Assembly: GCF_003732545.1 (NCBI RefSeq)
Contig: NZ_AYKF01000002.1
Span: forward strand, 1-64,000
Length of the DNA: 64,000 nucleotides
Source: Salinisphaera orenii subsp. halophila YIM 95161
GTDB taxonomy: Bacteria; Pseudomonadota; Gammaproteobacteria; Nevskiales; Salinisphaeraceae
Direction: 5' to 3'
The notes under the pieces are model-generated. The model ran no database searches. It saw only the letters and a program-made list of their open reading frames with translations, and was not told the origin of the DNA. The position numbers were made by a program, and so were the translations under genes. Below, piece after piece: positions 1-64,000 of the stretch (position 1 is its first letter; every line of letters begins with the position of its first letter).

Positions 1-16
1 GCGCTTCGCGCTTCAC
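1..16 (-). CDS. Possible 5' end of trmD, cut by the window edge
   Basis: Downstream of rimM on the minus strand, a GTG at 16-14 opens a frame that reads five codons (V K R E A) before the sequence ends. The gene after rimM in this conserved cluster is normally trmD, the tRNA (guanine-37-N1)-methyltransferase, so this may be its start. Five codons cannot confirm the identity. The call rests on position only, and the true start could lie beyond the window. Confidence 0.22.
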
Positions 17-40
17 TAACGACGTGACACAGGGCACGCG

Positions 41-562
41 CTAGAAGTCCGGATCCCAGTCGACCACGATCCGACCGGCGTCGAGGTCGACCGCATCGAC
101 GAACTCGTCCATGACGAAGGGAATCAGACGCTCGCGCTCGCCGTCCACGACCAGGACGTCGTTGGCTCCGGTCTCCATCATCGAGGCCACGCGGCCGAGC
201 GGCGTGCCTTCGCGGGTGACCACGTCGAGGCCCATGAGATCGAACCAGTAGTAGCGCCCCGGCTCGGGTTCGGGCAACGCCGCCCGCGGCACGGCGATAT
301 CGCACTCCAGCAACGCGGCGGCGCCGTCGCGGTCGGCCACCGGCCGATCCGATGGATCCGCCAGCTGTGCGATCAGCGTCTTGGCCTGATTGCGGGCCGC
401 CAGAACGCGAAAAGGCCGCCAGTCGCCCTGGCGGCCTATCAGCCACTGGTCGTGCTCGATCAGGTTGCGAGCCGGCCGGGTGTAGGAATAGACCTTGACC
501 CAGCCACTGACGCCGAACAGTCCGTTGATCCGGCCAAGCACCACCGGTGCGCGCTCAGCCAC
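41..562 (-). CDS. rimM: Ribosome maturation factor RimM
   Basis: RimM helps assemble the 30S ribosomal head and binds protein S19. The 173-residue product has the usual two parts. The N-terminal RimM barrel (about residues 8-90) opens with GRINGLFGVSGWVKVYSYT. The C-terminal PRC barrel (about 100-173) contains YYWFDLMGLDV and ends in an acidic WDPDF tail. Length is typical of the family. Translation starts at GTG (562-560). The gene lies 26 nt downstream of rpsP on the same strand, the standard rpsP-rimM-trmD order, so the genes are probably cotranscribed. Identification is secure from both domains and the context. Confidence 0.96.
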   Translation of the reverse strand: MAERAPVVLGRINGLFGVSGWVKVYSYTRPARNLIEHDQWLIGRQGDWRPFRVLAARNQAKTLIAQLADPSDRPVADRDGAAALLECDIAVPRAALPEPEPGRYYWFDLMGLDVVTREGTPLGRVASMMETGANDVLVVDGERERLIPFVMDEFVDAVDLDAGRIVVDWDPDF

Positions 563-588
563 GGCGTCGACTCCCGCCAGACCGGCGC

Positions 589-1017
589 CTACGCCTGAGG
601 CGCGTCCTCACCGGCCGCGTCCTGGGCCTCCGGTGCGCTCGTCTCGACGGTGTCGTCGGGCTTGCCCGACTCCGCCGCGGCGTCGCCCGTGGCACCGGCC
701 GGCACGGTCTGGCCGCCGGCTTCCTTGGCCTTCGAGACCGGCGGCGCCGCGCGGGCCGGAGCCTCGCCTTCGCCGTGACGGTTGAAGTGCTTGACCAGGT
801 TGTTGACGCGCTCGGAGAGCTGCGCACCGTGGCCCTTCCAGTATTCGATGCGCTCGACGTCCAGACGCAGCGGCACCTCGCCGCCGATCGCCACCGGATT
901 GAAGAATCCGAGACGCTCGATATAGCGCCCGTCACGCCCGTTGCGCATGTCGGTTACGACGATGTGATAGAAGGGACGCTTCTTCGCGCCGCCGCGCTGC
1001 AGCCGGATTTTGACCAT
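589..1017 (-). CDS. rpsP: 30S ribosomal protein bS16, with a long C-terminal tail
   Basis: Small-subunit ribosomal protein S16, needed for 30S assembly. The ATG at 1017-1015 begins [17 protein letters not shown], the invariant S16 N-terminus. The frame stays open further upstream, but that part resembles no S16. The core covers about residues 1-80, with [12 protein letters not shown] and a later RVNNLVKHF segment. The product is 142 residues, against about 82 in E. coli. Residues 80-142 are an added tail rich in Ala, Glu, Pro and Asp with little predicted structure. The gene is first in the rpsP-rimM cluster and 144 nt from ffh, also on the minus strand. Confidence 0.97.
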
Positions 1018-1161
1018 AGCCGTTGTGTGCCGTTTGGAATTGGGTTCGCGACAGGCCGCGCGCCGTGCACGCCGCCGTGGAAGATCGCACATTGTACGCG
1101 GATGCACGCAAATTGGAAGCACCGCGGTCGCGCCGATCTTTTCTACCGGCACTGCGTCCGA

Positions 1162-2577
1162 TCAGCGGCCCATGCCCGGCGGCAGACTGCCGCCGCCACC
1201 GCCCATGCCGGGCGGCAGGCCACCCTGGCCGCCCTGACCGCCCATGCCCTGCATGGCGCGCATCATCTTCTTCATGCCGCCGCCCTTGAGCTTTTTCATC
1301 ATCTTGCGCATCTGGACATGCTGCTTGAGCAGGCGGTTGACGTCCTGGACCTGAGTGCCGGAGCCACCCGCGATGCGCCGCTTGCGCGAAGACTTGATGA
1401 CGTCCGGAAAGGCCCGCTCCTGCGGCGTCATGGAATCCACGATCGCCAGCATGCGCTTGACCTGGGTCTCGTCCGCGGCCCCGGCCATGCCCTTGGGCAT
1501 CTGGCCGCCGCCGGGCATCTTCTCCATCAGCGCGCCGAGGCCGCCCATCTCCTGCATCTGCCGCAACTGATCGGCCAGATCGTTGAGGTCGAAGCCCTTG
1601 CCCTTCTTGAGCTTCTTGGCGAGCTTCTCGGCCTTGTCCTGATCGACCTTCTGTTCGGCCTCCTCGACCAGCGACAGCACGTCGCCCATGCCGAGAATGC
1701 GCGAGGCCACGCGATCGGGATGGAACGGCTCCAGGGCCTCCAGTTTCTCGCCGGTACCCAGGAACTTGATCGGCCGGCCGGTGATCTGGCGCACGGACAG
1801 CGCCGCGCCGCCGCGGGCGTCGCCGTCGACCTTGGTCAGCACGACGCCGGTCAGCGGCAGCGCGTCGCCGAAGGCCTTGGCGGTATTGGCCGCGTCCTGG
1901 CCGGTCATGGCGTCGACCACGAACAGCGTCTCGGCCGGCTTGAGCGTCTCGTTGAGGCCGCTGATCTCGGCCATCATGGCCTCGTCGATGCCGAGCCGGC
2001 CGGCGGTGTCGACGATGAGCACGTCGTAGAAGCCGCGCCGGGCGGCCTCGAGCGCGGACTTGGCGATCGCCTGCGGCTTGTCGGTGGACGCGCTCGGATG
2101 GAAATCCGCGCCCACGTCGCTGGCCACGCGCTCGAGCTGATCGATGGCCGCGGGCCGATAGACGTCGGTGGACACCACCAGCACGTTCTTCTTCTCGCGC
2201 TGCTTGAGATAGCGCGCGAGCTTGCCGGTCGAGGTGGTCTTGCCCGAGCCCTGCAGGCCAGCCATGAGCACCACGGCCGGCGGCTTGGCGCGCAGATCCA
2301 GGCTTTCGTTGGATTCGCCGAGGAGCGCGGTGAGCTCATCGCGCACGATCTTGATCAGCGCCTGGCCCGGCGTGAGGCTCGTCATCACCTCCGAACCGAC
2401 CGCACGCTCGCGGATGTCGTCGACGAACTGCTTGACCACCGGCAGCGCGACGTCCGCCTCGAGCAGCGCCATGCGCACTTCGCGCAGGGTGGCCTTGATG
2501 TTGTCCTCGGTCAGCCGCCCGCGACCGCGGATGGTCTGGAAACTGCGGTTGAGCCGATCGCTGAGACTGTCGAACAT
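1162..2577 (-). CDS. ffh: Signal recognition particle protein Ffh
   Basis: Ffh is the SRP54-type GTPase. It binds 4.5S RNA and signal peptides and delivers ribosomes to FtsY at the inner membrane. The 471-residue product starts at the ATG at 2577-2575 with MFDSLSDRLN; open frame further upstream has no Ffh similarity. The N domain is residues 1-90. The G domain has the P-loop GLQGSGKTT (107-115), DTAGR (190-194) and TKVD (248-251). The M domain includes SSRKRRIAGGSG and ends in a Met/Gly-rich tail. A TATACT that could be a -10 lies at 2615-2610 on the minus strand, but I see no convincing -35. The divergent CcsA-like gene is the conserved neighbour. Confidence 0.98.
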   Translation of the reverse strand: MFDSLSDRLNRSFQTIRGRGRLTEDNIKATLREVRMALLEADVALPVVKQFVDDIRERAVGSEVMTSLTPGQALIKIVRDELTALLGESNESLDLRAKPPAVVLMAGLQGSGKTTSTGKLARYLKQREKKNVLVVSTDVYRPAAIDQLERVASDVGADFHPSASTDKPQAIAKSALEAARRGFYDVLIVDTAGRLGIDEAMMAEISGLNETLKPAETLFVVDAMTGQDAANTAKAFGDALPLTGVVLTKVDGDARGGAALSVRQITGRPIKFLGTGEKLEALEPFHPDRVASRILGMGDVLSLVEEAEQKVDQDKAEKLAKKLKKGKGFDLNDLADQLRQMQEMGGLGALMEKMPGGGQMPKGMAGAADETQVKRMLAIVDSMTPQERAFPDVIKSSRKRRIAGGSGTQVQDVNRLLKQHVQMRKMMKKLKGGGMKKMMRAMQGMGGQGGQGGLPPGMGGGGGSLPPGMGR

Positions 2578-2720
2578 CGTGTGGAGGCGTTCGCTGAGTG
2601 CCGATGCCCAGTATAACGGCTGCGCCCGCCGGTGCGGGCACGCGCACCCACGCCCGTCCCGCCACGGATGACAAATGCGGCACAATGGAGCCCTATGCCT
2701 GACGCCCCTATGTCGAGTCC

Positions 2721-3524
2721 ATGGCGCTAGTCGTGCTGGAAGTGCTGATCGCGGCGCTCGCCTACGCGGGCGCCACGCATGCGGTGTGGCGGCATCTGGC
2801 CGACGGACGCGACTACTGGCGGGTGACCGCCTTTGCGGCGGTCGGCCTGCTCGCGCAGATCGTCGCACTGATCCACCTGAGCCTGCACTCCGGCATGGTG
2901 GTGATCGGCCTGGGGACGGCCCTGTCGATGTTCGCCTGGCAGGCCGCGCTGCTGCTGTGGCTGTTCTCGCTGCGCGAATCCGTCGGCGCGCTCGGGCTGG
3001 TGATCTACCCGGTGGCCGGCCTGTGCGCGATCGCCGGCCTGCTGGTGCCCGACGCCCACAGCGCCACCGAGTCCCTGGCCTGGCCGCTGCAGCTCCACAT
3101 TCTCCTGTCAGTGCTGGCCTACGGCCTGCTCACGCTCGGCGCGGTCCAGGCCGTGGTGCTCGCCCTCCAGCACCGCCAGCTGCGCCGTAGACCCCCGGCG
3201 GGCATGTTCACGTCGCTGCCGCCGCTGGAGACGATGGAAACACTGTTGTTCCGGCTGATCGGCGCGGGCTTTTTCCTCCTGAGCATGGCGATCGCCACGG
3301 GCGCGCTGTTCATCGACAACCTGTTCGCCCAGCACCTGGCGCACAAGACCATCCTGTCGCTCGTCGCCTGGCTGTGCTTCGCGGTGCTGCTGTTCGGACG
3401 CTGGCGCTACGGCTGGCGCGGCCGGCTGGCGGTCCGCGGCGCGCTGGCCGGCTACGGACTGCTCGTGCTGGCGTACTTCGGCAGCAAATTGGTGCTGGAA
3501 CTCATTCTGGGAGAACATTGGTGA
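2721..3524 (+). CDS. CcsA/YpjD-family inner-membrane protein
   Basis: A 267-residue integral membrane protein with about eight hydrophobic segments. It belongs to the cytochrome c assembly (CcsA/CcmC-like) superfamily and matches the YpjD branch found divergent from ffh in many gammaproteobacteria. Conserved histidines in that fold are visible as LSLHSG and LAHKTILSLVAW. I do not see the tryptophan-rich haem-handling motif of true CcsA. A haem-delivery role is therefore unproven and the function should be treated as unknown. The ATG at 2721 is followed directly by the first membrane segment. The next gene, a CBS-domain transporter, starts 64 nt downstream. Confidence 0.85.
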   Translation: MALVVLEVLIAALAYAGATHAVWRHLADGRDYWRVTAFAAVGLLAQIVALIHLSLHSGMVVIGLGTALSMFAWQAALLLWLFSLRESVGALGLVIYPVAGLCAIAGLLVPDAHSATESLAWPLQLHILLSVLAYGLLTLGAVQAVVLALQHRQLRRRPPAGMFTSLPPLETMETLLFRLIGAGFFLLSMAIATGALFIDNLFAQHLAHKTILSLVAWLCFAVLLFGRWRYGWRGRLAVRGALAGYGLLVLAYFGSKLVLELILGEHW

Positions 3525-3588
3525 ACGCGCGCCGCGAGGCGCACCATCACCCTGCCCGGCGCGCGCCCACTTGATCACGGACTAGCTC

Positions 3589-4905
3589 TTGGACGCCATA
3601 TCCCTGCCGGTGCTGTTCGGCATCCTGCTGCTCATGCTCGTGCTGTCCGCGGCCTTCTCGGGGTCCGAGACCGGGCTGATGACGCTCAATCGTTATCGCA
3701 TGAAGCATCTGTCCCAGGCCGGGCACGGCGGCGCGAGCCGCGCGGCGAAGCTGCTCGATCGTCCGGACCGGCTGATCGGGCTGATCCTGCTCGGCAACAA
3801 CCTGGTCAACATCGCCGCCTCGGCGGTCGCCACCATGATCGGCATCCGCCTGTTCGGCGATGTCGGCGTGCTGGTGGCCACCGTCGCGCTCACGATCTTG
3901 GTGCTCATCTTTTCCGAGGTCACGCCCAAGACGCTGGCCGCGCTGCACCCCGAGCGCATCGCCTATCCCGCGGCCTATGTCTACACGCCGCTGCTGCGCG
4001 TGCTCTGGCCGGTGGTGATGATCGTGAACATGGCCGGCAACGGCATCCTGCGGCTGTTCGGAGTCTCGCCGGAGGACGCCGCGGCGCATTCGCTGTCCAG
4101 CGAGGAACTGCGAACGGTGGTCGCCGAGGCCGGCGCCATGATCCCGCGCCGACACCAGCAGATGCTGCTGTCGATCCTCGACATGGAGAAAGCCACGGTC
4201 GAGGACATCATGGTCCCGCGCAACGAGATCGTGGGCATCGATATCGACAAGCCCTGGCCCGAGGTCCTGCAGCAGCTGGTCGACAACCAGCACACGCGGC
4301 TGCCGCTGTTCGACGGCTCCATCGACGAGCTGCACGGCATCGTCCACATGCGCCGTGTGCTCGCACTGATCTCCAACGACGAGCTCGATCGGGACGCCCT
4401 GCTCCACCTCGCGCGCGAGCCCTATTTCGTGCCCGAGAACACGCCGCTGAATCAGCAGCTGCTCAACTTCCAGAACCAGAAGCGGCGGATCGGCTTCGTG
4501 GTCGACGAGTACGGCGACATCCAGGGCCTGGTCACGCTCGAGGACATCCTCGAGGAGATCGTCGGCGAGTTCACCACCGACCCGGCCACCCGGGTGAAGA
4601 ACGTCTATATGGACGCCGACGACAGCTACCTCGTCGACGGCACCGCCTCGCTGCGCTCGCTCAACCGGGCGATGGGCTGGCAGCTGCCCGTGGACGGCCC
4701 GCGCACGATGAACGGGCTCATCACCGAACACCTGGAGACGATCCCGCAGCCGGGCACGAAGCTCGACGTGGGTTCCTACGTGCTGGAGATCGCGCGCACC
4801 CGTGCGAATCTGGTCGAGACCGTGCGCGTGCGCCCGCCACGAGGCCGACTCCGACGCGCCGGTGCCGGGCACAGCGACAACGAGCCCGCCGACCCGCGCG
4901 ACTAG
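3589..4905 (+). CDS. CNNM/CBS-domain transporter of the HlyC/CorC family (YfjD/CorB-like)
   Basis: A 438-residue membrane protein in the family linked to magnesium or other divalent-cation export and to CorA function. The N-terminal CNNM (DUF21) domain, about residues 1-180, has several membrane spans and the motif FSGSETGLMTLNR. A tandem CBS pair follows (about 190-330) with MVPRNEIVGIDI and VVDEYGDIQGLVTLEDILEEIVGE. The CorC_HlyC domain is at the C-terminus (about 345-420). Translation appears to start at TTG (3589-3591), because no ATG or GTG gives a complete first membrane span; the ribosome-binding site is weak. Gene order ypjD-corB beside ffh matches E. coli. The substrate cannot be read from sequence. 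Confidence 0.9.
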   Translation: MDAISLPVLFGILLLMLVLSAAFSGSETGLMTLNRYRMKHLSQAGHGGASRAAKLLDRPDRLIGLILLGNNLVNIAASAVATMIGIRLFGDVGVLVATVALTILVLIFSEVTPKTLAALHPERIAYPAAYVYTPLLRVLWPVVMIVNMAGNGILRLFGVSPEDAAAHSLSSEELRTVVAEAGAMIPRRHQQMLLSILDMEKATVEDIMVPRNEIVGIDIDKPWPEVLQQLVDNQHTRLPLFDGSIDELHGIVHMRRVLALISNDELDRDALLHLAREPYFVPENTPLNQQLLNFQNQKRRIGFVVDEYGDIQGLVTLEDILEEIVGEFTTDPATRVKNVYMDADDSYLVDGTASLRSLNRAMGWQLPVDGPRTMNGLITEHLETIPQPGTKLDVGSYVLEIARTRANLVETVRVRPPRGRLRRAGAGHSDNEPADPRD

Positions 4906-5065
4906 GGCCGGCGATCGGCCGCGGCGAGTGTGCCGCGCTGATGGCGGGCCAACCACGGCCGGCGTCACTGCCGGGCGCCGGGCCTAATGCGCGGCGATGA
5001 CCGGCGCTGTCGCTCCTAAGAGCCTACACGACCGCGCGCCTCGGCCGACCGCATCGAGGCGCGCG

Positions 5066-6433
5066 CTAGCCCATGGCATCGATCGCATCGGCCAGACGCG
5101 AAACGCCGACGACCTCGAGCTCGCCGACGCGCCCCGATTTCGGCGCGTTCGCTCTGGGCACGATCGCGCGGGTGAAGCCATGCTTGGCGGCCTCGGCCAG
5201 GCGATCCTCGCCGCCCGGCACGGGCCGGATCTCGCCGGCCAGGCCGAGCTCGCCGAACACGACCAGCCGTTCGCCCAGCGGCCGGTCGCGAAAGCTCGAC
5301 AGCGCAGCCAGCACCACCGGCAGATCGGCGGCGGTCTCGCTGACCCGCATGCCGCCGACCACGTTCACGAACACGTCCTGATCGCCGAGCCCGATCCCGC
5401 CGTGTCGGTGCAGCACCGCCAGCAGCATCGCCAGGCGCTGCGAATCCGGCCCGAGCGCGACTCGGCGCGGATTGTGCAACTGCGAGCCGTCCACCAGCGC
5501 CTGCACCTCCACGAGCATCGGCCGCGAACCTTCACGGGTCACCATCACCGCGCTGCCGGGCACGGCCTGGTCATGGCGCGACAGGAAGATGGCCGAGGGA
5601 TTGGTCACCTGCTTGAGGCCGCTGTTCGACATCGCGAAAACCCCGAGCTCGTTGACCGCGCCGAAGCGGTTCTTCACCGCACGGATCACGCGGAAACGGC
5701 TGGAGGCCTCGGCCTCGAAGTAGAGCACCGTGTCGACCATATGCTCGAGCACGCGCGGCCCGGCGATGGTGCCCTCCTTGGTGACGTGCCCCACGAGAAT
5801 CAGCGCCGTGCCGGTGGCCTTGGCGAAGCGCACCAGCATGCCGGCCGACTCGCGCACCTGCGAGACGGTGCCGGGCGCCGAGCTGAGCGCCTGCGAGAAC
5901 ACGGTCTGGACCGAGTCGATGACCACCAGCCGGGGCGCCTGCGGCTTGGCCAGTGCCAGCACCCGCTCCACGCAGGTCTCGGCCAGCACCGCGAGCTCGG
6001 CCCGATCCACCCCCAGGCGCTGGGCGCGCAGATGCACCTGTTCGAGCGATTCCTCGCCGGTAACATAGAGCGCCGGAATCGCCGACGAAAGCTGCGTGAG
6101 CACCTGGAGCAGCAGCGTTGACTTGCCGATGCCAGGATCGCCGCCGATCAGGATCACCGACCCGGGCACCAGGCCGCCGCCGAGCACGCGATCGAGCTCG
6201 GACATGCCCGTGGCGGTACGCGCGGTCTCGGTCGGCCGGATGGCGTCCAGCCGCTCCACTCGCGGCGCCGTGTCCGCGAAGCTCGCCGGCGCCGCCGCGC
6301 CCGGCTTGGCCGGGGCCGCGGCCACGCTTTCGGTGAGCGTGTTCCAGGCGCCGCAGTCGGCGCATTGACCGGCCCATTTGGCGTGGCTCGCGCCACAGGA
6401 TTCACACACGAATACGGTCTTGTTGCGCGCCAT
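5066..6433 (-). CDS. radA: DNA repair protein RadA
   Basis: RadA is a RecA-like ATPase that promotes branch migration during recombinational repair. The 455-residue product starts at the ATG at 6433 with MARNKTVFVCESCG; a few more in-frame codons upstream are not part of the family. A four-Cys zinc finger (C10, C13, C24, C27) comes first. It is followed by Walker A GDPGIGKST (98-106), the RadA-specific KNRFG motif (254-258) and a Lon-protease-like C-terminal domain with PVPGGEDRLAEAAKHG. All diagnostic parts are present and length is normal. It converges with the transporter gene to its left, about 160 nt away. On its other side the hydrolase gene is divergent. Confidence 0.97.
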   Translation of the reverse strand: MARNKTVFVCESCGASHAKWAGQCADCGAWNTLTESVAAAPAKPGAAAPASFADTAPRVERLDAIRPTETARTATGMSELDRVLGGGLVPGSVILIGGDPGIGKSTLLLQVLTQLSSAIPALYVTGEESLEQVHLRAQRLGVDRAELAVLAETCVERVLALAKPQAPRLVVIDSVQTVFSQALSSAPGTVSQVRESAGMLVRFAKATGTALILVGHVTKEGTIAGPRVLEHMVDTVLYFEAEASSRFRVIRAVKNRFGAVNELGVFAMSNSGLKQVTNPSAIFLSRHDQAVPGSAVMVTREGSRPMLVEVQALVDGSQLHNPRRVALGPDSQRLAMLLAVLHRHGGIGLGDQDVFVNVVGGMRVSETAADLPVVLAALSSFRDRPLGERLVVFGELGLAGEIRPVPGGEDRLAEAAKHGFTRAIVPRANAPKSGRVGELEVVGVSRLADAIDAMG

Positions 6434-6654
6434 GCGGACTACGCCTGAAACGGACAAACCGGCATACTAGAGCGTGTAGGTCCTTCGTGCGATACCAGCG
6501 TCCATCCGGGCGCCGCGGGCGGCGGCACCGGGTCCACGGCGTCCGCGCGACCCGTCGACGCGGCCATCGCAACAACGAAGCGGCCCGCCGCACAATCGCA
6601 GTCCATCGGCCGCCAAACGCGTGCGGCGCGCGGCCCAGACGGCCCCGGAGCACC

Positions 6655-7644
6655 ATGCACGAACGCCAGGACATCGAATTCAACAGTCGGGGCACCACCT
6701 GCCGCGGCTGGTACTACCCCGCGCGTAGCGAAGGGTTTCGCGGCCCGGACGGCACCCCCTGCGTGGTCATGGCGCACGGCCTCGGCGGCACCCGCGACGC
6801 CGGCCTCGAGCCCTACGCCGAGCGCTTCGCCGACGCCGGCCTCGCGGTCCTGCTGTTCGACTATCGCCATTTCGGCGCCAGCGACGGCGAGCCGCGCCAG
6901 CTGCTGTCCGTACGGCGCCAGCTCCGCGACTGGGCCACCGCCGTCCGCGTGGCCCGCAGCCTGCCCGAGATCGACGCCGAGCGGATCGCGCTATGGGGCA
7001 GCTCCTTTTCCGGCGGCCACGTGATCGCCGCCGCCGCCGACGACGGGCGGGTCGCGGCCGTGACCGCCCAAGGCCCGATGATGGACGGCCTGGCCGCCGT
7101 GACCAACGCCGTGTCCTACGGCGGCCTGTCGCTGCTGCTGCGGCTGAGCTGGGCCGGCATCCGCGACGTCATCGGCGACCTCGCCGGGGCTGATCCAGTC
7201 TACATACCGATCGTCGCGCGGCCGGGCGGCGTGGCCACCATGGCCACCGCGGACGCCTACGACGGCTATCACGCCATCGCGCCGCCGGACTGGCGTAACG
7301 AAGTCGCGGCGCGGTTCGCGCTCTCTCTGGCCTTCTACCGGCCCGGCAAGCGCGCGAACCGGCTGCCCTGCCCGACCCTGATCCAGATCTGCGACGAGGA
7401 CAGCGTCGCCCCGCCCTGGGCGGCGGAGGCGACCGCGGCCCATTCGCGCGGCCGGGCGGTGGAAAAGCACTATCGCATCGGCCACTTCGATATCTATCGC
7501 GACGCCGGCTTCCGGGCATCGAGCGCCGACCAGCTCGCCTTCTTCACGGAACATCTGTCGCCGCAGGCGATCGACCAGCGTCGCCGCGAACGCCAACACA
7601 GCGAACGCGAGGAACGCGGGCGCAGCCCCATCCGGCTCGGCTGA
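6655..7644 (+). CDS. Alpha/beta hydrolase, substrate unknown
   Basis: A 329-residue serine hydrolase of the alpha/beta fold. The catalytic triad can be placed: the nucleophile elbow LWGSSFSGGHV, an acid in QICDEDSVAPP and a His in RIGHFDIY. The oxyanion segment is VMAHGLGGTRDAG. It resembles the dienelactone-hydrolase-like and acetylxylan-esterase-like enzymes often called YcjY or YqkD type. No signal peptide is visible, so it is probably cytoplasmic. I take the ATG at 6655 (MHERQDIEFN) as the start, because the 56 in-frame codons before it are Arg-rich and do not look coding. Divergent from radA. The C-terminal 25 residues are strongly charged. The natural substrate cannot be predicted. Confidence 0.85.
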   Translation: MHERQDIEFNSRGTTCRGWYYPARSEGFRGPDGTPCVVMAHGLGGTRDAGLEPYAERFADAGLAVLLFDYRHFGASDGEPRQLLSVRRQLRDWATAVRVARSLPEIDAERIALWGSSFSGGHVIAAAADDGRVAAVTAQGPMMDGLAAVTNAVSYGGLSLLLRLSWAGIRDVIGDLAGADPVYIPIVARPGGVATMATADAYDGYHAIAPPDWRNEVAARFALSLAFYRPGKRANRLPCPTLIQICDEDSVAPPWAAEATAAHSRGRAVEKHYRIGHFDIYRDAGFRASSADQLAFFTEHLSPQAIDQRRRERQHSEREERGRSPIRLG

Positions 7645-8067
7645 TACACAGCCGGTACAGCCCGACGTCTGCGCCGGCTCTCGGCAATCGGGCCTTCGGC
7701 ACGGCCCCGCGCGCCGTCCCGAGTTATCGGTAGGCGATCGGCACCGACGGCCTCGCGATCATCTCGACATGACCTGGCGACACCGCACCGCCTTTGTCGA
7801 ACCGCCGCGCCGGATATCGCTGATCGCAGACGCCCGGCCCGATGCAGATCGGCAGTCGCCGGCGGCAGCCTTCGTGGACGCGGAAGTGGCCTCTAGCGCG
7901 ATCAAGCCGGCGAGCGAACACGTCCAACGGGCGCGCCCGGCTTCGGTCGCCTGGCGCATTGCACGACAACGCATCGGGAGCGGGCGCGATCGCGCGGACA
8001 CGACGAAGACCGGCGCCGCCGCTCGATCGGGGCCGATTCGAGCCGCCGCGCGAGCCCAGCGCCCGTC
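7645..8067. other. Intergenic, no gene recognised
   Basis: This 423-nt stretch separates the 3' ends of two convergent genes, the hydrolase and alr. Short open frames exist but have arginine-rich, alanine-rich translations with no family signature and no ribosome-binding site. I saw no RNA gene, intrinsic terminator with a U-run, or repeat copy here. Confidence 0.6.
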
Positions 8068-9135
8068 CTATACGATCTCGAAAGCCACCCGCGGCGTCAG
8101 GCGGCAGAACAGTTCATAGGCGATGGTGCCCGCGGCCGCTGCAATCTCGTCCGCGGGCAGGTCTTCGCCCCAGAGCGTGGCGCGGTCGCCGACACGGGCG
8201 GCAGGCGCAGCGCGCAGGTCCACGGTAATCATGTCCATGGAGACGCGTCCGATCAGCGGCACGCGCACGCCGTCGAGAAGCACCGGCGTACCCGGCGGTG
8301 CATGACGCGGATAGCCGTCGCCGTAGCCGATGCCGATCACGCCCACGGGCATGGATTCGGGCGTGCGCGAGATCGCCCCGTAGCCGATCGGCTCACCGGC
8401 GGCGACCGTCTGACGGGCGATCAGCGGCGCGCTCAGCGTCATCGCCGGCCGCAGATCGCAGTCGGCCGCGCTGCGCGCCAGCAGGGGCGAACTGCCGTAG
8501 AGCATGATGCCCGGGCGCACCGTGTCGGCGTGGCTCTCCGGCCAGTCGAGCACGCCGGCCGAATTCGCGATCGAACGCTGGCCCGCGCGGCCGACGATGG
8601 CCGCCTCGAACGCGGCGAGCTGGCGGCGGGTCAGCGGGCTGCGGGCGTCGTCGGCACAGGCCAGATGCGTCAGCCAGCCGCCGTGGCTTGCCTGCGGGCA
8701 CGTATCGACACGTGCGGCGATCTCGCCGGCCCGCTCGCAGGCGAAACCCAATCGGTGCATGCCGGAGTCGAGCTTTATCCAGACCGTGACCGGCGGGCCG
8801 CGGTACGCCGCCAGGGCGTCCAGCTGGGCGTCGTGAAAGAGCACGATCTCGAAGCCCTGCTCGGCGGCCTGGGCGCAGACGGTGGCGTCGAGCATCTGCG
8901 AGAGCATGAGCACCGGCCGGTCGATGCCTGCCCAGCGCAGCTGCAGCGCTTCATCCAGACTGGAGACCGCGAATCCGTCGGCGTCGGCCAGGGCGTGGGC
9001 CACCGTCGCGGCGCCGTGGCCGTAGCCGTCGGCCTTGACCGCGGCGTAGACGCGGCGCCCGGGCGCCAATGCCCGCGCCCGAGCGAGATTGTGGGCCAGC
9101 GCCGCACGGTCGATGGTGGCGAGCGCCCGCCTCAT
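8068..9135 (-). CDS. alr: Alanine racemase
   Basis: A PLP enzyme that interconverts L- and D-alanine and supplies D-Ala for peptidoglycan. The 355-residue product has the PLP-binding lysine in AVKADGYGHG (K34) and the second catalytic base Tyr252 in GYGAISRTP. The C-terminal beta domain contains GVIGIGYGDGYPR and LIGRVSMDMITVDL. Length is standard. The ATG (9135-9133) overlaps the dnaB stop in an ATGA junction, so translation is probably coupled to dnaB. The dnaB-alr pair is the common gammaproteobacterial arrangement. All key residues are intact. Confidence 0.97.
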   Translation of the reverse strand: MRRALATIDRAALAHNLARARALAPGRRVYAAVKADGYGHGAATVAHALADADGFAVSSLDEALQLRWAGIDRPVLMLSQMLDATVCAQAAEQGFEIVLFHDAQLDALAAYRGPPVTVWIKLDSGMHRLGFACERAGEIAARVDTCPQASHGGWLTHLACADDARSPLTRRQLAAFEAAIVGRAGQRSIANSAGVLDWPESHADTVRPGIMLYGSSPLLARSAADCDLRPAMTLSAPLIARQTVAAGEPIGYGAISRTPESMPVGVIGIGYGDGYPRHAPPGTPVLLDGVRVPLIGRVSMDMITVDLRAAPAARVGDRATLWGEDLPADEIAAAAGTIAYELFCRLTPRVAFEIV

Positions 9136-10484
9136 TCGAAATCGTCGTCGTAGTTCTCGGCGAGGTTCTCGAAACGGGTCAGATGCGGCAGAAAGGCCAC
9201 ACGTGCCGTGCCGAGCGGGCCGTTGCGCTGCTTGCCGATGATGATCTCGGCCACGCCCTTGTCCTCGGTGTCCTCGTTGTAGACCTCGTCGCGGTAGATG
9301 AAGATGATCACGTCCGCGTCCTGCTCGATGCCGCCCGATTCGCGCAGGTCCGACATCCGCGGGCGCTTGTTGTCGCGCTGCTCGACCTGGCGGTTGAGCT
9401 GCGACAGCGCGATCACCGGCAGGTCCAGTTCCTTGGCCAGCGCCTTGAGCGAGCGCGAGATCTCGGAGATCTCGTTGGTGCGGTTCTCGCTGGTCCCCGG
9501 CACCTGCATCAGCTGCAGATAGTCGACGACGATCAGGCCGATGTCGTGCTCGCGCTTGAGCCGGCGGGCGCGGGCCCGCAGCTCGCTGGGCGACAGCGCC
9601 GGCGTGTCGTCGATGAACAGCCGCGCGTTCTCGTTCATGATGCCGATCGCGGAGGTGATCTTGGGCCAGTCGTCCTCGGTGAGCTGGCCCGTGCGCAGCC
9701 GCGTCTGGTCGACCCGCCCCCAGGAGGAGATCATGCGCATGACGATCTGCTCCGAGGACATCTCCAGCGAGAACACCGCCACCGGCACCTTCTCCTTGAT
9801 GGCGACGTTCTCCACGACATTCATCGCGAAACTGGTCTTGCCCATCGACGGGCGGGCGGCGAGGATCAGCAGGTCCGACGGCTGCAGGCCGTTGGTCATC
9901 TTGTCGAAATTGTAGAGCCCGGTCGGCGTTCCGGAGAACGAGCCTTCGCTGGCCACGAGCGACTCGATGCGGTCGACCACGTCGCTGAGCAACGCGTTGA
10001 GGCCCTTGGGCCCTTCGCCGCCGCGCCGACCGCGCTCGGCGATCGCGAAGATCTCCTTCTCCGCGGCCTCGAGCAGATCCGCCGCGCTCTGGCCCTGGGT
10101 ATCGAAGCCCATGGTCGTGATCGAGTCGCCGACCCGAATGAGCTGACGCATGATCGAGCGCTCGCGCACGATGTCCGCATAGGCCTTGATGTTGGCCGCG
10201 CCGGGGATGTCGGCCGCGAGATTGCCGAGATAGGTCGCCCCGCCCGCCTTGTCGAGAATGCCGTTGTTGCGCAGCCACTCGGTGAGCGTGACCAGATCGC
10301 GCGGCTGTCCGGTATTGGCCAGATCCGCGAGGCCGCGGAACAGCAGCCGGTGGTCCTCGCGGTAGAAGTCGTCCTCGTTGATGCGGTCGGCGACCTGTTC
10401 CCAGGCCTCTTCGGCCAGCAGCAGCCCGCCGATGACGGACTGTTCGGCTTCGATCGAATGGGGCGGCAGCTTGGCTTCGGCCAT
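9132..10484 (-). CDS. dnaB: Replicative DNA helicase DnaB
   Basis: The hexameric 5'-3' helicase of the replication fork. The product is 450 residues. The N-terminal collar domain occupies about residues 10-115, followed by a linker that includes a charged, Gly-rich stretch (150-160). The RecA-like motor has Walker A RPSMGKTS (211-218), Walker B VVDYLQLM and the late arginine-finger region IIGKQRNGPLGT. No intein is present. The gene begins about 110 nt after rplI, past a strong terminator, so it must have its own promoter. I could not define that promoter convincingly. alr follows with an ATGA overlap. Confidence 0.98.
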   Translation of the reverse strand: MAEAKLPPHSIEAEQSVIGGLLLAEEAWEQVADRINEDDFYREDHRLLFRGLADLANTGQPRDLVTLTEWLRNNGILDKAGGATYLGNLAADIPGAANIKAYADIVRERSIMRQLIRVGDSITTMGFDTQGQSAADLLEAAEKEIFAIAERGRRGGEGPKGLNALLSDVVDRIESLVASEGSFSGTPTGLYNFDKMTNGLQPSDLLILAARPSMGKTSFAMNVVENVAIKEKVPVAVFSLEMSSEQIVMRMISSWGRVDQTRLRTGQLTEDDWPKITSAIGIMNENARLFIDDTPALSPSELRARARRLKREHDIGLIVVDYLQLMQVPGTSENRTNEISEISRSLKALAKELDLPVIALSQLNRQVEQRDNKRPRMSDLRESGGIEQDADVIIFIYRDEVYNEDTEDKGVAEIIIGKQRNGPLGTARVAFLPHLTRFENLAENYDDDFE

Positions 10485-10538
10485 CGGGGGCGCGTCTCGG
10501 CGGCTGGGAGTCCGCGAAGTTTACGCAAGGCACGGACC

Positions 10539-10566
10539 AAAAAAAACGCCGCCCGGAGGCGGCGTT
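10539..10566 (-). terminator. Intrinsic terminator after rplI
   Basis: Read on the minus strand, a 9-bp GC-rich stem (AACGCCGCC pairing with GGCGGCGTT, + strand arms 10545-10553 and 10558-10566) closes a UCCG tetraloop. It is followed at once by eight U residues (A-run at 10539-10546 on the + strand, its last bases shared with the stem). This is a textbook rho-independent terminator. It ends the rpsF-rpsR-rplI transcript and isolates it from dnaB-alr. Confidence 0.93.
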
Positions 10567-10593
10567 GTCGGCAGGTCGTCGCAGACCCCCGTG

Positions 10594-11205
10594 CTAGCCG
10601 TTCTCGCGCTCGTCGATCGGCGGATCGGCTTCCGTACCGGTCTCGTCGGCGGGCTCGCCGGCTTCCTCGACGCGCTCGCCCTCGACGTCGGTGGCGGCGA
10701 CGTCGTCCTGCTCGGCGGCGTTCGCCTCGACCCGACTGGGCATGTTCACGCCCATGTCGGTCTGCTGGGCGACCACGATCGAGACCTCGACCTCGACCTC
10801 GGCGTGCAGCTGCAGCAGCGCGGTGTAGTAGCCCACCAGGCGAATCGTGCCCTCGGTCAGGCCGACCTCACGCGGGGTGACCTCGACGGTCTCCTCGGTG
10901 ATCTTGTCCGAGATCTCCTGCGGGCCGACCGAGCCGAAGAGCTTGCCCTCGTCGCTGGCACGCATGGCGATGACGTATTCCTGGCCGCGCAGCTTCTCGG
11001 CCCGCGCCTTGGCGCGATCCTCGCGCTCCTGCGAGGCGGCCTGCAGCTCGGCGCGACGCTCCTCGAACACGCTGAGGTTCGCCTTCGTCGCCGGGAGCGC
11101 GATCCCGCGCGGCATCAGGAAATTGCGACCGTAGCCGGGGCGCACCTTGACGGTGTCGCCGAGGTCGCCGAGATTGCGGACTTTCTGTAGCAGAATGACT
11201 TCCAC
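10594..11205 (-). CDS. rplI: 50S ribosomal protein bL9, with an acidic tail
   Basis: Large-subunit protein L9. It begins MEVILLQKVRNLG with the conserved GYGRNFLMPRG of the N-terminal domain (about residues 1-50). A long connecting helix follows, then the C-terminal domain (about 80-150) with SVGPQEISD. The family is usually near 150 residues; this protein has 203. The extra 50 are Glu/Asp/Ala-rich and look disordered. The start is GTG (11205-11203), preceded by a strong AGGAGG that overlaps the rpsR stop codon. Last gene of the rpsF-rpsR-rplI operon; the terminator above follows it. Confidence 0.97.
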   Translation of the reverse strand: MEVILLQKVRNLGDLGDTVKVRPGYGRNFLMPRGIALPATKANLSVFEERRAELQAASQEREDRAKARAEKLRGQEYVIAMRASDEGKLFGSVGPQEISDKITEETVEVTPREVGLTEGTIRLVGYYTALLQLHAEVEVEVSIVVAQQTDMGVNMPSRVEANAAEQDDVAATDVEGERVEEAGEPADETGTEADPPIDERENG

Positions 11206-11214
11206 GGCGGCCTC

Positions 11215-11445
11215 CTAGGACGAGTGACGGTCGGTGTAGGGCAGCAGCGCCAGGAAACGGGCGCGCTTGACCGCGGTCGACAGCTGGCGCTGATAGCGCG
11301 CGGCGGTGCCGGTGATGCGGGACGGAACGATCTTGCCGGTTTCGGTCACGTACTGCTTGAGCGTCTCGATATCCTTGTAATCGATCTCTTCAACGCCTTC
11401 GGCGGTGAACTTGCAGAAACGGCGGCGGCGGAAAAAACGGGCCAT
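11215..11445 (-). CDS. rpsR: 30S ribosomal protein bS18
   Basis: Small-subunit protein S18, 76 residues, the normal size. It shows the basic N-terminus [16 protein letters not shown], the segment [17 protein letters not shown] and [16 protein letters not shown], all diagnostic. It forms a heterodimer with S6 on the 30S platform. The gene lies between rpsF and rplI with spacers of 18 and 9 nt, as in most bacteria. The stop codon is part of the rplI ribosome-binding site, so the two reading frames are probably translated together. Confidence 0.98.
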
Positions 11446-11463
11446 GGGAGTGCTCCTCGAGCG

Positions 11464-11826
11464 TTAAGCCGGGCTGCGGTCTTCGGACTTGCGGTCCTCG
11501 GACTTCTCGGCGTTCTTGGCGAGCGGGGACGGGTCGGTGTCGGCCTTGTGACGGGCCACCACCATGTGACGCAGCACGGCGTCGTTGAAGCGGAAGGCGT
11601 CCTCGATCTCCTCGCGGGCGGCCTGCGAGCACTCCACGTTCAGCAGCACGTAGTGCGCCTTGTGGATCTTGTTGATCGGGTACGCCAGCTGGCGCCGGCC
11701 CCAGTCCTCGTGGCGGTGCACCTGGCCGTTGTCGGCCTCGACGATGCCGCGATACTTCTCGACCATCGCCGGCACCTGTTCGCTCTGGTCCGGGTGGACC
11801 AGGAACACGATTTCGTAATGTCGCAT
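11464..11826 (-). CDS. rpsF: 30S ribosomal protein bS6
   Basis: Small-subunit protein S6, partner of S18. The ATG at 11826 gives [19 protein letters not shown], the standard S6 start; the longer open frame upstream is not homologous. The single ferredoxin-like domain spans about residues 1-98 with [12 protein letters not shown] and [10 protein letters not shown] charged tail follows, rich in Lys, Glu and Asp (99-120). It is preceded by AAAGGACA as ribosome-binding site and is the first gene of the operon. In many bacteria the S6:S18 complex binds the leader of this mRNA. I could not establish the S6:S18 leader fold here. Confidence 0.97.
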
Positions 11827-12325
11827 CGGTTGTCCTTTCGGTTTGAAGCCCCCGGCAAGACACGCCGTGGAGCAAGGCACTGCGGCGAGCGCCGCAAGGC
11901 GCGACATTCTAGGCAGTTCCCCGGGACGACGCAACCGCTGCGACCCGCGATCGCGGGCACCGGTAGGCCCGCCGCACCACTGATATTCATTCCGCGAATC
12001 GCGAGGGCGTCGCTTGATGGCAGGGCCCCAGGGCTTCCTCCTGTCAACATGTCTCACGAACGCGGCTTGGGCGACCGCACATTATATCCCGCAAGCTTCC
12101 AAGCGCGGCTCGTAGTGCGCCACAAGCCGGGCGCGCCACGGCGCAAGACCCGGGTTGGATGAGACACGGGGCGGCCCGGACGAGCCGGACGCACCGGAAA
12201 TTTCACGAGCTAATGCGCACCGGCATTGCCGCATGCCGATGCGACAGCGGCTGCGCGGCGCGCTCGAAGCCTTGGCATGCCGCCGGACAACGCGTGGCGC
12301 GAGGAACGACGAGGATCAACAGGTT
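11827..12325. other. rpsF upstream region; no gene
   Basis: This 499-nt gap between rlmB and rpsF, both on the minus strand, holds the rpsF promoter candidates. I see no convincing gene in it. The segment at about 12043-12130, read on the minus strand, shares pieces with the intergenic repeat family described at 30.4, 36.8 and 56.7 kb: GGCGCACTACG and a terminal GTTGACAGG. It may be a degraded copy. Confidence 0.45.
11906..11934 (-). promoter_or_regulatory. Candidate sigma-70 promoter for rpsF-rpsR-rplI
   Basis: On the minus strand, TTGCGT (11934-11929) and TAGAAT (11911-11906) are separated by 17 bp. The -10 matches consensus at five of six positions, the -35 at three. The predicted start lies near 11899, giving a leader of about 70 nt before rpsF. 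A perfect TATAAT is also present further upstream at 12086-12081 but has no fitting -35. Confidence 0.4.
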
Positions 12326-13090
12326 CTAGTCCGTTGACGTCGTCCCGGCCATGGCGCGCTGGCGAACCGCCTCGAACAGGGTGATGCCGGTCGCCACCGA
12401 CACGTTCAGACTCTCGACATCGGCGGCCATCGGAATGGCGACGCAGTCGTCGCACTGGCGCTGCGTCAGCGCGCGCAGTCCGCCGGCCTCACCCCCCGCC
12501 ACGAGCACGAGGCGTTCCGGCAGCGCCGTATCGTAAAGCGATGCCGGCGCCTGCGCGTCCAGACCGACCACCCAATAGCCGTCGGTCTGGAGCCGGCCCA
12601 GCGCTCGTGCGAGATTGGTCACGGGCACGAACGGCACCCGCTCGGCGGCCCCGGCCGCGACCTTGCGCACCGCCGGCGACAGGCCGGCCGCGCGCTTGCG
12701 CGGTGCGATCACCGCGGAGACGCCTGCCGCCGCGGCGGTGCGCAGACAGGCGCCGAGGTTGTGCGGGTCCTGGACCTGATCGAGCGCGAGGACCCAGGGC
12801 TGCTCGACCGCCTCGAGAATCGCCGGCAGTTCGGACTCCCGGCGCGGCTGGGCGATCTCGCACTCGGCCACGCAACCCTGGTGGCGCACCTCCGGCAGGA
12901 GCTCGTCGAGCCGGGCCATCGGCGCCCGCTCGACCGGCACGCCCTGCCGCGCCGCCTCGTCGGCGACGCCGCGGGCCCGGGCATCGTCGCGGCCCTCGGC
13001 CAACCAGATGCGCCGCAGCGTCGGGACGTTGCCGAGGGCGGCTTCCACGGCGTGGAAGCCGCCGATGCAGGCCTGCGCGGCTTCCGTCAT
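12326..13090 (-). CDS. rlmB: 23S rRNA (guanosine-2251-2'-O)-methyltransferase RlmB
   Basis: A SpoU-class (SPOUT, trefoil-knot) methyltransferase that modifies G2251 in the peptidyl-transferase loop of 23S rRNA. The 254-residue product has the N-terminal substrate-binding domain (about residues 5-80) and the three SpoU motifs: NLGACLRTA, VAGGEAGGLRAL and VESLNVSVATGITLFEAVRQR. Length and motif order are normal. RlmB rather than TrmH is favoured by the N-terminal domain and the rnr-rlmB-rpsF gene order. An OmpA-type lipoprotein gene has been inserted between rnr and rlmB, which are adjacent in E. coli. Confidence 0.95.
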   Translation of the reverse strand: MTEAAQACIGGFHAVEAALGNVPTLRRIWLAEGRDDARARGVADEAARQGVPVERAPMARLDELLPEVRHQGCVAECEIAQPRRESELPAILEAVEQPWVLALDQVQDPHNLGACLRTAAAAGVSAVIAPRKRAAGLSPAVRKVAAGAAERVPFVPVTNLARALGRLQTDGYWVVGLDAQAPASLYDTALPERLVLVAGGEAGGLRALTQRQCDDCVAIPMAADVESLNVSVATGITLFEAVRQRAMAGTTSTD

Positions 13091-13137
13091 GCGTCGGCGG
13101 CCGGCCGCCGGGCAAGCAGGTTCAACGCGCGCCTAGC

Positions 13138-13845
13138 TCAGGAGCCGAGATTCGGCGGCTCGGAGAACGCCTGCTTTTCCTGCCCCTCGACGATGGGCTT
13201 TATGACGATGTCGACGCGACGGTTTTCCGCCCGGCCGGCCTCGGTGTCGTTGCTGGCGATCGGTTCCGATTCGCCGCGTCCCCAGGTCAGCACGCGCTGC
13301 GAGTCCACGCCACGGCCGGTCAGAAAGCCGGCCACCGACTGCGCCCGCTTCTGCGAGAGCTCGAGGTTGTGCTGCTCGCTGCCGGTGCTGTCGGTATGGC
13401 CGACGACGTGAATCGCGGTCTTCTCGTAGTCCTTGAGGACGTTGGCGATCTTGTTGAAGGTGCTCTGCGCGTTCTGGCTGAGCGTCGAGCTGTCGACCGC
13501 GAAAGAGGCGTCGCTGGCCACGCCGATCTTGAGGGCGTCGCTATCGAGGCGGGTGATGTCGAGCACATCCCGGGCCTGCTCCGCCGCCAGCTTCTCGTTG
13601 AGTTCCTGCTGCTGGTTGTCCATGTAGCGGCCGGTCGCGCCGCCGGCCAGCGCGCCCAGCGCCGCGCCGATGGCGACATTGGTGCCGGACTCATCGCCGA
13701 GCTGCGAGCCGGTCAGGCCGCCGAGTACGGCGCCCACGCCAGCGCCGATCTTGGTCTTGCGGTTCGGGTCGCCGGCACAGGCGGTGACGAACAGCGCCGT
13801 GCACAGCACGGCGAGCAGGACTTTCGTGGAATGCTTGACGGTCAT
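13138..13845 (-). CDS. OmpA-family outer-membrane lipoprotein with a glycine zipper (YiaD-like)
   Basis: A 235-residue envelope protein. The N-terminus is a lipoprotein signal peptide with the lipobox FVTAC, placing the lipidated Cys at position 23. Residues 32-75 form a glycine-zipper segment with many GxxxG pairs. The OmpA C-terminal peptidoglycan-binding domain runs from about 110 to 222, with HVVGHTDSTGS, NLELSQKRAQSV and ENRRVDIVI. It probably anchors the outer membrane to the cell wall. The family is that of YiaD and similar lipoproteins. It overlaps rnr by ATGA, so the two are transcribed together. The biological reason for the pairing is unknown. Confidence 0.92.
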   Translation of the reverse strand: MTVKHSTKVLLAVLCTALFVTACAGDPNRKTKIGAGVGAVLGGLTGSQLGDESGTNVAIGAALGALAGGATGRYMDNQQQELNEKLAAEQARDVLDITRLDSDALKIGVASDASFAVDSSTLSQNAQSTFNKIANVLKDYEKTAIHVVGHTDSTGSEQHNLELSQKRAQSVAGFLTGRGVDSQRVLTWGRGESEPIASNDTEAGRAENRRVDIVIKPIVEGQEKQAFSEPPNLGS

Positions 13846-16100
13846 TGGCGTTTACCTCGTCCTTTGCGGGATGAGCGTTTCGGCTTGCTGCGTTTGGCCG
13901 CGGCCTGGTCGGGCTCGACGAGTTCGAAGTCGATCTTGCGCTCGTCCAGATCCACGCGCGCCACACGCACCTTGAGCTTGTCGGCCAGACGATGCACCGC
14001 GCCGGAGCGCTCGCCGCGCAGACACCGCGACTGGGCGTCGAAGTGATAGTAGTCGTTGGACAGGCTCGAGACATGCACGAGCCCGGTAGCATGGATGCCG
14101 TCGAGCTCGACGAACAGGCCGAACGAGGTCACGCCGGTGACCGTGCCCTCGAAGGTCTCGCCCAGCGAGTCGCTCATGAACTCGCACTTGAGCCAGTCGT
14201 CGACGTCGCGCGTGGCCTCGTCGGCGCGCTTCTCGGCTTCCGAGCACTGGGTTCCCAGCGCCTCCATGGCCGGCACGTCGTAGTCGAAGTTCACCGGCTT
14301 GCGGCGCGCTTCCAGATGCTTGATCGCGCGGTGGACCAGCAGGTCGGGATAGCGGCGGATCGGCGACGTGTAGTGGGCGTAGTACTCCAGCGCCAGGCCG
14401 AAGTGGCCGTCGTTGTGCGGGGTATAGACCGCCCGCGACAGACTGCGCAGCATCACCGTCTGGATGAGATGCGCATCGCTGCGGTCGGCGACGGTCGCCA
14501 GGACACTGGCGTAGTCCGCGGCCTGCGGATCGCTGCCGCCGGGCAGCGACAGCCCGCGCTCGGCCAGAAAGGAACGCAGGTCGTCGAGCGCATCCGCGGC
14601 CGGACCGCTGTGCACGCGATAGAGCAGCGGCATGCGCTTCTTCGACAGATGCGTGGCCGTGGCCACGTTCGCCGCGATCATGCATTCCTCGATGATCTTG
14701 TGCGCGACGTTGCGCTCGTAGGGCACGATGCGTTCGATCTTGCGATCGTCGTTGAACACGATCTGCGTGTCGGTGGTCTCGAACTCGATCGCGCCGCGTT
14801 CGCGCCGCTCGGTCATGAGCGCGTCGTAGACGCCCTTGAGATCCTCGAGCGGCTTTTTCAGCGCCTGGTGGCGCTCGGGCATGTTCTGCGGATTCTCCAG
14901 CCAGTCCGCGACCTGTTCGTAGAGCAGGCGTGCATGCGAACGAATGACCGCCGAATAGAACTTGCTGGCGCGGGTGCGGCCCTGGCGGTCGATACGCATC
15001 TCGCAGACGACGGCCAGCCGGTCCACCTCGGGGTTGAGCGAGCACAGGCCGTTGGACAGCGCTTCGGGCAGCATCGGCACGACGTTTTCCGGGAAATACA
15101 CCGACGTCGCCCGCTTCTGGGCCTCGGCGTCGAGCGCGGAGCCCGGCTTGACGTAGGCCGACACGTCGGCGATGGCCACCCACAGCTTCCAGCCACGCAC
15201 CGTCGCGCGGGCATAGACGGCGTCGTCGAAATCGCGCGCGTCCGCGCCGTCGATGGTCACCAGCGGCAGATCGCGCAGATCCACGCGGTCGGCCTTGTCG
15301 GCCTCGGCGACCGCATCGCCGAAGGACCTGGCCTCGGCGAGCACGTCGTCCGGCCACGCGAACGGGATGCCATGCGCGCGCAGCGCCACGTCGATCTCCA
15401 TGCCCGGCGCCATGCGGTCGCCCATGACCTCGACGACTTCGCCGATCGGCTGCGCGCGCTTGGACGGCGGCTGGACGATGCGCACGGTCACGACCTGATC
15501 GTGCGTCGCCCCGCCGCGTGCGTTATCCGGAACGCGGATGTCGTGGGCGATCCGCGAGTTGTCGGGGACCACGTGATAGGTGCCGCGCTCCTCGACGAAG
15601 CGGCCCACCACCGCCTCGTTGGCGCGCTCCAGCACCTCGGCCACGCGACCCTCGCGGCGGCCGCGGTTGTCCCGGCCGACGATGCGCACGACCGCACGAT
15701 CGCCGTGCATGAGCAGGCGCATCTGGCGCGGATTGAGAAAGACGTCGTCCTCGTCGCCGTTGTCGGGGATGAGGAAGCCGAAGCCGTCGCGGTGACCCTG
15801 CACACGGCCGCGTACGAGGTCCATCTTGTCGATGGGCCCCAGCGCGCCGCGCCGGTTCTCGAGCAGCTGGCCGTCGCGCAGCATCGCGCGCAGACGGTGA
15901 TCGAAGGCCTCGAGCGCCTTGTCGTCAGCCAGCGCGTAGAACTCGATGAGTTCGCCGCGCGTCATCGGCCGCGACTGCTCCATCAGGTCGTTGAGCACGA
16001 GCTGGCGGCTCGGCACCGGTTCGGCGTACGCGTTTTTCTCGCGTGCGTACTCGGGATCGCGGGATTGCCAGTCGCCCGCGGGCGTATCGGATTTAGTCAA
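13842..16100 (-). CDS. rnr: Ribonuclease R
   Basis: RNase R is a processive 3'-5' exoribonuclease that degrades structured RNA and contributes to ribosome and tmRNA quality control. The 752-residue protein has an N-terminal winged-helix region, cold-shock domains (about 90-240), the RNB catalytic core and a C-terminal S1 domain. The metal-binding motif is GADARDFDDAVYAR. A basic Lys/Arg tail ends the protein. Translation starts at TTG (16100-16098), with GGAG seven bases upstream; the nearby ATG at 16113 is out of frame. The gene is divergent from tRNA-Leu and overlaps the OmpA lipoprotein gene downstream. Confidence 0.97.
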   Translation of the reverse strand: MTKSDTPAGDWQSRDPEYAREKNAYAEPVPSRQLVLNDLMEQSRPMTRGELIEFYALADDKALEAFDHRLRAMLRDGQLLENRRGALGPIDKMDLVRGRVQGHRDGFGFLIPDNGDEDDVFLNPRQMRLLMHGDRAVVRIVGRDNRGRREGRVAEVLERANEAVVGRFVEERGTYHVVPDNSRIAHDIRVPDNARGGATHDQVVTVRIVQPPSKRAQPIGEVVEVMGDRMAPGMEIDVALRAHGIPFAWPDDVLAEARSFGDAVAEADKADRVDLRDLPLVTIDGADARDFDDAVYARATVRGWKLWVAIADVSAYVKPGSALDAEAQKRATSVYFPENVVPMLPEALSNGLCSLNPEVDRLAVVCEMRIDRQGRTRASKFYSAVIRSHARLLYEQVADWLENPQNMPERHQALKKPLEDLKGVYDALMTERRERGAIEFETTDTQIVFNDDRKIERIVPYERNVAHKIIEECMIAANVATATHLSKKRMPLLYRVHSGPAADALDDLRSFLAERGLSLPGGSDPQAADYASVLATVADRSDAHLIQTVMLRSLSRAVYTPHNDGHFGLALEYYAHYTSPIRRYPDLLVHRAIKHLEARRKPVNFDYDVPAMEALGTQCSEAEKRADEATRDVDDWLKCEFMSDSLGETFEGTVTGVTSFGLFVELDGIHATGLVHVSSLSNDYYHFDAQSRCLRGERSGAVHRLADKLKVRVARVDLDERKIDFELVEPDQAAAKRSKPKRSSRKGRGKRQ

Positions 16101-16154
16101 GATGTCGCTCCATGGCGCTCAAGATACCGGATAACGAATCGTCCAGAAACAACG

Positions 16155-16183
16155 TTGACAAGCGCGCCCGCAATGTCTACATT
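16155..16183 (+). promoter_or_regulatory. Promoter of tRNA-Leu
   Basis: A consensus -35 TTGACA (16155-16160) lies 17 bp from a -10 TACATT (16178-16183). A GC-rich discriminator (GCGCGCC) follows, as in stable-RNA promoters under stringent control. Transcription would start at about 16190, a few bases before the mature tRNA. Confidence 0.85.
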
Positions 16184-16195
16184 GCGCGCCTCCAC

Positions 16196-16282
16196 GCCGA
16201 GGTGGCGGAATTGGTAGACGCGCTAGCTTCAGGTGCTAGTGAGCTAACGCTCGTGGAGGTTCAAGTCCTCTCCTCGGCACCA
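16196..16282 (+). tRNA. tRNA-Leu (anticodon CAG)
   Basis: An 87-nt class II tRNA. The acceptor stem is GCCGAGG paired with CCTCGGC, the D arm carries AATTGGTAGAC, and the anticodon arm is CTAGC-TTCAGGT-GCTAG with anticodon CAG (16230-16232), which reads CUG. A long variable arm (TGAGCTAACGCTCG) and the T arm with GGTTCAAGTCC follow. The CCA end is encoded (16280-16282). The gene is a single-copy unit between rnr and purA. Confidence 0.97.
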
Positions 16283-16302
16283 TCTCTTCTCTCCGAAGAG
16301 AT

Positions 16303-16330
16303 GGCCCGGCGCGATGCCGGGCCTCTTGTT
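16303..16330 (+). terminator. Terminator of tRNA-Leu
   Basis: An 8-bp GC stem (GGCCCGGC 16303-16310 with GCCGGGCC 16316-16323) is followed by TCTTGTT. A second 8-bp hairpin (ATCTCTTC 16282-16289 with GAAGAGAT 16295-16302) lies directly in front. The U-run is imperfect. Because the hairpins are symmetrical, they may also help end the purA transcript coming from the other side. Confidence 0.65.
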
Positions 16331-16377
16331 CCCGATATGCCAGACGTTATGACGCGCGCGATGCGCCGTCGCGGTTG

Positions 16378-18866
<2,489 letters not shown>

Positions 18867-18889
18867 GACGGTCCGAAAGTAGAACGTTG

Positions 18890-19075
18890 CTAGTGGACGA
18901 ACTGAAGCAGTACGGCACCCACGCCGATCAGCACGCCGCCGAAGATCCGCAGACTGCGGCCGTCCACGTCGGACAGCCGCAGCATCATCTCACGCCAGCG
19001 CTCGGGGGCCAGGAAGGGCAGCAGCCCCTCGATGACCAGCACCAGCGCGATCGCCCGCAGCAGATCGGCCCACAT
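18890..19075 (-). CDS. DUF2065 small membrane protein
   Basis: A 61-residue protein with two hydrophobic helices (about residues 6-22 and 44-58), joined by the basic loop PERWREMMLRLSDVDGRSLR. This matches the DUF2065 (YjeT-like) family, whose gene regularly follows hflC. The function is unknown; its place between hflC and hisZ suggests a loose link with the HflKC complex. The ATG at 19075 is 8 nt downstream of the hflC stop. It is real despite its size because family length and context both agree. Confidence 0.9.
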   Translation of the reverse strand: MWADLLRAIALVLVIEGLLPFLAPERWREMMLRLSDVDGRSLRIFGGVLIGVGAVLLQFVH

Positions 19076-19083
19076 CGGGCCGA

Positions 19084-19965
19084 TCAGGGCTGCGGCGCAC
19101 TATCCGACGCCTTCGGGTTGAAGTACCGGAACAGCTCGCCCTGCGGGCGCAGCAGCAGCAGATCGTCACTGCCCAGCGAATTCCGATAGAGCTCCAGGCT
19201 TCGGTAGAAGCTGTAGAACGTCGGATTCTCCTGATAGGCCTCGGCATAGATCTCGGCGGCACGCGCATCGCCCTCACCCCGGATCGTCTGCGCCTGGCTA
19301 TAGGCCGTGGCGCGGATGATGGTGCGTTCGCGCTCGGCGTCGGAACGGATCTCCTGGGCCGCGGCATCGCCCTGGGCGCGCAGGGTGCGGATGACCTCTT
19401 GGCGCTCGGAGCGCATGCGCTCGTAGACCGACTCGCTGACCTCCTCGGGCAGGTCCAGGCGCATGATCCGCACGTCGGTGATCTCGACGCCGACTTCGCG
19501 GGCGTCCTGGTTGGCCTGCACCTGCACGGCGGCGACGATCTCGTTGCGCTCGTCGCCGACCGCCTGGCGGATGGTTCGCTTGGAGAACTCGGCCAGCAGA
19601 TCGTTCTCCACGATCTCCGTCAGCAGACTGCGGGTGCGCTGCTCGTCGCCCTGCGTCGACAGATAGTAGTCGACGGTGTCGCGGATGCGCCACTTGACGT
19701 AGAAATCGACCGCGAGGTTCTTGTTCTCCGAGGTGAGCACGCGCTCGATCTCCTCGGTGAACGTCATCACGCGGCGCTCGAACGAGCGCACCTTCTGGAC
19801 GTAAGGCACCTTGAAGTGAAGCCCGGGATCGTAGTCCTGACCGATGATTTCGCCGAGCTGGACGACGACCACACGCTCGCGTTCGCCGACGATGAACGCC
19901 GAATCATATGCGGTGTAGACGATCGCCAGCACGATGACGATGAGAAGAATGTGCTTGGGACTCAT
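19084..19965 (-). CDS. hflC: HflC, SPFH/prohibitin-domain membrane protein
   Basis: HflC pairs with HflK in a large membrane complex that encloses FtsH and limits its protease activity. The 293-residue protein has one N-terminal membrane anchor (residues 4-22), then the SPFH domain with VVQLGEIIGQ, DPGLHFKVPYV and SENKNLAVDFYVKWRI. A long coiled-coil-like helix follows, rich in Arg, Glu and Ala (GDAAAQEIRSDAERERTII). The ATG overlaps the hflK stop in an ATGA junction, consistent with coupled synthesis of the partners. Length is slightly below that of E. coli HflC (334). Confidence 0.96.
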   Translation of the reverse strand: MSPKHILLIVIVLAIVYTAYDSAFIVGERERVVVVQLGEIIGQDYDPGLHFKVPYVQKVRSFERRVMTFTEEIERVLTSENKNLAVDFYVKWRIRDTVDYYLSTQGDEQRTRSLLTEIVENDLLAEFSKRTIRQAVGDERNEIVAAVQVQANQDAREVGVEITDVRIMRLDLPEEVSESVYERMRSERQEVIRTLRAQGDAAAQEIRSDAERERTIIRATAYSQAQTIRGEGDARAAEIYAEAYQENPTFYSFYRSLELYRNSLGSDDLLLLRPQGELFRYFNPKASDSAPQP

Positions 19966-21314
19966 GAGTTGCGATCCCGACTGCGAAGACTATCGGTGCG
20001 GCTGGGCGACGAGGAAGCGCCGCCATCCGAGGGCACCGTCTGCGGGCCATCACCCCCGTCGCTGGCCCCGTCCATACCCTGGTTGGCGGCCCGCTCGGCG
20101 GCCTTGTTGCGCCGCGACTCGTTGAGCATCTTCTCCAGTGGCAGATACATCATCGGCCCGTTCTCGCCGCCCTGCTCGGCCAGAATCAGGTTGGCCGACG
20201 ACAGCACGTCGCCCATGGTCTCGAGATAGAGCCGCTCGCGAGTGACTTCCGGCGCATTCTCGTACTGCGCCAGCAGTTCGGAGAAGCGCGAGGCCTCACC
20301 CTCTGACCGTGCGATCTTCTCCTCTCTGTAACCGCGCGCCTCGAGCAGAATCTGGGCCTTCTCGCCCTGGGCCCGGGCCACGATGTCACGCGCGTAGGCG
20401 CGTGCGATGTTCTTCTTGCGCTCTTCCTCCTCTCGGGCCTTGATGGCCTCCTCGAAGGCGCTCTGCACCTGCTCCGGCGGCTGCGAGTACTGCACGTTCA
20501 CCGCAACCACGTCGACGCCCGCCTCATAGCTCGTCAGCGTCGTCTGCACGATCTTGCGCACGTTCTCCGGCAGCATCGCCCGCGAGCGATCGTCGATCTG
20601 CGGATAGCTCTCCTGCTGCTGCTTGATCTCGTCGACCAGCTTCTCGTCAACGTCCCGCAGTGCATCACGTTCGGCCGGCTGGCCGGAGCCTTCCTTCAGG
20701 TCCACGTTCTCCAGCGCCCGATCCTCGAGTTCCTCGACCCGAACGCCCTCCTGAATGACCTGATTCATGCGGCTCGTGCCGACGATCTCGCGCACGGCCG
20801 AACGCAGCACCTGCTCGACGGTCTGATCCGGCTCGCGCAGCTGGAAGAGATAGTTCATCGCGTCCGAGATACGGTACTGCACCGCCACCTCGACCTCGAC
20901 GATGTTCTCGTCCTTGGTGAGCATGACCGCTCGGTTGCCGGCCCGGCGGACCTGTTGCACGTCGACCTTGTAGACGCGATCCACCGGATACGGCATGTGC
21001 CAGTGCCAGCCCGGACCGGCGGTCGAGGTGTAGTCGCCGAAGCGCAGCACCACGCCCTTCTCGCCGGGCTGGACCACATACAGCCCGGTGGCGAGCCAGA
21101 TCACCAGCGCCAGCGGGATGATCAGCAGAAAGACGGCCGGGGGCGGCCCGCCGATGCCGCCGCCACTACCGTTGTCGCCACCGCCGCCGCTCTTGCGGCC
21201 GGAGAAGCGGGCACGCAGGCGACGCCATATTTGCTCCAGATCCGGGGGGCCGCCGCCGTTCTTGTTGCCGCCGCCCCACGGATCCTGGCCCTTGCCAGGC
21301 TCGTTCCAAGCCAT
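19962..21314 (-). CDS. hflK: HflK, SPFH/prohibitin-domain membrane protein
   Basis: Partner of HflC in the FtsH-associated membrane complex. The 450-residue product starts MAWNEPGKGQDPWGG, the family's usual Gly-rich start, at the ATG at 21314; the ATG four codons earlier is less likely. A Gly-rich cytoplasmic stretch precedes a single membrane span (about residues 62-80). The SPFH domain includes VQPGEKGVVLRFGDY and GPGWHWHMPYPVD. The C-terminal part is a long helical region ending in a Ser/Gly-rich tail. It lies between hflX and hflC; the 122-nt gap to hflX could hold an internal promoter, but I could not define one. Confidence 0.96.
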   Translation of the reverse strand: MAWNEPGKGQDPWGGGNKNGGGPPDLEQIWRRLRARFSGRKSGGGGDNGSGGGIGGPPPAVFLLIIPLALVIWLATGLYVVQPGEKGVVLRFGDYTSTAGPGWHWHMPYPVDRVYKVDVQQVRRAGNRAVMLTKDENIVEVEVAVQYRISDAMNYLFQLREPDQTVEQVLRSAVREIVGTSRMNQVIQEGVRVEELEDRALENVDLKEGSGQPAERDALRDVDEKLVDEIKQQQESYPQIDDRSRAMLPENVRKIVQTTLTSYEAGVDVVAVNVQYSQPPEQVQSAFEEAIKAREEEERKKNIARAYARDIVARAQGEKAQILLEARGYREEKIARSEGEASRFSELLAQYENAPEVTRERLYLETMGDVLSSANLILAEQGGENGPMMYLPLEKMLNESRRNKAAERAANQGMDGASDGGDGPQTVPSDGGASSSPSRTDSLRSRDRNS

Positions 21315-21436
21315 GCTGATGATCATCCCTTTGGCGAAACCGCGATTCTATCGACCGGCCCGACCCCTGTCGAACGCGCACACGGCGTTCGGCGCGGGCA
21401 CAACGGGGCCGGCCGCTATTCACGCGTTCCGGTATG

Positions 21437-22774
21437 TCAGTGTATGTGCGTTCCCGAGGTCTCGCGAACGGACATGCGCGCCGCACGCCGCTGCACGAGC
21501 ACGTCCTCAACCGTCAGCCCCGCCCGCTCGATCAGCCGTGCGAGATCACTCTCGGAGGCGGTCACGGAAAGCAGCGCATCGCCGTTGCTCTCGTAGCGTT
21601 CATCGTCGACGACCCCGAGCTCGAACAGCCGCGAACGCAGCCGTCCGGCCGTGGCCGGCACCCGCAATACGCCCGTGACCATGTCCGGGTTGCAGATGTC
21701 GGCCAGAACGGCGCGCAACGCGTCGACCCCGTCACCGGTCATCGCCGACACCCAGACGCGCACCGGCGCGCCGTGGGCGTCGCGCTCGATGCGCACGGTC
21801 TCGTCGTCGAGCAGGTCGACCTTGTTGAAGACCTCGATCTGGGGCACTTCGCCGGCCCCGATCTCGGCCAGCACCTGATTGACCTGCGCGGCGTGCGCGC
21901 GACGCTCGGGGTCGGCGGCGTCGATGACGTGCACCAGCAGATCGGCGTCGCGCGTTTCCTCGAGCGTCGCCCGGAAGGCCGCGACCAGCTCATGCGGCAG
22001 ATCGCGGATGAAACCCACGGTATCGGCCACGATCAGCGGGTCGCCGACCGGCACCTCGAGCTGGCGTAGCGTCGGATCGAGCGTGGCGAACAACTGGTCG
22101 GCGGCGTAGATCGATTCGCCGGTGAGCCGATTGAACAGCGTCGACTTGCCGGCGTTGGTGTAGCCGACCAGCGACACGATCGGCGTCTCCGCGCGCCGCC
22201 GCGACGCCCGCCCCTGCTCGCGCCGGGCGAGCACCTTTTCCAGACGCTCGCGCAGTGTCTTGATGCGCACGTTGAGCAGGCGCCGGTCGGTCTCGAGCTG
22301 GGTCTCGCCCGGCCCGCGCAGGCCGATGCCGCCCTTCTGGCGCTCGAGATGCGACCAGCCCCGCACGAGACGGGTGGCCAGATGCCGGAGCTGGGCGAGT
22401 TCGACCTGCAGCTTGCCCTCGTGCGAACGGGCCCGCCGGGCGAATATATCCAGAATCAGCCCGGCCCGATCAAGCACGCGGGCGTTCAGACGCTTCTCGA
22501 GGTTGCGCTCCTGGCTCGGCGACAGGTCGTGGTTGAACACCACGAGCTCGGCCTTGTAGTCCACCACGGCCGCGGCGATCTCGTCCACCTTGCCGCCGCC
22601 GACGAAATATCGCGGATCGGGCGAACGGCGACTGCCGCCGATGTGGTCGAGTACCTCGGCGCCAGCGGACTCCACCAGCTCATGGAATTCGCGATCGGCC
22701 TCGGCGTATTCGTCGAGGCCGAAGGCGATGTGCACGATGACGGCCGCCTGACCGCTGGGCGGCCGTTCAAACAT
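21437..22774 (-). CDS. hflX: GTPase HflX
   Basis: HflX is a ribosome-associated GTPase that splits stalled 70S ribosomes, especially after heat stress. The 445-residue protein has the N-terminal HflX domain with PRYFVGGGKVDEI, the signature GLRGPGETQLETDRR, and a G domain with VGYTNAGKSTLFNRL, the G3 element DTVGFIRDLPH and the NKVD motif. The C-terminal domain is normal. The ATG at 22774 begins MFERPPSGQ. Position in hfq-hflX-hflK-hflC is conserved; the gap from hfq is only 26 nt. Confidence 0.97.
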   Translation of the reverse strand: MFERPPSGQAAVIVHIAFGLDEYAEADREFHELVESAGAEVLDHIGGSRRSPDPRYFVGGGKVDEIAAAVVDYKAELVVFNHDLSPSQERNLEKRLNARVLDRAGLILDIFARRARSHEGKLQVELAQLRHLATRLVRGWSHLERQKGGIGLRGPGETQLETDRRLLNVRIKTLRERLEKVLARREQGRASRRRAETPIVSLVGYTNAGKSTLFNRLTGESIYAADQLFATLDPTLRQLEVPVGDPLIVADTVGFIRDLPHELVAAFRATLEETRDADLLVHVIDAADPERRAHAAQVNQVLAEIGAGEVPQIEVFNKVDLLDDETVRIERDAHGAPVRVWVSAMTGDGVDALRAVLADICNPDMVTGVLRVPATAGRLRSRLFELGVVDDERYESNGDALLSVTASESDLARLIERAGLTVEDVLVQRRAARMSVRETSGTHIH

Positions 22775-22800
22775 GCGTCAACACGGTGACCGGATCGAAA

Positions 22801-23061
22801 TTAATCGTCGTCCACCTCGCCGGCGTTCTCGCCCATCTCTTCGCGCATCTCGGAGCGCACGTTGCGCGACGGGACGATGGTGGAGATCGCGTGCTTGTAG
22901 ACCATCTGATTGACGGCGTTGCGCAGCAGCACGACGAACTGGTCGAACGACTCGATCTGACCCTGCAGCTTGATGCCGTTGACCAGATAGATCGACACCG
23001 GCACGCGCTCCTTGCGCAAGGCGTTGAGGAATGGTTCTTGTAGTGTTTGGCCTTTTGCCAT
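22801..23061 (-). CDS. hfq: RNA chaperone Hfq
   Basis: Hfq is the Sm-like hexamer that pairs small RNAs with mRNAs. Residues 1-65 are nearly those of E. coli Hfq: [30 protein letters not shown] and the Sm2 motif [14 protein letters not shown]. The C-terminal tail is short (86 residues in all, against 102 in E. coli) and acidic, ending EVDDD. Acidic tips are common in Hfq and are thought to help release RNA. A GGAG lies about nine bases before the ATG. The 62-nt gap after miaA may hold an hfq promoter. Confidence 0.99.
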
Positions 23062-23123
23062 GGGGACAGACTCCGAAAAAGCAGCAAATAGAAATCTTAG
23101 ATGACGCTATCGTAGCACGTGCA

Positions 23124-24056
23124 CTAGAGGCCAAACCATTGACTGACATGACTTTGCGCCTGCTCATGCAGATCCGGGGCGTCGCTTTCCAGCCACCGGG
23201 CCGATTGCAGCGAGCGCAGCCAGGTCAGCTGCCGCTTGGCCAGCTGGCGGGAGGCGAACACGGCGCGGCGCGCCCCCTCGTCCATCCGCATCTCGCCGGC
23301 CATTACCTGCCAGAGTTGACGATAGCCCACCGCCCGTATCGACGGAAGTGTCGCATTGAGATCGGGACGCGAATAAAGCTTTTCAACCTCTGCGGCGAAC
23401 CCCTGTTCCAGCATGATCTCGAATCGTCGCGCGATCCGTTCGTGCAGCGCGGCCCGGGTCGCCGGTGCCACGACGAGCTTGCAGATGGACCACGGCAGCG
23501 CGGATTCGTTCTGCCGCGCATGCAGTTCGCTGGGCGCGGTCCCGGTCAGGGCATGGATCTCCAGCGCCCGCTGGATGCGCTGCGCATCATTCGGATGGAT
23601 ACGCGCCGCCGACGGCGGATCGACCGCGGCCAGCCGGGCGTGCAGGCTGTGCCAGCCGTCGGCCTGCGCCTCGGCGGTCAACCGCGCGCGCACCGCATCG
23701 TCGCGGGGCGGCATGTCCGCCAGGCCGTGCTCGAGCGCGCGGAAATACAGCGAGGTGCCGCCGGTGAGCACCGGCAGGCGGCCGGCCGCGTGGATGCGCG
23801 CGATCTCGGCGGCGGCATCGGCGCGGAACTCGGCCGCGGAGTACGGCTCGGCCGGGTCGCGGATGTCGATGAGCGCATGCGGCGCGCGCGCCAGCGTGGC
23901 CGCATCCGGCTTGGCCGTGCCGATGTCCATGCCGCGATAGACCATCGCCGAGTCGACCGAAACGATCTCGGCGTCCAGGCGCTCGACCAGCTCCACCGCG
24001 AGTCCGGTCTTGCCGGAGGCGGTCGGCCCCAGAAGAAAAAGAACGGGCGGCTTCAC
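23124..24056 (-). CDS. miaA: tRNA dimethylallyltransferase MiaA
   Basis: MiaA adds a dimethylallyl group to A37 of tRNAs that read U-starting codons. The 310-residue product starts at GTG (24056-24054) with [17 protein letters not shown], the P-loop at residues 10-17. Other family segments are [34 protein letters not shown], and [12 protein letters not shown], followed by the late ATRQLAKRQ-like segment. The GTG overlaps the mutL stop in a GTGA junction, so it is translationally coupled to mutL. A long in-frame extension upstream is only mutL read in another frame. Confidence 0.96.
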
Positions 24057-25861
24057 TGGCCGCGCATGAACAGTCGGTCGAGCCCGGCCATATCGACCTG
24101 GATCCAGCTGGGACGACCATGATTGCAGTGCCCGGCGCGATCGGTGTGCTCCATGTCGCGCAGCAGCGCGTTCATCTCGGTGAGCGTCAGCCGCCGCCCC
24201 GCCTTGACCGCCGCCTTGCAGCCCATGTCCGCCAGCACATCGTCGATGGCGTCGCGCACGCCGTCGGCGCCGCGCAGCCCGTCGTCGAGCTCGCCGATGA
24301 CGTCCCGCGCCAGAGCGATGTAATCGCCGTCGGCGAGCAGCGCCGGCACCCCGCGCAGCAGCGCCGTCGTCGGCCCGCTCCGGCTGATGTCCAGCCCGAC
24401 CGCGGCCAACGCCTCGCCGTGCTGTTCCACGGCCGCGGCTTCGGTCTCGGCGAGCGCAAGTGTTTCCGGCACCAGCAGGCGCCGGCAGGCGATTTCGCCC
24501 GAGGAATACTCCGCCTTGAGCTGCTCGTAAAGCACGCGCTCGTGCGCGGCGTGCATGTCGACCAGGATCAGGCCGTCGCGATTCTGGGCCAGGATGTAGA
24601 TATCGTGCAGCTGGCCGATCGCATAGCCGAGCGCGGGGGTGTCGTCGGGTTCCGGCGCGGGCGCCGCGGCCGCCGCCGGCGTGGGCTCGGGCGGCGCCTG
24701 GAACCGATAGGCCGCCGCGACGTCGCCCACCCCCGGCCGGGTGTCGAACCCGAACCCCCGGGTCGGCTGCGGTCCGGCGGCCGCGGGCGGCTCGGGCGCG
24801 GCGGTCGGCCCGGTATCGGCTGCGGGCTCGCGTACCGGCAGCTCGACGTGCCGCGCGGGATGCGGGGTGGCCTCGACCGCCGCGAGCGCGCGGCCGACGC
24901 TGCGGAATACGAACTCGTGCACCAGACGCGACTGGCGGAATCGCACCTCGGCCTTGGCCGGATGCGCATTGACGTCGACCTGCCGCGGATCGACCTCCAG
25001 ATAGAGCACGTAGGCCGGATGGCGCTGATTGTGCAGCAGATCGCGATAGGCCAGGCGCACCGCGTGGTTGAAGACCCGATCGCGGATCGGCCGCGCGTTG
25101 ACATAGCTGTACTGCAGATCGGCCTGGCCGCGCGAGAATCCGGGCGTCGCCACCCAACCGGTCAGACGCAGCCCCGCCGCGGCCTCGTCCACCGCCACGG
25201 CGTGTTCGTCGAAGCTCTTGCCCAGCACCCGGACCACCCGGGCGAGGCGCGCCGCGGTGTCCGCCGCCGGGGCGAGCCGCGCAAGTTCGACGCCGTCGTG
25301 ACGCAGTACGAACCCGATGTCGAAGCGCGACAACGCCAGCTGGTTGAAGGCGCGCCGCAGATGCCGAAGCTCGGTCGCCGGCGCGCGCAGGAATTTGCGG
25401 CGCGCGGGGATCCGGGCGAACAGTTCCCGCACTTCGACACGCGTGCCGCGATTCTGCGGCGCCGGCCGCGCGTCGTCGTGGCGGCCCGGGGATACGGCCC
25501 AGCCGTGCTCGGCGCCCGGTCCGCAGGAGGCCACGGTCAGCTCGGCCACCGAAGCGATGCTCGCCAGGGCCTCGCCGCGAAAGCCCAGACTCGCGACCGC
25601 CTCGAGCTGGGACAGGCTGCTGATCTTGCTGGTCGCGTGCCGGGCCACCGCCATCGGCAGCTCGCTCGGCGCGATGCCGTCGCCGTCATCGTCGACCACG
25701 ATGCGACGCAGACCACCCTGTTCCACCTCGACCTCGATATGCGCCGCGCCCGCGTCAAGACTGTTCTCGATCAGTTCCTTGACGATGGAAGCCGGCCGTT
25801 CGACGACTTCGCCGGCGGCGATCTGGCTGATCAGTTGGTCGTCTAGCGGCAGGATCGGCAT
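24053..25861 (-). CDS. mutL: DNA mismatch repair protein MutL, with endonuclease motif
   Basis: MutL links MutS recognition to strand incision. The 602-residue product starts at the ATG at 25861 with [19 protein letters not shown]. The GHKL ATPase domain includes [18 protein letters not shown] and [13 protein letters not shown]. After a Pro/Ala-rich linker (about residues 340-415), the dimerisation domain holds [12 protein letters not shown] starting at D435. This fits the metal-binding DQHA(x)2E(x)4E endonuclease motif with Gln replaced by Met. The late GHCNHGRP resembles the CPHGRP zinc site. Such MutL proteins nick DNA themselves and occur in species without MutH. First gene of the leftward operon that ends with purA. 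Confidence 0.96.
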
Positions 25862-26202
25862 GGGCGGCAACGGCCTCCGGGTCGACTCGGGCGCCCATTC
25901 TAATCCGGTACCAGCCGCCACGCCGACCGGCACCGGTAACGCCCGTGCCGCGCCGACGAACCGCGGCGCTTCTGCGCGGTGGCCGGGCACGCCCCGGCGG
26001 TGCCGGAAGATCCCGCCCGAGCCGGGCCCACGGGCCATAGCGAGCCCGGCGTCAGGCCACCATTTCGGTGCGCGCGAGTGGGCCGTATTTCCTTGCGGGC
26101 GTGCGGCGGGCGTGCGAACCGGCGATTTGCGACGCGCCGCCGCTCGGAGCAGGCAGCTCTTTTCTTGACTCATCCAAGAAAATAAATGATTATGCTTCTG
26201 CA
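25862..26202. other. mutL / fur intergenic region
   Basis: A 341-nt gap between divergent genes. The last 40 nt before the fur start are AT-rich and hold the promoter and inverted repeat listed separately. The rest is very GC-rich; I found no coding signature, RNA gene or repeat copy. The mutL promoter must lie here but no good sigma-70 match was found. Confidence 0.5.
26165..26199 (+). promoter_or_regulatory. Promoter and candidate operator of the fur-katA genes
   Basis: TTGACT (26165-26170) and GATTAT (26188-26193) are spaced by 17 bp. An imperfect inverted repeat, AGAA-n4-AAT-G-ATT-n4-TTCT, covers 26177-26199 and thus the -10 region. Fur-family repressors bind AT-rich dyads of this general form, so it is a candidate site for autoregulation. 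The predicted transcript would start only a few bases before the fur ATG, and there is no Shine-Dalgarno sequence, so the mRNA may be leaderless or nearly so. Confidence 0.45.
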
Positions 26203-26652
26203 ATGAGTCGAGACACAGCAACCACGGTTCAGGAACTGCGCGACAACGGGCTGCGGGTCACCGCGCATCGTTTCGCGGTACTCGAATGGCTGGTCGACCA
26301 TCCGCATGCGACCGTCGAGCAGGTGCACGACGGCGTTGGCGCGCGGATCGGGGCCATCTCGAAGCAGGCCGTGTACGACGTGCTGTCGGCCTGCATGGAA
26401 GCCGATCTGGTCCGCCAGATCAAGCCTGCCGGGCATCCCGCCCGCTTCGAGCGCCGCACCGGCGACAACCATCATCACCTGATCTGCCGCGGCTGCGGCA
26501 AGATCGACGACGTCGACTGCGTGGTCGGCGATGCGCCCTGCCTCTCGCCGGGCCACGACCACGATTTCGACGTCGACGAAGCGGAGGTGATGTTCTGGGG
26601 CGTCTGCGCGGACTGTCGCTCGCATGCAACCCCGACCGAACAGGCTGTGTGA
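26203..26652 (+). CDS. Fur-family regulator, CatR/FurA/PerR-like
   Basis: A 149-residue DNA-binding repressor of the Fur superfamily. The winged-helix domain covers about residues 10-90 ([19 protein letters not shown]). The dimerisation domain has [19 protein letters not shown] and FWGVCADC, giving the two CxxC pairs of the structural zinc site. The wording of this half resembles the catalase-linked FurA/CatR group of actinobacteria more than the iron sensor Fur of enterics, so peroxide sensing through a metal-bound His is a reasonable inference. katA follows 61 nt downstream on the same strand. The ATG at 26203 has no visible ribosome-binding site. Residues upstream in frame are Arg-rich and not family-like. 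Confidence 0.88.
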
Positions 26653-26667
26653 TCGATTCTTTGAAAG

Positions 26668-26688
26668 GCGTGACCCGCTGCGTCACGC
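26668..26688 (+). promoter_or_regulatory. Hairpin between fur and katA
   Basis: A 7-bp perfect stem, GCGTGAC (26668-26674) with GTCACGC (26682-26688), closes a 7-nt loop. It sits 11 nt before the katA ribosome-binding site and has no U-run, so it is not an intrinsic terminator. It could stabilise the katA mRNA, or act as a protein-binding dyad in DNA. No function can be assigned from sequence. Confidence 0.35.
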
Positions 26689-26713
26689 GCCGAACCACCG
26701 GGAGGACAGAACC

Positions 26714-28171
26714 TTGACAGACAATATCCGCAACACCGAAACGACGACCGGCGGCGAGCCGTATCCGAGCGACGAGCATTCGCTCACCGTCGGCAACGAC
26801 GGCCCGATCGTGATGCACGATCACTTCCTCATGGAGCAGATGGCGGCCTTCAACCGGGAGATGATTCCGGATCGCCAGCCGCACGCCAAGGGCGGCGGCG
26901 CCTTCGGCCAGTTCGAAGTCACCGAGGACGTGTCCAAATACACCAAGGCGACGTTCCTGCAGAAGGGTGCGACGACCCACATGGTCGCGCGCTTCTCCAC
27001 GGTCGCCGGCGAATCCGGCAGCCCGGACACCTGGCGTGACCCGCGCGGCTTCGCGCTGAAGTTCTACACCGACGAAGGCAACTTCGACATGGTGGGTAAC
27101 AATACCCCCGTGTTCTTCGTGCGCGATCCGATGAAGTTCCAGCACTTCATCCATTCGCAGAAGCGCCGCGCCGACAATGGCCTGCGCGACCACGACATGC
27201 AGTGGGACTTCTGGACGCAGTCGCCGGAATCCGCGCATCAGGTCACCTGGCTGATGGGCGACCGCGGCGTGCCCGCCACCTGGCGCCACATGAACGGCTA
27301 CTCCAGCCACACCTACATGTGGGTCAACGCCGAAGGCGAGCGCTTCTGGGTGAAGTATCACTTCAAGACCGATCAGGGCATCAAGTGCCTGACCCAGGAA
27401 CAGGCCGATCAGATGGCCGGTTCCGATGGCGACTATCATCGTCGCGACCTGTTCAACGCGATCAAGCGCGGCGAGTTCCCGACGTGGACGCTGTACGTGC
27501 AGATCATGCCGTACGAAGATGCCAAGACCTACCGGATCAACCCGTTCGACCTGACCAAGATCTGGCCGCACGAGGACTATCCGCTGCACAAGGTCGGCAC
27601 GATGAAGCTGGACCGCAACCCGACCGATTTCCATACGGAGATCGAGCAGGCGGCGTTCGAGCCCAACAACATGGTGCCTGGCACCGGCGTGTCGCCCGAC
27701 AAGATGCTGCTGGCCCGTACAATCTCCTATGCGGACGCCCATCGCGCCCGTCTGGGTGTGAACTACAGGCAGATTCCGGTCAATGTGCCGAAATCGCCGG
27801 TCAACAGCTACACCAAGGGCGGCGCCATGCGCATGCGCAACGTGAGCGATCCGGTGTACGCGCCCAACACCAAGGGTGGCCCCCACGCCAACCCGTCCGC
27901 CTACCCGGCGAACAACGTCTGGGAAGCCGACGGCCAGATGGTGCGTGCCGCCTACACGCTGCGCAAGGACGACGGCGACTTCAATCAGGCCAACGACCTC
28001 GTCAACAAGGTCATGAACGATGAGGAGCGTGATCGCCTGGTGAACAACGTTGTCGGCCATCTGAGCGGCGGCGTCAGCGAGCCGATCCTCGAACGCGCGT
28101 TCGAGTATTGGAAGAACGTCGATCAGACCATCGGCGAGCGCATCGAAAAAGGCGTGCGGGCGAACACCTGA
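26714..28171 (+). CDS. katA: Monofunctional haem catalase
   Basis: A clade-3-type small-subunit catalase that converts hydrogen peroxide to water and oxygen. The 485-residue product starts at TTG (26714-26716), with GGGAGGA seven bases before it; the in-frame codons upstream run back into fur and are not family-like. The distal His is H57 in [10 protein letters not shown]. The active-site Asn is in [11 protein letters not shown] (about 128-138). The proximal haem-binding Tyr is Y339 in [15 protein letters not shown]. All catalytic positions are intact. No signal peptide, so cytoplasmic. It is placed directly behind a CatR/FurA-like regulator and ends at a strong terminator. Confidence 0.97.
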
Positions 28172-28198
28172 TCGCTCCACCCCATCGCCGAGTGCGAC

Positions 28199-28233
28199 AA
28201 GGGCGGCGCGTCGATCGACGCGTCGCCCTTTTT
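28199..28233 (+). terminator. Terminator of katA
   Basis: A 15-bp stem with one G-T pair (arms 28199-28213 and 28216-28230) closes a 2-nt gap and is followed by a T-run ending at 28233. Arms begin AAGGGCG and end CGCCCTT, so the A-rich side could also work on the minus strand, ending the leftward flavoprotein-exporter transcript. Confidence 0.92.
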
Positions 28234-28407
28234 CATGTCCGGCGGATCAACGACTCGACGATGGCCCGGACCATTGGTATCGCGAACGCCGCTCCGCCTT
28301 CGGCCGCCACCCGGTAGTCCACATCTACCGCGCCCCGGGCCACCACGGTCACAGCGACCAGCCGACCGGCCGCCCCGATCGCAGCGGCCGACGCCGCCGA
28401 TCATCAA

Positions 28408-29532
28408 TCACCGATCCGCGATCCCCGCGCCGCCCTGCGCCTGCGCAGTCTCGGCCAGACGCGCGTCCAGGCGCCCGTCGAGTGCGTGCTTGTAGTCCGC
28501 CAGCCAGCGACCCCGCCACCAGAACCGGCCCCACCAGCCCAGCGCCGTGCCGTCGGCGAGATCGATCAGGCCGCGCTCCGGACCGGCGCGATAGTGGCCC
28601 AGCGGTCGACGCGTGAGACGCGCCTGCAGATTGCGCGCCAGCACCCGGGCCTGACACGCGACGTCCATCGGCGCCGGCACCTGCCCGCCGGGCAGACGAG
28701 CGCAGCCGCCGGCCGCGAACACCCGATCGTCGACCGTCGAATGCAGGCGCGCGTTGACACATAGACGCCCCGCCTGCGTCGGCAGACCGCCGGCATGGAT
28801 GAAGCGGCTGCCGCGTTCGCGATGACTGGTCACCAGATGATCCGCACCGAAGGCCCGGCCGTCCGAACTGAGCACCGCCGCCTCCGCCAGCGTGCTGATC
28901 GCGGTATCCATCACCACATCCACGCCACGCCGGGCGAGTTCGCGCACGAGCGCACGCACCGCCCGCCGCGGCGCTTCCGGCAGCAGCCGTGGCCCCGGCA
29001 CATAGAGCGCGACCGAGAGACGGCGCGGCGCCCGCGACAGCCCGGCGGCCACTTCGACCGCGCGCGCATCGGCGCCGCAGACCGCGACGCGCGGCGGGCG
29101 CCCCGTGGGCGCATGGTCGAGCGCGTCGCGGCATTGGGCCAGCGCCGCCACCGAATGGGCCGGCCAGACCTGCACACGCACGCCGCGATCATCCAGGCCG
29201 TCCAGATCGGGCTCGAGGCCGACATCGATCGATACCGCGTCGTAGCGGTGCATCGCGCCGCCGGCGACCCAGACCCGCTGATGGCGCGCATCCAGGCCGA
29301 TCGCCCGTGTCCCGGCATAGTCGAAACGCACGTCCCGACAGCGCCTGCCCAGCGATGCCCGCAGCGCCTCGGGCGTCACCCGCCCCGCCATGAGCGCGCT
29401 GACGTGATTGCCCCGCCAGAAGCGGCCGGGATCGATGAGCGCGACCGCGATGCCGGCATCGGCGAAGCGCCGGTGCTCGGCCAGCAGCGCCATGTGGCGA
29501 TGCCCGCCGCCGACGAGCACGACACGCTTCAC
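28408..29532 (-). CDS. NAD(P)/FAD-dependent oxidoreductase, NDH-2 / SelD-N-terminal-like
   Basis: A 374-residue two-dinucleotide-binding-domain flavoprotein. The N-terminal FAD motif is VVLVGGGHRHM, the form typical of proteins related to type II NADH dehydrogenase, sulfide:quinone reductase and the flavoprotein domain fused to SelD. A second Rossmann segment lies near residues 145-175 (PPRVAVCGADARAVEVA). In this fold the second FAD contact is normally GDC; here it reads FAAGGCARLP, with Gly for Asp. The C-terminus has a Trp-rich stretch (LGWWGRFWWRGRW) that could meet the membrane. Starts at GTG (29532) in a GTGA overlap with the TauE-like gene. The electron donor and acceptor cannot be told from sequence. 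Confidence 0.8.
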   Translation of the reverse strand: MKRVVLVGGGHRHMALLAEHRRFADAGIAVALIDPGRFWRGNHVSALMAGRVTPEALRASLGRRCRDVRFDYAGTRAIGLDARHQRVWVAGGAMHRYDAVSIDVGLEPDLDGLDDRGVRVQVWPAHSVAALAQCRDALDHAPTGRPPRVAVCGADARAVEVAAGLSRAPRRLSVALYVPGPRLLPEAPRRAVRALVRELARRGVDVVMDTAISTLAEAAVLSSDGRAFGADHLVTSHRERGSRFIHAGGLPTQAGRLCVNARLHSTVDDRVFAAGGCARLPGGQVPAPMDVACQARVLARNLQARLTRRPLGHYRAGPERGLIDLADGTALGWWGRFWWRGRWLADYKHALDGRLDARLAETAQAQGGAGIADR

Positions 29533-30326
29533 AGCCACCCCGCCACCGCGGCGCCGAGAAGCGCCAGCATGCCGACGAGCACACCGCAGGCGATCGCGCG
29601 GGCAAGCCACGGCCGCCACCGCTCGCGCTCGACACGGCGGGCGAAACCCGCACCCGCAACCGCGCCCAGCACATACAGACCGGAGACATAGCCCGGCGCT
29701 GCGGGCGCGAGCACGAACTGAAACCCCGCGGCCACCAGAGCGACCAGCGCCACGGCCAACAGCATCGAACCGAGCTCGACGGGTTCGTCGGCGGGCGCGA
29801 AGCGACGCTGCAATGCGCGTACACCGGCCGCCCCCGGCGCGGCCGCCGCCGCGAGCGCGGCTCCGATCACCGCGCCGGCCGCCAGAAGCGCGGCGCCCGG
29901 ATAATCGGCTTCGGCGGCGGCGGCCGCGAAGGACCGCGTCTCGCCGCGCCAGAGCGCGGCCGGGGTGTGACCGCGGGATGTTCCGGCCAGACGCCACAGC
30001 GCCATCGCCGACGCGCAGGCCGCTGTCGCGACGATCGTAACGAGGATCGCAGCGGGCAGCCATTGCACCAGGGCGCTTACAGCGAGGGTCACCGGCACGC
30101 CGGCCGCGGCCAGGTGCAGCGCACGGCGCGCATCGCACTGGCGTGCGCGCACCGCATCGCCCGCGGCCACCGCGCTGCACAGCGCCAGCGCCAAGAGCAG
30201 CACCGGCAGCGCCGCCTGGGGCTGCATCCCGGCGCAGAGCACGAGCAGAGGCAGGCCGATGAACGCCCCCGTATGCGTCGTTAGACCGAAAGCCAGCCCC
30301 GCGAGCAGGCCGTAGACAAGACTCAA
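29529..30326 (-). CDS. TauE/SafE-like sulfite exporter family membrane protein
   Basis: A 265-residue polytopic membrane protein, Ala/Leu-rich, with about eight spans in two similar halves separated by a charged loop (about residues 115-135 and again near 165-180). The opening LLAGLAFGLTTHTGAFIGLP resembles the first helix of the TauE/SafE (DUF81) family, which exports sulfite, sulfoacetate or related organic anions. It is translationally coupled to the flavoprotein gene (GTGA), which suggests one works on what the other makes or moves. A sulfur-compound pathway is plausible but not shown. The ATG at 30326 begins MSLVYGLLAG. Confidence 0.75.
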   Translation of the reverse strand: MSLVYGLLAGLAFGLTTHTGAFIGLPLLVLCAGMQPQAALPVLLLALALCSAVAAGDAVRARQCDARRALHLAAAGVPVTLAVSALVQWLPAAILVTIVATAACASAMALWRLAGTSRGHTPAALWRGETRSFAAAAAEADYPGAALLAAGAVIGAALAAAAAPGAAGVRALQRRFAPADEPVELGSMLLAVALVALVAAGFQFVLAPAAPGYVSGLYVLGAVAGAGFARRVERERWRPWLARAIACGVLVGMLALLGAAVAGWL

Positions 30327-30400
30327 TCAGCGCTCCCGACGGTGCCCGTCCGTCGGCGCCCGCAGCGACGAATGACGGGAAAACGATCGCCCAGTCTAGG

Positions 30401-30662
30401 GCCTGTCAACGTTTCGTACGAGTCCGAGCCTAGCGCTGTTCCACGGCAAGACGCCCCGTAGTGCGCGCCATGCAGTCATTCCGCACAAGCGTGCTATACG
30501 CTTTATTGCCGCATCTTGTTAATTCCATGGGCGCTTGTGACGGTTCGGCCGGCCATGCCAGATCGACTATGGGCGCGCTGCGGTGTTCCAAGCCCTAGTC
30601 GCGGCTCGCCACGAACGGCTGCGCGCGCCTTGCCGCACACGATGTGCGGTCTCCAACGCGGC
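30401..30662 (-). repeat. Dispersed intergenic repeat, copy B
   Basis: About 262 bp filling most of the gap between amiB and the TauE-like gene. Read on the minus strand it is collinear with copies A (36758-37026) and C (56723-56983). It shares GCCGTTCGTGGCG (30607-30619) and GCGTCTTGCCG (30444-30454) with A, and GGCGCGCACTACG (30457-30469) with C. It begins GTTGGAGACCGCAC and ends GTTGACAGGCC. It shows no coding frame common to the copies. Confidence 0.8.
30493..30522 (-). promoter_or_regulatory. Candidate promoter of the TauE-like / flavoprotein pair
   Basis: On the minus strand TTAACA (30522-30517) and TATAGC (30498-30493) are spaced by 18 bp. The start would be near 30485, about 160 nt before the TauE-like gene. 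The whole promoter lies inside the intergenic repeat copy at 30401-30662; the matching bases differ in the two other copies, so the promoter strength is specific to this one. Confidence 0.4.
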
Positions 30663-30706
30663 GCTCGTTCATCGGCCGATACGACATCGCGCGCCCGTAT
30701 CGCCGC

Positions 30707-32197
30707 TCAGTTGAGGCCGGCGACCTGCTGTCCGCCGGCGGCGGGAATCTCGAGCTCCATGCCGACGCGGATGGTACTGCCGCTCAACCCGTTCGCGCTG
30801 CGCAGGTCACCCACGCTCACACCGTACTGCTGGGCGATGCCCGACAGGGTTTCGCCGCTGCGCACCTTGTGGACCTGATTCTCGGCGATGAGCGTCGATG
30901 GCCGATAGCTGGCGAAATAGCCCTTGATGCCGCGCAGCATCGCCCGCGCCAGATCCTTCTGGTAAGCACTGCTCAACAGCTTGCGTTCCTCGCGCGGGTT
31001 CGAGATGAAGGCCGATTCGACCAAAAACGACGGAATATCGGGCGACTTCAGGACCATGAAACCCGCCTGCTGCACCTTCGACTTGTGCAGTTGGCCCAAG
31101 TCGTCGAGTTCCCGGAGCACGCGGCCGCCGGCATCCAGACTCGCTTCGATGCTCGCGCTCTGCGACAGGTCGAGCATGAACGACGCCAGACTGTCGTCCT
31201 TGCCCTTGAGACTGACACCGCCGACGAGATCGGACGCGTTTTCGCGCTGGGCCAGCCACCGCGCATGTTCGCTCGTCGCGCCGTGATGCGACAGCGCATA
31301 GACCGAGGCGCCGCTGGCCAGCGCGCCGCCGGGTGCGGCGTCGGCGTGGATCGAGACGAACAGATCCGCCCTGGCTTCGCGCGCCTTGACCATGCGTTCG
31401 CGCAGGCCGATGTAGTAATCGCCGTCGCGCGTGAGCACGCCACGCATGTTCGGCTGAGCGTCGACCATGGACTTGAGCCGACGCGCAATCTCCAGTACCA
31501 CATCCTTTTCGTGCGTGCCGCTCGGCCCGAGCGCCCCCGGATCCTTGCCGCCGTGGCCGGCATCGATGACGATCACGATATCCCGGGAGGGCGGCTCCGG
31601 CGTACGCGCCGCGCGCTGGCGGCCCGAGCCGCGCTTGTCCGCCTCGGCGTCGGACACCTGCGCCAGCGCGGCGGCGGTGTCGTCGGCGGTCTGGTCACCG
31701 GTGGCGGAAGCGACGTCCGAATCCGGCCGCTCGCCGCCGGCCGCAGCTTTTTCGGACGATTCATCACGCGCCGCGGTGCGTGTCGTCGGTGCCCCGTTTT
31801 CGCGGTAGAGGTCCACGACCAGACGATAGGGATGCGACTCATCCGGATCGAGCATAAAGCTCTTCGGCGACACGGCTTCGGCGAGGTCGATGACCACCCG
31901 CAGATCGTCACCGTTCCGAACCCCGGTGCGCAGCCGTTTGATCAGGCCGCTGCCGCGCGTATCACCGCCCACGGCGGATACCGCACGGGCGTCCGGCAGA
32001 TCCACCACCAGCCGCAACGGGTCGTCGAGCATGAACAGATCGGGTTCGGTCGCGCCGGCGAGGTCGAAGACCACGCGTGTCTTGTCTGCGGATGCCCAGA
32101 GGCGGACATCCTTAAGCGTCGCCCGATCGGCCGTGGCCGCCGTAGCCAGGCACAGCAGCAGTCCGAAAACCAGCCATTGCAAGCTCGCGCGCATCAT
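30707..32197 (-). CDS. amiB: N-acetylmuramoyl-L-alanine amidase AmiB
   Basis: A periplasmic zinc amidase that cuts the stem peptide from glycan strands, mainly during daughter-cell separation. The 496-residue protein has a signal peptide (residues 1-23), an N-terminal AMIN domain (about 25-130) for septal targeting, and a disordered acidic linker (about 135-205). The Amidase_3 domain (206-425) has zinc ligands H215 (IDAGHGGKDPG) and E230 (THEKDVVLEIA), with FVSIHADA later. One LysM domain closes the protein (HKVRSGETLSGIAQQYGVS). Single LysM and AMIN together fit AmiB/AmiC-like enzymes. Two adjacent ATGs (32197, 32194) could start it. Confidence 0.95.
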   Translation of the reverse strand: MMRASLQWLVFGLLLCLATAATADRATLKDVRLWASADKTRVVFDLAGATEPDLFMLDDPLRLVVDLPDARAVSAVGGDTRGSGLIKRLRTGVRNGDDLRVVIDLAEAVSPKSFMLDPDESHPYRLVVDLYRENGAPTTRTAARDESSEKAAAGGERPDSDVASATGDQTADDTAAALAQVSDAEADKRGSGRQRAARTPEPPSRDIVIVIDAGHGGKDPGALGPSGTHEKDVVLEIARRLKSMVDAQPNMRGVLTRDGDYYIGLRERMVKAREARADLFVSIHADAAPGGALASGASVYALSHHGATSEHARWLAQRENASDLVGGVSLKGKDDSLASFMLDLSQSASIEASLDAGGRVLRELDDLGQLHKSKVQQAGFMVLKSPDIPSFLVESAFISNPREERKLLSSAYQKDLARAMLRGIKGYFASYRPSTLIAENQVHKVRSGETLSGIAQQYGVSVGDLRSANGLSGSTIRVGMELEIPAAGGQQVAGLN

Positions 32198-32242
32198 TGG
32201 TCGCCCTGTGCGGATGGCCCCGAAGAATAATCGCCCGACTAG

Positions 32243-32271
32243 AGCCTATCGCCACCTCTCAAGGCTGACAA
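32243..32271 (-). promoter_or_regulatory. Weak candidate promoter of amiB
   Basis: On the minus strand TTGTCA (32271-32266; five of six consensus) and TAGGCT (32248-32243; three of six) are spaced by 17 bp, 46 nt before amiB. The 140-nt gap to tsaE is AT-rich compared with the rest of the window, which supports a promoter here. Confidence 0.3.
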
Positions 32272-32337
32272 CCATTTTTTCTCAATCAAAACAGCGCTCA
32301 GGCGCGTCCTCTTTTCTATCCACTTGAAAGAATTGAC

Positions 32338-32802
32338 CTATGTGGCATTTTCGAGCGCCGCCAGCAGGCGCTCGCCGGCCGCGGAGTGGGCGCTGACACG
32401 CGCTCGCCGGCCAGGCTCGTGATACTGCAGTTCGATGGTGGCATCCATCGACGGCAGAAAGCCGGCGCCACGGTCGGCCCATTCCACGCAGAGCCAATCG
32501 CGCGCCGGATCGATCTCCCGAATACCGAGGAATTCCAGCTCCTCGGGATCGCCGAGCCGATAGAGATCCAGATGGTGAAACATGCGTCCCGCCACCGCAT
32601 ACGGCTCGACGAGCGTGTAGCTCGGCGAGGCCACGGCACCGGTGTGGCCCAGCGCCCGCAGCACCGCCCGCGCGAGTGCTGTCTTGCCCGCGCCCAGCTC
32701 GCCGGACAGCGCGATCGCCATGCCGCCCTCACTTCGCGCCAGGACAGCGCCGATGCGCGCGCCCAGCGTCGCCGTGGCGTCCGGGTCCGGCAGATCGATC
32801 AC
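32338..32802 (-). CDS. tsaE: tRNA threonylcarbamoyladenosine biosynthesis ATPase TsaE
   Basis: TsaE is the ATPase partner of TsaB/TsaD in making the universal t6A modification at A37 of ANN-decoding tRNAs. The 154-residue protein has Walker A GELGAGKT (residues 34-41), the segment SPSYTLVEPY and HHLDLYRLGDPEELEFLG, then a Trp near WLCVEWADR. All are standard. It starts at GTG (32802-32800) overlapping the nnrE stop in GTGA. Gene order nnrE-tsaE-amiB is the conserved one. Confidence 0.96.
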   Translation of the reverse strand: MIDLPDPDATATLGARIGAVLARSEGGMAIALSGELGAGKTALARAVLRALGHTGAVASPSYTLVEPYAVAGRMFHHLDLYRLGDPEELEFLGIREIDPARDWLCVEWADRGAGFLPSMDATIELQYHEPGRRARVSAHSAAGERLLAALENAT

Positions 32803-34304
32803 GTGCGTGCGGGGTTGACGTAGTGCCGCAGCCAGTCGAGCAGATCCATCGGCAGCAGACCGCGCTGACCGGCGGCATCGGCGGCGGCATCGCCCGCGCG
32901 GGCGTGGACATAGACGCCCATGCCGGCGGCGGTGCCGATGTCCAGCCCCTGCCCATGCAACGCCGCGATCACGCCGGTGAGCAGGTCGCCCATGCCGCCG
33001 ACCGCCATGCCCGGATTGCCGTCCGTGCACAGCCAGAGCTCCTCCGGCGTGGCAATCAGGCTGCCGGCCCCCTTGAGCACGGTGACGGCGTCATAACGCC
33101 GGGCGATCGCCTGGGCCGTGCCCACGCGATCGTCCATGACCTCGGCGGTCGAACAGCCGAGCAGCCGCCCCGCCTCGCCCGGATGCGGCGTGAGAATCCA
33201 GCGGCCGCGGGCACGCGGCGCCTGCGCGAGCTGATTGAGCGCATCGGCGTCCACCACCAGCGGCTTGTCGCTGTCCATCGCCGCCTGCCAGAGCGCACGG
33301 CCCCAGTCGTCGGCGCCGAGCCCGGGGCCGATCGCGAGCACGTCCGCGGCCGCGATCAGCGCCTCGGGCCGCTCGTCCGGGGCGATGCCACGGCACATGA
33401 GCTCCGGCCGGGCCTGGCTCATGGCGCCGGCGTGATCCGGGTGGCAGGCCACGCTCACCAGCCCGGCGCCGCTGCGCAGTGCGGCCTCCGCGGTCATGCG
33501 GATGGCGCCACCGAAGCCACGATTGCCGCCGATGCACAGCACATGGCCGTTGTCGCCCTTGTGCACGTTGCGCGAACGCGGCACCAGCGCCCGCCGCAGC
33601 GCGCGATGGGTGAGCCGTCGTGCCACATAGGGCGCGTCTCGATAGAGGGCATCCGGTGCGTCGAGCGCCGAGAAGGCGAGTTCGCCGCAGTGCGCCGGGC
33701 CCTCGCCGGTCAGCATGCCGAGCTTGAGGCCGATGAAGGTCGTGGTGGCATCGGCACGCACCGCGTGGCGCCAGACATGCCCCGTGGTCGCATCGATGCC
33801 CGAAGGGATATCCACCGCGAACACCCCGGCGCCGCGATCGCCAGCGTCGTTGATGCGCTCGATGGCGCGGGCTATGTCGCCCTCGACGTCGCGGTTCACG
33901 CCGGTACCCAGCAGCGCGTCGACGACGACATCGGCCTCGATGGCCGTATCGGCAAACGGCGAGACCAAGCCGCCGGTTTCGCGGAAACGCTTGACCGCGC
34001 GGGCGGCGTCGCCGCCGATCTCGTCGGCATCGACCAGGCTCTCCAGCGTCACCGTCCAGCCCGCGGCCATCGCCAGGGACGCAACCAGGAAGCCGTCGCC
34101 GCCGTTGTTACCCGGCCCGCAGAGCACGGTCATACGTCCGGGCATCGCCCAGTAATGGGCCAGCTCGTCGAAGGCGGCGCGCGCGGCGCGCTGCATCAGT
34201 TCGTAACCGTCGACGCCGAAGTCGTCGATGAAGCGCGCATCAAGCGCGCTCACCTGCGACGCCTCGTAGACGACCTCCGGCAGATAATCGCTGGAATCTC
34301 TCAT
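32799..34304 (-). CDS. nnrD/nnrE fusion: Bifunctional NAD(P)H-hydrate epimerase / ADP-dependent dehydratase
   Basis: Repairs hydrated NAD(P)H (NADHX). The N-terminal epimerase half (about residues 1-215) has DDFGVDGYELMQRAARAA and GPGNNGGDGFLVA. The C-terminal dehydratase half (about 230-500) is ribokinase-like, with GDNGHVLCIGGNRG, LAIGPGLG, LTPHPGEAGRLLG, and GMAVGGMGDLLTGVIAAL near the ADP site. The 501-residue length matches the fused YjeF type. The ATG at 34304 begins MRDSSDYLPEVVY. Overlaps tsaE. Both activities should be intact. Confidence 0.96.
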   Translation of the reverse strand: MRDSSDYLPEVVYEASQVSALDARFIDDFGVDGYELMQRAARAAFDELAHYWAMPGRMTVLCGPGNNGGDGFLVASLAMAAGWTVTLESLVDADEIGGDAARAVKRFRETGGLVSPFADTAIEADVVVDALLGTGVNRDVEGDIARAIERINDAGDRGAGVFAVDIPSGIDATTGHVWRHAVRADATTTFIGLKLGMLTGEGPAHCGELAFSALDAPDALYRDAPYVARRLTHRALRRALVPRSRNVHKGDNGHVLCIGGNRGFGGAIRMTAEAALRSGAGLVSVACHPDHAGAMSQARPELMCRGIAPDERPEALIAAADVLAIGPGLGADDWGRALWQAAMDSDKPLVVDADALNQLAQAPRARGRWILTPHPGEAGRLLGCSTAEVMDDRVGTAQAIARRYDAVTVLKGAGSLIATPEELWLCTDGNPGMAVGGMGDLLTGVIAALHGQGLDIGTAAGMGVYVHARAGDAAADAAGQRGLLPMDLLDWLRHYVNPART

Positions 34305-34557
34305 GACTGCATTCTAGAACCTGTTGCGGCCCGTGTGGCATCGGGCCGGCGGCGTTTCGACGCGGACAGCGCGCAGCCGGGCCGCGCCCCGCGCCGGACG
34401 GGGCGACACGGCAAGGTCTCCTGGCGGTGGCGGGCACCGGCGAGCGCGCGTCGCGGCCCGGGGTCGGCCGAGCAGGCGTGCACACACCCGTCTTAGTCCG
34501 GCATGCGGCATCGCGGCCCGGACCGCGACCAGCGCGTCGGGCGCGAGGCCGTATCCC

Positions 34558-36192
34558 TCAGCCGCCGGCGCGCCCCCAGGCGCGGCGCACTCGGGCCATC
34601 AGGGCGTCGGTGGAAGCGTCGTGATCGGCCGGTTCGCGGCTGCCCTCGAGCTCGCCCAGCAGCTGCCCGGCCATGGTCTTGCCGAGCTCGACGCCCCACT
34701 GGTCGAAGCTGTTGATGTTCCAGATCACGCCCTGAACGAAGACCTTGTGTTCGTAGGCGGCCACCAGTGCGCCTAGATGCCAGGCATCGAGGCGGTCCAT
34801 CAGGATCATCGAGTTCGGGCGGTTGCCGTCGAACCGGCGTGCAGCCAGCCGCTGCTCCAGGGCCCAGCCGGACAGGCCCTCGCGGGTGAGTTCGTCGACC
34901 AGGGCGTCGGTGTCGCGCCCGCGCATGAGCGCCTCGGCCTGGGCGAGGCAGTTGGCCACGCGCTGGCGCTCGCGATCGTCGGCGGCGGCCTCGGCGTCCG
35001 ACAGCGGCAGCACGAAATCCACATCGGCGGCGAGCACGCCCTGATGGAGCATCTGGAAGAAGGCGTGCTGGGCGTTGGTACCAACGCTGCCCCAGACCGT
35101 GGGCACGGTCTCCACCCGCACGGCCTCGCCGTCGCGGGTCACGGACTTGCCATTGGACTCCATTTCCAGCTGCTGCAGGAATGCCGGCATCGCGGCCAGG
35201 CGCTGCGCATAGGGCACCACGACATGGCTCGGCAGCCCGAGAAAGTTGTTGTTCCACACGCCGACGAGCGCCAGCGTCGCCGGCAGGTTGGTCTCCAGCG
35301 GCGCGGTCTCGAAATGGTTGTCCATGGCATGGGCGCCGGCCAGCAGCGCGTCGAACGTCTCCATGCCCAGGCCGAGGGCGATCGAAATGCCGACCGCCGA
35401 CCATAGCGAGAAACGACCGCCCACCCAGTCCCAGAAGCCGAACATGCGCTCGATGCCGAACGCGCGCACGGCCTCTTCATTGGTGGACACGGCGACGAAA
35501 TGGCGCGCGATATCGTCTTCCGACGCGCCGTTGTCGAGCAGCCACTGACGCGCGACCTGGGCATTGGCCAGCGTCTCGGCGGTGCCGAACGACTTGGAGG
35601 TGACGATGAACAGCGTGCGCTCGGGATCCATGCGGATCAGCGTGTCGTCGAGATCCGCAGGGTCCACGTTGGCCACGAAGTGACAGTGGATGCGCTGGCG
35701 CAGCTGGGCGAGCGCATCGCAGATCAGGCGCGGGCCGAGATCCGAGCCGCCGATGCCGATGTTGACGACGTCGCTGATCGGCGCGCCAGTGTAGCCGAGC
35801 CAGCGCCCGCGACGGACATCGTCGACGAACTCGGCCATCGCCGCGCGCACCGCGTGGACCTCGTCGTGCAGCGGCGCGTCGTCGGGCCGGCGCAGGGCCA
35901 TGTGCCAGGCCGCCCGCCCCTCGCTGTTGTTGACCGGCGCGCCGGAGAACAGGGCCGTGCGCGCGGCGTGGAATCCCTGGGTCTCGGCCAGCCGGCCGAG
36001 TGCGCGCATCACCGCCTGGTCGACGCGTTGCTTGGAATAGTCGAGCGTGATGCCCGCCGCCGAGAGCGTGAAGCGCTCCGCGCGTGCCGGATCGTGCGCG
36101 AACATGGAATCCACGCGCGCCCGGCTCATCTGCGCCGCGAGCCGGCCCAGATCGCGCCAGGCCGGCTGCTGACGGATGTCGAGATCGGTCAC
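34558..36192 (-). CDS. pgi: Glucose-6-phosphate isomerase
   Basis: Interconverts glucose-6-phosphate and fructose-6-phosphate in glycolysis and gluconeogenesis. The 544-residue protein carries the phosphate-binding loops [11 protein letters not shown] and [14 protein letters not shown], the signature SMESNGKSV, and the C-terminal [13 protein letters not shown] that holds the catalytic Lys. Size is typical for the long bacterial form. It starts at GTG (36192-36190), which overlaps the panD stop as GTGA. A long open frame upstream is panD read in another frame. Order panC-panD-pgi resembles that in xanthomonads. Confidence 0.97.
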
Positions 36193-36569
36193 GCGGCCTG
36201 TACGGGGATGGCGTTGCGGGTGTGCGTGACCTGGTTGGCCTCGTCGAGATAGATCAGCCGGGGCTTGTGCGCACTGGCTTCGCCCTCGGGCATGCGGCCG
36301 TACGCGCAGATGATCAGCCGATCGCCCACACCGGCCTTGTGCGCGGCCGCGCCGTTGACCGAAATGACCCGCGAGCCGGCCTCGGCGCTGATGGCGTAGG
36401 TCGAGAAACGCTCGCCGTTGGTCACGTTGTAGATCTCGATCTGCTCGTAGGGAAAGATGCCGGCGGCATCGAGCAGATCGGAATCGATCGCGCAGGAACC
36501 CTCGTAGTCGAGCTCCGCATGGGTCGTGCAGGCGCGGTGGAGTTTGGCTTTCAAAAGCGTGACTTGCAT
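36189..36569 (-). CDS. panD: Aspartate 1-decarboxylase (pyruvoyl type)
   Basis: Makes beta-alanine for pantothenate from L-aspartate. The 126-residue pro-enzyme cleaves itself between G24 and S25 ([17 protein letters not shown]) to form the pyruvoyl group. Catalytic or structural residues are kept: the K9 region [12 protein letters not shown] in [15 protein letters not shown], and [17 protein letters not shown]. It is coupled to pgi (GTGA). It is separated from panC and panB, which lie on the same strand, by 525 nt that include a repeat copy. Confidence 0.97.
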
Positions 36570-37094
36570 GGCGTGATTCCGTTGTTACCGAAACGGTGGT
36601 TCGGCGAAATCGTAACCAAAATCCGGCGATCGGACCAGCGGCGGCCATCCACCCGCGTCCAGTGAGCGGGAGGCCACGCGACCGATGCCCGCCGATGCAT
36701 GGGTGTCGGCATGCGACGCGGACGCACGCCGGTCGGCCGGCTCGCCCGAGGAGCCCTCAACACGTCAAGCGGAAATCGCGTTGGAGGCCGCACGTCGTGG
36801 ACTGCAAGACGCGAGCCGCCGTTCGTGGCGCGCCCCGATCAAGACGTGCCATGTCGTACGGCGTCCATGATGAATGGTTCATGGGTGGCCCGGGCCGATG
36901 GACCGGGCATCCATGATGGTCACGAGATACAGTAATCCAGCGTTGGCACACGCGGGCGCGGAGTGGCGGCGCGTCTTGCCGCAGAACAACGCCCGGCGCG
37001 GAATCGCATGGCGCGCTGACGGGCCCGGGTCGGGCCGAACCGGCGGCGCACCCATGCCGCCCTTCGCTCCGGGATACGCTCTCCCGCGGGCAAG
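36570..37094. other. panC / panD intergenic region; no gene
   Basis: A 525-nt gap inside the pantothenate gene cluster. The half near panC is the repeat copy A. The other half (36570-36757) is GC-rich and has no coding or RNA signature that I can see; it should carry the panD-pgi promoter. Confidence 0.6.
36758..37026 (+). repeat. Dispersed intergenic repeat, copy A
   Basis: About 269 bp, plus orientation, between panC and panD. It shares GCCGTTCGTGGCG (36818-36830) and GCGTCTTGCCG (36971-36981) with copy B, and AATCCAGCGTTG (36934-36945) and CGCCCGGCGCGG (36990-37001) with copy C, in the same order and with similar spacing. It contains stop codons in all frames relative to the other copies and looks non-coding. 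Confidence 0.8.
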
Positions 37095-37940
37095 TCAGCG
37101 CGGGGGCGCCGAAACCCCCATGTTGTCGATCAATCGGGCTCGGCCGAGGTGGCCGGCCGCGAGTACCCGGAAGACACGGGTGCCGGCATCCGGCGGGGTC
37201 AAAGCCGCGCTGCGGATCTCGAAATAGTCCGGATCGAAACCGGCCTCGGCCAGACGCGCCGTCCCCTGACGTTCGAGGGCGGCGAAATCGCGCTCGCCGG
37301 CCGCGAGCCGATCGACGCATTCGCGCAGCGCCGCGGCCAGCGCCGGCGCGCGCCGGCGTTCGGCCGCGCTCAGATAGCCGTTGCGCGAGGACAGCGCCAG
37401 CCCGTCGGCCTCGCGCTCGATGGGCACGCCGGCGATGTCGATGTTCATGCACAAGTCGGCGACCATCTGCCGGATCACGGCCAGCTGCTGGTAGTCCTTC
37501 TCACCGAAGAAGGCCGTGTCCGGGCGCACCAGATTGAACAGCTTGGCCACCACCGTGGCGACGCCGTCGAAGTGGCCGGGCCGACGCGCCCCGCAGAGAA
37601 TGTCGGTGACACCGGCCACCTGCACCCGTGTCGCCGAGCGCCCGCCGTCCGGGTACATGGTCTCGACGCTGGGGGTGAACACCACATCCACGCCCGCGGT
37701 CTCGAGCGCGGCGAGATCGGCCGCCAGCGTGCGCGGATAGCTGTCCAGATCCTCGCCGGGACCGAACTGGAGCGGGTTGACGAAGATACTGGTCACCACC
37801 CGATCGCAGCGCGCGCGGGCCGCAGCCACGAGCGCCATGTGGCCGGCGTGCAGGTTGCCCATGGTCGGCACCAGCCCGATGCGGCCGCCGGCGTCGTCGC
37901 GCCAGGCCGCCAGCGCGTCCGCGGTGGTCAGTCGCTCCAT
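37095..37940 (-). CDS. panC: Pantothenate synthetase
   Basis: Condenses pantoate and beta-alanine with ATP. The 281-residue protein has the HIGH-like nucleotide motif as HAGH (31-34) after VPTMGNL. Later segments include [45 protein letters not shown] and the KMSKS-like [13 protein letters not shown]. The start is the ATG at 37940 ([11 protein letters not shown]); the upstream frame is not homologous. It follows panB by 10 nt. Confidence 0.97.
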
Positions 37941-37950
37941 GCGGCCGCTG

Positions 37951-38784
37951 TCAGGAGAAGGCGTGTTCGGGCGCCGGGTAGCGGCCGTCCTTGACCGCGG
38001 CGACGTAGTCGGCCGCAGCCGCGTCCAATGTGCCCGCATCATCCATGAAGTTCTTCACGAATCGCGGCTTGCGGCCGGGCGACAGGCCGAGAATGTCGTA
38101 GACCACCAGAATCTGGCCGTCGGTGTCCGGCCCGGCGCCGATGCCGATCACCGGCACGCCCGCGTTGGCGGTGATCTCGGCGCCCAGCGCGGCCGGCACG
38201 CACTCCAGCAGGATCATGTCCGCGCCGGCCTCCTCCAGGAGCTTGGCGTCGCGGATCATGGTCTCGGCGGCGTCGCCGCGGCCCTGAACCCGAAACCCGC
38301 CCAGCTTGTGCACGAGCTGCGGCTGCAGGCCGATGTGGGCACAGACCGGCACCCCGCGCATCGACAGATGCTCGACCGTGTCGGCCTGGATCTCGCCGCC
38401 CTCGAACTTGACCATCTGAGCCGCGCCCTCGCCCATCAGCCGGTGGGCCGTGGCCAGGGCATCGTGCTTGGTCGCGTAGGACAGGAAGGGCAGATCCGTC
38501 ATCAGAAAGGCCCGGCCGAGGCCGGCCGCGGTGATACGGCTGTGATAGACCATGTCGTCGACCGTGACCGGCACCGTGCTCGAATGGCCCTGGACGACCA
38601 TGCCGAGCGAGTCGCCGACCAGCACCACGTCCACGCCGGCACGATCCTCGAGCGCGGCGAAGCTGGCGTCGTAGGCGGTCAGGCAGGCGATCTTCTCGCC
38701 CTCGGACTTCATGCGCGCCAGGTCCGACAGGGTCACCGGACGGGCGTCGCGCTGCTGCAGATGCGGATAGGGGTCGGTGCTCAT
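37951..38784 (-). CDS. panB: 3-methyl-2-oxobutanoate hydroxymethyltransferase
   Basis: First committed enzyme of pantoate synthesis; transfers a one-carbon unit from methylene-THF to ketoisovalerate. The 277-residue protein shows [33 protein letters not shown], and the catalytic segment GGFRVQGR, with the late [16 protein letters not shown]-type loop. Size is normal. It lies between the nucleoside kinase gene and panC on the minus strand. Its product is linked to branched-chain synthesis, because ketoisovalerate comes from the ilv pathway at the window's right edge. Confidence 0.97.
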
Positions 38785-38801
38785 GGCGCGCGACTATAGC
38801 A

Positions 38802-39449
38802 TCATAGTCGAGCCTGGCCAGTGCCGGCCTCCAGCCGCACCACGGGCGTTCGCGCGTGCACGGCCTCGAGCAGCGCGGCGTAGTCGTTGTCGCTCGCCAC
38901 CAGATCCAGCGCGGCGGCATCCACGCGGATCAGGCGCGCGCCGGTGAAGGCGGCGAAGAAGTCGCGGTAGGCCGCGACCACCCGCTGCAGATAGTCGGCG
39001 GTCAGGCCGCGCTCTGCGGCCCGGGCGCGGTGGGCGATGCGTGCCATGAGCACGTCCACCGGGGCGTGCAGATAGATCACGCAGTCGGGCACCGGCGCCT
39101 GCCACGCCAGGCGGGCGTAGATGTCCTCGTAGAGTGCGAGCTCGGCGCCGTCGAGCGTCAGCCGCGCGAACAGCGGATCCTTGTCGAACATGAAATCGGC
39201 CACGCAGCCGCGCCCGAACAGGTCGGTCTGGCGCAGGTCGTCGATCTGGCGTGCGCGCTGCAGCAGAAAGAACAGCTGGGCCGATAGCGCGTGCCCGCGC
39301 GGGTTGTCGTAGAAATCGCCGAGAAACGGGTTCTCCTCCGGCGCCTCGGGCAGCAGACGGGCGTCGAGATCCGTGGCCAGACGCGCGGCGAGCGTGCTCT
39401 TGCCAACGCCGATCGGCCCCTCGACGGCGATATAGCCGCCGGGTTTCAC
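38802..39449 (-). CDS. Deoxynucleoside kinase family protein
   Basis: A 215-residue P-loop kinase of the deoxyadenosine/deoxycytidine/deoxyguanosine kinase superfamily. Walker A is EGPIGVGKST (residues 9-18). Other family parts are EENPFLGDFY, the substrate loop ADFMFDKDPLFARL and the lid region IAHRARAAERGLTADYLQRV. It would salvage a deoxynucleoside at the expense of ATP, but the base preference is not predictable. Genes of this family often sit between folK and panB in gammaproteobacteria and their role there is unclear. It starts at GTG (39449), overlapping the folK stop in GTGA. Confidence 0.88.
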   Translation of the reverse strand: MKPGGYIAVEGPIGVGKSTLAARLATDLDARLLPEAPEENPFLGDFYDNPRGHALSAQLFFLLQRARQIDDLRQTDLFGRGCVADFMFDKDPLFARLTLDGAELALYEDIYARLAWQAPVPDCVIYLHAPVDVLMARIAHRARAAERGLTADYLQRVVAAYRDFFAAFTGARLIRVDAAALDLVASDNDYAALLEAVHARTPVVRLEAGTGQARL

Positions 39450-39958
39450 GCCGCGCCCCAGGGCCGCACGTCGGCGGTGTCGAGCCCGGCCAGCAGGTCG
39501 ACCACACGGCCGGCCGAACCCAGCGTCAACGTCGGCGCGATGTCGGCCAGCGGCACCAGCACGAAGGCGCGCTCGCGGGCGCGCGGATGGGGCAGCTCGA
39601 GACGCGGGCCGGCGCGGCGGCGATCGTCGAAGGCCAGCATGTCGAGATCCAGCGTGCGCGGGCCCCAGCGCACATCGCGTACGCGGCCGTGGTCGGCTTC
39701 GATCGCCTGCAGGGCATCGAGCAGCGACAGCGGCGTCCGCGTGGTGGCGACTGCCGCGCAGGCGTTGCAGAAATCCGGCTGCCCGGGAGGCCCGCCGACC
39801 GGCGCGGTGCGATAGCGCCGCGACACCGCCAGCAGACGCACCGCGGGGATCGCGGCGATCGCCTCGACGGCGCCACGCACCTGGCGTTCGGGCCGTTCGA
39901 GATTGCTGCCCAGGCCGATCCACGCAACCCGGGGCTGGACGGCGGCCGGGTCGTGCAC
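39446..39958 (-). CDS. folK: 2-amino-4-hydroxy-6-hydroxymethyldihydropteridine pyrophosphokinase
   Basis: HPPK, the pyrophosphoryl-transfer step of folate synthesis. The core begins WIGLGSNLERPERQV and contains RRYRTAPVGGPPGQPDFCNA and the signature WGPRTLDLDML, then LPHPRARERAFVLVPL. The only reasonable start is GTG at 39958 (VHDPAAVQPRVAWIG), 13 nt after the pcnB stop; this gives 170 residues. No ATG is available close to the family's N-terminus. pcnB-folK is the standard order in pseudomonads and xanthomonads. Confidence 0.94.
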   Translation of the reverse strand: MHDPAAVQPRVAWIGLGSNLERPERQVRGAVEAIAAIPAVRLLAVSRRYRTAPVGGPPGQPDFCNACAAVATTRTPLSLLDALQAIEADHGRVRDVRWGPRTLDLDMLAFDDRRRAGPRLELPHPRARERAFVLVPLADIAPTLTLGSAGRVVDLLAGLDTADVRPWGAA

Positions 39959-39971
39959 CCGCGCCACCCGC

Positions 39972-41192
39972 CTAGGCGGTTTCGCTGCTGCGCCGCCGCC
40001 GGCGGCCGCCACGCTTGCTGCGCGCCTTTCGCGGCCCCGCCGATGCCGGCGCCGGCGTGGACGGATCGTCCTGGATCGCGGTCCACCACTCGGCGAGTTC
40101 GTCGTCGACCTCACCGACCTCGGCCCGCAACAGGAGGAAGTCGTAGGCGGCGCGAAAGCGCGGATGCGTGAGCAGCCGGTTGGGCTGCTTGCCGCGCCGT
40201 TTGTGAAAGCGCGGCTGCAGCTGCCAGATCTCGCGCATCGGCACGCCGAAGCGCTTCGGGATCGCGACCCGCTGGACCTGGTGGGAAACCACCTGGGCCT
40301 GGGCACTGGCCAGCGCCGGCATCGGCGGCATGCCCTCGCCCTCCAGCACCGCAGCGCGCTCGCGCACCGCCGGCCAGAGCAGCGCGGCGAAGATGAAGGC
40401 GGGCGTGACCGGCTTGCCGGCATCGATGCGCGCCGCGGTGTTGGCGATCGCCTTGCCGATCAGGGCCTCGCTGGCCGCCCCGGCCGGCGAATCCAGCACG
40501 GCGGCGGTCTGGTCGAACAGCGGATCGAGCAGCCCGTAGTCGCGCAGTGCCGCGTAGACCTTGGGCGCCGCCGAGGTCATGAGCAGCTTGAGCACCTCCT
40601 CGAACATGCGCGCCGCCGGCACGTCGGCCAGCAGCGGCACCAGCGCGGCCGGCGGCCGCGCCGCCGGATCGATGGTCAGATCCAGCTTGGCGGCGATGCG
40701 CACGGCGCGAAGCATGCGCACCGGGTCCTCTCGGTAGCGCACCTGCGGGTCGCCGATCAGCCGCAGGCGGCGCGCGTCGACGTCCGCCATGCCGCCGACG
40801 TAGTCGTAGACGCAGTCGTCGGCGCCGTCGTAATAGAGCCCGTTGATGGCGAAATCGCGCCGGCGCGCATCCTCGGCGATGGAGCCGAACACGTTGTCGC
40901 GCAGCACCCGGCCGGAATCGTCGAGTTCGCGCGTATCGGCGCTGTCGCTGTCCTCGCCCGGGTCCGCGCGGAAGGTCGAGACCTCGATGATCTCGCGGCC
41001 GAAGCGCACGTGGGCGATACGGAAACGGCGCCCGATCAGCCGCGCCTTGCGCCCGAACACGTCGACCACGTCCTCGGGCTCGGCGTCGGTGGCGACGTCG
41101 AAATCCTTGGGATCGACGCCGAGCAGCAGGTCGCGCACGGCGCCACCCACGACGCAGGCCCGGAAACCTTCCGCCTGCAGTCCCTCCAGCAC
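39972..41192 (-). CDS. pcnB: Poly(A) polymerase I, start codon unclear
   Basis: PcnB adds 3' poly(A) tails that speed RNA decay. From the GTG at 41192 the protein has 406 residues with the nucleotidyltransferase motif VVGGAVRDLLLGVDPKDFDV, RRFRIAHVRFG, RRDFAINGLYYD and YREDPVRMLRAVR, and a basic C-terminal tail (KARSKRGGRRRRR). Clear PcnB homology continues upstream in the same frame for about 20 codons (VIEPGEHGIAPNRISDAARQ), so 41192 is probably not the real start. No ATG, GTG or TTG occurs in frame before the stop at 41309-41307. Initiation at an ATC near 41270, or a frameshift from the GTG at 41286, are the options. E. coli pcnB is known to use AUU. Confidence 0.92.
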   Translation of the reverse strand: MLEGLQAEGFRACVVGGAVRDLLLGVDPKDFDVATDAEPEDVVDVFGRKARLIGRRFRIAHVRFGREIIEVSTFRADPGEDSDSADTRELDDSGRVLRDNVFGSIAEDARRRDFAINGLYYDGADDCVYDYVGGMADVDARRLRLIGDPQVRYREDPVRMLRAVRIAAKLDLTIDPAARPPAALVPLLADVPAARMFEEVLKLLMTSAAPKVYAALRDYGLLDPLFDQTAAVLDSPAGAASEALIGKAIANTAARIDAGKPVTPAFIFAALLWPAVRERAAVLEGEGMPPMPALASAQAQVVSHQVQRVAIPKRFGVPMREIWQLQPRFHKRRGKQPNRLLTHPRFRAAYDFLLLRAEVGEVDDELAEWWTAIQDDPSTPAPASAGPRKARSKRGGRRRRRSSETA

Positions 41193-41392
41193 CTGGCGGG
41201 CGGCGTCGCTGATCCGGTTCGGGGCGATACCGTGCTCGCCCGGCTCGATGACACGTAACTCGTTGATGATGACGTACCGATTGCACTGAAAGCCTGTATG
41301 AGCGCGCTAGTTTACAACGTAAGGCCGTCGCGGCGCGTGCACCGGCCCCGTGCAGCCTCTAGACTCGGGATTTTTGGGCAACCGGTCCCGGC

Positions 41393-42892
41393 ATGAAGCA
41401 CGCTGAATACGCCGCCCGCGACGCGCTCGGTCTCGCCGGGCTGATCGCCGCCGGCGAGATCACCGCGGCCGAGGCCCTGGCCGCCGCCCGCGCCCGCTGC
41501 GATGCGGTCAACGGCCGGCTCGGCGCCGTCATCCACCGCATGGACGCGATCGCCGAGGCCCGCGCGGGCGACGACGTGACCGGCCCGTTCGCCGGCGTGC
41601 CTTTCCTGCTCAAGGATCTGTTCCAGGACTACGCCGGTGTGCCCGGCGCCAGCGGCAACCGCGCTCTGCGCGATGCCGGCTGGGCGCCGTCGGCGCACGC
41701 CGAGATCACCCGGCGTTTTCTCGCCAGCGGCGTCAACGTCTTCGGCAAGACCAACACGCCCGAGTTCGGCGCCAAGGGCGTGACCGAACCCGCGGCCTTC
41801 GGCCCCACCCGCAATCCGTGGCACCACGAACATACGCCGGGCGGTTCCTCGGGCGGCTCGGCCGCGGCGGTGGCGGCCGGCGTCGTGCCCATGGCCGGGG
41901 CCAACGACGGCGGCGGCTCGATCCGCATCCCGGCGGCCTGTTGCGGCCTGTTCGGCCTAAAGCCCGGCCGCGCCCGCGTGCCCGGCGGCCCGGAACGCAG
42001 CGACACGATGCACGGCGCCAACGCCGATCACGTGCTGACCCGATCGGTGCGCGACAGCGCGGCCATGCTCGATGCGACCGCCGGGTACGAGCCCGGCGCG
42101 CTCGCGCGGATCGAAGCACCCACCCACAGCTATCTCGACGCCCTCTCGCGGCCGCCCGCGGGGCTGCGCATCGGCATGCTGGACGAATCGCCCCTCGGCC
42201 TGCCGCTGCACGCCGAGGCCGAGGCCGCGCTTGCGACGACCGGCACGCTGCTGGAATCGCTCGGCCATCACGTCGAACGCGCCGCGCCCGCCATCGACGG
42301 GCTTCAGCTGGGCCAGGACTTCCTGACGATGTGGTTCACGCAGATGGCGGTGGCCGTGGACGACGTCCGTCGTCGCACCGGCGCCGGCGTCGAGGCCTTC
42401 GAACTCGACACCCGGGCGATGGCGCACGTCGGCCGCGCGCTCGCGGCCAGCGAATACGTGACCGCCTACAACCGCTGGCAGGGCTATCGGCACGCGCTGG
42501 CCGACTTCCATACCGACTACGATCTGCTGCTCACGCCCACCCTGGCCGGGCCGCCGCCGCGGATCGGCGCCCTCGCGACGCCGCGCTGGCAGCAGCTCGC
42601 CCTGCGACCGCTGCTGCGCCTGCCCAGCGCACGGGCACTCATCCGCTCGGGCATCGTCGAGCAGATGGCGCGCGACAATCTCCGCCACGTGCCCTTCACC
42701 CAGCTGGCCAATCTCACCGGCACGCCGGCCATGTCGGTGCCGTTGCACACCACGGCCGCGGGCCTGCCGCTCGGCAGCCAGTTCGTGGCCCCGCCCGGCG
42801 GCGAGACGCTGCTGCTGCGGCTGGCGGCCCAGCTGGAGGCGGCCGCGCCCTGGTTCGAGGCCCCGCCGACCGACGATATCGAACGCCCATGA
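41393..42892 (+). CDS. Amidase-signature-family enzyme
   Basis: A 499-residue hydrolase with the Ser-cisSer-Lys triad: Lys in FLLKDLF (about 83), cisSer in GGSSGGSAAAVAAG (about 155) and nucleophile Ser in DGGGSIRIPA (about 180). The family includes amidases, fatty-acid amide hydrolases and GatA. GatA is unlikely because no gatB or gatC is nearby and the C-terminal half is different. No signal peptide. The substrate is not predictable. The ATG at 41393 (MKHAEYAARDALGL) is divergent from pcnB. It overlaps the RDD gene downstream by ATGA. Confidence 0.9.
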   Translation: MKHAEYAARDALGLAGLIAAGEITAAEALAAARARCDAVNGRLGAVIHRMDAIAEARAGDDVTGPFAGVPFLLKDLFQDYAGVPGASGNRALRDAGWAPSAHAEITRRFLASGVNVFGKTNTPEFGAKGVTEPAAFGPTRNPWHHEHTPGGSSGGSAAAVAAGVVPMAGANDGGGSIRIPAACCGLFGLKPGRARVPGGPERSDTMHGANADHVLTRSVRDSAAMLDATAGYEPGALARIEAPTHSYLDALSRPPAGLRIGMLDESPLGLPLHAEAEAALATTGTLLESLGHHVERAAPAIDGLQLGQDFLTMWFTQMAVAVDDVRRRTGAGVEAFELDTRAMAHVGRALAASEYVTAYNRWQGYRHALADFHTDYDLLLTPTLAGPPPRIGALATPRWQQLALRPLLRLPSARALIRSGIVEQMARDNLRHVPFTQLANLTGTPAMSVPLHTTAAGLPLGSQFVAPPGGETLLLRLAAQLEAAAPWFEAPPTDDIERP

Positions 42893-43314
42893 GTCTTTCG
42901 CCCTACCCCGCCGGCCTGCTTCGTCGCCTGGCCGCCGCGGTCTACGACCTGTTTCTGCTGGTCGCCCTCTGGCTGATCGCGGGGCTGGCCCTGCTGCCCT
43001 TTCACGGCGGTGAGGCGGTCGACGGCCACAATCCGCTGGTGCGGCTGTATTTCCTGTTCGTGCCGTATCTGTTCTTCTCGTGGTTCTGGACACGCGGCGG
43101 GCAGACGCTCGGCATGCGGGCCTGGCGCATGCAGGTGCGGGCGGCCGACGGCGGGCCGGTCGAATGGCATCACGCCGTACGCCGCTACGCCGGCGCCTGG
43201 GTCTCGTGGCTGTCGATCGTGGGCATGCTGTGGTGTCTGGTCGACGCCCAGCGCCGCTGCCTGCAGGACATCGTCAGCGGCACCGAGGTCATCGTCTATC
43301 CGCGCGAGGACTGA
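42889..43314 (+). CDS. RDD-family membrane protein
   Basis: A 141-residue inner-membrane protein with three predicted spans (about residues 14-36, 48-64 and 100-118). The RDD family is named for Arg-Asp-Asp; here the first helix carries LLRRLAAAVYDLFLL, and the second part has GGQTLGMRAWRMQV. Members are small and mostly uncharacterised; some act in ion homeostasis. The ATGA overlap with the amidase gene indicates cotranscription. It converges on lptG, only 6 nt away. Confidence 0.85.
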   Translation: MSLSPYPAGLLRRLAAAVYDLFLLVALWLIAGLALLPFHGGEAVDGHNPLVRLYFLFVPYLFFSWFWTRGGQTLGMRAWRMQVRAADGGPVEWHHAVRRYAGAWVSWLSIVGMLWCLVDAQRRCLQDIVSGTEVIVYPRED

Positions 43315-43320
43315 ACCGAC

Positions 43321-44385
43321 TCAGTCAAGACGTCGCAGCCACACGAGGGTCGCGAACGCCAGCAGCGCGGTCGGCAGGCTCGCCGCCAGCCAGGGCGCCA
43401 GGCCATAGACCGGCGCCGTCGAGGCCACGATCTCGTTGACCAGAAAGAAGACCAGTCCCAGCAGTCCGCCCATGAACAGGCGCTGCCCCGCACCCGCGCT
43501 GCGCAGCGCGCCGAAGGCGAACGGCAGCGCGAAGACCACCAGCACCCACACCGTGATCGGGCCGACGATGTTGCGCCACAGCGCCAGCCGGTAGTCGTCG
43601 GCGTTGATGTCGTTGCGCTGCAGATAGTCAATGTAGCGCCAGAGACCCGGTGTGGAGAGTTCGTCGGGCTGGGTGACGGCGAGCGCCAGCACATCGGGCT
43701 CGATCTCGATGTCCAGCGTCAGCGACGCCGGCGCCTGCGTCTCGGTGCGATCCTCGAGGATCCGGGTCAGCCGCGGCTGCTCCGCGACCAGCCGCCCCTC
43801 CTCGAGGCGGGCGTAGTCGGCGTGCAGCGCGCGCGAGAGCCGGCCGCCGTCAGTCAGCTCGTAGACGGTCAGATCGGCGATGCGCCCGTCCGGCAGCGTG
43901 CCGTCGATGCGCACGAGCGTATCGCCCTGGCGCAGCCACAGACCGTCGTCGATGGACTCAACCGACTCGCCGTGGCGCGCGGTGTCACGCAGGGCATCGC
44001 CGCTGCGCGTGCCGGCGGGGCCCAGATACTCGTTCATGGCCACGGAAAGCAGCGCCAGCACGACCCCGGCCACGCTGACCGAGAGCGCCAGGCGCTTCAT
44101 CGACACGCCGGCAGCGCGGATCACCACCAGTTCGCTGCCGGCCGCCAGTGCGCCGAGCGCGAGCAGCGCGCCGAGCAGTGCGACCACGGGCATCACCAGA
44201 TTCAGATGGCCCGGCAGCCGCAGCGCCATGTAGGCCAGCACCTGGGCCAGGCCGTAGCCGCCGTCGCCGATGTTGTCGGCTTCGCCGATGAACGTCGAGA
44301 GCATGACCAGCGCGGCCACCACCAGGGCCACGGTGGCGGTCGCGACCAGGATCGAGCGCCCGATGTAGCGGTCGATGATGTTCAT
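43321..44385 (-). CDS. lptG: LPS export permease LptG
   Basis: One of the two inner-membrane subunits of the LptB2FGC ABC exporter that drives lipopolysaccharide to the cell surface. The 354-residue product begins MNIIDRYIGRSILVATATVAL. It has three spans at each end around a periplasmic beta-jellyroll domain (about 130-265). The family segment GDLNxLMP appears as GHLNLVMPVVALLGALLALG. It follows lptF by an ATGA overlap, so the subunits are coupled. Its product implies an LPS-bearing outer membrane. Confidence 0.95.
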   Translation of the reverse strand: MNIIDRYIGRSILVATATVALVVAALVMLSTFIGEADNIGDGGYGLAQVLAYMALRLPGHLNLVMPVVALLGALLALGALAAGSELVVIRAAGVSMKRLALSVSVAGVVLALLSVAMNEYLGPAGTRSGDALRDTARHGESVESIDDGLWLRQGDTLVRIDGTLPDGRIADLTVYELTDGGRLSRALHADYARLEEGRLVAEQPRLTRILEDRTETQAPASLTLDIEIEPDVLALAVTQPDELSTPGLWRYIDYLQRNDINADDYRLALWRNIVGPITVWVLVVFALPFAFGALRSAGAGQRLFMGGLLGLVFFLVNEIVASTAPVYGLAPWLAASLPTALLAFATLVWLRRLD

Positions 44386-45482
44386 GCCCGCGCCCTCCGG
44401 TGCCGCCGCGCGAAGACACCCTGCTCGCGCATCACCAGCGCCACGGCCACCGCGAACACGGCGGCGTGCACCCACCACACGCCGAGCAGCGCCGGCAGCC
44501 GCCCCTCCCCGACGCTGACCGCTACCAGATGGACCGCGTTGACGTAGATGACATAGAACAGGATGCCGGCGATCACCCGCGCATAGCGCCCAGCGCGCGG
44601 CGGCACGCGACCGATCGGCAGGGCCAGCAGCGCGAGGATCAGGATCGATATCGGCACCGAGACCCGGGTCTGCCATTCGGCCGCCGCCTCGGGGCCGTCC
44701 CGGGCGAGCAGCATGGGCACCGACATGGTCTCGACATCGCCCGAGACTTCCGGTGCCGGTGGCGCCACCTCGACCCCGTGCTCGGCGAACTGCACGGCAC
44801 GATAGTCCGCGCGCCCCGGCCGGCCCTCGTAGCGCCAGCCGTCGTCCAGCACCAGCGTCACCCGCCGGGTGTCCTCGTCGCGCTGCTGGCGGGCGCGGTC
44901 GGCGGTGATGACGGTCTCGGTCGGCTCGCCGTCCTCGCCGTCGCGTTCCACGCGGATGAACACGTTGCGCAGGTTGCCTTCGTCGTCGCGGCGCTCGGCG
45001 TAGAACGCCGCGTCGCCGTCCAGAAAGGTGCGGAAACGCCCGGGCGACAGCGACTCGATCGCGCTGGTCGCGGTGGCCGCGCCCAGGGTCTCCATCGCCC
45101 GTTCGGCCCGGGGCGCGGCGAACAGCGAGAGCGCGCCCGCGATCAGGGCGACGATCAGCGCCAGCGTCATGAACGGACGATAGACCGTCCCCAGGCCCGC
45201 ACCGCCGGCGAACAGCGCGGACATCTCGTTATCGCGGCACAGGCGGCCAAGCGTCAGCAGCACGCCCAGCAACACCGAGACCGGGAGCACGATTTCCAAG
45301 TTTTCGACGGTGCTGAAGGCCGCCAGCGAGAGCACCGTGTCCACCGGCAGTTCGCCGGCCGCGGCATCGCCGATGAATCGCGACAGCCCCAGGCCAAGCG
45401 TCAGAAACAACAGCACGCCGGTGACCACGAGCCAGGTGCGCAGCGCCTCCGCGAACAGATATCGGAATATGACCCTAGTCAT
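44382..45482 (-). CDS. lptF: LPS export permease LptF
   Basis: Second permease of the LPS exporter. The 366-residue protein has the same plan as LptG: three N-terminal spans, a periplasmic jellyroll domain (about 130-265), and three C-terminal spans ending in a short cytoplasmic tail. Family features are IFRYLFAEALRTWLVV, LPVSVLLGVLLTLGRL and SVPISILILALLALPIG. The ATG (45482) lies divergent from pepA across a 200-nt spacer, the conserved pepA / lptF arrangement. Confidence 0.95.
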   Translation of the reverse strand: MTRVIFRYLFAEALRTWLVVTGVLLFLTLGLGLSRFIGDAAAGELPVDTVLSLAAFSTVENLEIVLPVSVLLGVLLTLGRLCRDNEMSALFAGGAGLGTVYRPFMTLALIVALIAGALSLFAAPRAERAMETLGAATATSAIESLSPGRFRTFLDGDAAFYAERRDDEGNLRNVFIRVERDGEDGEPTETVITADRARQQRDEDTRRVTLVLDDGWRYEGRPGRADYRAVQFAEHGVEVAPPAPEVSGDVETMSVPMLLARDGPEAAAEWQTRVSVPISILILALLALPIGRVPPRAGRYARVIAGILFYVIYVNAVHLVAVSVGEGRLPALLGVWWVHAAVFAVAVALVMREQGVFARRHRRARA

Positions 45483-45682
45483 CGGTTACCGGGACATCTG
45501 TAACAGGCGAATAGTTCATTTATGATGCGCCGAGGAAGACCGGGGATGATTTTTCTGCAATTTTCGGTAAACTGCCGCGTCCCCGAGCGGTCTATTGAAC
45601 AATCGATCACGGCGTGACGGCTCGCGGCGGTTCGCCCCGCATCGCGAGACGAGCGCCACAACACGTATTGCAGGAGCAGTTC

Positions 45683-47188
45683 ATGGAATATCTCGTCAAG
45701 AGCGGCAGTCCGGAGAAGCAGCGGGTGGGCTGCGTGGTGGTCGGTATCTTCGATCGCCGCAAGCCCTCGACGCAAGCCGAGGCCCTGGACACCGCCAGCG
45801 GCGGCCTGATCGCCTCGGTCATGCGGCGCGGTGACATGGACGGCAAGCTCGGACAGACCACCGTACTGCACGGGCTCGATAATCTGTTCTGCGATCGCAT
45901 CCTGCTCGTCGGCTGCGGCAAGGAGCGGGATTTCAACCAGCGCGCCTATCAGCGCGCCTGCCGGGCCGCGGCCGCCGAGCTCGACGGCATGGGCGGCGTC
46001 GACGCCGCGTTCTATCTCACCGAGCTCAACGTCAAGGGCCGGGACGATTTCCGCTGGTCGGTCAAGCAGGCGCTGATGACGGTCGAGGAGACCTTCTATC
46101 GCTTCGAGGCCTGCCGCGGCGTGGGCTACGAGAAGCACAGCCGCAAGCTCGCCCGCCTGGTTTTCCAGGTGCCGCGCCGCTCCGACCTGCCGGCCGCCGA
46201 AAAAGGCGTCTCCGAAGGCGTGGCGACCGCCAACGGCGTCAAGCTGGCCAAGGATCTCGGCAACATGCCGGGCAACATCTGCACGCCGACCTACCTCGCC
46301 GAGCAGGCGGGCGCGCTGGCCGAGCGCCAGGCCAAGGTCAAGACGAACGTGCTCGAGGAGGCCGACATGGAGGCCCTCGGCATGGGCGCCCTGCTGGCGG
46401 TCTCCCGGGGCTCGCGGCAGCCGGCCAAGCTGATCGTCATGGAATACATGAACGGCCCGAAGAACGCCAAGCCGACGGTCCTGGTCGGCAAGGGCGTGAC
46501 CTTCGACTCGGGCGGCATCAGCATCAAGCCGGGCGCGGCCATGGACGAGATGAAATACGACATGGGCGGTGCCGCCAGCGTGTTCGGTGCGGTGCAGGCC
46601 GCCGCCGAGCTGGAACTGCCGATCAACGTCGTCGGCGTGGTGGCCGCGACCGAGAACCTGCCCGACGGCGATGCCTACAAGCCCGGCGATATCCTGACCA
46701 GCATGTCCGGCCAGACGATCGAGATCCTGAACACCGACGCCGAGGGCCGCCTGGCCCTGGCCGACGCGCTGACCTACGTCGAGCGGAACTACGACAGCGA
46801 CGCTGTCGTCGACATGGCCACGCTCACCGGTGCGGCCGTGATCGCGCTCGGCGCTCACGCGGCGGGGCTTTACGCCAACAACAGCCCGCTGCGGCGCTCC
46901 CTGCGCGACGCGGGCGAATACGTCGGCGACCGCGCCTGGCCGATGCCGCTGTGGGAGGAATACCAGTCCCAGCTGGACTCCAACTTCGCGGACATGGCCA
47001 ACGTGGGCGGCAAGGCCGCCGGCTCGGTGACCGCAGCGAGCTTCCTGCACCGCTTCGCGCGCAAGCTGCGCTGGGCGCATCTGGACATCGCCGGCGTGGC
47101 CTGGAAGACCGGCAAGGACAAGGGTGCGACCGGCCGTCCGGTGGGCCTGCTCGTGCAGTATCTGATCGAGCGCGCGCAGCAGGCCTGA
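45683..47188 (+). CDS. pepA: Leucyl aminopeptidase PepA
   Basis: A two-metal (usually Zn or Mn) M17 aminopeptidase that forms hexamers; some orthologues also bind DNA in recombination and regulation. The 501-residue protein starts at the ATG at 45683, with AGGAG seven nt before it. Metal ligands lie in VGKGVTFDSGG (K270, D275) and the M17 signature NTDAEGRL (350-357). All catalytic positions are kept. The first third is the variable macro-like domain. It precedes holC and valS, as in E. coli. Confidence 0.96.
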   Translation: MEYLVKSGSPEKQRVGCVVVGIFDRRKPSTQAEALDTASGGLIASVMRRGDMDGKLGQTTVLHGLDNLFCDRILLVGCGKERDFNQRAYQRACRAAAAELDGMGGVDAAFYLTELNVKGRDDFRWSVKQALMTVEETFYRFEACRGVGYEKHSRKLARLVFQVPRRSDLPAAEKGVSEGVATANGVKLAKDLGNMPGNICTPTYLAEQAGALAERQAKVKTNVLEEADMEALGMGALLAVSRGSRQPAKLIVMEYMNGPKNAKPTVLVGKGVTFDSGGISIKPGAAMDEMKYDMGGAASVFGAVQAAAELELPINVVGVVAATENLPDGDAYKPGDILTSMSGQTIEILNTDAEGRLALADALTYVERNYDSDAVVDMATLTGAAVIALGAHAAGLYANNSPLRRSLRDAGEYVGDRAWPMPLWEEYQSQLDSNFADMANVGGKAAGSVTAASFLHRFARKLRWAHLDIAGVAWKTGKDKGATGRPVGLLVQYLIERAQQA

Positions 47189-47198
47189 CGCCCGGCCG

Positions 47199-47633
47199 AT
47201 GACCGAGGTCTTCTTCTACATACTGGCGGACGAAGCCGCGGATGCGAGCGCCCGTTTCGCCTGCCGCCTGACCGAGAAGGCGCATGCAGCGGGCCATCGT
47301 GTCTATCTGCACGTGGCCGACGCGCGTCAGGCCGAGGACCTCGACGATCTGCTCTGGCAGTTCCGTCAGGGCAGCTTCGTGCCGCACGCAACGTTGGCGG
47401 CGCTGGAGGCCGACGACGATCTCACCCCGGTCGTGATCGGCACCGGCGAGCCGCCGGCCGGCTTCGACGATGTGCTGGTCAATCTGGGCGGCGACGTGGG
47501 GACGTTCTTCTCGCGCTTCGCGCGTCACAACGAGATCGTCGCGCCGGCCGATGTCGCGGCGGCGCGTTCGCTGTATCGTTTCTACAAGGATCGCGGCTAC
47601 GCGCTGACCACGCACCGGATCGCGGCGCGCTAG
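47199..47633 (+). CDS. holC: DNA polymerase III chi subunit
   Basis: Chi is the clamp-loader accessory protein that contacts single-strand-binding protein. The 144-residue product has the family start TEVFFYILADEA and RFACRLTEKAHAAGHRVYLH, then DDLLWQFRQGSFVPHA and a Gly-rich NLGGDVGTFFSRFARHNEIV. Length is like E. coli (147). It lies 10 nt after pepA and 60 nt before valS, in the conserved pepA-holC-valS order. Confidence 0.94.
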   Translation: MTEVFFYILADEAADASARFACRLTEKAHAAGHRVYLHVADARQAEDLDDLLWQFRQGSFVPHATLAALEADDDLTPVVIGTGEPPAGFDDVLVNLGGDVGTFFSRFARHNEIVAPADVAAARSLYRFYKDRGYALTTHRIAAR

Positions 47634-47659
47634 CGCCTCGCCCCCTTCAACCAATCGCG

Positions 47660-47691
47660 GGCCCGTTCGGCGGGCCGTAAAAGGCTTTTTT
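47660..47691 (+). terminator. Terminator-like element before valS
   Basis: A 6-bp stem, GGCCCG (47660-47665) with CGGGCC (47671-47676), is followed 9 nt later by a run of six T (47686-47691), and then directly by the valS start. The distance from stem to T-run is longer than in a standard intrinsic terminator, so it may only be partial. I see no good Shine-Dalgarno sequence before valS in the same stretch. Confidence 0.25.
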
Positions 47692-47693
47692 CG

Positions 47694-50645
<2,952 letters not shown>

Positions 50646-50673
50646 ACAGACACCGACACCACGAGGCCCCGCC

Positions 50674-51183
50674 ATGGCGGTCAAACTACTCATTCTGTTC
50701 ATCGCCCTGCCGATTCTGGAGCTGTGGCTGCTCATCAAGATCGGCGGCGCGATCGGCGTGCTGCCCACGATCGCGCTGGTCGTGCTGACCGCGCTCGTCG
50801 GCAGCCAGCTCGTACGCCGTCAGGGCCTGGCCGCGCTCGAACGCGTGCGTGCGAGCCAGGCGCGCGGCGAAGCACCGGCCCTGCCGCTGCTGGAGGGCGC
50901 GGCCCTGCTGCTCGCGGGCTTCATGCTGCTCACGCCGGGGTTCGTGTCCGACATCTTCGGTTTTCTGCTGCTCGTGCCGGGCCTGCGCGAGCGCATCGCG
51001 CGGCGGCTGCTGGCGCGGGTCGTGATCGTCCAGCCCGGCGCCGGCACCGCAACCAACGAACGCTACGCCGGCCACGGCGAGGCCCGGCGCGATCGACCGT
51101 CGGTGCTCGAGGGCGATTACCGGCGCGGCGGCGACGACACCGCATCCGGCGACGGATCCGGCCCGCGCGACCGCGACGACTGA
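50674..51183 (+). CDS. fxsA: FxsA-family membrane protein
   Basis: A 169-residue protein with three or four hydrophobic segments. The N-terminal part MAVKLLILFIALPILELWLL and IGGAIGVLPTIALVVLTALVG, followed by RRQGLAAL and LTPGFVSDIFGFLLLVPGLRE, is the FxsA core. E. coli FxsA suppresses F-exclusion of phage T7 when overproduced; its normal role is unclear. Residues 135-169 are an acidic, Gly/Asp-rich tail without recognisable domain. It follows valS by 28 nt, so the two may share a transcript. Confidence 0.9.
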   Translation: MAVKLLILFIALPILELWLLIKIGGAIGVLPTIALVVLTALVGSQLVRRQGLAALERVRASQARGEAPALPLLEGAALLLAGFMLLTPGFVSDIFGFLLLVPGLRERIARRLLARVVIVQPGAGTATNERYAGHGEARRDRPSVLEGDYRRGGDDTASGDGSGPRDRDD

Positions 51184-52214
51184 GCCGCTCGCGCCCTGCA
51201 CGGCGACCGGAGACGCCATATGCCGTGCTTCCCGTGAGCGCGTACGACGCCACGCGCTGCGCGACCGGCACGCCGGCCGGCAATACCCATCGCAGCGGAC
51301 AGGCGCGGCCCGGCCGCCACCGCGGGCGACCGCCCACCGCGCTAGCGTGGCGACGCCCGGATTCGTCCACGATGCGATCTTCGCTGCGGCCGCTGCCGCC
51401 GAACCGTGCCCTGCGCCCGATATCGCAGCTGCCGGCTCGCCGGCAGCTATTCGCGCCCGGCGTCGCGAGGCCTGTCCGAGCCCGATGCCGGAACGCTCAC
51501 ACCGGCGGCCTCAAGCCGGACGGCCCCGGCTCGCTCCCGAAGCTGGCATAACGATGAACGAGGCCGCCTCCCGAGACACCCCAAGCCTTTCGCTCGAGCG
51601 CGCCCGCGCACCGTCCTGAGCGCGCGCCGGGCGTCCGGACCGCGTTTACCGGACGGTACGCCAATAATCGACAACGGCCCAGCCGCCGGGTAACGACGAC
51701 CAGCGCCGATTGAAACGCCGCGCCGCTCGTGCAGAAAACCCCGAACACGCTCCAGCGCTCGCGAGCCCGTGTGTCGGAGTGCTCGCCACGACGCGGCACG
51801 TCATCGCCAACGCCAACGCCAATGCCGGAGTGGGCCGGGCCCACGACCTCGAGATCAGGATCGCCGGGTCACACGCCGCGCCCCGTCGATCGGTCTTGCA
51901 CAGCATTCACATACCGGGCCGCCAGGTCGATCCCCGAGGCGCGTGCCGGCGGGTTCGTTGCACCCGAGCGCGGGCGCCCGCCCCCGGACCGCGTCCTCGA
52001 CCCGAGCCCGGTAAAAAAACATGCGCACAGGCATGGCGCGAAGGCCGCGACTCGCCGATAACCTGTGATGACATCCGCCGCCCGCACGCGATGACGTGTG
52101 CTTGCCCGCCATGCCAGCAATCATCTTCGGAACCGGCCTCGCCCACGAAAGCGCGCCCACTGCCCACGCACCCTGCGACACGTTCGGCCTCGCCGGTCCG
52201 GCGCGCACCGGCCG
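51184..52214. other. 1-kb intergenic region before moxR; no gene recognised
   Basis: Several open frames cross this 1,031-nt gap, but all translate to Arg/Ala-rich text with no family signature, start or ribosome-binding site. A short tandem, GCCAAC repeated three times with one change, lies near 51808-51825. A 5-bp stem with a run of seven T in minus orientation occupies 52013-52035. The gap is by far the longest in the window without a gene. No clear copy of the 260-bp repeat is present. Confidence 0.55.
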
Positions 52215-53168
52215 ATGAGCGCACAAGACACGGCCGCGCGTGCGGCTCGACGCGACGACGCCATCGCCGACGGCCTCCAGCGCGTGCGCGAAGCGCTGGC
52301 GACACGGGTGCTGGGCAAGCCGCGCCAGATCGATCAGGCGCTGGCCTGCGTACTCGCCGAGGGCCATCTGCTCATCGAGGACGTGCCGGGCGTGGGCAAG
52401 ACGACCCTGGCGCACGGCCTCGCTCAGGCGCTGGGCCTGTCGTTCTCGCGCGTGCAGTTCACCAGCGATCTGCTGCCCAGCGATATCCTCGGGGTCTCCG
52501 TATTCGACCGCAACGCCGCGGATTTCCGCTTCACGCCGGGGCCGATCTTCGCCCAGATGGTCCTCGCCGACGAGATCAACCGCGCCAGTCCGCGCACCCA
52601 GAGCGCCCTGCTCGAGGCCATGGCCGAAGGCCAGGTCACGATCGAGGGCCGCACCCGCGACCTCGGCCGCCCCTTCACCGTGATCGCGACCCAGAATCCC
52701 GTCGACCAGAGCGGCACGTTCAACCTGCCGGATTCGCAGCTGGATCGTTTCCTCATGCGGATCACGCTCGGCTATCCGCCGCTGGGCGAGGAAAAGCGCC
52801 TGCTGGCCGGGCGAACCGAGCGAGCCGAACCGTTGGCGCCGGTCATCGATGCCGCCGTGCTGGCGCAGTGGCAGCGCGCGGTCGCCGCGGTCACCACGCG
52901 GGACGCGGTGCTCGATTACCTGCTGCGACTGCTACGCTTCAGCCGCCGGGAGGGCGTGTTCGTCCAGGGGCTGTCGCCGCGCGCCGGGCTGGCGCTGCGG
53001 CGCGCCGCCCAGGCGTGGGCGCTGCTGTCGGCGCGCGACTTCGTGCTGCCCGAGGACGTGCAGGCGGTGCTGCCGGCGGTCGTCGATCACCGACTCACCG
53101 CCACCGAGGGCGGCGACCGCACGCCCTCGGCGATCCTGCTGGAGCAGGTGGACGCGATCGCCGGATGA
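52215..53168 (+). CDS. MoxR-family AAA+ ATPase
   Basis: A 317-residue AAA+ protein of the MoxR group, thought to act as a chaperone that matures or activates the products of neighbouring genes. Walker A is GVGKTT (59-64) and Walker B MVLADEINRA (D117, E118). Sensor 1 lies in VIATQNPVDQSGTFNLP, and the C-terminal helical lid follows. The start is the ATG at 52215 (MSAQDTAARAARR); upstream codons in frame are Arg-rich. It overlaps the DUF58 gene by ATGA. moxR-DUF58-transglutaminase is a widespread operon. Confidence 0.95.
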   Translation: MSAQDTAARAARRDDAIADGLQRVREALATRVLGKPRQIDQALACVLAEGHLLIEDVPGVGKTTLAHGLAQALGLSFSRVQFTSDLLPSDILGVSVFDRNAADFRFTPGPIFAQMVLADEINRASPRTQSALLEAMAEGQVTIEGRTRDLGRPFTVIATQNPVDQSGTFNLPDSQLDRFLMRITLGYPPLGEEKRLLAGRTERAEPLAPVIDAAVLAQWQRAVAAVTTRDAVLDYLLRLLRFSRREGVFVQGLSPRAGLALRRAAQAWALLSARDFVLPEDVQAVLPAVVDHRLTATEGGDRTPSAILLEQVDAIAG

Positions 53169-54127
53169 CGGGCGTGTTCAGCCGCCGCATCGAGGCCGCG
53201 ATCACCGGCTTCATCCGCCGCCGCACCCCGATCCGGTCGACACCCATGACGATCGGCCGACGACGACTCTACATCCTGCCGACCCGCAGCGGCGCGATAT
53301 TCGCCGTCCTGCTGGTGGTGATGCTGCTGGGCGCCACCAACTACAGCAACAGTCTCGGCTTCGCGCTGACGTTCTGGCTGGCCGCGATCGCGCTCGTCTC
53401 CATGCATCACGCCCATCGCAATCTGCTCGGGCTGGTGCTGACGCGGGTCAGCGCCGCACCGGTCTTCGCCGGCGGCCACGCACGCTTCACGATCACCCTG
53501 GACAACACGGCCCGGCGCGCCCGTCGCGGCGTCCGGATCAGCGCGCCCGGCATCGAGGGCGAGGATCTGGCCGCGGTGATCGCGCCGGGCGGCCGGGTCG
53601 ATCTCCAGCTGAGCGTGCCGGCCGCCCGCCGCGGTCACCTGGCGTGTCCACGGCTGCGGGTGGAGACGATCGTGCCGCTCGGACTGTTCCGGGCCTGGAG
53701 CTGGCTCGCGCCGAGCGCGCAGACCCTGGTCTATCCGCAGCCCGTGGGCCCTCGGCCCAGACCCGCACCGGCCGACGACGGTGACGCCGCCACGCCGGCC
53801 CCGGCCCGCGGCAACGACGAGTTTCTGGGTCATCGGCCGTATATCCGCGGCGATTCGCTCCGGGAGATCGACTGGAAGGCCAGCGCCCGCACCGACGGCT
53901 TGCTCGTCCACGAGCACACACGGCGCAGCGCGAACACCCTCTGGCTCGACTACGCGCACGCCGGCGCCCGCGACCCGGAGGCACGGCTGTCGCAGCTCGC
54001 GCGCTGGGTGCTCGACGCGGAGCGCGACGGCCTGACCTACGGCCTGCGTCTGCCCGGGACTACGCTGACGCCCGATGCCGGCCGCGGCCACCGCGAGGCC
54101 TGTCTGCGCGCGCTGGCCCTGCTGTGA
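53165..54127 (+). CDS. DUF58 domain protein
   Basis: A 320-residue protein with two hydrophobic helices near residues 42-85 and a DUF58 domain in the C-terminal half. It carries the family's GHRPYIRGDSLREIDWKASAR near residue 220, which sits close to a von Willebrand A-like fold. Proteins of this group are usually coexpressed with MoxR and a transglutaminase, but their exact function is unknown. Its start overlaps moxR (ATGA) and its end overlaps tgpA (GTGA), so the three are translationally coupled. An in-frame ATG 28 codons on (MTIGRRRLYI) could be a later start. Confidence 0.9.
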   Translation: MTGVFSRRIEAAITGFIRRRTPIRSTPMTIGRRRLYILPTRSGAIFAVLLVVMLLGATNYSNSLGFALTFWLAAIALVSMHHAHRNLLGLVLTRVSAAPVFAGGHARFTITLDNTARRARRGVRISAPGIEGEDLAAVIAPGGRVDLQLSVPAARRGHLACPRLRVETIVPLGLFRAWSWLAPSAQTLVYPQPVGPRPRPAPADDGDAATPAPARGNDEFLGHRPYIRGDSLREIDWKASARTDGLLVHEHTRRSANTLWLDYAHAGARDPEARLSQLARWVLDAERDGLTYGLRLPGTTLTPDAGRGHREACLRALALL

Positions 54128-56127
54128 GCCGGGCGGCGACGACCGCGAGCTGGCCACCGGCGCCCGCACGGGGCCAGCGTCTGCGGCTGACGGGCTGTCT
54201 GGCGCTGGTGGCGCTGCCGCATCTGTTTCACCTGCCGCCCTGGGTGAGCGCGATCGCGGCGACCCTGCTCGTCTGGCAGGCCCAGGCGGCCTGGCGGTCG
54301 CGGCCGCTGCCCGGCCGCCTGATCCGGTTCGCCCTGGCCGCGGCGGCGCTCGGCAGCGTGCTCGCCGGCTTCGGACGCATCAGCGGCCAGGAAGCCGGCG
54401 TCTCGCTGCTGGTGATGCTGCTCGCGCTCAAGCTCTGCGAGATACGCAGCCACCGGGATGCCATGGTGTTCCTGTCGCTGACCGCCTTTCTGCTGATCAC
54501 GCAGTTCCTGTTCTCCCAGAGTCTGGCGATGGCGGTCTATCTGGTGATCGGCACCTGGCTGATCACCGCGGCGTTCATCGATGTCAGCAGCGAGATCGCG
54601 CCGACCGGCGCGTTCACCCATAGTGCACGGCTGCTGCTGCAGGCGCTGCCGGTGGCAGCATTGCTGTTCGTCCTCTTCCCGCGGGTGCCGGGCCCGCTCT
54701 GGGGGCTGCCGTCGGATGCCGGCGCCCGCGCGACGACCGGGCTGTCGGAGCGCATGTCGCCCGGCAGCATCTCGTCGCTGGCGACATCGGACGCCGTGGC
54801 CCTGCGCGTGCGCTTTCCCGACGGCGACATGCCCCCGGCGCCGGCGCGCTACTGGCGCGGGCCGGTGTTCTGGGATTTCGACGACGGCACCTGGCGCGGC
54901 AGCCCCGCAGCCGATGCCCTGCCCGCCGCGGACATTCGGCCCGTGGCGGACGCGATCGTACGCGCCGACATCACGCTGGAGGCCACCCGCCACCCCTGGC
55001 TGATCGCGCTCGACGTGCCGCTGGGTACGGATCACCGCAGCCGCATGTCGCCCGGGGCGACGCTGCACGCCGAGGACGATATCGACGAGCGCATTCGGTA
55101 TCACGCCCGCTCGGCGCTGGCCTACCGCCTCGATCCGCAGCTGGGCTCGGCCGCGCGCGAACGGGCCACACGGCTGCCCGCCGGCGGCAACCCGCGGGCC
55201 CGTGCCACCGCCCGCCGCTGGCGCGCACAGGCCGACACGCCGCAGGGGATCGTCGACCGCGCGCTGACGCATTTTCGCGAACACCCCTTCCATTACACCC
55301 TCAGCCCGGCGCGCACCGGCCGCGACAGCAGCATCGACGATTTTCTGTTCGAGACCCGCGAAGGGTTCTGCGAGCACTACGCCGGGGCGTTCACCTTCCT
55401 GATGCGCGCGGCCGGCGTGCCGGCGCGCGTGGTGACCGGCTATCAGGGCGGAGAGCGCGCGCTGGTCGGCGACTACTGGGTCGTGCGCAACTCCGATGCC
55501 CACGCCTGGAGCGAGGTGTGGCTGGACGGCCGGGGCTGGGTGCGGGTGGACCCCACGGCCGCGGTCGCACCCGGCCGCATCGAGGCCGGCGTGGCGGGCT
55601 CGCTGTCCGACAGCCAGGCTCTGCCCTATATGGCGCGCGCCGACGACGGCGCCTGGTACCGGATGCAGATGCTCTGGGACGGGGTCAACGCCGCCTGGAA
55701 CCGCTGGTTTCTGGCCTACGGTCCGCAGCAGCAGCAGCGACTGCTCGAGCGTATCGGTCTGGGCGGGCTGCGCGGCGCGCTCGTCGCGCTGACCTTCGGT
55801 GTGGCGGTGCTGCTCGGCCTGCTCTCGCTCTGGCTCGGCTGGCGGATGCGTCAACGGCGCACCGCCGATCCGGTGACCCGGCAGTGGCAGCGCGTCTGCG
55901 ATCGTCTGGCGGCCATGGGCTACCCGCGGGCGCGCCACGAGGGCCCGCAGGCCTACGGTGCGCGCGTGGCGCGTGCCCGCCCCGATCTCGCGGACGAACT
56001 GGGTGCGATCGTGGCAGGCTATATACGGCTGTGTTATGCAGCCAATCCCGGATCCGCCGATACGCAGGCGTTCGTCGCCCGCGCTGCCGCCTTCGATCCG
56101 CGTCGCCCACGCAAGCCCCGAGACTGA
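54124..56127 (+). CDS. TgpA-like membrane transglutaminase (DUF3488 / transglutaminase core / DUF4129)
   Basis: A 667-residue membrane protein. Residues 1-190 form about six spans (DUF3488/TgpA N-terminal). The periplasmic part contains a transglutaminase-like core with the triad C416 (EGFCEHYAGAFTF), H460 (SDAHAWSEVW) and D476 (VRVDPTAAV). One more span (about 555-580) precedes the C-terminal DUF4129 region. TgpA of Pseudomonas is an essential periplasmic transglutaminase of unknown substrate. Starts at GTG (54124). It overlaps DUF58 by GTGA and is followed after two nt by a NUDIX gene. Confidence 0.93.
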   Translation: MSRAATTASWPPAPARGQRLRLTGCLALVALPHLFHLPPWVSAIAATLLVWQAQAAWRSRPLPGRLIRFALAAAALGSVLAGFGRISGQEAGVSLLVMLLALKLCEIRSHRDAMVFLSLTAFLLITQFLFSQSLAMAVYLVIGTWLITAAFIDVSSEIAPTGAFTHSARLLLQALPVAALLFVLFPRVPGPLWGLPSDAGARATTGLSERMSPGSISSLATSDAVALRVRFPDGDMPPAPARYWRGPVFWDFDDGTWRGSPAADALPAADIRPVADAIVRADITLEATRHPWLIALDVPLGTDHRSRMSPGATLHAEDDIDERIRYHARSALAYRLDPQLGSAARERATRLPAGGNPRARATARRWRAQADTPQGIVDRALTHFREHPFHYTLSPARTGRDSSIDDFLFETREGFCEHYAGAFTFLMRAAGVPARVVTGYQGGERALVGDYWVVRNSDAHAWSEVWLDGRGWVRVDPTAAVAPGRIEAGVAGSLSDSQALPYMARADDGAWYRMQMLWDGVNAAWNRWFLAYGPQQQQRLLERIGLGGLRGALVALTFGVAVLLGLLSLWLGWRMRQRRTADPVTRQWQRVCDRLAAMGYPRARHEGPQAYGARVARARPDLADELGAIVAGYIRLCYAANPGSADTQAFVARAAAFDPRRPRKPRD

Positions 56128-56129
56128 TC

Positions 56130-56696
56130 ATGGACAATCGCCGCTACTGCCCCGTCTGCGCCAGCCCGCTCGAACGCCGCGTTCTGGCCGACCACGAGCG
56201 CGCGCTGTGCCCCGACCCGGACTGCGGCTATGTCTTCTGGGACAACCCCATTCCGGTGGTCGCCGGCATCGTCGAGCACGAGGGCGCCCTGGTCTTCGCC
56301 CGCAACGCACTCTGGCCGGCCGGCATGTACGGCCTGGTCACCGGTTTTCTCGAACCGCGCGAGGCGCCCGAGGACGCCGTGGTGCGTGAGGTCGCCGAGG
56401 AGCTGAGCCTGGACGCGCGCATCGAATCCTTCGTCGGCGTCTACGGCTTCGCGCGCAAGAATCAGCTGCTGCTGGCCTATCACCTCGTCGGCGAAGGCGA
56501 GATCCAACTCAACGAGGAGCTGGCGGAATACCGCCACGTCGCCCGCGCGGAGGCCGAATACTGGCCCGGCGGCACCGGGCTTGCGGTGCGCGACTGGCTG
56601 CGCGGCCAGGGCTACGACCCGCAGCCGCGCGAACTGCCGGACGCGGTCCAGGCCTGGATGCAGCAACCGCCGACGACCGACGCCAGCGGTAACTAA
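56130..56696 (+). CDS. NUDIX hydrolase with N-terminal zinc ribbon
   Basis: A 188-residue protein. Residues 1-33 form a zinc ribbon with C7, C10, C27 and a Cys in PDPDCGY. The NUDIX domain follows (about 38-160). Its NUDIX box reads GFLEPREAPEDAVVREVAEE then LSL, so the box is intact except that the usual Gly after EE-x is Ser. The substrate is unknown; relatives act on NADH or other nucleoside diphosphates. The ATG at 56130 is 2 nt after the tgpA stop, so cotranscription is nearly certain, although such a gene is not a usual part of the moxR-tgpA operon. Confidence 0.88.
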   Translation: MDNRRYCPVCASPLERRVLADHERALCPDPDCGYVFWDNPIPVVAGIVEHEGALVFARNALWPAGMYGLVTGFLEPREAPEDAVVREVAEELSLDARIESFVGVYGFARKNQLLLAYHLVGEGEIQLNEELAEYRHVARAEAEYWPGGTGLAVRDWLRGQGYDPQPRELPDAVQAWMQQPPTTDASGN

Positions 56697-57226
56697 TACC
56701 GGTCGGCACGTTATTCGCCAGCCGCATTGGAGACCGCGCATCGCGTCGGCGCGACGCGAGTGGCCGATCGGGGCGAGCACGTTCAACCTGGCCGCGCCGC
56801 AGGGCGCGCGGGGTCGATTCTTCTTGGGCGACCCAGCCGTCGGCCCAGGCGCCCCATGAGATCAGCAAGGTGCGGCAATCCAGCGTTGTCGCACGCGGGC
56901 GCAACGCGACTGCACGGCGCGCACTACGCGCCGCCGTGCCGCGAAACAGCGCCCGGCGCGGGTTGCATGACGTGTTGACTGGTCCGAGCGCTCCCCGCCA
57001 GTGCGGCTTCGGTCGCGACCATCGCGTCACGACGACACGGTGGGCCGACCGACGAGGCGGAGTTTCTCCGTCGCCACTCACCTCACCGATGTGATGGCAG
57101 GGTCACGGCAACAACGGCCACGCGGTTCGACACCTAGGCGCGACCGGATCGGGCGGCGCGATCGCCTGTATCGAGGTGGAGCACGCCGTCGCCCAACGGT
57201 GCGGCCACGCGGTACGAACGCGCCGT
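56697..57226. other. Intergenic region between convergent genes; no gene
   Basis: A 530-nt gap between the NUDIX gene and the leftward MFS gene. Its first half is repeat copy C. The second half (56984-57226) is GC-rich without a recognised gene, RNA or terminator. Confidence 0.6.
56723..56983 (+). repeat. Dispersed intergenic repeat, copy C
   Basis: About 261 bp, plus orientation, starting 26 nt after the NUDIX gene. It begins CATTGGAGACCGCGCATCG, resembling GTTGGAGACCGCAC of copy B. It shares AATCCAGCGTTG (56877-56888) and CGCCCGGCGCGG (56950-56961) with copy A, and GGCGCGCACTACG (56916-56928) with copy B. It ends GCATGACGTGTTGACTGG, close to the ends of the other copies. Confidence 0.8.
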
Positions 57227-58495
57227 TCAGTCGGCCGCGCCCGGCGCCTCGCGCGCGTCGACCCGCGTGAGCAGCCAGCCGCCGGCGACGAACAGCACCA
57301 GCACCGACAGGATCGACAGCCGCGCGCTGCCGGACAGCGCCGCGGTCGCGCCGACCAGCAGCGGCCCGATCACCGCGGCGAACTTGCCCATCATGTTGTA
57401 GATGCCGAAATACTCGCCGGCGCGCCCGTCGGGGATCAGGCGCGCGAAGTAGGAGCGCGACAGCGACTGCACGCCGCCCTGCACCAGCCCGATCACCGCG
57501 GCCATGACATAGAACTGCCACTCGTAGGCCAGGAAATAGCCCCAGGCGGTAACGCCGGCATAGACCGCCAGCCCGAGATAGATCGCCTTCTTGGTCTCCC
57601 ATTTCGAGGCCAGCCAGCCGAAGGCGATCGCGGCCGGAAAACCGATGAACTGCACCAGCAGCAGGGCGGTGATCAGGCTGGTCTGGCCGAAGCCGAGGTT
57701 GAGGCCGAAATCGACCGCCATGCGGATGATCGTGTGCACGCCGTCGATATACAGCCAGTAGGCGATCAGAAACGTGAATACCGGCTTTTCGCTGAAGATA
57801 CGGCGCGCGGTCAGGCGCAGTTCGGCGAGTCCCTCGCGCATGGCGCGGGTGGCGCTCGGAGTATCCGCGTCGCGGCTCTCGTCGACGAACAGGAAGACCG
57901 GCAACGAGAACAGCGCCCACCAGACCGCCACGCTCAGAAACGACCAGCGCACCGCCGCCGCGCGATCGGCCAAAGCAAAGACCTCCGGCCACAGCGTCAT
58001 CGCCACGTTCACGGCCAGCAGCAGGCCGCCGCCAAGATAACCGAGCCCGTAGCCGAGCGCGGACACGCGGTCGTAATCGGCCGGCGCGCACACATCCACG
58101 ATCAGGCTGTCGTAGAACACCATGGCCAGAAAGAAAGCCGTCGAGGCGATCACGAACAGCGTGAGCGCGGCCAGCCATTGCCCCGCGCCGACGAAGAACA
58201 GGCCGGCGGTGGCGGCCACCGCGATCCCGGTGACGCCTGCAAGCCAGGGTTTCTTGCGGCGGCTGCGATCGGCGATCGCGCCCAGCAGCGGGGCGAGGAA
58301 CAGCACGATCAGGCTCGCCAGCGCGCTGCCCACGCCGAGCTGCAGCGTGCTCGTCTCGGCCGCGTGGTCGGCGCTCCAGTAGGTCTTGAAGAAGATCGGG
58401 AAGAAGCCCGCCACCACCGTGGTCGCGAAGGCGGAGTTCGCCCAGTCGTAGAGCGCCCAGCCGAGCTGGGCGCGACCCGTCGCCGCCCGGCTCAC
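57227..58495 (-). CDS. MFS transporter, UMF1 / Atg22-like
   Basis: A 422-residue polytopic protein with about twelve spans. Its start LGWALYDWANSAFATTVVAGFFPIF is the marker of the UMF1 (vacuole-effluxer Atg22-like) branch of the major facilitator superfamily. Other parts are DRSRRKKPWLAG after span 2 and FYDSLIVDVCAPADYDRVSALGYGLGY. Substrates of bacterial members are unknown; the yeast relative exports amino acids from the vacuole. Starts at GTG (58495), with a GTGA overlap on rimI. Confidence 0.9.
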   Translation of the reverse strand: MSRAATGRAQLGWALYDWANSAFATTVVAGFFPIFFKTYWSADHAAETSTLQLGVGSALASLIVLFLAPLLGAIADRSRRKKPWLAGVTGIAVAATAGLFFVGAGQWLAALTLFVIASTAFFLAMVFYDSLIVDVCAPADYDRVSALGYGLGYLGGGLLLAVNVAMTLWPEVFALADRAAAVRWSFLSVAVWWALFSLPVFLFVDESRDADTPSATRAMREGLAELRLTARRIFSEKPVFTFLIAYWLYIDGVHTIIRMAVDFGLNLGFGQTSLITALLLVQFIGFPAAIAFGWLASKWETKKAIYLGLAVYAGVTAWGYFLAYEWQFYVMAAVIGLVQGGVQSLSRSYFARLIPDGRAGEYFGIYNMMGKFAAVIGPLLVGATAALSGSARLSILSVLVLFVAGGWLLTRVDAREAPGAAD

Positions 58496-58968
58496 GCCAG
58501 GTCCACGAGTCGCCGCGACAGCAGCAGCGCATCCTCGCGCCCCTCCGGGCCCGGGTAGTAGCCGGGCCGCGTGGCGATGCGCTTGAAGCCGAGACGCTTG
58601 TACAGACGCCGGGCGGACTTGTTGGAGGGACGGACCTCGAGCATCAGCACCTCGGCATTGTCAGCGCGCGCCTGGCGCGTCATGGCTTCGACGAGACGCT
58701 CGGCCACGCGCTGTCCGCGCAGATCCGGCGCCACACAGAGATTGAGGATGTGGGCTTCGCCCACCGCCACGGAAAGCAGCGCGTAGCCGACCACCGCCTC
58801 GTCGAGGTCGGTCGCGACCCAGCCGCGATAGCCCACCCGCAGGCAGTCGCGAAAGATGCGCTCGTTCCAGGGGTAGCCGTAGGACACCTCCTCGATCGCG
58901 AGCACCGCGGGCACATCACCCGCCCGCATGCCGCGGATGCCGATCAGCAGCTGCGGCTCGACGCTCAC
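58492..58968 (-). CDS. rimI: Ribosomal protein S18 alanine N-acetyltransferase RimI
   Basis: A GNAT acetyltransferase that acetylates the N-terminal Ala of S18. The 158-residue protein contains the acetyl-CoA loop LCVAPDLRGQRVAERLVEA, then LMLEVRPSNKSARRLYKRLGF, both typical of RimI. S18 is encoded in this window (rpsR), and its N-terminus Met-Ala-Arg is a suitable target after Met removal. Starts at GTG (58968) overlapping the uracil-DNA glycosylase stop; ends in GTGA with the MFS gene. Confidence 0.93.
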   Translation of the reverse strand: MSVEPQLLIGIRGMRAGDVPAVLAIEEVSYGYPWNERIFRDCLRVGYRGWVATDLDEAVVGYALLSVAVGEAHILNLCVAPDLRGQRVAERLVEAMTRQARADNAEVLMLEVRPSNKSARRLYKRLGFKRIATRPGYYPGPEGREDALLLSRRLVDLA

Positions 58969-59765
58969 GCCGTCCGTCCACCGGCGCCGATGCGGGCCGC
59001 GATCCGCTTGAGATCCGCCCAGGCGCGCGCCTTCATCTGCGGGCTGCGCAGCAGAAAGGCCGGATGATAGGTGATGAGCACGTCCAGATCCCGCTGCGGG
59101 TATTTGTGGGTGCGCCCACGCAGCTTGCCGAGGCTGTCGCCGCTATTCAGCAGCGTCTGCGCGGCCACGCGCCCGACCGCGACCACCAGCGTCGGGTCCA
59201 TCAGCTCGATCTGGCGTTCCAGCACCGGCCAGTCCGCCGCGACCTCCTCGGCGTTCGGATCGCGGTTGTTGGGCGGGCGGAACTTGCAGATGTTGGTGAT
59301 GTAGACGTTGGTCTCGCGTGAGCAGCCGATCGCGAACAGCATGCGGTCCAGCAGCTTGCCGGCGCGGCCGACGAACGGCACGCCCTGGGCATCCTCCTGC
59401 GCGCCCGGCGCTTCGCCCACGATGAGCACGTCCGCGTCGCGCGCGCCGACCCCGAACACGGGCCGCTGGGCGCCGCGATGATCGCGGGTCGTCAGCCAGG
59501 CCTCCAGCTCGTCCCAGCCCATGCCGGACGGCGACGCGGGCGACGTCGGCGCGGCGGATGCCGGTGGCGCGGGTGCGGTCTGTACGTCGACGGCCACTTC
59601 CGCGGCTTCGGCGGTGACCTGGTCCGGGGCCAGCTCGCTCTCGCCGGCCGTGTCCACGGCCGGCGCCTGCTGGCGCGCTCCGCCGCCGAGCGGGCCGTCG
59701 GCACGCGCACGCCAGTCGACCAGGCCGAGTTCGCGTAGACAGGCGCTGCGATGATCTGAGTCCAT
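58965..59765 (-). CDS. Family-4-like uracil-DNA glycosylase without the iron-sulfur cysteines
   Basis: A 266-residue protein whose C-terminal half (about residues 100-260) matches the family-4 uracil-DNA glycosylases. Motif 1 is [10 protein letters not shown] (117-126), [13 protein letters not shown] follows, and the late [11 protein letters not shown] holds His234. In typical family-4 enzymes four Cys bind a [4Fe-4S] cluster. Here the first pair is absent ([14 protein letters not shown]), the KCRPP Cys is Phe162 ([10 protein letters not shown]) and the fourth is Asp178. Residues 20-85 are an Ala/Pro-rich extension. The start is the ATG at 59765. It is coupled to rimI (GTGA). Confidence 0.88.
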
Positions 59766-60052
59766 CACGTCATAGCCTAACGGCTCGCAGTGGAAAAGAC
59801 AGCCATGGGCCCGCCACACGACCGGCCGTCATCACCGCGTGCCGGCGCTGAGTGGACAACCCGTATGGTGTTCGCACGCGGTGTCGCGGCGGGCTTGTCC
59901 GGGCCATCGAGGCGGGCGGCGTGCCTGCGCGAGCGCACGATCACGGCTGCACCGGCGACTCGACAGCCGGCGCTTTGGCCACGCGGCGTAACCGGCGTGC
60001 CTTGCAAAGACGGGCCCGCAGCGCCGGCCGCGCGCCGCACGGCCTGTCCACC

Positions 60053-60826
60053 CTAGCCCTGGCGGCGCTTGAGCTTCCAGCGGCGCACGGCCATGAACGG
60101 ACCGGAAGCCGCGTAGGCGAAGAACGCGAGGAACAGCACCCGCGGCGGGTCGAGGATGATCAGCACGAAGACGATGAGCATGATCAGGATGTAGCGAAAC
60201 GGCACACGTTCGCCGAAATTCAGATCCTTGAAGCTCTGATAGCGCACGTTCGAGACCATCAGCACGCCCGCGGCGACGGTCAGCAGGAACACGATCGGCA
60301 CCAGCGCGCTGCCGTCGATGCCAAAGTCCGCGCCCACCCACACGAAGCCGACGAGCAGCCCTGCGGCGGCCGGACTCGGCAGGCCGAGGAAGGTCTTCTT
60401 CTCGACCGGCGCACCGCGGGTGATGTTGAACCGGGCCAGCCGCAGCGCGGCCGCTGCCATATAGAAGAAAGCGGCCAGCCAGCCGAGCTTGCCGGCGGTG
60501 TCGCTGTAGTAGGCCAGGCTGTCCAGGCTGTAGAGATAGGCGGTCAGTCCGGAGGCGAGCCCGAAGGCCACCAGATCGCCGAGGCTGTCGTACTGGATGC
60601 CGAAATCGCTTTCGGTGTGCGTCAGCCGGGCCACCCGGCCGTCGAGCATGTCGGTGAGCATCGCCACGAAGATGGCGATGGACGCCACCGTGAAGCGCCC
60701 CTGGGTCGCGGCGATGATGGCGTAGAAGCCGGCGAACAGCGTGCCGGTGGTGAACAGGTTCGGCAGCAGATAGATGCCGCGTTTGCGTCGGCTGCCGGAC
60801 TCGGTCTCTTCGGGGGCGTCGGCCAT
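60053..60826 (-). CDS. pssA: CDP-diacylglycerol-serine O-phosphatidyltransferase
   Basis: Makes phosphatidylserine in the inner membrane. The 257-residue protein is of the CDP-alcohol phosphotransferase type (archaeal/Bacillus-like PssA, not the E. coli PLD type). The full motif D-x2-DG-x2-AR-x8-G-x3-D-x3-D is present: D59, D62-G63, A66-R67, G76, D80, D84. About eight spans are predicted. The ATG at 60826 has AGGAG upstream. It lies after ilvC and the Psd-like gene on the minus strand, as pssA follows ilvC in pseudomonads. The 287-nt gap on its other side (59766-60052) has no gene I can see. Confidence 0.95.
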   Translation of the reverse strand: MADAPEETESGSRRKRGIYLLPNLFTTGTLFAGFYAIIAATQGRFTVASIAIFVAMLTDMLDGRVARLTHTESDFGIQYDSLGDLVAFGLASGLTAYLYSLDSLAYYSDTAGKLGWLAAFFYMAAAALRLARFNITRGAPVEKKTFLGLPSPAAAGLLVGFVWVGADFGIDGSALVPIVFLLTVAAGVLMVSNVRYQSFKDLNFGERVPFRYILIMLIVFVLIILDPPRVLFLAFFAYAASGPFMAVRRWKLKRRQG

Positions 60827-60870
60827 CGCGTGGCTCCTGCTCGGGCGTGGGATGGGCCCGGTCTGGATGA

Positions 60871-61542
60871 TCAGGCCGGGTGGGCGGCCGGCGGCGGCGC
60901 GTCCGCGCCCGTGGGGCGAGCCGCCTTCTTGTGCACCAGCTTGGCGAGCACACAGGCACCTGCGCGCACATGATCACCCAGTTCGACCTCGACACGCGAA
61001 TTCACGGGCAGGTAGAGGTCCACGCGGCGGGCCAGCCGGCGCATGCCGCAGCAGCGCCCCTGACCCACGCGCTCGCCGTAGTTGCTGCGGCAGGGGCGGG
61101 TGCCGAACAACGAGCCGTGCTGGATCACGATCACCAGCTCGTCGCCCTCGTCGGTGCGGATGCGCGAGACCACGCCGTCGAGCGTGTCGACCGCCTCGCC
61201 GGTGACCTCCAGCACGGTGCCCTCCACGGGCGAGCGCATGAAGTAGGCCCCAAAGACGTCGACCCGAAGCGACAGCTTGACCGCCTCGCGGTCCAGAAAC
61301 GGGTCGTAGCCCTCGCGCCGGTGGACGACGGTTCCGTCCACCGGCGCGATCACGGCCAGCGGTTCGGCCGGCACGTTACGCGGGGCATCCCGGAAGTACA
61401 GGATGCTGAACAGAACCGCCGCTGCCAGCGGCAGCGCCGCCCAAACGCCGAACAGCGCGTTGACGAGCGCGCAGGCCACGGCCAGTCCGGTGAGCACGGC
61501 CCACCCTTCCGGCACAATATGAAACAGCGTCTTGCGCCGCAT
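60871..61542 (-). CDS. Degenerate phosphatidylserine decarboxylase-like protein
   Basis: A 223-residue protein with an N-terminal hydrophobic stretch (about 13-50) and a short-type phosphatidylserine decarboxylase fold. Conserved parts are APVDGTVV (D69), MRSPVEGTVLEV, GERVGQG and RVDLYLP. Two key features are missing. The catalytic His of the FDVHVxRxP segment is Tyr100 (VFGAYFMRSP). The self-cleaving Gly-Ser before RVDLYLP is Ala171-Arg172 (GMRRLARRVDL). Without these a pyruvoyl group cannot form, so it is unlikely to decarboxylate. It lies between ilvC and pssA, where an active psd is found in some bacteria. A regulatory or structural role is possible. The ATG is at 61542. Confidence 0.85.
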   Translation of the reverse strand: MRRKTLFHIVPEGWAVLTGLAVACALVNALFGVWAALPLAAAVLFSILYFRDAPRNVPAEPLAVIAPVDGTVVHRREGYDPFLDREAVKLSLRVDVFGAYFMRSPVEGTVLEVTGEAVDTLDGVVSRIRTDEGDELVIVIQHGSLFGTRPCRSNYGERVGQGRCCGMRRLARRVDLYLPVNSRVEVELGDHVRAGACVLAKLVHKKAARPTGADAPPPAAHPA

Positions 61543-61598
61543 AACCCCGTCCCGCCCGAGGGCGATCGAGTCTCGAAATGGCGATCCGGCCGATCGGA

Positions 61599-62681
<1,083 letters not shown>

Positions 62682-63209
62682 TTAAAAGGTGGCGTCGTCG
62701 CTGCCCGAAGCGCCATGTTCATAATGCAGGCCGGCGTCGCCCGGGGTCATGGTGACCGCACCGCTGCGCGCCAGCTCCACCAGCGCGCCGGCGTCCTCGA
62801 GCGCGGCGACGAAGGTGTTGAGCGATTCGCCCGAGCCCACGAACTGCAGCGTGCGCTGGCCGGCGTCGCCGACGAGCTCGACCACGTCGTAGGGCTCGGC
62901 GAGCGCGTCGATCGCGGCATCGTCCTCGCGCGGGCGCACCTTGATCAGCGCCAGCTCGCGTTCCAGATGGGCGTCGCCGGTCATGTCGAGCACGTCGATC
63001 ACATCCACCAGCTTGAGCAGCTGGCGATTGATCTGCTCGACGACGTCCTCGGTGCCGTGGGTGACCAGCGTCAGGCGCGACACGGTGGCGTCCTCGGTCG
63101 GCCCCACGTTGAGGGTCTCGATGTTGAAGCCACGCTGCGAGAACATGCCCGCCACGCGAACGAGTGCCCCGGCCTCGTTGGCCATCAGAACGGAAATGAC
63201 GTGTCGCAT
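62682..63209 (-). CDS. ilvN: Acetolactate synthase small (regulatory) subunit
   Basis: The 175-residue regulatory subunit of acetohydroxyacid synthase. The first ACT domain (about residues 1-75) begins MRHVISVLMANEAGALVRVAGMFSQ and contains GFNIETLNVGPTED. The second domain spans about 80-160 with ELALIKVRPREDD. It would bind the feedback inhibitor valine at the ACT interface. The start is the ATG at 63209; more upstream codons in frame are not family-like. It is transcribed with ilvC away from the large-subunit gene. Could equally be called ilvH. Confidence 0.95.
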   Translation of the reverse strand: MRHVISVLMANEAGALVRVAGMFSQRGFNIETLNVGPTEDATVSRLTLVTHGTEDVVEQINRQLLKLVDVIDVLDMTGDAHLERELALIKVRPREDDAAIDALAEPYDVVELVGDAGQRTLQFVGSGESLNTFVAALEDAGALVELARSGAVTMTPGDAGLHYEHGASGSDDATF

Positions 63210-63249
63210 GGCTGGTCCCGCGGTCGCCGCGTGCGCGTGCAAAGCGCGC

Positions 63250-63278
63250 AAAATACGCCCAATATCGGGGTGAATCAA
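63250..63278 (-). promoter_or_regulatory. Promoter of ilvN-ilvC
   Basis: On the minus strand TTGATT (63278-63273) and TATTTT (63255-63250) are spaced by exactly 17 bp. Transcription would start near 63243, giving a 34-nt leader before ilvN. The region between ilvN and the divergent large-subunit gene is the most AT-rich in this end of the window. No leader peptide or attenuator is visible. Confidence 0.6.
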
Positions 63279-63359
63279 CCACACTGCGAACCGGATGACC
63301 GACACGCCCGCGAACTGCGCTACAATTCGCGGTTTTCCACGCTGTTTCAGGGTGAACCC

Positions 63360-64000
63360 ATGAGCCACGCCCAGCACGCTGTCCACGCCACCGATCCCCA
63401 TCCGCTCAGCGGGACCGTCCTCTCGGGTGCGGACACGATCGTACAGGTGCTGGCCGACGAGGGCGTGGACACCATCTTCGGCTATTCGGGCGGCGCCATC
63501 CTGCCGACCTACGACGCCATCTTCCGCTACAACGAGGACAACCCCGGCCAGATGCCGCTGATCGTGCCCGCCAACGAGCAGGGCGCGGGCTTCATGGCCG
63601 CCGGCTACGCGCGCGCCTCCGGCAAGGTGGGCGTGGCCATGGTCACCTCCGGCCCGGGCGCGACCAACTGCGTCACGCCCATTCGCGACTGCATGGCCGA
63701 CTCGGTGCCGATCGTGCTGATCTGCGGCCAGGTCGCGCGCGCCGCCGTGGGCACGGACGCCTTCCAGGAGGCGCCGGTGTCCAACATCATGAGCAGCGCG
63801 GCCAAGCACGTGTTCATGGTCACGGACCCGGAGAAGCTGGAGGCCACCGTGCGCACGGCGTTCGAGATCGCCCGCTCCGGCCGGCCCGGCCCGGTGGTCA
63901 TCGACGTGCCCAAGGACGTCCAGAACATCGAGCAGCGCTTCTCCGGCCAGGGCCTGCTACCCGTGCCCGGCTATCGCCAGCGCATGCGCGATCTGCGCGC
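63360..64000 (+). CDS. ilvB: Acetolactate synthase large subunit, N-terminal part (cut by window end)
   Basis: The ThDP-dependent catalytic subunit that makes acetolactate. 213 codons are visible from the ATG at 63360. The Pyr domain starts near residue 21 (SGADTIVQVLADEGVD), with FGYSGGAILPTYDA and the ThDP-activating Glu in PANEQGAGFMAAGYAR. Most gammaproteobacterial IlvB/IlvI have HEQ here, so NEQ is unusual. TSGPGATNCVTPIRDC and SGRPGPVVIDVPKDVQ follow. It is divergent from ilvN-ilvC. TACAAT at 63321-63326 could be its -10; I see no strong -35. The remaining two thirds of the gene lie outside the window. Confidence 0.95.
   Translation, partial: MSHAQHAVHATDPHPLSGTVLSGADTIVQVLADEGVDTIFGYSGGAILPTYDAIFRYNEDNPGQMPLIVPANEQGAGFMAAGYARASGKVGVAMVTSGPGATNCVTPIRDCMADSVPIVLICGQVARAAVGTDAFQEAPVSNIMSSAAKHVFMVTDPEKLEATVRTAFEIARSGRPGPVVIDVPKDVQNIEQRFSGQGLLPVPGYRQRMRDLR

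Follow-up and report, generated by a model that had tools for sequence, protein, structure and literature searches.

Three intergenic segments in a 64,000-nucleotide stretch of Salinisphaera orenii subsp. halophila YIM 95161, the stretch analysed here and referred to below as the window, resemble one another along their length, and the question they raise is what kind of repeat they are, how it has spread and why its interior looks the way it does. An earlier note on this DNA had described them as one repeat family and had named a small RNA family and a non-autonomous mobile element among the possible identities.

Copies in the window and in the genus

The mutual alignment of the three window segments gave a mean column identity of 77%. 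BLAST matched the 56723 copy to the 30401 copy with E 1e-21 and to the 36758 copy with E 5e-8, the copies being named here by the starts given in the earlier note. The window was also scored with a profile made from ten copies from outside it, which showed a fourth, older copy. Each segment delimited by the earlier note is homologous to the others, but its true ends lie 2-29 bp farther out. The limits had been set too short because the terminal inverted repeats (TIRs) of the window copies have decayed and were not visible to the reader. The copies and their arms are listed below; the outer ends of W1 (left), W2 and W3 were placed by eye from the family alignment, the profile matches being up to 20 bp shorter, and the arms were located with the models R1 (arm 1) and R2 (arm 2).

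12040-12328, plus strand: element copy W4, strongly decayed; 55.7 bits, R2 match only at E 0.14
30397-30689, minus strand: element copy W1 (30401-30662 in the earlier note); 189.8 bits, left end by eye
30400-30423, plus strand: near-intact TIR of W1; 3 mismatches to the TIR pattern
30428-30519, minus strand: arm 2 of W1; model R2, 36.2 bits, E 8.4e-6
30570-30661, minus strand: arm 1 of W1; model R1, 35.3 bits, E 4.5e-6
36748-37028, plus strand: element copy W2 (the 36758 copy); 116.6 bits, ends by eye
36776-36881, plus strand: arm 1 of W2; model R1, 49.1 bits, E 1.9e-9
56694-56988, plus strand: element copy W3 (the 56723 copy); 122.9 bits, ends by eye
56722-56817, plus strand: arm 1 of W3 (weak); model R1, 21.3 bits, E 0.012
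56871-56943, plus strand: arm 2 of W3; model R2, 31.1 bits, E 0.00012

Arm 2 of W2 gave no R2 match at E 1. With the profile, the reversed window scored 3.0 bits and none of twenty dinucleotide shuffles exceeded 8.4 bits, far below the three segments, which ruled out chance similarity. The repeat family is real, and the shared blocks quoted for it are present, given that the segments labelled A, B and C in the earlier note are the 36758, 30401 and 56723 copies, respectively.

According to Pfam, W1 has an N-acetylmuramoyl-L-alanine amidase gene and a TauE/SafE gene as its neighbours, and W2 has panD (aspartate decarboxylase) on one side and panC (pantoate-beta-alanine ligase) on the other. The neighbours of W3 are a NUDIX gene and an ORF without a Pfam match. 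W4 adjoins a SpoU-type methylase gene and overlaps the end of ORF 11224-12162, which also lacks a Pfam match. The window copies are old and their TIRs have decayed, the right TIR of W1 (30400-30423) being the sole near-intact one.

Further copies, whose absence the earlier note would have taken as a refutation, were found in number. The 56723 copy gave 42 BLAST matches in its own genome (3.79 Mb), one of them the query itself and a few copies being matched in two pieces, and the 30401 copy matched 14 of 41 genomes, which were all 14 of the genus and none of the 27 others. The genus is Salinisphaera, as judged from the named records among the matches listed. Records filed as Endozoicomonas sp. 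G2_2 (L104, L157) carry Salinisphaera elements, and the Endozoicomonas name on them is probably wrong. A Lysobacterales MAG (L113) holds a full copy, and the other loci from outside the genus among the matches listed belong to Subdoligranulum (L064) and Burkholderiaceae (L151). On viral contigs, no exact match to the one pattern searched was found. The copy set was reduced from 241 non-overlapping matches to 129 full copies and then to 113 distinct full-length copies. These were 253-319 bp long, and intact Salinisphaera copies were mostly 270-315 bp.

Three modules in the arms toggled between a short form and a form about 14 nt longer (about CCCATnGTcaATTTTcAGGG), which gives rise to length classes near 272, 286, 299 and 313. 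The middle loop at the centre of the element occurred in both orientations, CCCTTCGGG and its reverse complement CCCGAAGGG. The same copy in G000 (L006) and in S. orenii (L116) differed right at the end, to which a sequence with the start GTGTCTTGCCAG was joined. A sequence with this start also stood beside two other copies (L010, L176); it may be another mobile element or result from the assembly.

Ends, partner insertion sequences and sites in relatives

In a family alignment of 47 copies with 40-bp flanks, conservation continued about 26 bp past the left end given in the earlier note and into the TIR. The TIR of this family (family I) was about 24 bp long and present at both ends among the 113 copies, reading roughly GGGC(C/G)TGTTG-nnn-TTTCGTRCGAGC. 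Its pattern was found at 97+101 places in genome G001, and the reversed-pattern control at none. The insertions lie at TA within YTAR, the base to the left of TA being C or T in 107 of the 113 copies and the base to the right G or A in 104. TA was found at both ends in 62 of the 113, a count that does not separate duplication from target preference. Of the 113 copies, 108 had G as the first base of the element, with the bases farther out being variable, and one insertion sequence (IS; L215) was flanked by CTAG on the left and CTAA on the right; both observations agree with a duplication of 2 bp and not of 4 bp. At G008:C1:2098478-2098559, two family I TIRs faced each other within 82 bp, perhaps as a TIR-only miniature.

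We also looked at ISs with matching ends. ISs of 855-860 bp with an IS5-family transposase were found in S. hydrothermalis, Salinisphaera sp. Q1T1-3 and other members. The transposase matched NF033580 with E 9e-77 and contained DUF4096 and DDE_Tnp_1 domains, and some copies had internal stops. These ISs sit at TA, and the outer 18-20 bp or so of their ends are common to IS and repeat. At TIR positions 10-12 in S. hydrothermalis, the ISs had GAG, as did 22 of 29 repeats at the left end and 20 of 29 at the right, one of the 29 being a member of family II, described below. The two ends of the intact IS of Q1T1-3 differed, one having GAG and the other GAT, and the 38 repeats of that genome included both variants (left, 18 GAG and 15 GAT; right, 18 GAG and 17 GAT). 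In G002 the IS ends had GCC, and so had both ends of all three full copies. However, the match failed in G003, where the IS had GCC and the full copy (L041) GAG, with the outer bases still shared, and in G008 four of five copies had GCC, yet no such IS was found there. The match of TIR variants therefore holds in some genomes and is not general.

The window's own genome contained no close partner IS, the best having 38% identity, and its PF01609 matches were rejected as partners, as none carries the family I TIR. The copies there may thus be stranded. A search with the IS5 protein in 14 genomes outside the genus gave matches in three, all of them distant and without the TIR of the local repeat. 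The TIR pattern of G020 was found at 15 places, most of which continue like the repeat and five of which (L336, L340-L343) stop at a contig end. Two other places with this pattern (L345, L347) were considered as the partner and rejected, since they are unlike the repeat inside and had no evident transposase among the long frames viewed by eye.

The insertion sites were then compared with those of relatives. At the W2 site, the panD-side and panC-side sequences of G003, G004, G005 and G009 lay 35-211 bp apart, versus 492-642 bp in the window. At the W1 site both flanks were matched in G004 and G005; in G003 and G009, BLAST matched the amidase side only, and the other side was matched only in the multiple alignment. 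The flanking matches of the W3 site were 20 bp apart in G009. The stretches from nine relatives had no profile match to the element even at E 10. S. orenii MK-B5 (G012), the closest relative, carries the 30401 copy with 100% identity. The W3 site (window positions about 56664-57238) coincides with a synteny break in this strain, with the flanks on contigs C6 and C12. The comparison of loci gave no clean single-event empty site, and the relatives' sites, which also differ around the insertion, show presence and absence of the element rather than a clean junction.

On the tests that could be made, the family is almost certainly a miniature inverted-repeat transposable element (MITE). The TIRs, the TA/YTAR sites, the IS5-family ISs with matching ends and the relatives' sites without the element bear out the mobile element that had been guessed from the sequence. 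An IS5-family (IS427-type) transposase would bind the TIRs and move the MITE in trans, and insertion would produce a 2-bp (TA) duplication; the IS427 label was assigned from size, repeat length and profile rather than from ISfinder. It is extremely unlikely that the family is instead a host small RNA or regulatory family that does not move. Such a family would account for the structure and covariation described below, but all four of the features just named speak against it, and so does the Rfam search, in which the window matched only a tRNA and none of 12 element loci had a match on the element at the gathering score, the weak ones listed being at chance level.

The folded interior within and beyond Salinisphaera

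A 272-nt copy was predicted to fold with -176.9 kcal/mol on the plus strand (z -15.5) and with -173.5 kcal/mol on the minus strand (z -13.1), and the DNA fold of one copy gave a z of -8.0. The predicted fold is a Y composed of the TIR stem, two long arms and a small CCCTTCGGG-like hairpin between the arms. The conserved core reads CAAGGCG...GCAACGCCG. Arm 1 was predicted to fold better on the plus strand (alignment A4, -58.2 vs -31.6) and arm 2 on the minus strand (alignment A5, -60.2 vs -43.1).

The same layout with rewritten stems was found under other ends, in a second Salinisphaera family (family II, TIR GGGCGTGTCGTCATGAGA) and in a third type from a neighbouring genus (G015, L280; TIR GGGCGTGTTAACCATTA). 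The outer TIR bases of family II are shared with a different IS5 element (L201, L218). Full copies of family II (such as L154 4232-4503) are 95-98% identical within S. hydrothermalis, so this family was probably active recently.

Covarying base pairs, which the earlier note had suggested as a check, were found in both arms. Across the three TIR types, double changes occurred in 21 of 39 arm-1 pairs and in 19 of 38 arm-2 pairs. The cells with double changes numbered 97 in arm 1 and 118 in arm 2, against shuffle means of 33 and 43, and none of 500 shuffles was as high; the structure used here was taken from one member, which favours that structure in the slide control. One result ran counter to this, as the number of pair types in A5 (35) was below that of the shuffles (39.9). 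The mixed-length alignment of 33 copies gave a weaker consensus fold of 65 pairs; 21 of these pairs had double changes, and many of the 21 belong to the TIR. The mixed-length consensus of both arms was a moderate fold with a covariation term of -1.1.

The two arms were also compared with each other. R1, which models arm 1, also recognised arm 2, read on the opposite strand, in 6 of 8 elements and at 14 of 28 loci. The antisense of arm 1 scored 16-36 bits with R1, so that part of the score of R1 on arm 2 reflects hairpin shape alone. However, the words CAAGGCG and GCAACGC were found in arm 2 on the opposite strand and support a common descent of the arms. Judged from its sequence, the element is an inverted pair of one unit, with related arms.

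As a covariance model, R1 was searched in genomes beyond the genus. It matched 49 of 274 sampled genomes of the class, in 41 of 221 genera, and two of the 49 were Salinisphaera. In a sample of the phylum it matched 38 of 349 genomes, of which 22 were outside the class, in five families. Two of three queries matched plasmid records, from Azotobacter, Halomonas and Pseudomonas aeruginosa, and the third had no plasmid match. Since the TIRs are invisible to the arm model, enclosure of a match by TIRs is an independent check. Among 37 loci outside Salinisphaera, 30 were enclosed by TIRs at two-arm distance (score at least 14, a limit that we set), and the enclosed length was 264-273 bp in 26 of the 30. 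A similar TIR scan of 60 random places averaged 8.1, with one place at 24 and the rest at 11 or less. Single arms were directly enclosed by TIRs at L301, L315 and L323 (159-171 bp), three further loci were ambiguous, and L309 was a two-arm element of 275 bp.

The TIRs of these loci were of different kinds. Only 6 of the 30 were within one mismatch of GGGCCTGTT, and other examples outside the genus were AGAGCCTATCC, AGGGAATCTCTG, TAGTGTCCCTTAAC and CTAGTACTC. Double changes were seen in 35 of 39 pairs among 43 hairpins, which came from 28 of these loci, with a score of 0.766 against 0.181 when shuffled; their alignment was fitted to the model and leans towards it, and some of the loci come from the same genus. 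The core word CAAGGCG was exact in 36 of the 43. The elements very likely form one superfamily that has a conserved cassette and mostly different TIRs. At L299, matches to the TwoAYGGAY RNA motif were found around the element and not on it (1135-1250, 1405-1473 and 2870-2938), two of the three being above the gathering score.

Proposed selection on one folded strand per arm, and the relation to known elements

With DNA pairing alone, G·T and A·C mismatches would be expected to be equally common, and the two were therefore counted. The sides of the outer stems were aligned with a symmetric score in 42 of the 43 hairpins, one being dropped as its core was not found. The outer arm stems contained 50 G·T and 8 A·C mismatches. 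G·T was in excess in 25 hairpins and A·C in 3, with 14 ties (p 1.4e-5), although the hairpins cannot be counted as independent, and mutation with a strand bias could contribute to the excess. The G·T:A·C ratio was 29:6 in the better-matching arm and 21:2 in the opposite-strand arm. In the TIRs it was 24:20 for 30 elements outside the genus and 61:70 for 113 within it. In Salinisphaera, arm 1 had a ratio of 50:4 in 22 related copies, and arm 2 was near even (7:5, with 15 of the 22 usable). A count from the model-fitted alignment gave 94:19. The count over whole arms, which includes the fixed core, had the opposite sign (59:109), because the bulges of the fixed core are counted as mismatches. 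The G·T excess in the outer arm stems, with the TIRs even, points to selection on a folded single strand, and it seems that folding of one strand per arm is selected, in opposite directions in the two arms.

The family is probably a MITE that is moved by an IS5-type transposase and carries a conserved, folded cassette of two arms. In each arm, the conserved entity would be a single folded strand, most likely RNA produced by read-through transcription from the neighbouring DNA. With the arms inverted, read-through from either side would give one correctly oriented hairpin. The hairpin may help the element to persist, for example through transcript processing or insulation, or by binding a host factor. 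We propose an RNA-level function of the arms tentatively, at somewhat less than even confidence, and we infer that RNA is the molecule concerned. The small RNA family guessed in the earlier note is a candidate reading at most; the strong covariation of the arms and the strand-specific tolerance of G·T fit selection on a folded single strand. For the nucleoid-protein site, the third guess of the earlier note, nothing in these results gave evidence.

The folded single strand could also be DNA, with the arm hairpin serving a step of replication or transposition, as in systems that recognise hairpins. Single-stranded DNA tolerates G·T pairs just as RNA does, and the z of the DNA fold given above is also in favour of this reading. 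However, IS5-type DDE transposition is not known to need single-stranded hairpins, and we consider the DNA hairpin rather unlikely. About equally unlikely, in our judgement, is a process at the DNA level that keeps the palindromic arms paired, such as hairpin template switching in replication or conversion from arm to arm, with no product under selection. It is favoured by the inverted and related arms, and the toggling of modules and the occurrence of the middle loop in both orientations are what copying from arm to arm might give, but it does not predict the fixed core, the near-constant length or a G·T excess confined to the arms. A further possibility is an ordinary MITE with an arbitrary, decaying interior, whose arms are alike only through descent from a few masters. 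The TIRs, TA sites and IS partners would explain dispersal without any function of the interior, and the window copies have indeed decayed. This reading nevertheless appears quite improbable, as the stems have been rewritten with compensation, genera that differ in their TIRs have kept the core, length and fold, and the G·T over A·C bias of the arms is absent from the TIRs.

The selected folded cassette, if it holds more widely, would make these elements a parasitic class that spans the phylum and is defined by its cassette and not by its ends or its transposase, a reading to which we give somewhat less than an even chance. One or two hairpins of about 100 nt with a fixed core would be carried under any TIRs that a resident transposase recognises. 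The cassette would act as a structured RNA, and its inverted duplication would let the RNA work in either orientation of insertion.

In the usual view, MITEs are IS remnants with arbitrary interiors. Here the fold, the core motif and the length persist over many genera, and the ends and stems are rewritten. A constant fold with changing ends in many bacteria suggests that the fold is useful to the element, and the family offers a testable case for some MITEs carrying a selected, structured cargo. The covariance model also reached farther than sequence search, as the BLAST matches of one copy in 41 genomes were confined to the genus and R1 found matches in 41 of 221 genera.

REPINs, ERIC and BOX are dispersed intergenic palindromes with shorter units, and REPINs pair two inverted REP units that a RAYT transposase moves. 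The present family is set apart from them by description, as its TIRs at TA sites enclose two arms of about 100 nt. A search of the open-access literature found no description of the family, and it may coincide with repeats recorded in ISfinder or in supplements, such as R200 of P. fluorescens. The P. fluorescens repeats R26 (352 bp) and R200 (320 bp) are intergenic and of similar size, and the table of the source lists them without a structure; this comparison is by description only (PMC2718517).

The partner ISs are like the IS427 group of the IS5 family in size, DDE transposase and TA site. According to the part of the source available, the IS427-group ISs of Paracoccus are 832-865 bp long and nearly all have 2-bp direct repeats (PMC3281130). 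The MITE differs from that group in having no transposase, and only its outer 20 bp or so are common with the IS. MITEPsy1 of Pseudomonas syringae is probably an IS5-type MITE, which inserts at CTAG or YTAA sites and was trapped transposing in vivo (PMC3189936). In contrast with the present family, it is 100 nt long, with 18-nt TIRs and a 4-nt duplication, and the available portion of its description mentions no two-arm structured interior (PMC3189936). The Coxiella elements QMITE1 and QMITE2 are multicopy MITEs with very stable predicted folds and are sources of small RNAs (PMC5896051). They are 300-400 and 150-190 bp long, respectively, and orthologues of QMITE1 elsewhere are not reported in the accessible text; the present family is distinguished from them by description (PMC5896051).

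The nearest precedent that we have seen is the structured mobile motif MRSC-65-2 (PMC11109978). In the text of the source at hand, it is a motif supported by covariation, often present in dozens of copies per genome and thought to be selfish, for which the authors leave open whether RNA or DNA is involved (PMC11109978). It differs from the present family in forming one long stem, in which a UYCCGG repeat is conserved, as far as that text goes; overlap with it or with other motifs of that paper is possible (PMC11109978). In our set, TYCCGG was found in 5 of 43 hairpins on either strand, and two occurrences on the read strand in none of the 43. Set beside these systems, the unusual feature of this MITE is its conserved folded cassette under changing ends.
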